39,912 nt of DNA from contig PQAK01000064.1 of assembly GCA_003105225.1 (NCBI GenBank), positions 1 through 39,912 of the forward strand, read 5' to 3'. The notes beneath the pieces were generated by a model. That model saw only the letters and a program-made list of their open reading frames with translations. It was not told the DNA's origin and did not search any database. A program made the translations under genes and the position numbers. The DNA is from Deltaproteobacteria bacterium. Its GTDB lineage: Bacteria; Desulfobacterota; Deferrimicrobia; Deferrimicrobiales; Deferrimicrobiaceae. This document shows positions 1 through 39,912 of the stretch, piece after piece (the stretch's first letter is position 1; each line of letters starts with the position of its first letter).

Positions 1-449
1 TCGCCCGGGCTGCCCACCCTGCCCGCATCGGACGCGACGTTCACGATCGCCCCTCCCTCGTTTCCCGCCGCCATGGCTTCCAGGGCGACGCGCGTCCCGT
101 GCACCACCCCCATCAGGTTGACTTCCACCACCTTCGCCCAATCCTGCGGGGCGGTCGACAGGAACGGGGTGATCCGGTCCCACCCGGCGTTGTTGACCCA
201 GATGTCGATCCTGCCCAGTTCGGACAGCACCTTCTTTCCGAGGGCGGCCATCTCGGAGAACCGCCCGACGTCCGACTGCACGAAGAGGAGGCGCGCCCCC
301 GCCTTCTGCCCCAGCAGCCGGAGATGGTCGGCCCCGTCGTCGCGCACGTCCGCGACCGCCACGTGCGCCCCTTCCCTCAGGAACCGCATGGCCGTTGCGA
401 ATCCGATGCCGCGGGCCCCTCCGGTGACGACCGCCACTTTCCCTTTCAT
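1..449 (-). CDS. SDR-family NAD(P)-dependent oxidoreductase, N-terminal part, truncated by window edge
   Basis: Minus-strand translation from ATG at 449: MKGKVAVVTGGARGIGFATAMRFLREGAHVAVADVRDDG...DIWVNNAGW..., with TGGxxGIG and NNAG motifs; not in ORF track because it runs off the edge. Confidence 0.9.
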   Translation of the reverse strand, partial: MKGKVAVVTGGARGIGFATAMRFLREGAHVAVADVRDDGADHLRLLGQKAGARLLFVQSDVGRFSEMAALGKKVLSELGRIDIWVNNAGWDRITPFLSTAPQDWAKVVEVNLMGVVHGTRVALEAMAAGNEGGAIVNVASDAGRVGSPG

Positions 450-560
450 CCTGCCTCCATGGGGAAGATTGACGCGCCGGTCAAGCAACCCCTTGGGAAG
501 CGCGCCATTTCCAAAGGGTAACATTGACAATTGCCGCTGGCTATACTACCGTTTCCCTCC

Positions 561-1289
561 ATGCTTCGGCTTCGCTATCTTCCCGCCGTCGTCGTCCTGC
601 TGCTGGTTTCCCTCCTTCCCGCATGCACCGAAAAGCTGGCCAAGCAGCAAGGTCTTTCCGCGACCGACCTGTTCGCCAAGGGCCAGCAGAAGGCCGCGGC
701 GAAAAAGTACAAGGAGGCGGTGGAGGCCTACCAGGTGCTCCTGGAACGGTTCCCCAACTCCCCCCTGGCCTCCCGGGCCCAGCTCGGCCTTGCCGAAGCG
801 CGGATGAACAACAAGGACGACGTGGAGGCCGAGGTCGCGTTCGACGACTTTCTCCGCCTGTATCCGGCGGACGACAACGTCACCTATGCCTGCTACCGCA
901 AGGGAGAACTGCTGGCGCGGCAGGCGCTCGACCCGGGCCGGGACCAATCCAAGACCCTCGAGGCGATCAAGTCGTTCACGAAGGCCCGGGAAAAGGATCC
1001 GAACGGGCCGTATGCGGCAAAGGCCTCCGCCCGGATCGCGGAGCTGCGGAACCGGCTGGCGGAGCATGAAAAACGGGTGGTCGCGCACTATTTCGGCAGG
1101 AAGCATTTCGCCAGCGCGGAAGCGCGCGCACGGCGGGCCCTGTCGGAGTACCCGGAATCCACCGCCGTGCCTTCCCTCCTGTCCCTGCTCGCGGAGTCCC
1201 TGGAGAAACAGGGGAAGAAGGGGGAGGCCGCGGAGGTCCGGAAGGGGCTCGCGGAAAAATTCCCCGCGCGGGGAGGAAAGAAACCCTGA
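561..1289 (+). CDS. TPR / BamD-like outer-membrane lipoprotein
   Basis: MLRLRYLPAVVVLLLVSLLPAC lipoprotein signal with lipobox LPAC, then helical TPR-like repeats (YKEAVEAYQVLLERFPNSPLASRAQLGLAEA). Confidence 0.75.
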   Translation: MLRLRYLPAVVVLLLVSLLPACTEKLAKQQGLSATDLFAKGQQKAAAKKYKEAVEAYQVLLERFPNSPLASRAQLGLAEARMNNKDDVEAEVAFDDFLRLYPADDNVTYACYRKGELLARQALDPGRDQSKTLEAIKSFTKAREKDPNGPYAAKASARIAELRNRLAEHEKRVVAHYFGRKHFASAEARARRALSEYPESTAVPSLLSLLAESLEKQGKKGEAAEVRKGLAEKFPARGGKKP

Positions 1290-2002
1290 GCCGGGACCTG
1301 TCCACGCTCGTCACCATCGGGAAGCGGGCCTTCGAGGAGAAGGACTTCTTCCGGGCGGAGAGGATCCTGCGCGAGGCGATCGGGGGCGGCGCCAGCTACT
1401 CCGACCTCCATTACATTCTCGGCCTCATCTATCACCAATGGGGGAAGCTGCACCAGGCCGTCGATTATTTCGAGAAGGCGGTGGAGCTGAACCCCTCCTA
1501 CACCGAGGCGCTCCTCTCGCTTTCGATCACCCTGAACGACATGGGCCGGTACGAGGAGGCGAAGACCGTCTACCGGCGCGCGAGCGAGACCGTCGAGGTC
1601 GCGGGAGCCTCCACGCCGGGCGGCATCTTCCGGGGGAGGATCGCCAACCTGCATGCCGAGCTCGGGGAGCTCTATCTCGCCCTCGGCCGGAACGAGGATG
1701 CGATCCTGGAATACCGGAAGGCCCTCGCCGCGGCCCCCGAATACCCCGACCTGCGCGTCCGGATGGTCGTCGCGCTGCGGGAAGCGGGCAGGATGGCGGA
1801 AGGGCTCGAGGAAACGGAGAAGGTCCTTGCGGGGCACCCCGGCAATATCCCCGCGAGGATCCAGCAGGGAATCCTTTGTTACCTGTCGGGGGACAAGGCG
1901 TCCGCGCGCCGCGCCTGGGAGGATGCGCTCTTCCGGGATCCGACAAACAAGCTCGTGCAGCTTTACCTGAACATGCTCGACAGGGAATCGACCGGGAAGT
2001 AG
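1286..2002 (+). CDS. TPR repeat protein, probable CTG start overlapping upstream stop
   Basis: Frame reads (CTG)SRDLSTLVTIGKRAFEEKDFFRAERILREAI...YILGLIYHQWGKLHQAVDYFEKAVELNPSYTEALLSLS; TPR homology begins well before the GTG at 1481 used in the ORF track; GGAGG at 1272-1276. Confidence 0.7.
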   Translation: MSRDLSTLVTIGKRAFEEKDFFRAERILREAIGGGASYSDLHYILGLIYHQWGKLHQAVDYFEKAVELNPSYTEALLSLSITLNDMGRYEEAKTVYRRASETVEVAGASTPGGIFRGRIANLHAELGELYLALGRNEDAILEYRKALAAAPEYPDLRVRMVVALREAGRMAEGLEETEKVLAGHPGNIPARIQQGILCYLSGDKASARRAWEDALFRDPTNKLVQLYLNMLDRESTGK

Positions 2003-2021
2003 TCCCGCACCGAAGCGGGGG

Positions 2022-4658
2022 CTATTTCACCCAGGTGGAGGCCGACCGGAGCGCCTCGGGCAGCCCCCCGACGTTCCCGCCGCCCGCCTGGGCCATGTCG
2101 CGACGCCCGCCGCCCCCGCCGCCGACGAAAGCCGCGGCTTTCTTTACGATATCGTTCGCCGAATAGGACGCGAGGAGATCCTCCGTCACTCCCGCCACGA
2201 GGTGGCACCGCTCGCCCTGAACGCTTCCCAGCAGCAGGATCCCGCTTTTCATCTTTCCCTTGACCTTGTCGGCAAGCTCCCGGAGGGCGGCGGGGTCCAT
2301 CGGTTCGACTTCGCAGGCCGCGACGGTCACCGCCCCCGCCTTCACGGCTTTCCCCAGGATCTCCCCGGCCAGGTCCCGCGATGCCCGGCGCCTCGCGTCC
2401 TGAAGCTCCTTCTCGAGCCCCTTGATCTGGGCGAACAGCTTTCGTACCCGCTCGGCGGCATCGGCCGGGGGGACCTTGAGGTCGCGCGATATCTCGTGGA
2501 GAAGATCGGCCTCGCCCCTCAGGTGGCGGAGCGCCGCGGGGCCCGTCAACGCCTCGATGCGCCGCACCCCCGCCGCGAGGGCCCCCTCCGACACGATGCG
2601 GAAAGGCCCGATCTCGATCGTGTTGCGGACGTGCGTCCCCCCGCACAGCTCGCGGCTCACGCCGGGAACGGTCACCATGCGGACGACGTCGCCGTACTTC
2701 TCCCCGAAGAACGCCATCGCACCCGCCGCGATCGCGGCGTCGTACGGCAGGTTCTCCCAGGTCACCGGCGCCGACGCCACGATGACCTCGTTGACGCTGT
2801 TTTCCACCTCGCGCAGCGCCTCCGCCGGGACGGCTTCGAAATGGGTGAAGTCGAACCGCAGCTTGTCCGGCCCCACGTACGATCCCGCCTGCCGGACATG
2901 GGTCCCCAGGACCTTCCGGAGCGCCGCCTGGAGAAGATGCGTCGCGGTGTGGTTGGCCTGGGTCCGGCGCCGTACCGCTTCCTCGACCGCAAGGTCGACG
3001 GCCTTCCCCTCGCGGACCTTCCCCCCCGTGACGCTCGCGCGGTGAATGACCATGCCGGGGGCGGGCTTCCGGGTGGAGGCGATCCGAAGCCGGAACCCCT
3101 CCCCGGCGCCGGATCCGACGTCGCCTACCTGTCCGCCCGATTCTCCGTAGAAGGGGGTGACGTCCGTGACGAAGTCGATCTCCTCGCCCGCCGATGCCTC
3201 CGTCACCCGCTCCCCGTTCCGGAAGAGGGCCACGATCCTTCCCGCCGCCGCAAGGCGATCGTACCCGACGAATTCCACCGTGATCCCGGCGCCGGAAAGG
3301 AACGATGCCGCCGCGTCCGAGGCGGCGGCCTCCCCCCCCTTCCAGGACACCCGGGACTGCGCCCGCTGTTTTTCCATCTCCTTCTCGAACCCTTCCTGAT
3401 CGAGCGCAACGCCCCGCTCGCGGCACAGGTCGGCCGTCAGGTCCACGGGGAAGCCGTAGGTGTCGTACAGCTTGAACGCCACATCGCCCGCGAAGACGCT
3501 GCTTCCCCCTTTCCCGATCCGCGCGAACTCGTCTTCGACCATCCGCAGCCCCGCGTCGAGCGTTTCGAGGAACCGCTTCTCCTCGTGCAGGGCCACGGTG
3601 TCGATGAAGGCGGCGCTCTTGCCCAGTTCCGGGTAGGCGGCCGAGAACTCCTTCACCACGGCGGCGGCCACACGGTGGAGGAACGGCCCTTCGAAGCCGA
3701 TCTTCTTCCCGTGCCGGAGCGCGCGCCGGAGGATGCGGCGCAACACGTATCCCCGCCCTTCGTTGGAAGGGAGCACGCCGTCCGCGATGAGAAACGCCGT
3801 GGCGCGCGCATGGTCCGCAATCACCCGCATCGCCGCATCGGCGGCCTTCGACGTTCCCGGCGCCACCCCGCTCTCCCGCGCGATCTCCCGCAGGATCGGC
3901 TGGAAGAGGTCGGTATCGTAGTTGCTGGCGACTCCCTGGACGACCGCCGCCAGCCGCTCCAGGCCCATCCCCGTATCGATGCTCGGCCTGGGCAGCGGGG
4001 ACTTCTTCCCGCTCTCGTCCTGGTTGAACTGCATGAAGACGAGGTTCCAGATCTCCAGGAACCGGTCGCAGTCGCAGCCCACGGAGCACGCGGGCCGGCC
4101 GCACCCGATCCCTTCCCCCTGGTCGTAGAGGATCTCGGAGCAGGGCCCGCACGGCCCCGTCGGCCCCATCGACCAGAAGTTGTCCTTCTCGTCGAACCGC
4201 ACGATCCGGGAGGCGGGGAGCCCCATCGTCTTGTGCCAGATGTCGTACGCCTCGTCGTCCTCCCGGAAGACGGAGACGGTCATCCGCTTCCCGTCGAGGC
4301 CGACCTCCCGGGTGAGGAAGTCCCACCCGAAGAAGATCGCGTCCTTCTTGAAGTAGTCCCCGAAGGAGAAGTTCCCCAGCATCTCGAAGAGCGTGTGGTG
4401 CCGCGCCGTGTACCCGACGTTCTCCAGGTCGTTGTGCTTGCCGCTGACCCGCAGGCACCGCTGGGCCGTGGCCGCGCGCTTCCAGTCGGACGGACCCAGC
4501 CCCAGGAAATACTCCTTGAACTGCACCATCCCGGCGTTCGTGAACAGCAGGGTCGGGTCGTTCGCCGGCACCAGGGAGGACCCGGGAAGAACCCTGTGGC
4601 CGTTCTTCTCGAAATAGGAAAGGAATACGGCTCGAAGCGATGCCCCGGTCGTCGTCAA
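2022..4658 (-). CDS. alaS: Alanyl-tRNA synthetase
   Basis: 878 aa; MTTTGASLRAVFLSYFEKNGHRVLPGSSLVPANDPTLLFTNAGMVQFKEYFLG; editing-domain HxxxH (NHTATHLLQ) and CGGTHV motif. Confidence 0.98.
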   Translation of the reverse strand: MTTTGASLRAVFLSYFEKNGHRVLPGSSLVPANDPTLLFTNAGMVQFKEYFLGLGPSDWKRAATAQRCLRVSGKHNDLENVGYTARHHTLFEMLGNFSFGDYFKKDAIFFGWDFLTREVGLDGKRMTVSVFREDDEAYDIWHKTMGLPASRIVRFDEKDNFWSMGPTGPCGPCSEILYDQGEGIGCGRPACSVGCDCDRFLEIWNLVFMQFNQDESGKKSPLPRPSIDTGMGLERLAAVVQGVASNYDTDLFQPILREIARESGVAPGTSKAADAAMRVIADHARATAFLIADGVLPSNEGRGYVLRRILRRALRHGKKIGFEGPFLHRVAAAVVKEFSAAYPELGKSAAFIDTVALHEEKRFLETLDAGLRMVEDEFARIGKGGSSVFAGDVAFKLYDTYGFPVDLTADLCRERGVALDQEGFEKEMEKQRAQSRVSWKGGEAAASDAAASFLSGAGITVEFVGYDRLAAAGRIVALFRNGERVTEASAGEEIDFVTDVTPFYGESGGQVGDVGSGAGEGFRLRIASTRKPAPGMVIHRASVTGGKVREGKAVDLAVEEAVRRRTQANHTATHLLQAALRKVLGTHVRQAGSYVGPDKLRFDFTHFEAVPAEALREVENSVNEVIVASAPVTWENLPYDAAIAAGAMAFFGEKYGDVVRMVTVPGVSRELCGGTHVRNTIEIGPFRIVSEGALAAGVRRIEALTGPAALRHLRGEADLLHEISRDLKVPPADAAERVRKLFAQIKGLEKELQDARRRASRDLAGEILGKAVKAGAVTVAACEVEPMDPAALRELADKVKGKMKSGILLLGSVQGERCHLVAGVTEDLLASYSANDIVKKAAAFVGGGGGGRRDMAQAGGGNVGGLPEALRSASTWVK

Positions 4659-4662
4659 TGGT

Positions 4663-5121
4663 TTATCCCTCTCCTTCTAGGATGTCGGACGAATGGCCCC
4701 CGATGGCCTTCCGGCACGTTCCCGGGGGGAACCCGCGACCCGCGAGAAACCGGTAGGCCCTGGCGGCGCCTTCGCGGCCGGGCGGCAGCCCGCCGCGGAA
4801 CTTCCGGCGAAGGGCGGCCGATGCCGCTGCGAGCTCCTCTTCCTCGGAGGAGGACTCCCGCAGGATGCGTTCGACCAGGTCCGGGGCGATCCCGCGCGCA
4901 CGCAGGGCCCATGCGATCTTTGCGGACCCGTAGCCGCGCGTCTCCCGGTAGGACCGGACCAGCCTCGCGCACAGCTTCGGGTCGTCCACCAGTCCGAGAT
5001 CCCGCAGCCGGCGGATCGCCGCCGAGCACTCGGCCGGGGGGAATCCCTTCTTCCCGAGCCTTTCGCGGATTTCCCCTTCGCTCAGGTCCCGCCGGGAAAG
5101 CATCCGCAGCGCAGCCCCCAT
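4663..5121 (-). CDS. recX: Regulatory protein RecX
   Basis: MGAALRMLSRRDLSEGEIRERLGKKGF...IRRLRDLGLVDDPKLCARLVRSYRETRGYGSAKIAWALRARGI; internal start chosen over the ORF-track start. Confidence 0.88.
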   Translation of the reverse strand: MGAALRMLSRRDLSEGEIRERLGKKGFPPAECSAAIRRLRDLGLVDDPKLCARLVRSYRETRGYGSAKIAWALRARGIAPDLVERILRESSSEEEELAAASAALRRKFRGGLPPGREGAARAYRFLAGRGFPPGTCRKAIGGHSSDILEGEG

Positions 5122-5152
5122 CGCCCCTCCGGGGGGGGGAGTCCCCCCGGCG

Positions 5153-6283
5153 CTACTCCTTCGCCGGCGACTGGCCGCTCTTGTCAAAATCGTCCCAGGT
5201 AAGGTCCGTGCCCGAGGAAATTCCGCGGACGCGCAGCGCAAGGTCGTCGGGATTCGATGCCTGCCGGAGCGCCTCGTCCAGGGTGATCAGCCCTTCCTTG
5301 TAGAGGAGCATGAGGGACTGGTCGAAGGTCTGCATCCCGTAGCTCACGAATCCCTGCGCGATCGCCTCGCGGATCTTCCGGGTCTTGTCCTTGTCCTCGA
5401 TGTACTCCTTGATCCGGGCGGTGTTGATCATGACCTCGATCGCGGGAACACGGCCTTTCCCGTCGCTCCTCGGAACCAGCCGCTGGGAAATCACGGCCTT
5501 CAGCAGCGAGGCCAGCTGGATCCGGATCTGCTTCTGCTGGAACGGCGGAAACGCGCCGACGACGCGGGTGATCGTCTCCGCGGCGTCGAGGGTGTGCAGC
5601 GTCGACAGGACGAGGTGCCCGGTCTCGGCGGCCATGATCGCCGTCTCGATCGTCTCCAGGTCGCGCATCTCGCCCACCAGGATCACGTCGGGGTCCTGCC
5701 GCAGGGCGCTCCGGAGCGCGTCGGAGAACGAGGCGGTGTCCACGCCGAGCTCCCGCTGGTTGATGATGCTCTTCCGGTCGCGCAGGAGGAACTCGATCGG
5801 GTCCTCGATCGTGATGATATGGCAGCTGCGGTGGATGTTGATGTATTCGATGATGGAGGCCAGGGTCGTCGACTTGCCGCAGCCCGTGGTCCCCGTGCAC
5901 AGGACCAGCCCGCGCTGCTCCAGCGCGATCTTCTCGAGCACTTTCGGAAGGTGGAGCTCCTCGAAGGACTGCACGCCCACGGGAACGACGCGCAGCACCA
6001 TCCCGATCGTGCCGCGCTGGATGAAGACGTTGACGCGGAACCTTCCGAGCCCGGAGACGCCGTACGCGCAATCGAGCTCCTGGGTGGCTTCGAATTTCCT
6101 GCGCTGCTCCTCCGTCAGGATGCTCGCGCTCATCTGCGCCAGCTCTTCCTGCTTGAGCGGCTCCGGCATCTTGAGGGGGACGAGCTTGCCGTTGATCCGG
6201 AAGACGGGCAACAGCCCCGCCTTGAGATGCACGTCGGATGCGCCGTGGCGGATGGCCGCCTTGAGGATGTCGTTCAGCTCCAA
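5153..6283 (-). CDS. pilT: Type IV pilus twitching-motility ATPase, PilT family
   Basis: 376 aa; SDVHLKAG N-terminus, Walker A GTTGCGKSTT, IEDPIEF Asp box, TGHLVLSTLHT His box. Confidence 0.93.
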   Translation of the reverse strand: MELNDILKAAIRHGASDVHLKAGLLPVFRINGKLVPLKMPEPLKQEELAQMSASILTEEQRRKFEATQELDCAYGVSGLGRFRVNVFIQRGTIGMVLRVVPVGVQSFEELHLPKVLEKIALEQRGLVLCTGTTGCGKSTTLASIIEYINIHRSCHIITIEDPIEFLLRDRKSIINQRELGVDTASFSDALRSALRQDPDVILVGEMRDLETIETAIMAAETGHLVLSTLHTLDAAETITRVVGAFPPFQQKQIRIQLASLLKAVISQRLVPRSDGKGRVPAIEVMINTARIKEYIEDKDKTRKIREAIAQGFVSYGMQTFDQSLMLLYKEGLITLDEALRQASNPDDLALRVRGISSGTDLTWDDFDKSGQSPAKE

Positions 6284-6284
6284 A

Positions 6285-7312
<1,028 letters not shown>

Positions 7313-7316
<4 letters not shown>

Positions 7317-7909
7317 TTCCCCTTCTCCTCTCTCTCCGTTCTCTCCGGCTCCCGCGGGAGAGGGATGTCGCGCAGAACGGCGTACGCCGCTCCCCGCGGA
7401 GACAGCCGGCTTTCGTACAGCTGGAACGAGCTTACCCCGACCGTCCCGAACCGTTGCCCGGACAAGACCCTGGAATATTCCTCTCCCCACGCCGGTGGGA
7501 TCCTGCCTCTTGCTCGGCCGACCGTGATGTGCGGGTGGAACGGACGCTCCTCCCGGGGGAAGCCTGCGCCGGAAAGCGCGTTCTCCATATTCTCTTGCAA
7601 CTCGCCGACCAATTCAAGCGGTTCCCGGATTCCGATCCACAACACGCGGGGGGAGCGCAGGGAAGGGAATCCTCCCGCACCCTCCACGAGGAGATCGAAG
7701 GGGGGGATCCCCTGCCCGGCATCCTGGAGCCGGGAGGCGATCTCCTCCACCCGTTCCTGGGGGATCTCACCGAGAAACTTGAGCGTCACATGCAGGTTCG
7801 GCTCGGGCGTCCATGCAACGGGGAGGCGTCGCGACCGGAATGGGGACACCGCATCCGTGATCGCCCGCCGGCATTCCGGGGGCAGGCCGATCCCGATGAA
7901 CGCTCTCAT
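7313..7909 (-). CDS. thpR: RNA 2',3'-cyclic phosphodiesterase (2H phosphoesterase)
   Basis: [17 protein letters not shown]; two HxT motifs: [11 protein letters not shown] and [10 protein letters not shown]. Confidence 0.92.
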
Positions 7910-8412
7910 TCCTTCATCCCCCGGCCGGCGGGCATGCATCGGAGAAGCTCCTCCAGGGCCCAGGCTACCGCCTGGTTGCGGACGGCTTCACGGTCTCCGG
8001 CAAATCGCCTCCTGGCCGAAAACCGGACTCCCTCCGCCGTGATTCCCAGGCATACCGTGCCCACCGGCTTCTCCGGCGTGCCTCCCCCCGGCCCGGCGAC
8101 GCCGGTGACGCCGACCCCGATGTCCGACCCGAATCGGCGCTTCACGCCCTCCGCCATCGAAATCGCCACCGGCTCGCTTACCGCCCCTTCGGAAAGGATC
8201 CGGTCCTCCGGAACGTCGATTGCCCTCGTCTTGACCGCGTTGTGGTATGCCACCACTCCCCCGAGGAAGTACCGCGAACTCCCCGGAATCTCCGTTATCG
8301 CCGCGCACAGCCCCCCCCCGGTGCACGATTCGGCGACCGCCAGAAGGCGGTCCCCGCCGGAGAGGGATGCTCCCAGTCGCTCCGCCAGTTCCCGGATCAG
8401 CCGGCCAGCCAT
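7906..8412 (-). CDS. pncC: CinA C-terminal-type nicotinamide-nucleotide amidohydrolase
   Basis: AVAESCTGGGLCAAITEIPGSSRYFLGGVVAYHNAVK...GVTGVAGPGGGTPEKPVGTV; lacks the N-terminal CinA domain. Confidence 0.9.
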   Translation of the reverse strand: MAGRLIRELAERLGASLSGGDRLLAVAESCTGGGLCAAITEIPGSSRYFLGGVVAYHNAVKTRAIDVPEDRILSEGAVSEPVAISMAEGVKRRFGSDIGVGVTGVAGPGGGTPEKPVGTVCLGITAEGVRFSARRRFAGDREAVRNQAVAWALEELLRCMPAGRGMKE

Positions 8413-8873
8413 TGGATCCCCCGGTAGGCCAGGTTGGCATACACCCCTGCCGCAAGGTCGTCCGCGACGACATAGATCGGCCCTTCCCTCGCGTCCGCCC
8501 AGGCCACAGGCCCGAATTTCAGGATATCGAAGAACCGGAACAGGAGGAACAGCAGCAGCGCGGGCTTCCACCCCCACGGGATCCCGGTGGCGGCCAGCAG
8601 CATCCCCGCGATCTCGTCGATCACCACCGAAGGGGGATCCTTGATGCCCGTCTCCCGGATTTCCACGCGCGCCGCCGGAATCGACAGCAGGACCACCGCC
8701 GCGAGGATGCCCATATGGGCCATGCCCGATCCGCCTCCCAGGAACCACAGGGGCATCGCCAGCAGCGTCCCGAGGGTGCCGGGGATCCCGGGAACGAAAC
8801 CGATCCCGAATCCCGAGGCGACCGCCCTCCAGAACCAGGTCACCGGAAAACGTTTGACTTGAAAGATAGGCAT
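8397..8873 (-). CDS. pgpA: Phosphatidylglycerophosphatase A
   Basis: SGFGIGFVPGIPGTLGTLLAMPLW...DPPSVVIDEIAGMLLA...RFFDILKFGPVAWAD; start MPIFQ at 8873 chosen, ORF track extends to 8966. Confidence 0.9.
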   Translation of the reverse strand: MPIFQVKRFPVTWFWRAVASGFGIGFVPGIPGTLGTLLAMPLWFLGGGSGMAHMGILAAVVLLSIPAARVEIRETGIKDPPSVVIDEIAGMLLAATGIPWGWKPALLLFLLFRFFDILKFGPVAWADAREGPIYVVADDLAAGVYANLAYRGIQWLAG

Positions 8874-8902
8874 ATCTAGATTATCAATTTTACATTTATA
8901 AT
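8854..8902 (+). promoter_or_regulatory. Candidate promoter region for the HEAT-repeat gene at 8960, in an AT-rich divergent intergenic region
   Basis: TTGACT (8854-8859) - 17 bp - TAGATT (8877-8882); also a TATAAT hexamer at 8897-8902 without a good -35. Confidence 0.4.
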
Positions 8903-8959
8903 AAAATGTCCGTAACAAATAAAACGACTTTTGCATTTTGAGGAGGAAGCACAGCGGAA

Positions 8960-10513
8960 ATGCCACAAGGCGAGTTGTTACAAAGAATCTCCCGCGCCGT
9001 ATCCGAGCTCGCCAAGGGACTGAAAAGCGTGAGCTTCTACCCCTCCGGACACCCGGCCCTGATCCAGTCCATCTCCAAGATCATCTCCGATTTCGAGGAG
9101 ATCCCGCTGCCGGAGACGGGACTGGAAATCGACGTGACCAAGAATGCCTTATTGTATAAGGAAGCGGCGCTGCCCGTCCCCAACAAAACGGTGGCGGACC
9201 TGAACCGGGAACTCTACCTTCGGCGCGCCAGCAAGGTCATCTTCCTTCCCGACCTGAAAGCTTCCGAAATGATCGTCTTTCTCGGCATCCTCAACCGGGA
9301 CGTCCAGCAGGTCCAGGACGAGGGCGGACTCGAACGGGCGATGCTGCGCGAGAAAGTGTCCCGGATCTGGGTAAACCGCGTGGACTACCAGGGGCTCACC
9401 GAAATGCTCAAGTCCCAGGAGGAAGCGGAGGCGCCCCCCGAAGAGGAAGCGGAGGCCGCCCGGGGGAAGGAGGAGATGCCGCTGGGCATGGATAACCTGG
9501 CGGCGGGAGAACTGACGATCGAGGAGTTGCTGGTCCGGATCGCCAAGGAAACCGACGCCTCCGCATACCGGGATCACCTCATCGCCCTGTCGCGGGCCTT
9601 GTTCAACGAACGCATGGACCGGAAGATCGAATATGCTTCCCGTGCGCTCATGATCTTCGCGGAGCACATCGAGCGCCCTCCCCGGCAGAACGCGGAGATC
9701 GCGAACCTCGCGCGCCTCGGGATCAAGGAAATGGCCACGGACGACCTGGTGGCTCATTACATCCGCCTGCTCCGGGACCGGAGCGGAAGGGGCCGGAAAG
9801 AGGTGGAGATCGTTCTGGTCGCATTCGAGGACCGGGCCGTCAAGCCGTTGCTCAAGACCCTCGCGGAGGAGGAGGACCTCCTGGTCCGGAAATCGATCGT
9901 GGAGATCGTCGTCCGGATCGGCAGGCCCGCGGTCCCCGCCATTCTCGAAAACCTGAACGACTCCCGGTGGTTCGTGATCCGCAACCTGGTGACCATACTC
10001 GGCAGCCTGGGGCTGCCCGACCTGGCGCCCCACGTCGCCACCGCGCTGTCCCACCCGGACCTCCGAGTGAAGAAGGAGGCGATCAAGGCGCTGTCGAAGC
10101 TGCCCCATCCTTCCGCATCCCTTGCGCTGGGGGAACTCTGCTTCTTCCCCGAGGAAACCGTGGCCCTGACCGCCACCGCCGCCATGTCTTCCAAGAAGGA
10201 GGCGGAGGCGGTTCTCACCTTGTACCGGCGCGCCGTCCACAAGCGGTTTTTCTTCCCCAACTACCGGCTGGCCCACGAGGCGATCGACTCCCTGCGGGCC
10301 ATCGGCACCGACGAGGCGGTAACGGCGCTGGAGGAAATCCTTCGGGCGACGGCCATCTTCGAGACGAAAAAGTTCCGGGCCATGAAAACCCACGCGCTCC
10401 GGAGCATCTCAAGAATGAGCGGGGAGAAGGTTCACGAGGCGGTCGAACGGGCCAGGCGGGCACCGGAAAAATACCTGAGAGCGGAAGCGGACCGGCTCCT
10501 GCGGCCCGCTTGA
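8960..10513 (+). CDS. HEAT-repeat protein with N-terminal domain shared with the adjacent HD-GYP protein
   Basis: 517 aa; C-terminal HEAT repeats (DLLVRKSIVEIVVRIGRPAVPAILENLNDSRWFVIRNLVTILGSLG...); N-terminal LAKGLKSVSFYPSGHPAL. Confidence 0.88.
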   Translation: MPQGELLQRISRAVSELAKGLKSVSFYPSGHPALIQSISKIISDFEEIPLPETGLEIDVTKNALLYKEAALPVPNKTVADLNRELYLRRASKVIFLPDLKASEMIVFLGILNRDVQQVQDEGGLERAMLREKVSRIWVNRVDYQGLTEMLKSQEEAEAPPEEEAEAARGKEEMPLGMDNLAAGELTIEELLVRIAKETDASAYRDHLIALSRALFNERMDRKIEYASRALMIFAEHIERPPRQNAEIANLARLGIKEMATDDLVAHYIRLLRDRSGRGRKEVEIVLVAFEDRAVKPLLKTLAEEEDLLVRKSIVEIVVRIGRPAVPAILENLNDSRWFVIRNLVTILGSLGLPDLAPHVATALSHPDLRVKKEAIKALSKLPHPSASLALGELCFFPEETVALTATAAMSSKKEAEAVLTLYRRAVHKRFFFPNYRLAHEAIDSLRAIGTDEAVTALEEILRATAIFETKKFRAMKTHALRSISRMSGEKVHEAVERARRAPEKYLRAEADRLLRPA

Positions 10514-10526
10514 GAGAGGGGGAACG

Positions 10527-11924
10527 TTGCACCGGCGCGACGAGGAGCAGCTGATCACGGGCCTGATAAAGGCGCTGGGAACCTCGCTCAAGAACCGAGG
10601 GCTCTACCCCTCGACGCACCCGCTGGTGCGAACGCCGGTCGAAAAGGTCTACCGGGACCTGCTCCCGTTCTTCGCGGACCACTCCGAGCTCGTGCTCGTC
10701 ATCTCCGACGGCACGCTGATCTTCGAGGGTGTCCCCATCTTCAGCCTGACCTCCTCCCTGGAGTCCTTCATGGACCGGCTCACCCGCATCGGGATGCCGG
10801 CCGTCATCCTGGAGAAGGGGATCACCCCCGCGGACATCGACAGCTTCGTTCGTTTCCTCCATGAGACGAAGGAGCAGGATCTTCCTGCAGCCCGTATCCA
10901 GGAGATCCTCATCCAGAGGGGAATCGCCCACATCCGCGTCAAGCCGATCGAGGACACCGAGGAAAACGACCAGGCCATCGCCAACGAGATCTACGAAAAC
11001 GCCGTCTCCGTGGTGGTTTCGGTCCTGCGGGACGTACGGCTGGGACGGATCCCTTCCGGGGCCGAGTCCGAGCGCGTGGTCAAGGACATGAGCAGCATGC
11101 TCACGAGGAACCGCGATGCCATGCTGGCGCTGACGCTCATCAAGAACTTCGATGAGTACACCTACAATCATTCCGTGAACGTGGCGGTCCTGTCGCTTGC
11201 CCTTGCCGATGCCCTGAGCCTGTCTTCCGGGGACAAGGTCGACGTGGGGATGGCGGGGCTGCTCCACGACGTCGGGAAGACGCAGCTCGCCCTCGACCTC
11301 ATCCGGAAACCCAGCACGCTGACGGTCGAGGAATTCGAGGAGATCAAGAAGCACCCCGAGGAAGGATTCGTCCTCCTCGGGAAGATGTCCCACATCCGCC
11401 CGGCCGCCGCGTACATGGTTCGGGAGCACCACATGCGGTTCGACCGGCTCGGGTATCCGCACCCGGAGCCGGACTACCGCCTGCATCCCAACTCCAACCT
11501 CATTCCGGTGGCCGATTGCTACGATGCGCTGACGACGATGCGTTCGTACCAGAGGGCACGGTACCCGCGGCAGGCGCTCGAGATCCTGGAGAAGATCGCG
11601 GGCAAGTCCCTCGATCCCGAGGTCGTAACGGTCTTCGCGAACATCATGGGGACCTACCCCGTCGGAACCATGGTGCGGCTGAACACCATGGAGATCGGGG
11701 TGGTTTCCGGGCAGGGGATCGCGAGCCAGGGAGGGCAGAAGGTCGTGCTCCTGTTCGACCGGGACGGGAATCCCCTTCCCCGGCCCGAACAGGTGGACCT
11801 GGGAGAATCGGCCGGGTCGGCGAACGCCTCGCGCCGGTCGATCCTGGGAACGGTGAACCCCCAATTTTTCCCGGCCGCGACCGCGGGGACGTTGCTCACC
11901 GCGATGGCCCCCGCAACGGCCTAG
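10527..11924 (+). CDS. HD-GYP domain protein, predicted cyclic-di-GMP phosphodiesterase (TTG start)
   Basis: GLLHDVGKTQLA, EHHMRFDRLGYPHP, ADCYDALTTMRSYQRA motifs; N-terminal LGTSLKNRGLYPSTHPLV. Confidence 0.92.
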   Translation: MHRRDEEQLITGLIKALGTSLKNRGLYPSTHPLVRTPVEKVYRDLLPFFADHSELVLVISDGTLIFEGVPIFSLTSSLESFMDRLTRIGMPAVILEKGITPADIDSFVRFLHETKEQDLPAARIQEILIQRGIAHIRVKPIEDTEENDQAIANEIYENAVSVVVSVLRDVRLGRIPSGAESERVVKDMSSMLTRNRDAMLALTLIKNFDEYTYNHSVNVAVLSLALADALSLSSGDKVDVGMAGLLHDVGKTQLALDLIRKPSTLTVEEFEEIKKHPEEGFVLLGKMSHIRPAAAYMVREHHMRFDRLGYPHPEPDYRLHPNSNLIPVADCYDALTTMRSYQRARYPRQALEILEKIAGKSLDPEVVTVFANIMGTYPVGTMVRLNTMEIGVVSGQGIASQGGQKVVLLFDRDGNPLPRPEQVDLGESAGSANASRRSILGTVNPQFFPAATAGTLLTAMAPATA

Positions 11925-12496
11925 AACTCCCCGGCGCTCCACTCCGACAGGGCGCGCGCCGCGGCGGCGCGCACCGCCTCGCTCTCCGCGCGGGCATGGA
12001 GGAGGATCTTTTCCCAACCGTCCTTGTCGGCGACCCGGGCGTAGGCGGCAACCGCCTTGCCGGCGACTTCAGGGTCGGGGTGGACCATGTATTTCGCGAG
12101 GATGGGGGCCAGTTCCTTCCTGCGGGACACCCCCAGGGTTTCCAGGAGGTTCCCCAGCACCACCCCCTTTTCCTTCGGAAGGCGTTCGACCAGGACCCTC
12201 AGGACGGCAACGGTCGGGGAGCAGGCAAGCGCGCGGGCCGCAGCCCCCCGGACTTCCTCCTCGCCGTCGTTCAACGCCGCCAGCAGCAGGGAGACCCCTT
12301 CCGAGCCGCCGATGTCCTCCGCGGAGAACACGACCCGCACCCGCTCCTCAAGGGTGCCGGTCTGAAGCGTCTTCATGTAGGATGCGACGGATCGCTTCGC
12401 ATGGAGCCGGTCCAGGGAGAACTCCGCGGCCTCCCGCACCGCCGGCGACGGATCCGACAGCAATCCCCGAAGGGTTCCCTCAATCCGGTCGATCAC
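11921..12496 (-). CDS. HEAT-repeat protein (GTG start overlapping upstream stop)
   Basis: DPSPAVREAAEFSLDRLHAKRSV...LNDGEEEVRGAAARALACSPTVAVLRVLVERL...HARAESEAVRAAAARALSEW. Confidence 0.8.
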   Translation of the reverse strand: MIDRIEGTLRGLLSDPSPAVREAAEFSLDRLHAKRSVASYMKTLQTGTLEERVRVVFSAEDIGGSEGVSLLLAALNDGEEEVRGAAARALACSPTVAVLRVLVERLPKEKGVVLGNLLETLGVSRRKELAPILAKYMVHPDPEVAGKAVAAYARVADKDGWEKILLHARAESEAVRAAAARALSEWSAGEF

Positions 12497-13476
12497 GGCA
12501 GCCTCCCCCCTTTCCACGGCAGATCTCCCGCCGACGGCACGGCCGGTGTGCCGGCCGCGCTGCGCACGGCGTCGAGAATCGACAGTTCCAGGGCGCGCGC
12601 ACCCAGCATCGCTACCTGCATCACGTTCCCTTCACGCCCCGAGCAGCCGGTAGAGAGGGCCACAACGAGGTCCCCGTCCATCGGCGTGTGAACGGGGCGT
12701 ATGGCGCGGGACAGCGCTCCGTGCGCCATTCTTGCGACCCCGATGAGCTCCTCCCGCGACAGCAGGTCCGCCGTGGCCACCACGGCAAGCGTCGTGTTCC
12801 CGCTTGCGAACGGCTCCCGGCGGAATCCCTCCCGGAACCGTTTCTCCGTCCATGCGGGGCTTCCCCCCTCCGCGTCCCGGGCCCCTGCGACCCATTTCCC
12901 CGTATCCGGGTCCACCACGTCCCCGAATGCGTTCACGACCGCACAGGCGCCGGCGATCGTTCCGCCATCCCCTGCACTGGCCGTCCCGAAGCCTCCCTTC
13001 ATCGCCCGCCGGATGCCGAACGCCTTGCCGACCGTCGCCCCTGCGCCCGCTCCGACGGATCCGCGGGCCGGGGGGCCGGCGGAAGCCCGGGACGCCGCGA
13101 TGCGCCCCATCTCGGGAGTCGGCCGGAACGACGGATCTCCGAAGGCCAGGTCATAGATCACGGCGGTGGGAACGATCGGAACGACGCCGCCCGGCGTGCG
13201 GAATCCCACCCCCGAATCCTCCAGGTGGCGCATGACTCCCGACGCGGCGTCCAGCCCGAAGGCGCTCCCGCCGGCGAGCACGAGCGCATGCATGCGCCCG
13301 GCCGGATGGGGTCTCAGAAGGGAGTCCATCTGGCGGGTGCCCGCCGCCTCCCCACGGATGTCCGCAGCTCCCGCGGCGCCCTGCGGGAACACCAGCACGG
13401 TCACGCCGGAGCCGCGCGCGAAGTCCTGTTCGTGCCCGAGCAGCACGCCGGCGACGTCGGTGATCGAACCTGGCAT
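12493..13476 (-). CDS. P1 (DmpA/S58-type) family peptidase
   Basis: MPGSITDVAGVLLGHEQD...ALVLAGGSAFGLDAASGVMRHLEDSGVGF...GDGGTIAGACAVVNAFGDV...SGNTTLAVVAT. Confidence 0.9.
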   Translation of the reverse strand: MPGSITDVAGVLLGHEQDFARGSGVTVLVFPQGAAGAADIRGEAAGTRQMDSLLRPHPAGRMHALVLAGGSAFGLDAASGVMRHLEDSGVGFRTPGGVVPIVPTAVIYDLAFGDPSFRPTPEMGRIAASRASAGPPARGSVGAGAGATVGKAFGIRRAMKGGFGTASAGDGGTIAGACAVVNAFGDVVDPDTGKWVAGARDAEGGSPAWTEKRFREGFRREPFASGNTTLAVVATADLLSREELIGVARMAHGALSRAIRPVHTPMDGDLVVALSTGCSGREGNVMQVAMLGARALELSILDAVRSAAGTPAVPSAGDLPWKGGRLP

Positions 13477-13516
13477 CCGCCCTCCGCAATGCGTATAGTC
13501 TTACCGGAGCCCGCCC

Positions 13517-13723
13517 GGTTCGTCAATCCGGCCGGTCTCAAGGGATGCGTTTCGGAAGAGACCAAGCAACGAGAGGGTCGATGCGCCGGGCCAGCGAGGC
13601 ACCCGACTGAGGCGTACCCGCTGGGTACGGTGAAGGAGGGTAACAAAGCTGGAGCGGATGCAGCGGCACTCGAATGCCGGTATCTGAGGAAATGTATCCC
13701 TTGGGACCGGTGGTTGACGGTCC
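13517..13723 (+). ncRNA. Candidate rod-shaped structured RNA (6S-like architecture) or MITE-like inverted-repeat element; family not assigned
   Basis: CCGGTCTCAAGGGATGCGTTTC (13532-13553) pairs over all 22 positions, with three G-U wobbles, to GAAATGTATCCCTTGGGACCGG (13689-13710); outer CGTCAA/TTGACG (13521-13526/13714-13719); inner AGAGACC/GGTATCT, 3'-side hairpin CGGCActcgaaTGCCG, CCAGC/GCTGG, ACCC/GGGT, apical CGTACCCgctGGGTACG. Confidence 0.5.
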
Positions 13724-13743
13724 TGCGTGGGGAAACGTACACT
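13714..13743 (+). promoter_or_regulatory. Candidate sigma70-type promoter for ruvX
   Basis: TTGACG (13714-13719) - 18 bp - TACACT (13738-13743), about 20 nt upstream of the ruvX ATG at 13764; the -35 coincides with the outer arm of the RNA candidate. Confidence 0.4.
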
Positions 13744-13763
13744 GCCTCACAGGGGGGCAATCG

Positions 13764-14195
13764 ATGGATCGGATCCGCGGAAGGATGCTCGCGATCGACT
13801 TCGGCAGCCATCGCATCGGCGTGGCGGTATCCGATCCCCTGGGCATCACCGCGCAGCAGCTTCCTGCGATCCGCAGGGAAGGGGACAGGAAGGACATCGA
13901 AGCGATCGCCTCGCTGGCGGACGCATACGGCGCGGACTCCGTGCTGATCGGCCTTCCGCTCCTCCCCTCCGGAACGGAGGGGACGCAGGCGGCCAAGGTG
14001 CGGAAATTCATGCTGAAGGTCCAGGAACGCCTGGGATTGCCGGTCATCCCGTGGGACGAACGGTTCACCACGGTCCAGGCGGAGCGTCACCTCATCGAGG
14101 CGGGAATGCGGCGCGAAAAGCGCAAGGACGTCCGGGACAGCCTCTCCGCCGCGCTGCTCCTGCAATCCGCGCTGGATGCCCGGAACCGGAAGTAG
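13764..14195 (+). CDS. ruvX: Holliday junction resolvase-like protein RuvX/YqgF
   Basis: MLAIDFGSHRIGVAVSDPLGITAQQLPAI...VLIGLPLLPSGTEGTQAAKVRKF...PVIPWDERFTTVQAERHL. Confidence 0.95.
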   Translation: MDRIRGRMLAIDFGSHRIGVAVSDPLGITAQQLPAIRREGDRKDIEAIASLADAYGADSVLIGLPLLPSGTEGTQAAKVRKFMLKVQERLGLPVIPWDERFTTVQAERHLIEAGMRREKRKDVRDSLSAALLLQSALDARNRK

Positions 14196-14201
14196 CCTCC
14201 C

Positions 14202-15200
14202 GTGGTTTCACAGAAACTCAAGGTTGCACTCGCCGCCCTGTTCGCGATGGCGTGCCTGCTCGCGTTCCTCCTGATGGACACGCCCCCCTCCCGGGAGTGG
14301 CGGAAGGCGAAGGTGGTGATCCCCAAGGGAAGCTCTTCCTCCGATGTGACGCGGCTGCTGGCCGAGGGGAAGGTCCTGCAGCACCCCGTCGTCTTCCGGA
14401 TGCTGGTGCTGGGCACGATGACGCGGAAACGGCTGCGATACGGGGAATATTCCTTCACCGAGCCTCCGTCCGTCGTCGAGGTCTGGAGAAAACTCGTCGG
14501 CGGCGAGGTCACCCGCTATTCCGTGACGATCCCCGAAGGCTCGAACCTGTACGACATCGCGAAGATCCTGGGAGACCTGGACCTCGCCGATCCGCAAAAG
14601 TTTCTGGAAACCGCCGCATCCGGGGAGGTTCTGCGCAGGCTGGACGTTCCGGGGCCCACGGCGGAAGGTTTCCTCTTCCCCGACACCTACCTGCTGGAGA
14701 AGTCTCTTCCCCCCGAGGACATCCTGGAGATCATGGTCCGGCAGTTCCGCCGGAAGTTCCCTCCCGAGTGGGAGTTCAGGGGACGGGCGGAGGGATTCTC
14801 CCTTCTCCAGGTCATCACGATCGCGTCGATCATCGAAAAGGAAACCGGGGTGGCGGAAGAGAAACCGATCGTGTCGGCGGTCATCCGGAAACGCCTGGCG
14901 CTCGGGATGCCGCTGCAGATGGACCCCACGGTGATCTACGGACTCCAGCGGTTCGGCGCGGAACTGAGCCGGAAGGACCTGCAGTCGCGGTCTCCGTACA
15001 ACTCCTACGTCAACCGCGGGCTTCCCCCCGGACCGATCTCGAACCCGGGGCTACCGGCCATCCGGGCCGCGGTGTTCCCGGCCGATACGGATTTTCTCTA
15101 TTTCGTGTCCCGGAACGACGGATCCCACAAGTTTTCCAGGACTCTCGAGGAGCACATCCGGGGCGTTGCGTCCTACAGGCGTGACAAGAGCGAGGAATGA
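14202..15200 (+). CDS. mltG: Endolytic murein transglycosylase MltG (GTG start)
   Basis: N-terminal TM; VITIASIIEKETGVAEEKPIVSAVIRKRLALGMPLQMDPTVIYGL...SPYNSYVNRGLPPGPISNPGLPAI. Confidence 0.96.
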   Translation: MVSQKLKVALAALFAMACLLAFLLMDTPPSREWRKAKVVIPKGSSSSDVTRLLAEGKVLQHPVVFRMLVLGTMTRKRLRYGEYSFTEPPSVVEVWRKLVGGEVTRYSVTIPEGSNLYDIAKILGDLDLADPQKFLETAASGEVLRRLDVPGPTAEGFLFPDTYLLEKSLPPEDILEIMVRQFRRKFPPEWEFRGRAEGFSLLQVITIASIIEKETGVAEEKPIVSAVIRKRLALGMPLQMDPTVIYGLQRFGAELSRKDLQSRSPYNSYVNRGLPPGPISNPGLPAIRAAVFPADTDFLYFVSRNDGSHKFSRTLEEHIRGVASYRRDKSEE

Positions 15201-15230
15201 AACGGGGGCCGGCCCCGGGCGGGGAAAACC

Positions 15231-15629
15231 CTATTCTTCGACTTCGCCGGCGGGAACCTTCTTGATCCCCTCTTCCGGCTCTTCGCGGAGGTACTTCTCC
15301 TCCCGCTCCAGCTTTTCCTGGCATTCCACGCAGTACTTGGCGAAGGGCATCACCTTCAGACGCCCCTTCGGTATCTTGACGCCGCATTCCTCGCATAACC
15401 CGTAGGTGGCCTCCTCGATCCGGTCCAGCGCGTCGTCGATCTGGTTCAGCTTCTTCTTCTCGCGGTCGGTCAGGATCATGTCCAGCTCCCGGGTGCGCTC
15501 CTCGGAAACCGAGTCGAGGATGTCGCCGATATCGGGCATGGTCCCTTCCGTGGTCGCCTTGGATCTGCGCGCGATTTCCTTCACGAGATCCTCGCGCATG
15601 CGAAGCAGCATGTCCTTTATCGATTTCAT
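15231..15629 (-). CDS. dksA: TraR/DksA-family zinc-finger protein
   Basis: 132 aa coiled-coil plus YGLCEECGVKIPKGRLKVMPFAKYCVECQEKLE (C4 zinc finger). Confidence 0.9.
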   Translation of the reverse strand: MKSIKDMLLRMREDLVKEIARRSKATTEGTMPDIGDILDSVSEERTRELDMILTDREKKKLNQIDDALDRIEEATYGLCEECGVKIPKGRLKVMPFAKYCVECQEKLEREEKYLREEPEEGIKKVPAGEVEE

Positions 15630-15660
15630 CGCTTATGCATCCCCCGCCAAGATGTGAAAA

Positions 15661-17025
15661 TTACGTTAGTATACCCGGAGTCGCCCGGCTGTCAACCGGT
15701 TTTGCGAACAAGTCCCATTCCCTTGTCCCGGTGATCCGGGCCCGTACGATTCTCCCCGCCGGACCCGCGTAACCGGCAAGCTGGACGGTCCCATCCACCT
15801 CCGGGGCCTGCCCCCGGTGACGCCCCAGCGCGCGCCCCCGTGCAAACGTCTTTTCCACGAGCACTTCCAGCTCTTCCCCGACCCTGGCGGCATTCCTCGC
15901 CGCCAGGATGTCCGCCTGGACGTCCTGGACCCGGCGCGCCCGCTCCTGCCGAACCGCCTCCGGCACCTGGGAACGCATGGAGTGCGCCGGCGTCCCTTCC
16001 TCCCGGGAGTAGGGGAACACTCCGAGGTAGTCCCATCGCGTATCGTGGACGAAGCGCAGCAGACGGTCGAACGCCCTCGCGGTCTCCCCGGGGAAGCCGA
16101 CGATCACCGATGTCCGCAGGAAGATGCCCGGGAGCCGGTCCCGCAGGCGGGCGACAAGCTCCCGTACGTCCTCGGGAGAGTATCGCCGCCCCATCCGTTC
16201 CAGCACGCCGGCGTCGATATGCTGGATCGGGATGTCCAGGTACCGGCAGATCTTCTTCTCCGCGGCCAGCAGGTCGATCAGGGAATCGTCGATCCGGCCC
16301 GGGTACAGGTACAGCAGCCGTACCCAGCGGATGCCCCGGATGGCGCAGATTTCGCGGACGAGGGGGGCGAGCGCCCCACCCTCGCCCCGGTCGGCCCCGT
16401 ACGAGGTGATGTCCTGCCCGATCAGGTTGATCTCCCGCGCCCCCCGGCGGACCAGCAGGCGGGCTTCCTCCAGGATCGCCTCCTTCGACCGGCTTTTCAG
16501 CGGCCCGCGGATCATGGGGATCGTGCAGTACGAGCAGCGGTTGTCGCATCCCTCCAGGATCTTCAGGAACGCCGATGCCGCGCCTTCCGCCGCCGCGCGG
16601 TTCCGGTAGATCCCGTCGCCGATCGCCGTCTCCACGATGTGCGTCAGCGGGGCCGTTCCCTCGAACAGTTTCCGTATGAGGCCGGGCAGCGCGGGCAGGT
16701 CTCCCGGACCGATGAAAAGGTCGACCTCGGGAAGCAGCCTGGGGAGGTCTTCCCGGTACCGGGTCGCCATGCAGCCCGCCACGACGAGGCGTCCGACCCT
16801 TCCCCTGGCCTTGGCTTTTCCCAATGCAAGGATCTCCCCGATCGATTCCTCCTTCGCGTCGCGGATGAACCCGCAGGTGTTGACGATGGCCACGTCGGCC
16901 CTCCCGCCGGTGACCACCCTGCAGCCGTCCTCGGCGAGCAGGCCGGTCATCACCTCGGTGTCCACCGTGTTCTTCGCGCAGCCCAGCGTGAGGATGCGCA
17001 CCGTCGGGGGTTTCCCGGAGATCAT
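15661..17025 (-). CDS. rimO: Ribosomal protein S12 methylthiotransferase RimO
   Basis: TLGCAKNTVDTEVM; radical SAM motif EGCDNRCSYCTIPMIRGPLKSRS; SVIVGFPGET; C-terminal TRAM-like segment. Confidence 0.96.
   Translation of the reverse strand: MISGKPPTVRILTLGCAKNTVDTEVMTGLLAEDGCRVVTGGRADVAIVNTCGFIRDAKEESIGEILALGKAKARGRVGRLVVAGCMATRYREDLPRLLPEVDLFIGPGDLPALPGLIRKLFEGTAPLTHIVETAIGDGIYRNRAAAEGAASAFLKILEGCDNRCSYCTIPMIRGPLKSRSKEAILEEARLLVRRGAREINLIGQDITSYGADRGEGGALAPLVREICAIRGIRWVRLLYLYPGRIDDSLIDLLAAEKKICRYLDIPIQHIDAGVLERMGRRYSPEDVRELVARLRDRLPGIFLRTSVIVGFPGETARAFDRLLRFVHDTRWDYLGVFPYSREEGTPAHSMRSQVPEAVRQERARRVQDVQADILAARNAARVGEELEVLVEKTFARGRALGRHRGQAPEVDGTVQLAGYAGPAGRIVRARITGTREWDLFAKPVDSRATPGILT
15668..15695 (-). 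promoter_or_regulatory. Candidate sigma70-type promoter for the dksA-family gene, inside the 3' end of rimO
   Basis: Minus strand: TTGACA (15695-15690) - 16 bp - TATACT (15673-15668), followed by a short leader to ATG at 15629. Confidence 0.7.
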
Positions 17026-17726
17026 CCGTCCACCACCTCCACGCCGGCGGGCTTCCGGAACCGGAACCACCGCGGCGGCAGGGAAGGATCGAGGGCCGTC
17101 CCCTCCAGGTAAAGATGATTGGCGCCGCCCATCCGGTCGTAGATGTGAACTTCCCGCACCAGGAGGTCGGCGTTTCCCACCACCAGGTCGATGCGGCGGA
17201 CCTCCGGGGCCGCATCCCCTCGCGGAACCAGCTTCAGGGCGGTCTCCTCCCCCTTCTTCCTCGACACCGCTTCCTCCACCCGGAAGAAGCCGGTGATCTC
17301 CCCGTTCCCGAAGAGCAGCAACAGCGGGACCTTCCCCCCGAGCCCTTTTTCGTCGACCTTCCTCCGGAAGACCTGGGGAGAATCGACCGGCCGGAAATAG
17401 AGATACTCCCCGTCGGCCATGAAGATCTGGGCGTCCTGGCCGTCGTAGTCCCAGCGCATTTTCAGGGGCCGTGCGAAGAAAACCTGCCCCGACGCCTTCC
17501 GCACGATCCCCAGGTGCTGCAGGGGAACCTCCTGGCGGAACCGCGCGGAGAACGTCCGCGCGCCCGCGTACTTCCCCTCGACCTTCTTCAGGAGGGCTTC
17601 CCCGGGTCCCTCTCCGCCCGCAAACGCCGGGACGGATGCCAGAAAAACAAAGAGGGCCGCCAATGCGGCCCGTGCGCCTGCGCGCCTCAACGAGGTACGC
17701 TCCTTTCCGGAAAAGATGCCTTCCAT
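17022..17726 (-). CDS. lolA: Outer-membrane lipoprotein carrier protein LolA
   Basis: Signal peptide; ARTFSARFRQEVPLQHLGIVRKASGQVFFARPLKMRWDYDGQDAQIFMADGEYLYFR; ATGA overlap with rimO. Confidence 0.88.
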   Translation of the reverse strand: MEGIFSGKERTSLRRAGARAALAALFVFLASVPAFAGGEGPGEALLKKVEGKYAGARTFSARFRQEVPLQHLGIVRKASGQVFFARPLKMRWDYDGQDAQIFMADGEYLYFRPVDSPQVFRRKVDEKGLGGKVPLLLLFGNGEITGFFRVEEAVSRKKGEETALKLVPRGDAAPEVRRIDLVVGNADLLVREVHIYDRMGGANHLYLEGTALDPSLPPRWFRFRKPAGVEVVDG

Positions 17727-17773
17727 TTTACACGAAACCTTGCGGGTGCGCGGCCCGACGGGACCGCGGCGCA

Positions 17774-18379
17774 TCACGGGACGCGCACCCCGATGGCGTC
17801 AAGGGACGCAAGGAGGGATGCGTGGGAAACATAGCGGATCGCCTGAAGACCCAACCGGCGCGCCCCCTCGGCGTACGCCTCGATGTCGTCGATGAAGACG
17901 CACTCCTGCGGCCGGAGCCCGAGTTTCCCGAGCGCGTCGAGATAGATCCTCTCCCCCGGCTTCATCTCCTTGACCTGGAAGGAGAGCGTCACGGAATCGA
18001 ACAGGGGGAATACCGCCACCGTCTTGAAATACCGCTCGTAGTGGCATTCGTTTGTATTCGACAGCAGCCCGACCTTGTACGCTTTCTTGAGATCCCGGAT
18101 GAGCCGGAACGTGCCCGGGAGGGGGGTGAAGATCTCCGTGAAGGCCTGGAAGAAACCCTCCACGGAAATCGAAAGATTTCCCCTGCGGCACGCCTCCCGG
18201 AAGAATTCCTCCGAGGTGATTCGGCCGGACTCGTACCGGGCCGGCAGGCCGGAGGCGTAGATCGCCGCCTTCAGCTCCTCGAACCGAAGGCCGGTATGGG
18301 GCAGCAGGCGGCGCAGGAAAAGATCGTTGTCGAACGCGCAGATCACGTTCCCGAAATCGAAGATGACTCCCTGGATCAT
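17774..18379 (-). CDS. HAD-IA family hydrolase
   Basis: MIQGVIFDFGNVICAFDND...LLSNTNECHYERYF...KPGERIYLDALGKLGLRPQECVFIDDIEAYAEGARRLG. Confidence 0.92.
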   Translation of the reverse strand: MIQGVIFDFGNVICAFDNDLFLRRLLPHTGLRFEELKAAIYASGLPARYESGRITSEEFFREACRRGNLSISVEGFFQAFTEIFTPLPGTFRLIRDLKKAYKVGLLSNTNECHYERYFKTVAVFPLFDSVTLSFQVKEMKPGERIYLDALGKLGLRPQECVFIDDIEAYAEGARRLGLQAIRYVSHASLLASLDAIGVRVP

Positions 18380-20529
18380 GGCTCTTTACGCGCCGCGTAC
18401 ACCTCCCGGGGTTTCCCTCCCTCGGAGGGCCCCACGATTCCCTGGCGCTCCATCTCTTCGATGATTCGCGCGGCGCGGTTGAACCCGATCTGGAGCCGCC
18501 GCTGCAGCAGCGACACGGAGGCGCGCCCTGCGCGCACCACTTCCTCCACGGCGGCGTCGAATTTCTCGTCCCTCGACGGATCGTGCTCCTCCTCGGCCGG
18601 CGGGACGTCGATGGAAGGCTCGTATACCGGCGCCCCCTGCGCCCGAAGGTGCGCCACGACCCGCTGGATCTCCGCCTCCCCCACGTAGGGGCCGTGCACC
18701 CGCAGGATCCCGCCGACGCCCGGCTGCAGGAAGAGCATGTCCCCGAACCCCAGGAGCGTTTCCGCGCCGGACTGGTCCAGGATGGTCCGGGAGTCGTACT
18801 GCGACGCCACCTTGAAGGAGATCCGCGCCGGGAAATTCGCCTTGATCACCCCGGTCAGGACGTCGACGGAGGGCCGTTGCGTGGCGAAGACAAGATGGAT
18901 CCCGGCGGCGCGGGCCATCTGCGTCAGCCGGGTGATCGTGTCCTCCACCTCCCGCCGGGACGCGGTCGTCATGACGAGATCCGCCAGCTCGTCGATCACG
19001 ATGACGATGTAGGGCAGCCGGGTCAGCTCCTCCCCCTCGCCGTTCCTGGTCCTGGGGCGGAACGCGGAGCGCGATCGTTTCTCCACGAGCTGGTTGTAGG
19101 CGTCGATGTGCCGCACGCCGTTTTCCTGCATGAGCTGGTACCGCCCGGTCATCTCCCCCACCGCCCACTTGAGCACCTGGCCCGCGTCCCGAGGCTGGGT
19201 GATGACGCTGTGGTAGAGGTGGGGAATCCCCTCGTAGGGGGACAGCTCGAGCATCTTCGGGTCGACCAGGATGAGCCGCACCTCGTCGGGCGTCGCGCGG
19301 AACAGGATCGACAGGATCATGGTGTGGAGCGCGACGCTCTTGCCCGAGCCGGTGGCGCCGGCGATCAGCAGGTGGGGCATCTTCGAGAGGTCCCGGACGA
19401 CCGGCTCCCCGAAGATGTCCTTCCCGAGGGCGAGCGACAGCGCCGATTCCGATTCCGCGTACGCGCGGCTTGCGAGAATCTCCCGCAGCGTGATCCGGGT
19501 CCGGTCCCCGTTGGGGATCTCGAATCCCATCACCCCTTTCCCGGGGATGTTGGGGACGACGCGGACCGACTCGCACCGCATCGCCAGCGCGAGGTCGTCC
19601 GCCATCGCCACGACCCGGTTCGCCTTGATCCCCGGAGCCGGCCGGAACTCGTACGTGGTGACGAGGGGGCCGGTCCGGATTTCCGTGATCGAGCCGTCGA
19701 TCCCGTACTGGGAAAGCTTTTCGATCAGGGTCTCCGCGTTCCGGTGAAGGGCTTCCTCGTCCGCCCCGTTCCCCCCCGCCCCCGGGGGCTCGAGCAGCTC
19801 CAGCGGCGGGAGCACGAATTCCCTTGCGGTGGCCCTTGCGGATTGCGCGGGCTCCGGAGGGGCCGGCGGCGGCGCCACGATGCGGGGGGGAGGCGGAGGC
19901 GTTTCCCGCCGGGGCTCCGCCTTCGGCCCGGAAGGCTCCCACTCCTCCTTCGGGGAGAGCTTCTCCTTGACCATGGCGCGGACTTCATCGGGGGTCTTCT
20001 TCCTGCGCCAGAGGGACGGCATGCCGGACAGCGGAAGCCCGGTGAACAGCATGAGGGAAAGGAGCAGGAGCGCGGAGAGGCACAGCAGGCCCCCCACGGG
20101 GTTCAGCAGCTTCCCGAAGAAATTGGCCCCCAGCAGGTATCCCACGATCCCGGGCAGGAAGAGATCCTGGTCGAGGATCCGGATGTGCCCGGTGAAGAAG
20201 CTCAGCACGCCGAGCAGGCAGCAGACGGCGATCAGCCCCCCCGCGGCCCGGCCCCATTTTCCCGAAATCCCCTCCCCGCGGAAGGTCCAGTAGGCAAGCG
20301 CCAGGCACAGGGCGGGAAACCCGATGGCGCCGATGCCGAACAGCTGCAGCAGCAGGTCGGAAAGGACCGCGCCCACCCATCCTCCCCAGTTGCGGACCCC
20401 CCCCGCCCCCGAGCTCCAGGCGGACAGGGAAGGGTCGACCTGGTGGAACGAGATCAGCGCCACCGCGAGGAAGATCCCGATGGTCAGGAACAGGATCGCG
20501 AGGGCGTCCCTGCGGATCTTCTCCCCCAT
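18376..20529 (-). CDS. ftsK: DNA translocase FtsK
   Basis: 717 aa; N-terminal TM segments; GATGSGKSVALHTMI Walker A; LPYIVIVIDELADLVM; C-terminal gamma winged helix. Confidence 0.97.
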   Translation of the reverse strand: MGEKIRRDALAILFLTIGIFLAVALISFHQVDPSLSAWSSGAGGVRNWGGWVGAVLSDLLLQLFGIGAIGFPALCLALAYWTFRGEGISGKWGRAAGGLIAVCCLLGVLSFFTGHIRILDQDLFLPGIVGYLLGANFFGKLLNPVGGLLCLSALLLLSLMLFTGLPLSGMPSLWRRKKTPDEVRAMVKEKLSPKEEWEPSGPKAEPRRETPPPPPRIVAPPPAPPEPAQSARATAREFVLPPLELLEPPGAGGNGADEEALHRNAETLIEKLSQYGIDGSITEIRTGPLVTTYEFRPAPGIKANRVVAMADDLALAMRCESVRVVPNIPGKGVMGFEIPNGDRTRITLREILASRAYAESESALSLALGKDIFGEPVVRDLSKMPHLLIAGATGSGKSVALHTMILSILFRATPDEVRLILVDPKMLELSPYEGIPHLYHSVITQPRDAGQVLKWAVGEMTGRYQLMQENGVRHIDAYNQLVEKRSRSAFRPRTRNGEGEELTRLPYIVIVIDELADLVMTTASRREVEDTITRLTQMARAAGIHLVFATQRPSVDVLTGVIKANFPARISFKVASQYDSRTILDQSGAETLLGFGDMLFLQPGVGGILRVHGPYVGEAEIQRVVAHLRAQGAPVYEPSIDVPPAEEEHDPSRDEKFDAAVEEVVRAGRASVSLLQRRLQIGFNRAARIIEEMERQGIVGPSEGGKPREVYAARKEP

Positions 20530-20530
20530 C

Positions 20531-22189
20531 CTAGAGCTCCATCACCACGGGGAGGATCACCGGTTTGCGCTCGAGGCGCTTGTTGAAGTAGCGGCGCAGC
20601 GCCTTCCGGATCTCGGTCTGGATCTCCGCCAGGTCCTTCCTCGACTCGACGCCGCTTTCCTCCCAGGTCTTCAGCACGATCTCCCTCGCCTCCTCGACGC
20701 TCGCTTCCGATCCGTTCTCCGTGACGACGCCCCGCGTCATCACGTCCGGACCGTACAGGATCTCCCCCGTCGTCGACGAGAGCGCGAGCACCACCATGAC
20801 GATCCCCACCTGGGAAAGCTGGTACCGGTCCTTGAGGACGAAGCTCTCCACGTCGGCCACGCCTTTCCCGTCGACGAAGAAGCGTCCCACGGCAAGCTTG
20901 CCCGGGCGGGAGAGCTCTCCCCCGGAAAATTCCAGGATGTCCCCGTTCAAGGCCACCTCGGGGTGGGGAACGCCCCTTTCCACCGCCAGGTTCCTGTGCC
21001 GGTAGAGAAAGCGCGGGTCGCCGTGGACGGGGATGAAGTATTTCGGGCGTACCGTGTCGATCATGAGCTGCAGCTCTTCCCTGCTGGCATGGCCCGAAAC
21101 GTGGACTTCGGAGATCTTTTCGTGCAGGACCTCCGCGCCGGCCAGGTACAGGTGATTGATCACGCTGGCGATCGCCCGCTCGTTCCCGGGGATGAACTTG
21201 GAGGAGAGGACCACGGTGTCCCCTTCGCGGACCCGGACGTGCTTGTGCTCGCCCAGCGCCATGAGCGTCAGCGCCGAACGGGGCTCCCCCTGGCTTCCCG
21301 TCGTCAGCACGGCGATGCCCCGGCCGGCGGGCGTCTCCGCTTCTTCGACGGGAAGCAGGATGTCGGGACGCGGCAGCGCCATGCACCCCAGCTCCAGTGC
21401 GGTCGCCACGTTGCGGACCATGCTCTTCCCGCACAGCGCCACCCTGCGCCCATGGCGGGAGGCGGCCGAGAGCACCCCCTGGATCCGGTGGATGTTCGAA
21501 GAGAACATCGCGACGATGACCCGCCCCTTCGCCTCCGCGAAGATCTCCGACAACGCTTCCTCCACGAACCCCTCCGGCAGGCTGTGCCCTTCCTTCTCCA
21601 CGTTGGTGGAGTCGGAGAACAGCGCCGTCACCGGTTCCTCGGAGGCCAGGCGCGCCAGGCGGGGGATCGCGGTCGGGACGCCGTCGGGGGGACGGGGGTC
21701 GATCTTGAAATCCCCGGTATGGACGAACACGCCTTCCCCGCAGCGCAGGATGTATCCCACGCCGTCGGGGATGCTGTGGCAGACGGGAAAGGGTTCGATG
21801 TCGAAGCTCCCGATGCGGAAACGCCCGGACCTGCCGATGGGGACCAGGCGCGCCGCGCCGTCCAGGCCGAACTCCTCGAGGCGGTGGCGCAGGAGGCCGA
21901 GCGTCAGCGGGGTTCCATGGACCGGGACGTCGAATTCCTTCAGGAGGAACGAAACCGCGCCGATGTGATCTTCGTGCCCGTGGGTGAGCAGGAGGCCCTT
22001 CAGGCGGCTCGCGGTCTCCCGCAGGACGCCGAAATCGGGGACGACGTAGTCGACCCCCAGCATCGTGTCGTCGGGAAACATGAGGCCGGCGTCGATCAGG
22101 AGCGCGGACTCGCCGTCGTCGAACAGCATGGAGTTGAGGCCGATCTCGCCAACCCCCCCCAGCGGCACCACCCGAAGCGGCATCCTCAC
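20531..22189 (-). CDS. rnj: Ribonuclease J (MBL-fold, beta-CASP)
   Basis: LRVVPLGGVGEIGLNSMLFDD; GLLLTHGHEDHIGAVSFLL; HTGDFKID; HVSGHASREELQLMIDTVRPKYFIPVHGD. Confidence 0.95.
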   Translation of the reverse strand: MRMPLRVVPLGGVGEIGLNSMLFDDGESALLIDAGLMFPDDTMLGVDYVVPDFGVLRETASRLKGLLLTHGHEDHIGAVSFLLKEFDVPVHGTPLTLGLLRHRLEEFGLDGAARLVPIGRSGRFRIGSFDIEPFPVCHSIPDGVGYILRCGEGVFVHTGDFKIDPRPPDGVPTAIPRLARLASEEPVTALFSDSTNVEKEGHSLPEGFVEEALSEIFAEAKGRVIVAMFSSNIHRIQGVLSAASRHGRRVALCGKSMVRNVATALELGCMALPRPDILLPVEEAETPAGRGIAVLTTGSQGEPRSALTLMALGEHKHVRVREGDTVVLSSKFIPGNERAIASVINHLYLAGAEVLHEKISEVHVSGHASREELQLMIDTVRPKYFIPVHGDPRFLYRHRNLAVERGVPHPEVALNGDILEFSGGELSRPGKLAVGRFFVDGKGVADVESFVLKDRYQLSQVGIVMVVLALSSTTGEILYGPDVMTRGVVTENGSEASVEEAREIVLKTWEESGVESRKDLAEIQTEIRKALRRYFNKRLERKPVILPVVMEL

Positions 22190-22217
22190 CTCGCAGGACG
22201 ATGAAACCTAAAAGGTA

Positions 22218-22946
22218 TCACAATACGGCCCGCGGCCGTCGTTCCGCCACTTCCAACCGCGCGGCCAGGATCCTGCGCCTCGCCTCCAGCGCGATTTCCT
22301 GCTTGGAGGAAAAGACGCCGGAAGCCGGGGAGAGGGGCTCCAGGACGCGCACGGTCAGCACCGCCGGCCGGAATAGGAGGGACCCCTTGGGCAGGGCGAA
22401 GCGGCCGCCGTCGATGTAGACCGGAAGGACGGAGACGCCCGCTTTCTGTGCGATGTAGAAGGCCCCGGCCTTGAACTCCCCGATCTCGCCGTCCGCGCTG
22501 CGGGTCCCCTCGGGAAAGATCACCACGACCTGCCCCTTGCCGATCCGCCGGACCGCCTTTTTCATCAGGCGGACCGCGTCGCGGGGATCGTCCCGGTCGA
22601 TGAACAGATTGCCCGCGAACTCCATCGCCCTGCCGAACATCGGGATTTCCCCCAGTTCCCGCTTCGCCAGGAACTTGATCTCCCTCGGGAACGCGGCGAG
22701 AAACAGCGGGATGTCCACCAGGCTCTGGTGGTTCGACACGAGGATGGCCCCTCCCGGCGGGAGCCGCTCCGCTCCCTCCACCCGCACCCGCCATCCCCCG
22801 AGGAGGATAAACCCCTTCCCCCACCATGTCATCAGCCTGGCGGAGGCGCGCTCCGAGCGCGTGACCGCCCCGCAGAGGAACACGGTCAGAGAGGCGAAAA
22901 AGGTGAAACCCAGTATGGCGACGGACTTGAGCGCGCCCGTGATCAC
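22218..22946 (-). CDS. plsC: 1-acyl-sn-glycerol-3-phosphate acyltransferase (GTG start)
   Basis: VSNHQSLVDIPLFLAAF (HxxxxD-type); VVIFPEGTRSADGEIGEFKAGAFYIAQKAGVSVLPVYIDG. Confidence 0.92.
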   Translation of the reverse strand: MITGALKSVAILGFTFFASLTVFLCGAVTRSERASARLMTWWGKGFILLGGWRVRVEGAERLPPGGAILVSNHQSLVDIPLFLAAFPREIKFLAKRELGEIPMFGRAMEFAGNLFIDRDDPRDAVRLMKKAVRRIGKGQVVVIFPEGTRSADGEIGEFKAGAFYIAQKAGVSVLPVYIDGGRFALPKGSLLFRPAVLTVRVLEPLSPASGVFSSKQEIALEARRRILAARLEVAERRPRAVL

Positions 22947-23521
22947 CAGTCCGCTTCCTCCCGGAAGCTGTAAAAGGAGCCGTCGCCTATTATGACATGA
23001 TCGAGAACGGCGATCCCCACGATTCCGCCGGCGGAACGGAGCCGCTTCGTGATCTCCCGGTCCTCGGGGCTCGGCGCGGGGTCGCCGCTGGGGTGGTTGT
23101 GGATCAGGAGCACCGAGGCCGCCCGTTCCCGCACCGCGGGGGCGAACACCTCCCGGGGGTGGATGAGGCTGCCGTTGAGGATTCCCGTCGAGACGCGGAC
23201 GTCCTGCACCGGGCGGTTCTTGACGTCCAGCAGCACGGCGAGAAACACCTCGACGGCGTAGTCGGCGAGGAGGTAGCGATAGCGTTCGAACACGTCGGAC
23301 GCCGACCGGTACGGCTCCGGCCGGGAAGGGGGCGCCGACAGCGCCCGCCGGACGATCTCCACCGCCGCCTCCCACCGCTTCCGCAGCGACGGATCGGCCG
23401 TCTCCTCACCGCGCGCGACGCTTCGCATCCGATCGCCGTCTCCGGGGAAGGCGGCCCGGAACAGGTCCGCCTCCTCGCAGGCCTCGAGCGGCCTTCCGTT
23501 CCGGCCGGGGAGTCTGGGCAT
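22943..23521 (-). CDS. radC: RadC / JAB-MPN domain DNA repair-associated protein
   Basis: FLAVLLDVKNRPVQDVRVSTGILNGSLIHPREVFAPAVRERAASVLLIHNHPSGDPAPSPEDREITKRL. Confidence 0.93.
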   Translation of the reverse strand: MPRLPGRNGRPLEACEEADLFRAAFPGDGDRMRSVARGEETADPSLRKRWEAAVEIVRRALSAPPSRPEPYRSASDVFERYRYLLADYAVEVFLAVLLDVKNRPVQDVRVSTGILNGSLIHPREVFAPAVRERAASVLLIHNHPSGDPAPSPEDREITKRLRSAGGIVGIAVLDHVIIGDGSFYSFREEADW

Positions 23522-23611
23522 GGTCCCTCCCTGAAGGGGATACGGGCAGGCATTCAACATCCGTTCCAAAAAATCCCGAAGAATGGAATACCTTTCGGCG
23601 ATAATAAGAAT

Positions 23612-24559
23612 ATGGAGTTCGGGGAAGCCCAATCGGCGATCCGCCGCCTGCGGGACAATGTCGAGTCGGTTCTTCTGGGGAAGAGGGAGGCCGTGGAACT
23701 GGCGCTCTCCTCCTTCCTCGCCGGGGGGCACATCCTCCTGGAGGACCTCCCGGGTACGGGGAAGACGACGCTTGCGCGGGCCCTCGCAGCGAGCATCTCG
23801 GGCTCGTTCCGGCGCGTCCAGTTCACGAGCGACCTCCTGCCGCAGGATGTTCTCGGCGTCCATATCTTCGACGCGGAGAAGCGGGGCTTCACGTTTTCCC
23901 CCGGGCCCCTGTTCGCCAACATCGTCCTCGCGGACGAGATCAACCGGAGCAACCCGAGGGCCCAGAGCGCCCTGCTCGAAGCGATGAGCGAGCGGCAGGT
24001 GACGGTGGACAACCGGACGTACCCGCTCCCCGACCCGTTCCTCGTCATCGCCACCCAGAATCCGTTCGACCAGCACGGGACCTATCCCCTCCCCGAATCC
24101 CAGCTCGACCGGTTCAATCTCCGGCTGCGGCTTTCCTACCCGGACCGGAATTCGGAACTGCGCCTGATCCGGGAAAACAACCTGTTCACCACCCGGGACG
24201 GCATCCCGCCCGTTCTCCGTTCCGATCAGGTCCTGGAGTGCCGCTCTCTCCTGAACCGGGTCACCGTCCGGGAGCCCGTCGTGTCCTACATCCACCGGAT
24301 CGTGGAGGCGACGCGGTCGCACCCCGCGATCCGGCTCGGGGCTTCCCCCCGCGGCGCCATCGGGCTCAAGAGCACCTCGCAGGCGCTTGCATTCCTCTCG
24401 GGGCGGGATTACGTCGTCCCCGGCGACGTCAAGAAAACCGCATCGGCCGTGCTGTGCCACCGCATCTTCCCGAAAGGGTCCTCCGGGGGGGAAGCGTCCG
24501 CCGATGCCGCGGCGGCGGTCCTGTCGGAGATCCTCGAGACCGTCCCCGCGCCCGTATGA
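23612..24559 (+). CDS. MoxR-family AAA+ ATPase
   Basis: MEFGEAQSAIRRL...HILLEDLPGTGKTTLARALA...VLADEINRSNPRAQSALLEAMSERQVT...VIATQNPFDQHGTYPLPESQLDRF. Confidence 0.96.
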   Translation: MEFGEAQSAIRRLRDNVESVLLGKREAVELALSSFLAGGHILLEDLPGTGKTTLARALAASISGSFRRVQFTSDLLPQDVLGVHIFDAEKRGFTFSPGPLFANIVLADEINRSNPRAQSALLEAMSERQVTVDNRTYPLPDPFLVIATQNPFDQHGTYPLPESQLDRFNLRLRLSYPDRNSELRLIRENNLFTTRDGIPPVLRSDQVLECRSLLNRVTVREPVVSYIHRIVEATRSHPAIRLGASPRGAIGLKSTSQALAFLSGRDYVVPGDVKKTASAVLCHRIFPKGSSGGEASADAAAAVLSEILETVPAPV

Positions 24560-25521
24560 AGCCGCCGCGCCCCGCCCTTCGCGCGAGGATCCGGCTTCCG
24601 CGCAGGCTCCGGGTCACGTTCGAAGGAAAGGGGTTCCTGCTGCTCACGCTCGGGGTGGGAGCGGCGGCGATCAACACGGGCAACAACCTCCTCTACATCG
24701 CCCTGTGCATGAACCTGAGCTTCATCATTCTCTCGGGGATCCTGTCCGAAGGATCGATCCGGGGAGTCACCCTTCGGATCGGCCCGGTCTCCGATGCCTT
24801 CGCCTCCCGCGAGAGCCTGCTGGCCGTCACGTGCTCCGCCTCCGGGAAGCGTTTCCCGGCGATGTCGCTGGCGGTGGGGCTTGCGTTCGAGGATGTCCGC
24901 CTCTGCGCGCGCTTCCCGGAAATACCGGCCGGCGGCTCGGCGACCCGGATCCTGCCGTTCCTGCCGAAGCGGCGGGGGATGCTGCCCGCCGGTTCCTGCA
25001 CCGTCTCCACGAGGTTCCCGTTCGCCCTGTTCGAGAAATCGATGGACGCCGCGGTGGAGACCTCCCTGCTGGTGTATCCGGAACCGTCCGGGGGGGAGGA
25101 GACCGCGGACGGCGGTGAAGTCTCCGATCCCTCCGGGAGCGTCGCGCTCGCCGGAAGACAGGGGACGACGATCCGCGGCGCGCGCGACCACATGCCCGCG
25201 GACCCCTTCCGGGACATCCACTGGAAGGCGTCGGCGCGGATGGGAAAATGGATGGTCAAGGTACGCGAACGGGAAGCGGTCCCCGTGTCCGACCTGCGCC
25301 TCCCCGCACCCTGCCCCCCGGACGAGTTCGAACGCCGCGTCTCCGGCGCCTGCGCCTTTGTCCTTCGGTGCGAGAAGGAGGGGCGGCCTTACCGCATCTG
25401 GGCCGGGGATCACCTGCGCGTGGATGCCTCGGGCGGCAATTGCCGGACCCGGGCGCTGTCCTTCCTGGCGCTCGTCGCCGCGGACGGCACCCTCTCCCCG
25501 GCAGGGAGCTATCGGGCATGA
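24556..25521 (+). CDS. DUF58 domain protein
   Basis: Two N-terminal hydrophobic segments; RDIHWKASARMGKWMVKVREREA typical of DUF58; ATGA overlap with moxR; start internal to ORF-track entry. Confidence 0.88.
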   Translation: MKPPRPALRARIRLPRRLRVTFEGKGFLLLTLGVGAAAINTGNNLLYIALCMNLSFIILSGILSEGSIRGVTLRIGPVSDAFASRESLLAVTCSASGKRFPAMSLAVGLAFEDVRLCARFPEIPAGGSATRILPFLPKRRGMLPAGSCTVSTRFPFALFEKSMDAAVETSLLVYPEPSGGEETADGGEVSDPSGSVALAGRQGTTIRGARDHMPADPFRDIHWKASARMGKWMVKVREREAVPVSDLRLPAPCPPDEFERRVSGACAFVLRCEKEGRPYRIWAGDHLRVDASGGNCRTRALSFLALVAADGTLSPAGSYRA

Positions 25522-27578
25522 CGGGCCGTACCGCCGCCTCCCGGACCGGCTTGCTCTGGTGGGTCCTGCGGGCGCAGTGGGCGTGGGGCCTGCTCCTGCT
25601 GGCCCTATTGACGGAAGTCTCCCGGGCCGCGATCCTCGCGACCGGGGCTGCGTTTCTCGCCGGGGGGATCCTCGACCGGGCGGGAGCCCAACGCGCGGGA
25701 TTGCACCGGCTGACGGTTCCCTTCGTGGCCCTTGCCGTGGCCGCATCCGCGGCCGATCTTTTCCTCGGAAGCGGCGACTTCCTCTTCGCCGTCTCCGTCC
25801 TCGTGCTGGGCGTCCAGTCGGTGAAGTTCATGCTGCCCAAAAATCCCCGCGACGGGTGGCAGCTGTGCGCCATTTCCTTCCTCGAGTTCCTCGCGGCGGC
25901 GGGAACCACCACGGAAATCCAGTTCGCCGCCTTCAGCGTGGTCTACCTCGGCCTGAGCGCGGGAGGGATGTGGGCCCTCCAGGCATGGCAGGGGGAAGAG
26001 GAGGGGGATGCCGCCCGGACCGTGCGCCCCCGCTTCGCCGCGAAGCTGCTGCTCCTGACCACGGCGGGGGGCATTCTCCTCACCGCGGTCCTGTTCGCCG
26101 CGACCCCCCGCATCGGGATGGGGCAGATCCTGCGCCGCCTGGGCCGGGCCGACGGGATCACCGGATTCTCCGACACGATCTCCCTGCGCGAAGTGACGGC
26201 GGTGAAGGCGGACCGCCGCGTGGTCGCCCGCGTGGAATTTCCGGCAATGCCTCCCGGGGCATCGCCGCTTTCGTTCCTCCTGCGGGGGGCATCCTATCCC
26301 CGGTTCGACGGAACCGCATGGAAACGCACATGGGGAGGCCGACAGCGCGTCCTCCGAAGCGGATTCCATTACCTCGTTTCCCCCCTTCCCCGCAACACCC
26401 GCCTCTTCACTGCGGAGATCACGCTGGAGGCGATGGACAATCCCGCCCTGTTCGTGTACGGAAATCCCGTTCAGCTGGAGGGCAGCCTGGGGGAAATCTG
26501 GGAAGATGCGGCGGGGAGCCTCTCTCTCTCGCAGCCCGGCCACACCGCCCTTCGCTACCGCCTGCAGTATTCCACCGAACCGTCCGGCGGACCGATGGAC
26601 CGGACGCCCGCGACACCCCTCGATCAGGAACTGCCCCCCGGATCGGACGACATCCGGGAACTCGCCGCCCGTGTGACCGCCGGGGGAGCGTCGGACGCGG
26701 AGAAGGCGGAGCTGGCGCTGCGCCATTTCCGGACCGGATACCGGTACACGGTCACCCATCCGGCCTCCTCGATCCGGGAATTCCTCTTTTCCAGCAGGGC
26801 GGGCTTCTGCGAGCACTATGCGACCGCCCTGGCGCTCCTCCTGCGCGCCTCGGGGATACCGGCACGCGTGGCGGCGGGGTACCTCGGCGGAGAATGGAGC
26901 GACGTCGGGAAATACCTCATCGTCCGCCAGTCCGACGCGCACGCATGGACGGAAGCCCGGATCGGCGGGAAGTGGGTGACGTTGGACGCCACGCCGCCGC
27001 TCGGGGAGGGCTCTCCGTTCTTCGCGCGGACCGGGACGGTGGGGATGTACCTGGACTGGGCGCGCCAACGCTGGAACAAATACGTCGTGGACTATTCCTT
27101 GAAGATGCAGGCGGAGACCGTGTCGGAGGGGTGGGCGGCGTTCCGGCGGGCGCGCACGGGGATCCTCCGGGCGTTTTCCCCGGGCGGGGATTTCCGGAAG
27201 CCCTTCTGGCTGGCAGCGATCCTGCCGCCCGCGGTTTTTCTCCTGATCCTCCTCCGGAGAATGCTGCGGCCGTCGTCGGTCAGGGAGCGGGACGCCCTGC
27301 GGGCCAGGGGGGAATCCCGGCCCCCGCGGCCGTATGCCAGGCTGCTGCGCCGCCTGGCCGCCCGGGGGCGCCGCCCTTCGAGCGGGACCACCCTGGAGGA
27401 GATGCTCCTCCTTGCCGCGCGGGAAAAACCGCCCATGGCAGGCGGCATCTCCCGGTTCCTCGCGCTGTATCACCGGGACCGCTTCGGGGCAAATCCGCTA
27501 TCCTCCACCGAGTTCCGCGAGGCCAGCCGGCTCGCGAACCGGCTCGGCAGGGAAATCTCCCGCCCGGGTGCATCGTAG
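25518..27578 (+). CDS. TgpA-like membrane transglutaminase (DUF3488 + transglutaminase core)
   Basis: Multiple N-terminal TMs; SSRAGFCEHYATALALLLRASGIPARVAAGYLGGEW...DAHAWTEARIGGKWVTLDATPPLG (Cys-His-Asp). Confidence 0.93.
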   Translation: MTGRTAASRTGLLWWVLRAQWAWGLLLLALLTEVSRAAILATGAAFLAGGILDRAGAQRAGLHRLTVPFVALAVAASAADLFLGSGDFLFAVSVLVLGVQSVKFMLPKNPRDGWQLCAISFLEFLAAAGTTTEIQFAAFSVVYLGLSAGGMWALQAWQGEEEGDAARTVRPRFAAKLLLLTTAGGILLTAVLFAATPRIGMGQILRRLGRADGITGFSDTISLREVTAVKADRRVVARVEFPAMPPGASPLSFLLRGASYPRFDGTAWKRTWGGRQRVLRSGFHYLVSPLPRNTRLFTAEITLEAMDNPALFVYGNPVQLEGSLGEIWEDAAGSLSLSQPGHTALRYRLQYSTEPSGGPMDRTPATPLDQELPPGSDDIRELAARVTAGGASDAEKAELALRHFRTGYRYTVTHPASSIREFLFSSRAGFCEHYATALALLLRASGIPARVAAGYLGGEWSDVGKYLIVRQSDAHAWTEARIGGKWVTLDATPPLGEGSPFFARTGTVGMYLDWARQRWNKYVVDYSLKMQAETVSEGWAAFRRARTGILRAFSPGGDFRKPFWLAAILPPAVFLLILLRRMLRPSSVRERDALRARGESRPPRPYARLLRRLAARGRRPSSGTTLEEMLLLAAREKPPMAGGISRFLALYHRDRFGANPLSSTEFREASRLANRLGREISRPGAS

Positions 27579-27742
27579 CCGCCGCCTGTCCCGCCGCGTC
27601 CGGAAACCGGTCCGGACCGTCCCGTTCCCGGATCGATGAGCCGAACGTCCTGTCCGCCCCTGCCCGCTGTCTTCCTTGATCCGCGATCCGCCCCCGTCGG
27701 CGGCACGCGGATTGCTCCGCATCGGGCGGGAGGGTCCGCCGC

Positions 27743-29284
27743 ATGCTCGTCCGCATTCTCGCCTCCACCATGCTGGGGATCGACGCGATCCCCGTCGAAG
27801 TGGAAACCGATATCTGCCAGGGGCTTCCCTCCTACACGATCGTGGGGCTGCCCGGCGGACCCGTGAGGGAGAGCGGGGACCGCATCCGGACCGCGATCCG
27901 CAACTCCGGCCTCCCGTTTCCGGGGCGGAAGGTGACGATCAACCTTGCCCCGGCGGACATCCGGAAAGACGGGGCGCTCCTCGATCTGCCCATCGCCCTT
28001 TCCATCCTCTGCGCGGAGGGCGTCCTCCCGGGGGAGATCCTGCGCAACCATCTGATCGCAGGGGAAGTCTCCCTGGACGGATCCCTCAAGCCGGTCCGCG
28101 GAGTGCTGTCGCAAGGGCTGCTCGCCCGCCGCCTCGGGCTTTCGGGGATCGTGGTCCCCGCCGCCAATGCGGCCGAGGCGCTGCTCGTGCCGGGAATCGA
28201 CATCCTCCCCGTGGCCACGCTGCGCGATGCGGTAGGCGCGCTCTCGGGGGAGGAGTTCCCCCGGGCGCTCCGGCCGGCCGCCGGCCTGCCCGGCCCTGTC
28301 GACGCCGCCCTGCCGGATTTGCGGGATGTCGTCGGGCAGCCCGTGGCGCGAAGGGCCCTGGAGATCGCTGCCGCGGGGAATCATGCGCTCCTGTTGACCG
28401 GCCCTCCGGGGTGCGGGAAGACGATGCTCGCCGAGCGGATCCCGGGCATCCTGCCCGACTTCGAGGAGGGGGAAGCCCTGGAGACGGCGCAGGTGTACAG
28501 CGCGGCCGGCGAACCTCCCTGGCCGCGGCTCGTCGCCCGAAGGCCCTTCCGCGCCCCCCATCACACCGTGACGACCGCGGGGCTGGTCGGGGGCGGGAAC
28601 CCGCCCCGTCCCGGCGAGATCTCCTTCGCCCACGGCGGCGTCCTTTTCCTCGATGAATTCTCGGAGTTTCGCCGCGAGGCGAGGGAGGCGCTCCGCCAGC
28701 CCCTCGAATCGGGGGAAATCCGGATCGCGCGGGCGGGCAACGTCTATCGCTTCCCGTGCCGCTTCCTCCTGGTGGCCGCGACCAACCCCTGCCCGTGCGG
28801 AAATTTCAGCCATCCCCGGCGGATCTGCCGGTGCTCGCCTGCGCTCCTTTCCCATTTCGCCCAGAAATTCTCGGGGCCGCTCCTCGACCGGATCGACCTG
28901 TCGGTGTCCGTGCTCCCGATGGCAGGGTCCGACTGGTACGGCACCGCCACGGGAGAGCCGTCCCACGGGATTCGCGAGCGCGTGAAACGATGCCGGAAGA
29001 TCCAGGAGGGCCGATATGCGGGGAGGCCGTACCGGGCAAACGGCACGGTGCGGGCCTCTTTCTCGGAGCTTGCCTCCCACCTTTCGGCCGACGCGCGCGG
29101 ATTCCTCACGCGGGCCGCAGACCGCCTGGGGCTGTCCGGGAGATCGCTCGGCCGGGTCTGCCGGGTGGCGCGCACGATCGCGGACCTTGCGGAGGAAAAG
29201 ACGGTCTCCCTCCCCCATCTCGCGGAAGCGGCCCAGTACCGGCTCCCCGATTTCAACGCCGGCAAGGACGGTACCCGTCCATAA
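27743..29284 (+). CDS. comM: ComM / YifB family Mg-chelatase-like AAA+ ATPase
   Basis: 513 aa; VEVETDICQGLPSYTIVGLPGGPVRESGDRIRTAIRNSGLPFPGRKVTINLAPADIRKDG; GPPGCGKTMLAERIPGILP; FRAPHHTVTTAGLVGGGNPPRPGEISFAHGGVLFLDEFSEF. Confidence 0.96.
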   Translation: MLVRILASTMLGIDAIPVEVETDICQGLPSYTIVGLPGGPVRESGDRIRTAIRNSGLPFPGRKVTINLAPADIRKDGALLDLPIALSILCAEGVLPGEILRNHLIAGEVSLDGSLKPVRGVLSQGLLARRLGLSGIVVPAANAAEALLVPGIDILPVATLRDAVGALSGEEFPRALRPAAGLPGPVDAALPDLRDVVGQPVARRALEIAAAGNHALLLTGPPGCGKTMLAERIPGILPDFEEGEALETAQVYSAAGEPPWPRLVARRPFRAPHHTVTTAGLVGGGNPPRPGEISFAHGGVLFLDEFSEFRREAREALRQPLESGEIRIARAGNVYRFPCRFLLVAATNPCPCGNFSHPRRICRCSPALLSHFAQKFSGPLLDRIDLSVSVLPMAGSDWYGTATGEPSHGIRERVKRCRKIQEGRYAGRPYRANGTVRASFSELASHLSADARGFLTRAADRLGLSGRSLGRVCRVARTIADLAEEKTVSLPHLAEAAQYRLPDFNAGKDGTRP

Positions 29285-29392
29285 CGCACGCCAAAGGGGC
29301 TCGAGAATTTGAATAGGCGGTGATATGCACCGTCAACGGAAAGCGCATGCAGCAGAGGTGTCCGTGCCAAACGGGGGTAACTTCATAAATAT

Positions 29393-29410
29393 CTGTCACC
29401 AATCCGTCAC
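29393..29410 (+). promoter_or_regulatory. Candidate Pho box (PhoB-type direct repeats)
   Basis: CTGTCAC-CAAT-CCGTCAC: 7-bp direct repeats at 11-bp periodicity, close to consensus CTGTCAT-N4-CTGTCAY; TATCCT at 29422-29427, 11 nt downstream. Confidence 0.45.
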
Positions 29411-29454
29411 TTCATTCAGGTTATCCTATAAGCAAACGTAACACCCACAGTGGA

Positions 29455-29481
29455 TGGAAAGGTGCCGGGGCTGCCTTTCCA
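29455..29481 (+). promoter_or_regulatory. 5'-leader stem-loop upstream of orphan secreted protein
   Basis: TGGAAAGG-tgccggggctg-CCTTTCCA, 8-bp perfect stem; alternative pairing GGGGC/GCCCT (29467-29471/29483-29487) is mutually exclusive. Confidence 0.4.
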
Positions 29482-29544
29482 GGCCCTGCAGCGGATGTAT
29501 TTCACATCACCGTGACTTAACCCCTAAATCCCGTGGAGGGCGCC

Positions 29545-30036
29545 ATGAAACGACTTGTCGGACTGGTCGTGTTTGCGGTGGTTGCGGTGATGGTGGTTTT
29601 CGGTTTCGCTTCAGCGGAAACGAAGGGGCCTGAGGAAAAGATCTCACAGGTCAAGGAGGATCAGACCCATAAAGGTCAAGGAACGTATGCGTCAGCTTCG
29701 ATGAAACAGGATTTGTTACATCCGAACGGCTTCGACATGATTTGGTCCTATGGTGGCAGATCCGGATGGTCCCGTGTATTTTTCCGGGATGACGGCGAGA
29801 AGATTGTCGCAGATATCAAAGTTGTCGATATCGAGAACGTTGATATCAACCAACAGGAATTCTACACGTCAGAGAGTTGCACGGGTAATGCGAAATTGAC
29901 CGATAACGGGGTTATTTTCGATGGTTGCAGTAACGCTAGTCGCGACATTCTATTGGCCTACGATCCGGGAAACAAGTTAACCCCTTTCAAGGGGAGTGGA
30001 CCGGATTGCCCAAGGATCGAATTAAGTCCGAGGTAG
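29545..30036 (+). CDS. Hypothetical secreted protein (orphan)
   Basis: Signal peptide MKRLVGLVVFAVVAVMVVFGFASA|E; mature part with three Cys; visibly AT-richer than neighbours; no family recognised. Confidence 0.75.
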   Translation: MKRLVGLVVFAVVAVMVVFGFASAETKGPEEKISQVKEDQTHKGQGTYASASMKQDLLHPNGFDMIWSYGGRSGWSRVFFRDDGEKIVADIKVVDIENVDINQQEFYTSESCTGNAKLTDNGVIFDGCSNASRDILLAYDPGNKLTPFKGSGPDCPRIELSPR

Positions 30037-30045
30037 ATAGATTTC

Positions 30046-30080
30046 GGGCCGGGGGCCATCCCTCCGGCCCTTTCCATTTC
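30046..30080 (+). terminator. Rho-independent-like terminator
   Basis: GGGCCGG-ggggccatccct-CCGGCCC hairpin (30046-30070) followed by TTTCCATTTC, just after the stop at 30036. Confidence 0.6.
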
Positions 30081-30195
30081 CACGCTCATGAGCGATATTC
30101 AAAGACCGTAGATAATCCCGACTTGAGATAGAACACTCCGCTCTTCCTAAGCTCTTATCTTTTTCACCGCTGAGGAAACCTTCATTGGTGGACCG

Positions 30196-30235
30196 GAACC
30201 TTACCGATAAGGTTCATAAGGCTATTCGAACCTAA
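30196..30235. repeat. Clustered inverted half-sites upstream of small secreted gene (operator or leader hairpin)
   Basis: GAACCTTA-ccga-TAAGGTTC perfect 8-bp inverted repeat (30196-30215), then TAAGG (30217-30221) and GAACCTAA (30228-30235). Confidence 0.5.
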
Positions 30236-30258
30236 CCCCTGTAAGAAAAGGGGGGGGA

Positions 30259-30591
30259 ATGAAGACGTCTACGGTTGGGACGGCAGCAGTGGTGTTGCTG
30301 TTTGTAACAGGCAGTGGCATCGGTACCGCGCAGGCGGGAGGGACCGATCGAAACGTGGAGGGGCAGGATTCCATCATCGGATACGCAACCGAGGGTCGCA
30401 AGGTCACCTACTTCCACCTGCACTTCTCGGAAGATGAGGAGCAACCACAAGAGGCAAAATCAGCGTCCGAGGACATGCAACCGGAGAATCCTATAGAAAC
30501 CGGCAGTTTCCCCGCCGGGAGACCTGCAGATTTTCCCTTCCTCGAAGTCGGGGGGATTCCCTACCGGGTAAAGGTGGATGTCGGTCCCTAG
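30259..30591 (+). CDS. Hypothetical small secreted protein (orphan)
   Basis: 110 aa; signal peptide MKTSTVGTAAVVLLFVTGSGIGTAQA|G; preceded by G-rich SD-like stretch; no family recognised. Confidence 0.6.
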   Translation: MKTSTVGTAAVVLLFVTGSGIGTAQAGGTDRNVEGQDSIIGYATEGRKVTYFHLHFSEDEEQPQEAKSASEDMQPENPIETGSFPAGRPADFPFLEVGGIPYRVKVDVGP

Positions 30592-30610
30592 CTGAGACCG
30601 ACCGGGACGG

Positions 30611-30690
30611 GGGGCGGCGCCGGCGTACCTCGCGACCGGCGAACCTCCCTTGCCGTGCCGCATCGTACGAAGACCCCTCCGCGTCCCACT
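30611..30690 (+). pseudogene. Decayed comM fragment, similar to comM positions 28481-28560
   Basis: Hand alignment without gaps: about 61/80 identical bases, including 15 exact (CCGGCGAACCTCCCT); reading GAAPAYLATGEPPLPCRIVRRPLRVP vs ComM ETAQVYSAAGEPPWPRLVARRPFRAP. Confidence 0.6.
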
Positions 30691-30770
30691 GAACTTTTCA
30701 CCCGGAACAATTGAATTTTTCTTGTTTTTTCCCTCATAGGCATGAAAATATCCGTGTTGGGAGGAAGGGA

Positions 30771-32027
30771 ATGGATTTTTCCAGGCTGAAATATATTTCC
30801 TGCGATGCTCCTACCACCGGCGAACTGGAACTGCTGAACGAATCGAAGGTTCGGATCGCCCAGGTCATCCGGGCACGCTGGATCATTCTCGGGATCCTGG
30901 CGGCGTACGGGATCGTTCCCTACGCCATCTTCCATTACTATTCCATCGAAATACATTCGGTCAACGACCTGCAGGTCGTCTTCCCGGTTCTCGCCTGGTG
31001 CGTCGTGGCGACCTACAACGCCTTCTTCCTGTATTCCTACCAGTGGTTCGCGAACATCCGACCCCTCAACCAGATCCAACTGCTTCTCGACCTGCTGTTC
31101 GTGACGGTCGTGATCCATTTCAGCGGAGGAGCGGTGTCGTGGTTCTGGCCGATGTACCTGGTCGTGACCCTCGAATCGGTTCTGCTGATGGAGAATCCCT
31201 CGGACACCTTTGCCTTCGCCCTTGGTGCCTCCCTGGCGTACGGCGGTCTGCTGCAGTTCGAATTTTACGGGATCCTCCCGCCGGCGAGCATGCCGTTCGA
31301 AAATCTCTCCCTCCAACAGACCCTCCCGTACGTGATAACGAAGTGGGCATGGGTGACGATGACGAACATGATCATGGCCGCCATCGGCGTCTATCTGATG
31401 AAGACGATCCGCCTCCGGGAAGAGGATCTCAGGAAACTCGTCATCCGGGACAACCTCACCTCCCTGTACAATCGCGCGTACTTCTTTTATCGGCTCCATT
31501 CGGAGATCCGGCGAGCGATACGATACAACCGCCCACTCTCCCTCCTCATCATGGACATGGATAATTTCAAGGAGTTCAACGACCGATACGGGCACCTCGT
31601 CGGTGACCAGCTGCTTCGTGTCATCTCCGGCACCATCCGGTCCAACATCCGGTACAGCACCGGGAAGCCGGGCTACGAACTGGATATCCCCTGCCGGTAC
31701 GGCGGTGACGAGTTCGCCATCATCGCTCCCGAGACGACCTCCGCCCAGGCGCTGTTCATGGCGAAGCGGCTCTGCAAGGAAATCGGGGTGAAATGCGGGG
31801 GAGAGATGATGGCCCATATCCAGGCCGCTACCGGATCCCACCCGACGGAAGTTCCGGACGTCACGGTGAGCGTCGGCGTTGCATCCGTACCCGAGCACGC
31901 CTCGGAAACGGAAGCGCTGGTGAAGGCGGCGGACGACGCCATGTACGTGTCCAAACGTTCGAAGAAGAACAACGTGGCCGTGTCGGAAACGGCTCCGTCC
32001 GTCGTCCCGACCACGAGCGCCAGGTAA
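30771..32027 (+). CDS. Membrane-anchored GGDEF diguanylate cyclase
   Basis: Several N-terminal TMs; DNLTSLYNRAYFFYRL, MDMDNFKEFNDRYGHLVGDQLL, CRYGGDEFAII, TVSVGVAS, ADDAMYVSKRSKKN. Confidence 0.95.
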   Translation: MDFSRLKYISCDAPTTGELELLNESKVRIAQVIRARWIILGILAAYGIVPYAIFHYYSIEIHSVNDLQVVFPVLAWCVVATYNAFFLYSYQWFANIRPLNQIQLLLDLLFVTVVIHFSGGAVSWFWPMYLVVTLESVLLMENPSDTFAFALGASLAYGGLLQFEFYGILPPASMPFENLSLQQTLPYVITKWAWVTMTNMIMAAIGVYLMKTIRLREEDLRKLVIRDNLTSLYNRAYFFYRLHSEIRRAIRYNRPLSLLIMDMDNFKEFNDRYGHLVGDQLLRVISGTIRSNIRYSTGKPGYELDIPCRYGGDEFAIIAPETTSAQALFMAKRLCKEIGVKCGGEMMAHIQAATGSHPTEVPDVTVSVGVASVPEHASETEALVKAADDAMYVSKRSKKNNVAVSETAPSVVPTTSAR

Positions 32028-32112
32028 ATGCGCATCCGCCGGGCGGCGTCACGCAGGGATCGTCGATGAAGGGCCGGTCGATCGTGCCGATGGGGAGACT
32101 CGAATCCCGGGC

Positions 32113-33123
32113 CTACACCCGGTCGGCGATGTCCCAGAAGACCTTCTCGATGTAGTTGCGGAAGCCGTGAATGAAGGCGCACCTGCGGTTGAAGCGCGCC
32201 AGGGACCCGCAGACATACAGGCCGCGGACGGTGGATTCCCCCACGGGGGAGATCACCGGGTATCCGTCCTCGTCCATCCGCAGTTCGCCCCCCTCGACGG
32301 GTATCCACTGCGGCCGATAGCCCGTCGCGCAGAGGATCCAGTCGAATTCCCGCTCGTCCCCGGACCGGAAACGAACCTTGCTGTGCGCGATGGAAACGAT
32401 CGGGTCGGCCTCCCGGAGATGAAGGATCCCGAAGCGGAACAGCTCCTTGAGGACGCTTTCCGAGGAACCCCGGATGTCGTCCAGCGCCCCCGTCTCGCTG
32501 AAGTAGCGCATCGGCCCCCGCGTGCACATCGTCACCCGGGCCGTGCCGGCGAGCTCGATCGCGATCTCCGCGGCGGAATTCGCCCCGCCGATGATCAATA
32601 CGCGCTTCCCCGAGTAGGCCATGCAGTGGACGAAATCGCAGGAGTGGACGACGTGGGGATTCAGGGAGATGCCGGGGATGTCCGGGAAGTAGGGCACCGT
32701 GGAGGCGCCCGACGCCAGCACCAGGAAACGGCAGCGGATTTCCCCCGCCGTGGTCGATACGAGGAACCCCCCGGGCGTCACCGACGCCTTCGTCGCCGCC
32801 ACGTTCTCCGCGATCCTCAGGCCCTGCTCCCGCGTAAACGACTCGACGTAGCAGAGAAAATCCTCGCGCGTCGGAAAGGGCTTCCGCACTCCCGGAAGCG
32901 CCCAGAGCGGGTGCTTGAGCGTGAGCGAGGTCCAATCCGTCCCCGGCACCGCCGGCGACAGGAGAACCATGCCGGGCCGCATCGACCGCCATGCCTGGGC
33001 GATCTTCCCCCGCTCGACGGCCTCGTAATCGACCCCGTGCTCCTGGAAATAGTGCCCGAGGAGCAGTCCGGCAGGTCCTCCACCGACGATCAGGACGTCC
33101 TTTGGCGTGGGATCCGGCGACAT
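32113..33123 (-). CDS. FAD/NAD(P)-binding oxidoreductase (flavin monooxygenase / thioredoxin-reductase-like)
   Basis: DVLIVGGGPAGLLLGHYFQEHGVDYEAVERG; second GxGxxx-type site VLIIGGANSAAEIAIELA; CATGYRP; GLYVCGSL. Confidence 0.9.
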   Translation of the reverse strand: MSPDPTPKDVLIVGGGPAGLLLGHYFQEHGVDYEAVERGKIAQAWRSMRPGMVLLSPAVPGTDWTSLTLKHPLWALPGVRKPFPTREDFLCYVESFTREQGLRIAENVAATKASVTPGGFLVSTTAGEIRCRFLVLASGASTVPYFPDIPGISLNPHVVHSCDFVHCMAYSGKRVLIIGGANSAAEIAIELAGTARVTMCTRGPMRYFSETGALDDIRGSSESVLKELFRFGILHLREADPIVSIAHSKVRFRSGDEREFDWILCATGYRPQWIPVEGGELRMDEDGYPVISPVGESTVRGLYVCGSLARFNRRCAFIHGFRNYIEKVFWDIADRV

Positions 33124-33195
33124 TTCTCCCCCCCCGACCCCGGATTCGGTTTCAACCTGTACTACTATACCACCGGGCCCGCGGCAATTTCCGAG

Positions 33196-33224
33196 TTGAC
33201 AGGATCCAGGGGGTCTTTTATATT
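33196..33224 (+). promoter_or_regulatory. Strong sigma70-type promoter for rplU-rpmA-obg operon
   Basis: TTGACA (33196-33201) - 17 bp - TATATT (33219-33224), about 40 nt upstream of rplU ATG. Confidence 0.8.
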
Positions 33225-33265
33225 ATGCATTTCCGATTGAGGAAGGTCGGGGAGGGAGAAGCCCT

Positions 33266-33580
33266 ATGTATGCCGTGGTCCGGTCCGGAGGAAAGCAGGT
33301 GCGTGTTTCCCCCGGCGACATCGTGAACGTGGAAAAACTCGCCGTGGAGACCGGCGCCACGGTGGAGCTCACCGACGTGCTCCTGGTGTCCTCCGAAGCC
33401 GGCACGACCGTCGGAACCCCCGTCGTCCCGAACGCCAGGGTCATCTGCCAGGCGCTCGGAGAGGGGAAAGCGAAAAAGATCGTCATTTACAGGTACAAGC
33501 GGCGGAAGGGATTCTCGAAGAAGCAGGGCCACCGCCAGCCGTTCACCACGCTCTCAATCCAGGAAATCCGGGTGGGGTAA
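33266..33580 (+). CDS. rplU: 50S ribosomal protein L21
   Basis: [25 protein letters not shown]...[27 protein letters not shown]. Confidence 0.98.
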
Positions 33581-33605
33581 CCCCCCGGCGGGAAGGTCAC
33601 CGGAG

Positions 33606-33863
33606 ATGGCGCATAAAAAAGGGGTCGGCAGCTCCCGCAACGGGCGGGACAGCCAGAGCAAGCGGCTCGGCGTGAAGCGCTTCGGCGGCCAGCACGTGAC
33701 TGCCGGAGCGATCATCGTCCGGCAGCGGGGTACCGCCGTGCACCCCGGGGACAACGTGGGAATGGGCAAGGACCATACCCTGTTCGCGCTGATCGACGGC
33801 GTGGTCCAGTTCGACCGCATGGGCAAAGACCGCAAGAGGGTGTCCGTCCTCGCCCTTTCCTGA
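33606..33863 (+). CDS. rpmA: 50S ribosomal protein L27
   Basis: [43 protein letters not shown]. Confidence 0.98.
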
Positions 33864-33878
33864 TCCACCGCTTCCTTC

Positions 33879-34889
33879 ATGCACTTCATCGATGAAGCCA
33901 CGATCACCGTCCGCTCCGGGGACGGCGGACGGGGCTGCGTCAGTTTCCGGCGCGAGAAGTTCGTCCCCAGGGGCGGGCCGGACGGCGGCGACGGGGGCAA
34001 CGGGGGGAGCGTGATCCTGCGGGTCAGCCCCCATCTGTCCACCCTCCTCGATTTCAAATACAAGAAGATCTTCAAGGCGAAACGGGGCCAGCACGGCATG
34101 GGGAAGAAGATGCACGGGAAGAACGCCCCCGACCTGCTCATCGCAGTCCCTCCCGGGACGATCGTCCACAACGCGGACACCGGGGAGATCCTCGCGGACC
34201 TCACGAAAGAGGGGGATGCGCTGATCGCGGCCGGCGGCGGGCGCGGCGGGCGCGGGAACGCCTCGTTCGCGTCGGCGACGAACCAGGCGCCGGACCGGGC
34301 GGATCCCGGCAGGCCCGGCGAGGAGCGCCGGCTCCGGCTGGAGCTCAAGCTGATCGCGCACATCGGGCTGGTCGGCCTGCCCAACGCCGGCAAATCCACT
34401 CTCTTGTCCCGGATCTCCCGGGCAAGGCCCAAGATCGCCGATTATCCGTTCACCACGCTCTCCCCGGTCCTGGGAGTGGTCGCCCACCGCGACGAGGAGC
34501 TCGTCGTGGCGGACCTGCCCGGCCTGATCGAGGGAGCGCACCGGGGCGCGGGGCTCGGGCACCGGTTCCTGAGGCACGCGGAGCGGACCGAGGGGCTCGT
34601 GCACGTGCTCGACGCAACGCTCCCTCCGGAAAAGATCGAGGAAGCCTATCGCACCGTCCGGGAGGAGCTGGAGAGGTTCCGGCCGGAGCTGTCGGAGCGG
34701 CCCGCCCTTATCGCACTGAATAAGATGGACCTTCCCGGGGCGAGGGAATCCGCGGAAAAAGCCGTTGCCCGGTTGAATTTTCCGGCCTGGAGCGTCTATT
34801 ATATTTCCGCCGTCACCGGCGAAGGGATAACGGCCCTCCTCGACGGCCTGTTGGCGTTCCGGAAGAAGAGAGCACCCGATGCCCCCTGA
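33879..34889 (+). CDS. obg: GTPase Obg/CgtA
   Basis: MHFIDEATITVRSGDGGRGCVSFRREKFVPRGGPDGGDGGNGGSV; GLVGLPNAGKSTLLSRIS; VADLPGLIEGAHRGAGLGHRFLRH; NKMD. Confidence 0.98.
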   Translation: MHFIDEATITVRSGDGGRGCVSFRREKFVPRGGPDGGDGGNGGSVILRVSPHLSTLLDFKYKKIFKAKRGQHGMGKKMHGKNAPDLLIAVPPGTIVHNADTGEILADLTKEGDALIAAGGGRGGRGNASFASATNQAPDRADPGRPGEERRLRLELKLIAHIGLVGLPNAGKSTLLSRISRARPKIADYPFTTLSPVLGVVAHRDEELVVADLPGLIEGAHRGAGLGHRFLRHAERTEGLVHVLDATLPPEKIEEAYRTVREELERFRPELSERPALIALNKMDLPGARESAEKAVARLNFPAWSVYYISAVTGEGITALLDGLLAFRKKRAPDAP

Positions 34890-36048
34890 CACCACCGTAC
34901 AGCGCGCGGCCTTCCTCCGCTCCCGGAAGATCCGCCGGATCATCGTGAAGCTGGGAAGCGGCACGTTGACCGACGCCTCGTTCGGCCTGCGCGAGACGAC
35001 GATCCGGTCCCTGGCGGCACAGGTCGCAGGGCTACGGGAGTCCCGCGGCATCGAGGTCGTGGTGGTGACGTCGGGGGCCATCGCCGCGGGCAGAAAGAAG
35101 CTGGGCATCGCGGACCGCCCCCGCACGGTCGCCCTCAAGCAGGCCGCCGCCGCCGTCGGGCAGACGACGCTCATGCGCGCCTACGAGCGCGCGTTCGAGA
35201 AACGGGGATTGAAGGTCGGGCAGCTTCTCCTCACCCACGAGGACTTCGAGAACCGGGAGCGCTACGTGAACGCGAGGAACACGCTGGAGACCCTGCTCGC
35301 CCGGGGGATCGTCCCCATCATCAACGAGAACGACACCGTGGCCACCGAGGAGATCCGGCTCGGGGACAACGATCACCTCGCGGCGCTGGTGACGCAGCTC
35401 ATCGGCGCGGACCTGCTTCTCCTGCTGACCGACAGCGATGCCCTGTATACCCGGGACCCCAGGCGCCATCCCGATGCGAAGCGGATTCCCATCCTGGCGG
35501 GAGTCGACGACAGCCTGCTCCGTTCCTCCGCGGGGAAAAGCGGGCCTGCGGGAACCGGCGGGATGGGATCCAAGCTTCTCGCCGCCCGGGTCGTCACCGC
35601 CTGGGGAACCCCGGCCGTCATCGCGGGGGGACTGTCCCGCCGCTCCATCCTGGATGTCCTCGACGGCAAGGAAACCGGCACCCTGATCCTTCCCGGCGGG
35701 GGGGCCAGGGCGCGAAGCCGGAAGCTGTGGATCGCGCATGCCCTGCAGGCGCACGGGACCATCTCCGTCGACGACGGGGCGAAGAAGGTCCTCCTGGAGG
35801 GGGGGAAAAGCCTGCTGCCCGCCGGGATCCTCGGCGTCACCGGGACCTTCCGGAAGGGGGACGCGGTCTCCATCGGCGACCGCAGGGGGCGCGCCTTCGC
35901 CCAGGGGATCGCTTCCTGGTCCAGCGAACAGGTGAAACGGGGGATGGGCAAGAAGAGCGCGGAGGTCCGGTCGATCCTCGGGGAGGACATCCCCGCGGAG
36001 GTGGTCCATCGCGACAACCTGACGATCCTTGCGGCGGGAGGCAGATAG
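34879..36048 (+). CDS. proB: Glutamate 5-kinase
   Basis: RRIIVKLGSGTLTDASFGLRE...VVVTSGAIAAGRKKLG...IINENDTVATEEIRLGDNDHLAALVTQL; C-terminal PUA-like domain. Confidence 0.97.
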   Translation: MPPDTTVQRAAFLRSRKIRRIIVKLGSGTLTDASFGLRETTIRSLAAQVAGLRESRGIEVVVVTSGAIAAGRKKLGIADRPRTVALKQAAAAVGQTTLMRAYERAFEKRGLKVGQLLLTHEDFENRERYVNARNTLETLLARGIVPIINENDTVATEEIRLGDNDHLAALVTQLIGADLLLLLTDSDALYTRDPRRHPDAKRIPILAGVDDSLLRSSAGKSGPAGTGGMGSKLLAARVVTAWGTPAVIAGGLSRRSILDVLDGKETGTLILPGGGARARSRKLWIAHALQAHGTISVDDGAKKVLLEGGKSLLPAGILGVTGTFRKGDAVSIGDRRGRAFAQGIASWSSEQVKRGMGKKSAEVRSILGEDIPAEVVHRDNLTILAAGGR

Positions 36049-37308
36049 ATGGTCGATCTTCGGGACGGCGTGGAGCGGGTCTGCCGGGCGGCGAAAGAGG
36101 CGTCGGCCCCGATGGCGCACGCGGATGCATCGAGGAAGAACGCCGCGCTCGCGGCCATGGCCAAAGGGCTGCGCGAGCGGGCGGAGTGGCTCAAGGCGGA
36201 AAACCGGCTGGACATGGAGGCGGCCCGGACCAAGGGGATCTCCGCGGCGATGCTCGACCGGCTCCTGCTGACCGACGAGCGGATCCGCCACATGGCGGAC
36301 GGGATCGAGGAGGTGATCGCCCTCCCCGACCCGGTCGGCGAGGTCACGAAGATGTGGCGGCGGCCCAACGGCCTCTGGGTGGGCCGGATGCGCATCCCCC
36401 TGGGGGTCATCGGGATCATCTACGAATCCCGCCCCAACGTGACGGCCGACGCGGCGGCGCTGTGCATCAAGTCCGGGAACGCCGTCGTGCTCCGCGGCGG
36501 GTCCGAGGCCATCCGCTCCAACACCGCCATCGCGCGCATCCTGCGGGACGCGCTCTCCGGCGGCGGCCTGCCCGCGGACGCCGTGTCGATCATCGAGCAG
36601 ACCGACCGGGAGGCCATCGACTGCATGCTGGCGGCCGAAGCGTTCATCGACCTCATCATCCCGCGCGGCGGGGAAGGGCTCATCCGGAGCGTGGTGGAAA
36701 AATCCCGCATCCCGGTCATCAAGCATTACAAGGGGGTCTGCCACATCTACGTCGACGAGGACGTCGACCTTCCGCAGGCGGTCTCCGTCTGCGTCAACGC
36801 GAAGGTGCAGCGCCCCGGGGTCTGCAACGCCATGGAAACCCTCCTCGTGCATGAAAAGGCCGCGCCGGCGTTTCTCCCCGCGGTGGCGGCGGAACTGGTC
36901 AAGAACGGCGTCGAGCTGCGCGGCTGCCCCTGGACCGTCCGCCTCGTCCCGCAGGCAAAACCCGCCTCGGACGAGGACTGGGGGACCGAATACCTGGACC
37001 TGATCCTCGCGGTGAAGGTGGTCGCGTCGATGGAGGAGGCGATGGAGCATATCCGCCGCTACGGCTCGCTGCACACCGAGGCGATCCTCACCACGGACCA
37101 CGCCCGGGCGATGCGGTTCGTGCGCGAGGTCGACTCCTCGCTGGTGCTCGTCAACGCCTCCACCCGCTTCAACGACGGCTTCCAGCTGGGGCTGGGGGCG
37201 GAGATCGGGATCAGCACGACCAAGATCCACGCCTTCGGCCCGATGGGGCTCGAGGAGCTGACCACGACGAAGTTCATCGCCTTCGGGGACGGCCAGGTCC
37301 GGCAGTAA
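36049..37308 (+). CDS. proA: Gamma-glutamyl phosphate reductase
   Basis: [38 protein letters not shown]...[15 protein letters not shown]...[38 protein letters not shown]. Confidence 0.98.
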
Positions 37309-37992
37309 ATGGACCCACCACGGTCATCGGTGGCGCTCTTCGGGGGGACGTACGACCCGTTCCACAACGGCCACCTGCGCATGGCGGTCGAGGTCAAGGA
37401 GGCGCTCGGCATCTCCCGGTTGACCCTGTTTCCCGCGCTCCATCCGCCCCACAAGCCGAAGCGGCCGGTGACCGAAGCGCGGCACCGGCTCGCGATGGTC
37501 GCGGCGGGGGCGGCCGGCCTCCCCGGGATCGACGTTTCCGACATCGAGATCCGCCGGGAGGGTCCCTCCTACTCTCTTCTCACCGTCCTGGACTTCCGGA
37601 GGGAGCTGCCCGACGCCCGGATCCTGTTCGTCATGGGCGCCGACTCCTTTGCCGATGTGTCCTCCTGGCATCGATACGGCGAGCTCCTCCTGTCGTGCGA
37701 TTTCATCCTCCTCCCCCGGTCGGGCGTCGACCCGGAACCCGCTCCCCCGAAGGGCGTGCATATTGAAAAAGAGGAGCCGCATTGCTATAGTTGGATGGGG
37801 AAAAGCTACCGCCTCCCGGGCGGGCGACGGCTGTTCTGCCCGTCGCTGCCGGCCCTGGACATCTCCTCGAGCGCCATCCGCGAGAAAGTCCGGAAGGGCA
37901 AATGCATCCGGGGGCTCGTCCCGCCGGAAGTGGAGCGGTACATATCCGACCATGGTCTCTACCTTGACCGCGCGGAGGAGCAACGGCCATAA
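37309..37992 (+). CDS. nadD: Nicotinate-nucleotide adenylyltransferase
   Basis: ALFGGTYDPFHNGHLRMA...MGADSFADVSSWHRYGEL...ISSSAIREKVRKGKCIRGLVPPEVERYISDHGLY. Confidence 0.97.
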   Translation: MDPPRSSVALFGGTYDPFHNGHLRMAVEVKEALGISRLTLFPALHPPHKPKRPVTEARHRLAMVAAGAAGLPGIDVSDIEIRREGPSYSLLTVLDFRRELPDARILFVMGADSFADVSSWHRYGELLLSCDFILLPRSGVDPEPAPPKGVHIEKEEPHCYSWMGKSYRLPGGRRLFCPSLPALDISSSAIREKVRKGKCIRGLVPPEVERYISDHGLYLDRAEEQRP

Positions 37993-38330
37993 CGACGCAG
38001 GAGACGCTGCTGCGGTGCGCGCGGCTGGCCCAGGAAAAGAAGGCCGCCGACATCCGCGCGCTCGACGTCCGGGAACGCGCCACCTTCACCGACTTCTTCC
38101 TGCTGTGTTCGGGGACGTCCGACCGGCAGGTTTCGGCCGTGGCCCATCATATCGAGGAGTCGCTCCGCAAGGAGGGCCTGCGGCCGCTGGGGATCGAGGG
38201 GATCCGGGAAGGACGGTGGGTCCTCCTCGATTACGGCGATTTCGTGGTGCATGTGTTTCTTTCGAGCGTTCGGGAATTCTACAATTTCGATCGGCTGTGG
38301 GGATCGGCGCCGGAGATCCCCCTCCCCTGA
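37989..38330 (+). CDS. rsfS: Ribosomal silencing factor RsfS, non-canonical (putative ATA) start
   Basis: Frame reads (ATA)TTQETLLRCARLAQEKKAADIRALDVRERATFTDFFLLCSGTSDRQVSAVAHHIEESLRKEG...EGRWVLLDYGDFVVHVFLSSVREFYNFDRLWG; full RsfS, though ORF track lists only the last 63 aa. Confidence 0.9.
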   Translation: MTTQETLLRCARLAQEKKAADIRALDVRERATFTDFFLLCSGTSDRQVSAVAHHIEESLRKEGLRPLGIEGIREGRWVLLDYGDFVVHVFLSSVREFYNFDRLWGSAPEIPLP

Positions 38331-38359
38331 AGGACCGATAACCACGGAGGAGCCTGCGC

Positions 38360-39691
38360 ATGGCGGTCCGTCTGCTGTTCCTGCTCTTCGTCATCATCCT
38401 TGTGGCCTTCTCCTACATCTCCTTCCTGAACGGCCAGCACATCCAGTTTTTCTACTCCGACACCCGCCAGCTGGAGATCACGGTCAGCGAGCTCGCGATC
38501 CTCTCCTTCGCCCTCGGCGCCGCGATGGTCATCCTCGGCACGTTGGTGAAGGACGTGACCCTGGCGTCGAAGAACTGGAAAGAGCGCCGGGAAAAGCAGC
38601 GGCGGGAGGCGGCCCGCTCCCGCGTGGCCAAGGCATCCGATCTCTTCCAGCGGGGGATGCTCTCCGAGGCCGCCAAGGAGCTGGAGCGCAGCCTTTCCGT
38701 CAACCCGGACGACCGCGAGGCCCTCGATCTCCTCTCTTCCGTAGAGACGGAGCGGGGGAATTCCCTGGAGGCCGTGAAAGCCCTGACGCGGGTCAAGCAG
38801 ATCGATCCCTCCGACCTGTCGGTGTTCTTCCGGCTGGCGGCCCTCTACCGCAAGATGAACGATACGGAAAACGCGGCCTCCCTGTTCAAGGCCATCGAGG
38901 ATTCCGAGGGGGAAAACCCGCGCGCCTGGGAAGGGCTGCGGGACATCCACATCCTCCGGAACGAGATGGTGCCCGCATACGCATTGCAGAAAAAGATCAT
39001 GAAATACAAGGGAAAAACCGCCACCCCCGAGGACCAGGAGCTCTTCGACGCCCTCCGGTACGAGAAGGCGGTCGTACGACTCAAGGAAGGGAAAACCGAC
39101 GATGCGGAACGGCGTCTCCGCGATCTCGTCAAGGACCAGCCCCGGTTCTGCGGCGCCTACATCACCCTCCACGAATACATGCGGTCGCGCGGCAACCTGG
39201 AGGAAGCCACGCAGCTGCTGCTCCTGGGCTACCGGACGACGCGCAACGCCGTGTTTCTCATCAAGCTCGAGGACCTCGGCATCGAAACGGAGAGCCCGCA
39301 GGCCGTGATCGGCGTCTATACGGATCTCCTTCAGGAGTACCCCTCCGATTTCGACGTCAACCTGTTCACGGGAAAATTTTTCCTGCGCCTGGAGATGAAC
39401 GACGAGGCGGTGGAACAGTTGTTGAAGGCGGAATCTCTGGAACCGGAGCGGGAATCCGTCCACATCCTTCTTGCGGAGGCGCTCCGGCGGAGGGGACGAT
39501 ATGAATCCGCCTGCCAGCACTACCAGCGTGCCTTCGGCTACAAACGACGCTACCTCATCCCCTTCCGCTGCGCGATATGCGGGAAGGCCACCATCAAGTG
39601 GACCGCCCGCTGCCCCGACTGCGGCGCCTGGAACGCCTACTCCATCGATCACGGGCACAGGGAGTACGCCGCGCCGGCCTCCATCCGCTGA
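38360..39691 (+). CDS. LapA-like membrane region fused to LapB-like TPR + rubredoxin-like zinc/iron ribbon
   Basis: Two N-terminal hydrophobic segments with FLNGQHIQFFYSDTRQLEITVSELAILSFALGAAMVILGTL; TPRs; C-terminal FRCAICGKATIKWTARCPDCGAWNAY. Confidence 0.88.
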   Translation: MAVRLLFLLFVIILVAFSYISFLNGQHIQFFYSDTRQLEITVSELAILSFALGAAMVILGTLVKDVTLASKNWKERREKQRREAARSRVAKASDLFQRGMLSEAAKELERSLSVNPDDREALDLLSSVETERGNSLEAVKALTRVKQIDPSDLSVFFRLAALYRKMNDTENAASLFKAIEDSEGENPRAWEGLRDIHILRNEMVPAYALQKKIMKYKGKTATPEDQELFDALRYEKAVVRLKEGKTDDAERRLRDLVKDQPRFCGAYITLHEYMRSRGNLEEATQLLLLGYRTTRNAVFLIKLEDLGIETESPQAVIGVYTDLLQEYPSDFDVNLFTGKFFLRLEMNDEAVEQLLKAESLEPERESVHILLAEALRRRGRYESACQHYQRAFGYKRRYLIPFRCAICGKATIKWTARCPDCGAWNAYSIDHGHREYAAPASIR

Positions 39692-39722
39692 CCCGGAGAA
39701 AGGCGTCCGCGAAAGCTGTTGG

Positions 39723-39912
39723 CGCAGCCTCGCATCGGAGTCCCTGGGCGAACTGGCGTGCCTGGCGTCGCTTTTTCCGGTGTCGCCCGTCCGCTTCACC
39801 GCAGCGGATGTCCGGAGCTGGCCCGCATACCGCGGAGAGGCGTGCCCCCGCTGCGGCGCCTTCACGGGGGTGGGCCATCCCCGCGGCGCCCGGATCGTCT
39901 GCAGGTCCTGCG
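39723..39912 (+). CDS. Partial ORF with zinc-ribbon-like cysteines, truncated by window edge
   Basis: Frame open to edge: ...LGELACLASLFPVSPVRFTAADVRSWPAYRGEACPRCGAFTGVGHPRGARIVCRSC (two CxxC); start unclear. Confidence 0.35.

Follow-up and report, generated by a model that had tools for sequence, protein, structure and literature searches.

In the window analysed here (the whole stretch of DNA, 39,912 nucleotides of contig PQAK01000064.1 from a Deltaproteobacteria bacterium of the family Deferrimicrobiaceae), a gene for an S58 family peptidase occupies 12493-13476 on the minus strand (Pfam Peptidase_S58, 5.8e-29), and its divergent neighbour, ruvX, occupies 13764-14195 on the plus strand (Pfam RuvX, 3.7e-41; the start is approximate). 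The interval between the two genes holds a long hairpin, which an earlier note on this DNA had proposed to be a 6S-like RNA or, alternatively, a MITE. At the heart of this hairpin lies a rod-shaped element of 179 nt at 13532-13710 on the plus strand, with terminal inverted repeats (CCGGTC...GACCGG) and without transposase coding capacity, which is recognised both by its absence at the orthologous loci of nine relatives and by dispersed copies at 80-92% identity.

Each of the flanking genes has a native promoter which lies outside the element and is conserved in relatives that lack it. The promoter of ruvX, at 13714-13743 on the plus strand, consists of TTGACG (13714-13719) and TACACT (13738-13743) separated by 18 nt, while that of the peptidase gene, at 13498-13526 on the minus strand, consists of TTGACG (13526-13521) and TAAGAC (13503-13498) separated by 17 nt, and has the form TTGACG-N17-TAGATA in G013 and G020. 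In the orthologous regions of the nine element-free relatives (G001, G004, G011, G013, G015, G017, G019, G020 and G022), the layout is TTCGTCAAT, followed by 2 to about 60 nt and then by GTTGACGG, both of these motifs being -35 boxes. Among the ruvX loci compared, the element is found between both -35 boxes in the window and in G010 only, and on this comparison of loci the element in the window is evidently an insertion between two conserved native divergent promoters. Two features on which the earlier note had drawn are lost as support for its RNA, because both are native promoter DNA in the element-free relatives: the outward extension of the helix through CGTCAA/TTGACG lies outside the element and is formed by the two conserved -35 boxes, and TATAGT at 13494-13499, which had been offered as a possible -10 of the element, is largely conserved in those relatives and falls within the -10 region of the promoter that reads leftward into the peptidase gene.

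The G010 copy (L131), from another genus, has the opposite orientation relative to ruvX. It is 91.6% identical to the window element over the full length, as compared with 71.9% for about 3 kb of the surroundings, and this difference, together with the flip, points either to a separate insertion whose source was close or to a flipped copy that was kept or exchanged. At the ruvX locus of G015 (L130), a remnant of about 25 nt of a right end of type B (defined below) is present close to the peptidase promoter, which suggests that the locus has been hit by insertion and decay more than once.

Structure and covariation of the rod

The long hairpin upstream of ruvX is a real, well-formed structure. 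The plus strand of 13517-13723 folds at -119.4 kcal/mol as compared with a mean of -77.0 kcal/mol for 200 shuffles, none of which folded as well (z = -9.2, 0/200), and the fold of the minus strand gives z = -5.9. Two of the helices described in the earlier note are present in the plus-strand fold as it had claimed: the terminal helix, in which the 5' arm at 13532-13553 pairs with the 3' arm at 13689-13710, and the apical hairpin CGTACCC-gct-GGGTACG at 13613-13629. The apical hairpin belongs to a conserved core at 13566-13677 on the plus strand (GCAACGAGAG...CACTCGAATGC), which is supported by the alignment, by the consensus fold and by an exact core pattern shared with other genomes, and which is built from short helices and purine-rich internal loops that are common to all sub-families of the element.

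Covariation among homologues, which the earlier note had suggested as a check, proved to be strong along the full length of the rod. In the alignment of 44 diverse copies, the consensus rod contains 52 pairs, at which 93.1% of the cells are paired, and double changes are seen at 31 of these pairs, including all 15 pairs of the helix equivalent to the terminal helix of the window and five of the seven pairs of the apical hairpin (consensus helix 9, in which 95.8% of the cells are paired). Doubly changed cells number 233, whereas shuffling of the columns leaves 73 and displacing the partners by 1 to 3 columns leaves 19 to 52. The small hairpin CGGCActcgaaTGCCG, which had been placed on the 3' side of a central bubble, is not conserved: its bases pair with the 5' strand in the 44 copies, in helices 4 and 3 (paired in 96% and 100% of cells, respectively).

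When fixed G-U pairs are removed, the 44 copies contain 108 G-U pairs against 38 A-C mismatches on the plus strand, a count which is somewhat inflated by the derivation of the consensus structure from the plus strand of the same sequences, and which comes from copies that are related. The asymmetry agrees with the earlier view that it is the plus strand which forms the structure, and it follows that the folded plus strand, as RNA or as single-stranded DNA, appears to be what selection sees. The aligned copies show a full-length plus-strand rod that has been maintained by compensatory change.

Distribution of copies

The genome from which the window comes (2.61 Mb searched, 89.5% complete) contains five further copies, four of them 78-83% identical and the fifth truncated at a contig end, as well as a 17-nt fragment. 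A genome-wide search for copies had been put forward in the earlier note as a way of recognising a MITE, and the dispersed, diverged copies that it returns back the MITE-like alternative. In these copies the apical core is conserved, and the terminal arms differ in sequence yet remain self-complementary. Of 24 genomes of this family searched with blastn, 20 contain copies (2 to 15 or more per genome), and none are found by the same search in more distant relatives.

The covariance model R1 has matches in 37 of the 297 genomes of the phylum, from many families. The matches that were folded are mostly rods, the stronger of which have CTAG-like ends and the motifs GCAAGGCGC, GAGGCGTAC/GTACGCC and GCAACGCAGC, while the weakest matches (E around 1e-4) may be due to chance or may be remote. 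The exact core pattern occurs in 75 stretches of other, named genome contigs, mostly from related Deltaproteobacteria, the remaining labels including Gemmatimonadetes, Nitrospirae, Actinomycetota, Bacillota and Myxococcales; no copies were found in viral contigs or in plasmid or phage collections. R1 copies number 42 and 29 in genomes labelled Gemmatimonadetes, 9 and 6 in genomes labelled Nitrospirae, and at least 132 and at least 150 in genomes labelled Actinomycetota, where the phylum labels are those of the submitters. One of the Actinomycetota records (JAENIX; G019/G320) matches a genome placed in the family of the window, and its label is probably a mislabelling; because of this match, the phylum of G318 and G319 is uncertain. 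Spread across phyla is likely, judging from three separate Gemmatimonadetes assemblies.

Sub-families and modular composition

The copies can be divided by their ends into type A, to which the window copy belongs and which has CCGG...CCGG ends, and type B, which has YTAGTG.../...CACTAR ends, with a core common to both. In G020, rods of three lengths (165, 250-292 and about 500 bp) share the end sequence TAGTGYACCGTCTCRYAAATA. In the rods of about 500 bp (L178-L181), the core has an additional, strongly structured module of roughly 330 nt spliced into it, and the inside of these rods is found in both orientations between identical ends. Type A elements are also found inserted within 250-bp B-ended rods, and nesting of one copy within the core of another is seen at least six times in G319, each time at an identical position following GCGCGA (e.g. 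L267:829-1001 and L281:13545-13717), an arrangement which is probably a composite that itself amplified.

Further dispersed modules (e.g. CGGCAGCGAGCGGGCGCAAGGTCGCGAGCGTAGCG), which build rods of 250-290 bp and recur across the genus, were observed at L183-L188 in G020. The copies at L030 (G016) and L032 (G012), which are apparently at the same locus in two species, have the same core, whereas their terminal arms are of a quite different kind, pyrimidine-rich/purine-rich (CCCCTCCCC / GGGGAGGGG). An 859-bp stretch at L182 (G020:C14:788-1646) was rejected as a candidate for a longer autonomous element, since it consists of an ORF of bS16 (rpsP) type, identified by eye, with a B-ended rod on either side.

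Insertion sites

The presence of the element at orthologous sites is patchy. The copy on contig C140 of the window's own genome has an element-free orthologue in L043, and four congeners of G020 precisely lack a B-ended composite of about 466 bp that G020 carries at the stop codon of the gene upstream. The precise junction of this composite has a 3-nt TAG/TAA match, which is compatible with no duplication or with a duplication of up to 3 nt. Type B ends repeatedly coincide with the stop codons of neighbouring genes. In G319, about 55 copies are present in 384 kb (twenty stretches chosen for having copies), and 51 of 52 lie outside predicted genes, as defined by heuristic gene calls.

Interpretation and alternative explanations

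The evidence presented above points to the feature in the window being one copy of a large family of MITE-like, non-autonomous mobile elements, a reading to which a probability of roughly 0.93 is assigned, and the rods as a group are apparently an undescribed family of mobile structured repeats. In the mechanism that is proposed for their movement, the plus strand would become single-stranded, as single-stranded DNA or as an RNA copy, and would fold back end to end; a putative enzyme supplied in trans would then recognise mostly the shape, together with a few bases (the YTAGTG.../...CACTAR ends in type B and the conserved core); and intergenic sites would tolerate the insertion, in many cases exactly at a stop codon, since the end of the element supplies a TAG. 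This best explanation as a whole, a MITE-like element including movement as a folded single strand, is considered quite probable, and the dependence of movement on the single-stranded fold is judged to stand at even odds. Compensatory evolution among the copies of a mobile element points to the folded single strand as the unit under selection, which makes the question of the enzyme directly testable. A broader proposal is put forward tentatively and is held to be somewhat improbable when all of its parts are taken jointly: that the rods represent a new, wide-ranging class of mobile element, the bacterial equivalent of a SINE-like or hairpin transposon, in which a covarying rod-shaped single strand (RNA or single-stranded DNA) with a conserved core would be read by a putative shape-reading enzyme, and which nests, grows in modules, reaches hundreds of copies and occurs in genomes of different phyla.

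The rods could instead be a multicopy regulatory or structural RNA (a 3'-UTR stabiliser, an attenuator or a small RNA) that owes its spread to mobility and its retention to an RNA function, as with transcribed ERIC, NEMIS and REP repeats. The conserved internal loops exceed what mobility alone seems to require and so leave room for such a function, which would also be in keeping with the strong covariation, the G-U asymmetry, the placement of copies directly after stop codons, and the annotation of a similar central palindrome as predicted short RNAs in Geobacter metallireducens (PMC2700814). A sense bias is seen in the co-directional gaps of G319 (27 ++ vs 11 --, from heuristic gene calls), whereas a mixed set has no orientation bias (22 ++ vs 23 --). 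Retention for an RNA function is unlikely on balance, given that the copy in the window has no conserved promoter of its own and is located upstream of both native promoters, between their divergent -35 boxes, and that the family is patchy at orthologous sites.

If the family consisted of classical MITEs, a DDE transposase would act on double-stranded terminal inverted repeats at CTAG or CTNAG targets, and an IS481- or IS5-like enzyme would be a candidate, going by the target sites of these families. Such a system would account for inverted repeats with few conserved end bases and for the flanks of 38 clean copies, in which CTAG/CTAG and CTNAG/CTNAG looked suggestive (22 of the 38 clean B copies have CTAG at both ends), and it would be consistent with the 3-nt TAG/TAA match at the single precise stop-codon insertion. 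It is nevertheless doubtful: no identity signal of a target-site duplication is found across 110 copies, the sequence of the inverted repeats diverges widely while their pairing and the strand-specific G-U pairs are kept, and the loci of Pfam DDE_Tnp_1 transposases are without matching ends, for which reason these transposases were rejected as movers. The lack of a duplication signal together with the strand-specific fold speaks for movement through a single strand rather than for an ordinary DDE MITE. Insertion into pre-existing palindromes was rejected, since extended complementarity of the flanks is not above chance in the 38 clean copies. An autonomous partner, in the form of a longer element bounded by matching ends, was looked for by end-pattern scans in G020, G011, G010 and G115 and not found.

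A RAYT/REPIN-type system, in which the rods would be outsized REP-like hairpins moved by a Y1 (HUH) transposase, would be compatible with the hairpin substrate, the strand-specific fold and the lack of a duplication signal, and a Y1 gene is present in single copy in many of the family genomes that carry rods. The presence of Y1/RAYT genes does not track the rods, however: G008 has 15 copies and no Y1/RAYT match, and G012, G015 and G016 also carry rods without a detectable Y1 gene. In addition, the RAYT genes that were inspected have another repeat (GGGACGTTCTTAA..) on their flanks, with ends unrelated to the rods and with no rods beside them, and a length of 165-500 nt with a conserved core is unlike that of REPs, so RAYT was rejected as the mover and a system of this kind is considered improbable.

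A 6S RNA gene, whose transcript would bind sigma70 RNA polymerase, was made tempting by the size, rod shape and stable plus-strand fold of the element (6S RNA, RF00013, is likewise about 180 nt long and rod-like), and can be dismissed: the rod has a different sequence, is mobile and multicopy, and is missing from orthologous ruvX loci, whereas 6S is conserved, vertically inherited and present in one or few copies per genome; the promoter claimed for the RNA belongs to a neighbour; the 6S-like 3' hairpin is not conserved; neither RF00013 nor any other Rfam family reaches its gathering score in the window; and a separate, true 6S RNA is present at G000:C184:8218-8399 (+) (RF00013, 81.1 bits, cut-off 46.4), as RF00013 6S is in six of seven other genomes checked. 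Rfam matches with E up to 10 in the immediate region include no 6S, the match to a CRISPR repeat there being at chance level (E = 4.4), and Rfam has no match at any copy in 20 loci that hold other copies.

The reading of the feature as a mobile element therefore corrects a tempting 6S mis-annotation, and it adds an unlisted family of structured repeats which, with at least 150 copies in a single genome, is sufficiently dense to shape genomes. Copies that lie at stop codons or between promoters are relevant to annotation and to gene regulation, and covariation screens for new structured RNAs in these bacteria will meet the rod family, which should be recognised as mobile.

Relation to known repeat families

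MITE-like repeats with transcribed folds are known from bacteria, and include ERIC/IRU, NEMIS/Correia, RUP and YPAL/RU-2 (reviewed in PMC2229807). The rods resemble these repeats in being small, non-coding, palindromic, dispersed in intergenic regions, foldable as RNA and without a transposase of their own. They differ in that covariation extends over the fold of the entire element, whose internal loops are conserved, and in that the ends vary greatly between sub-families; in addition, the rods nest and reach about 500 bp, their core is common to genomes labelled as different phyla, and no TA or other duplication is seen.

The nearest published sighting found, among the open-access literature, would be a family described in 2009 from Geobacter metallireducens (PMC2700814), a deltaproteobacterium in the old sense; the family comprises 24 predicted short RNAs, and its central palindrome is GRCGTAGCGCTGCTACGCC. 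These predicted RNAs are also multicopy and intergenic, and their central GGCGTA..TACGCC palindrome is like the apical hairpin of the rods. They were predicted by BLAST alignment alone, and the likeness is confined to the apical hairpin, by description, so that homology is a lead.

The rods share with integron attC sites (PMC2727003) a recognition by single-strand fold rather than by sequence, which is conjectural in the case of the rods. Whereas attC sites have a variable middle, the rods have a conserved core; neither a cassette array nor an integrase was noticed beside the copies, and inspection by eye showed no attC box motifs.

REPs are sequences of 20-40 bp with GTAG or CGTC tags that are moved by RAYT Y1 transposases (PMC3733652). 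Like REPs and REPINs, the rods are intergenic hairpin repeats for which single-strand movement is plausible, and they are set apart by their length of 165-500 nt, their conserved core, their other ends and the lack of a consistent association with RAYT.

A single-copy RAYT-like Y1 gene was observed at L231 (G000:C60:4054-4374), with orthologues at L232-L239, and has an inverted repeat of its own, GGGACGTTCTTAA...TTAAGAACGTCCC, which is unrelated to the rods.
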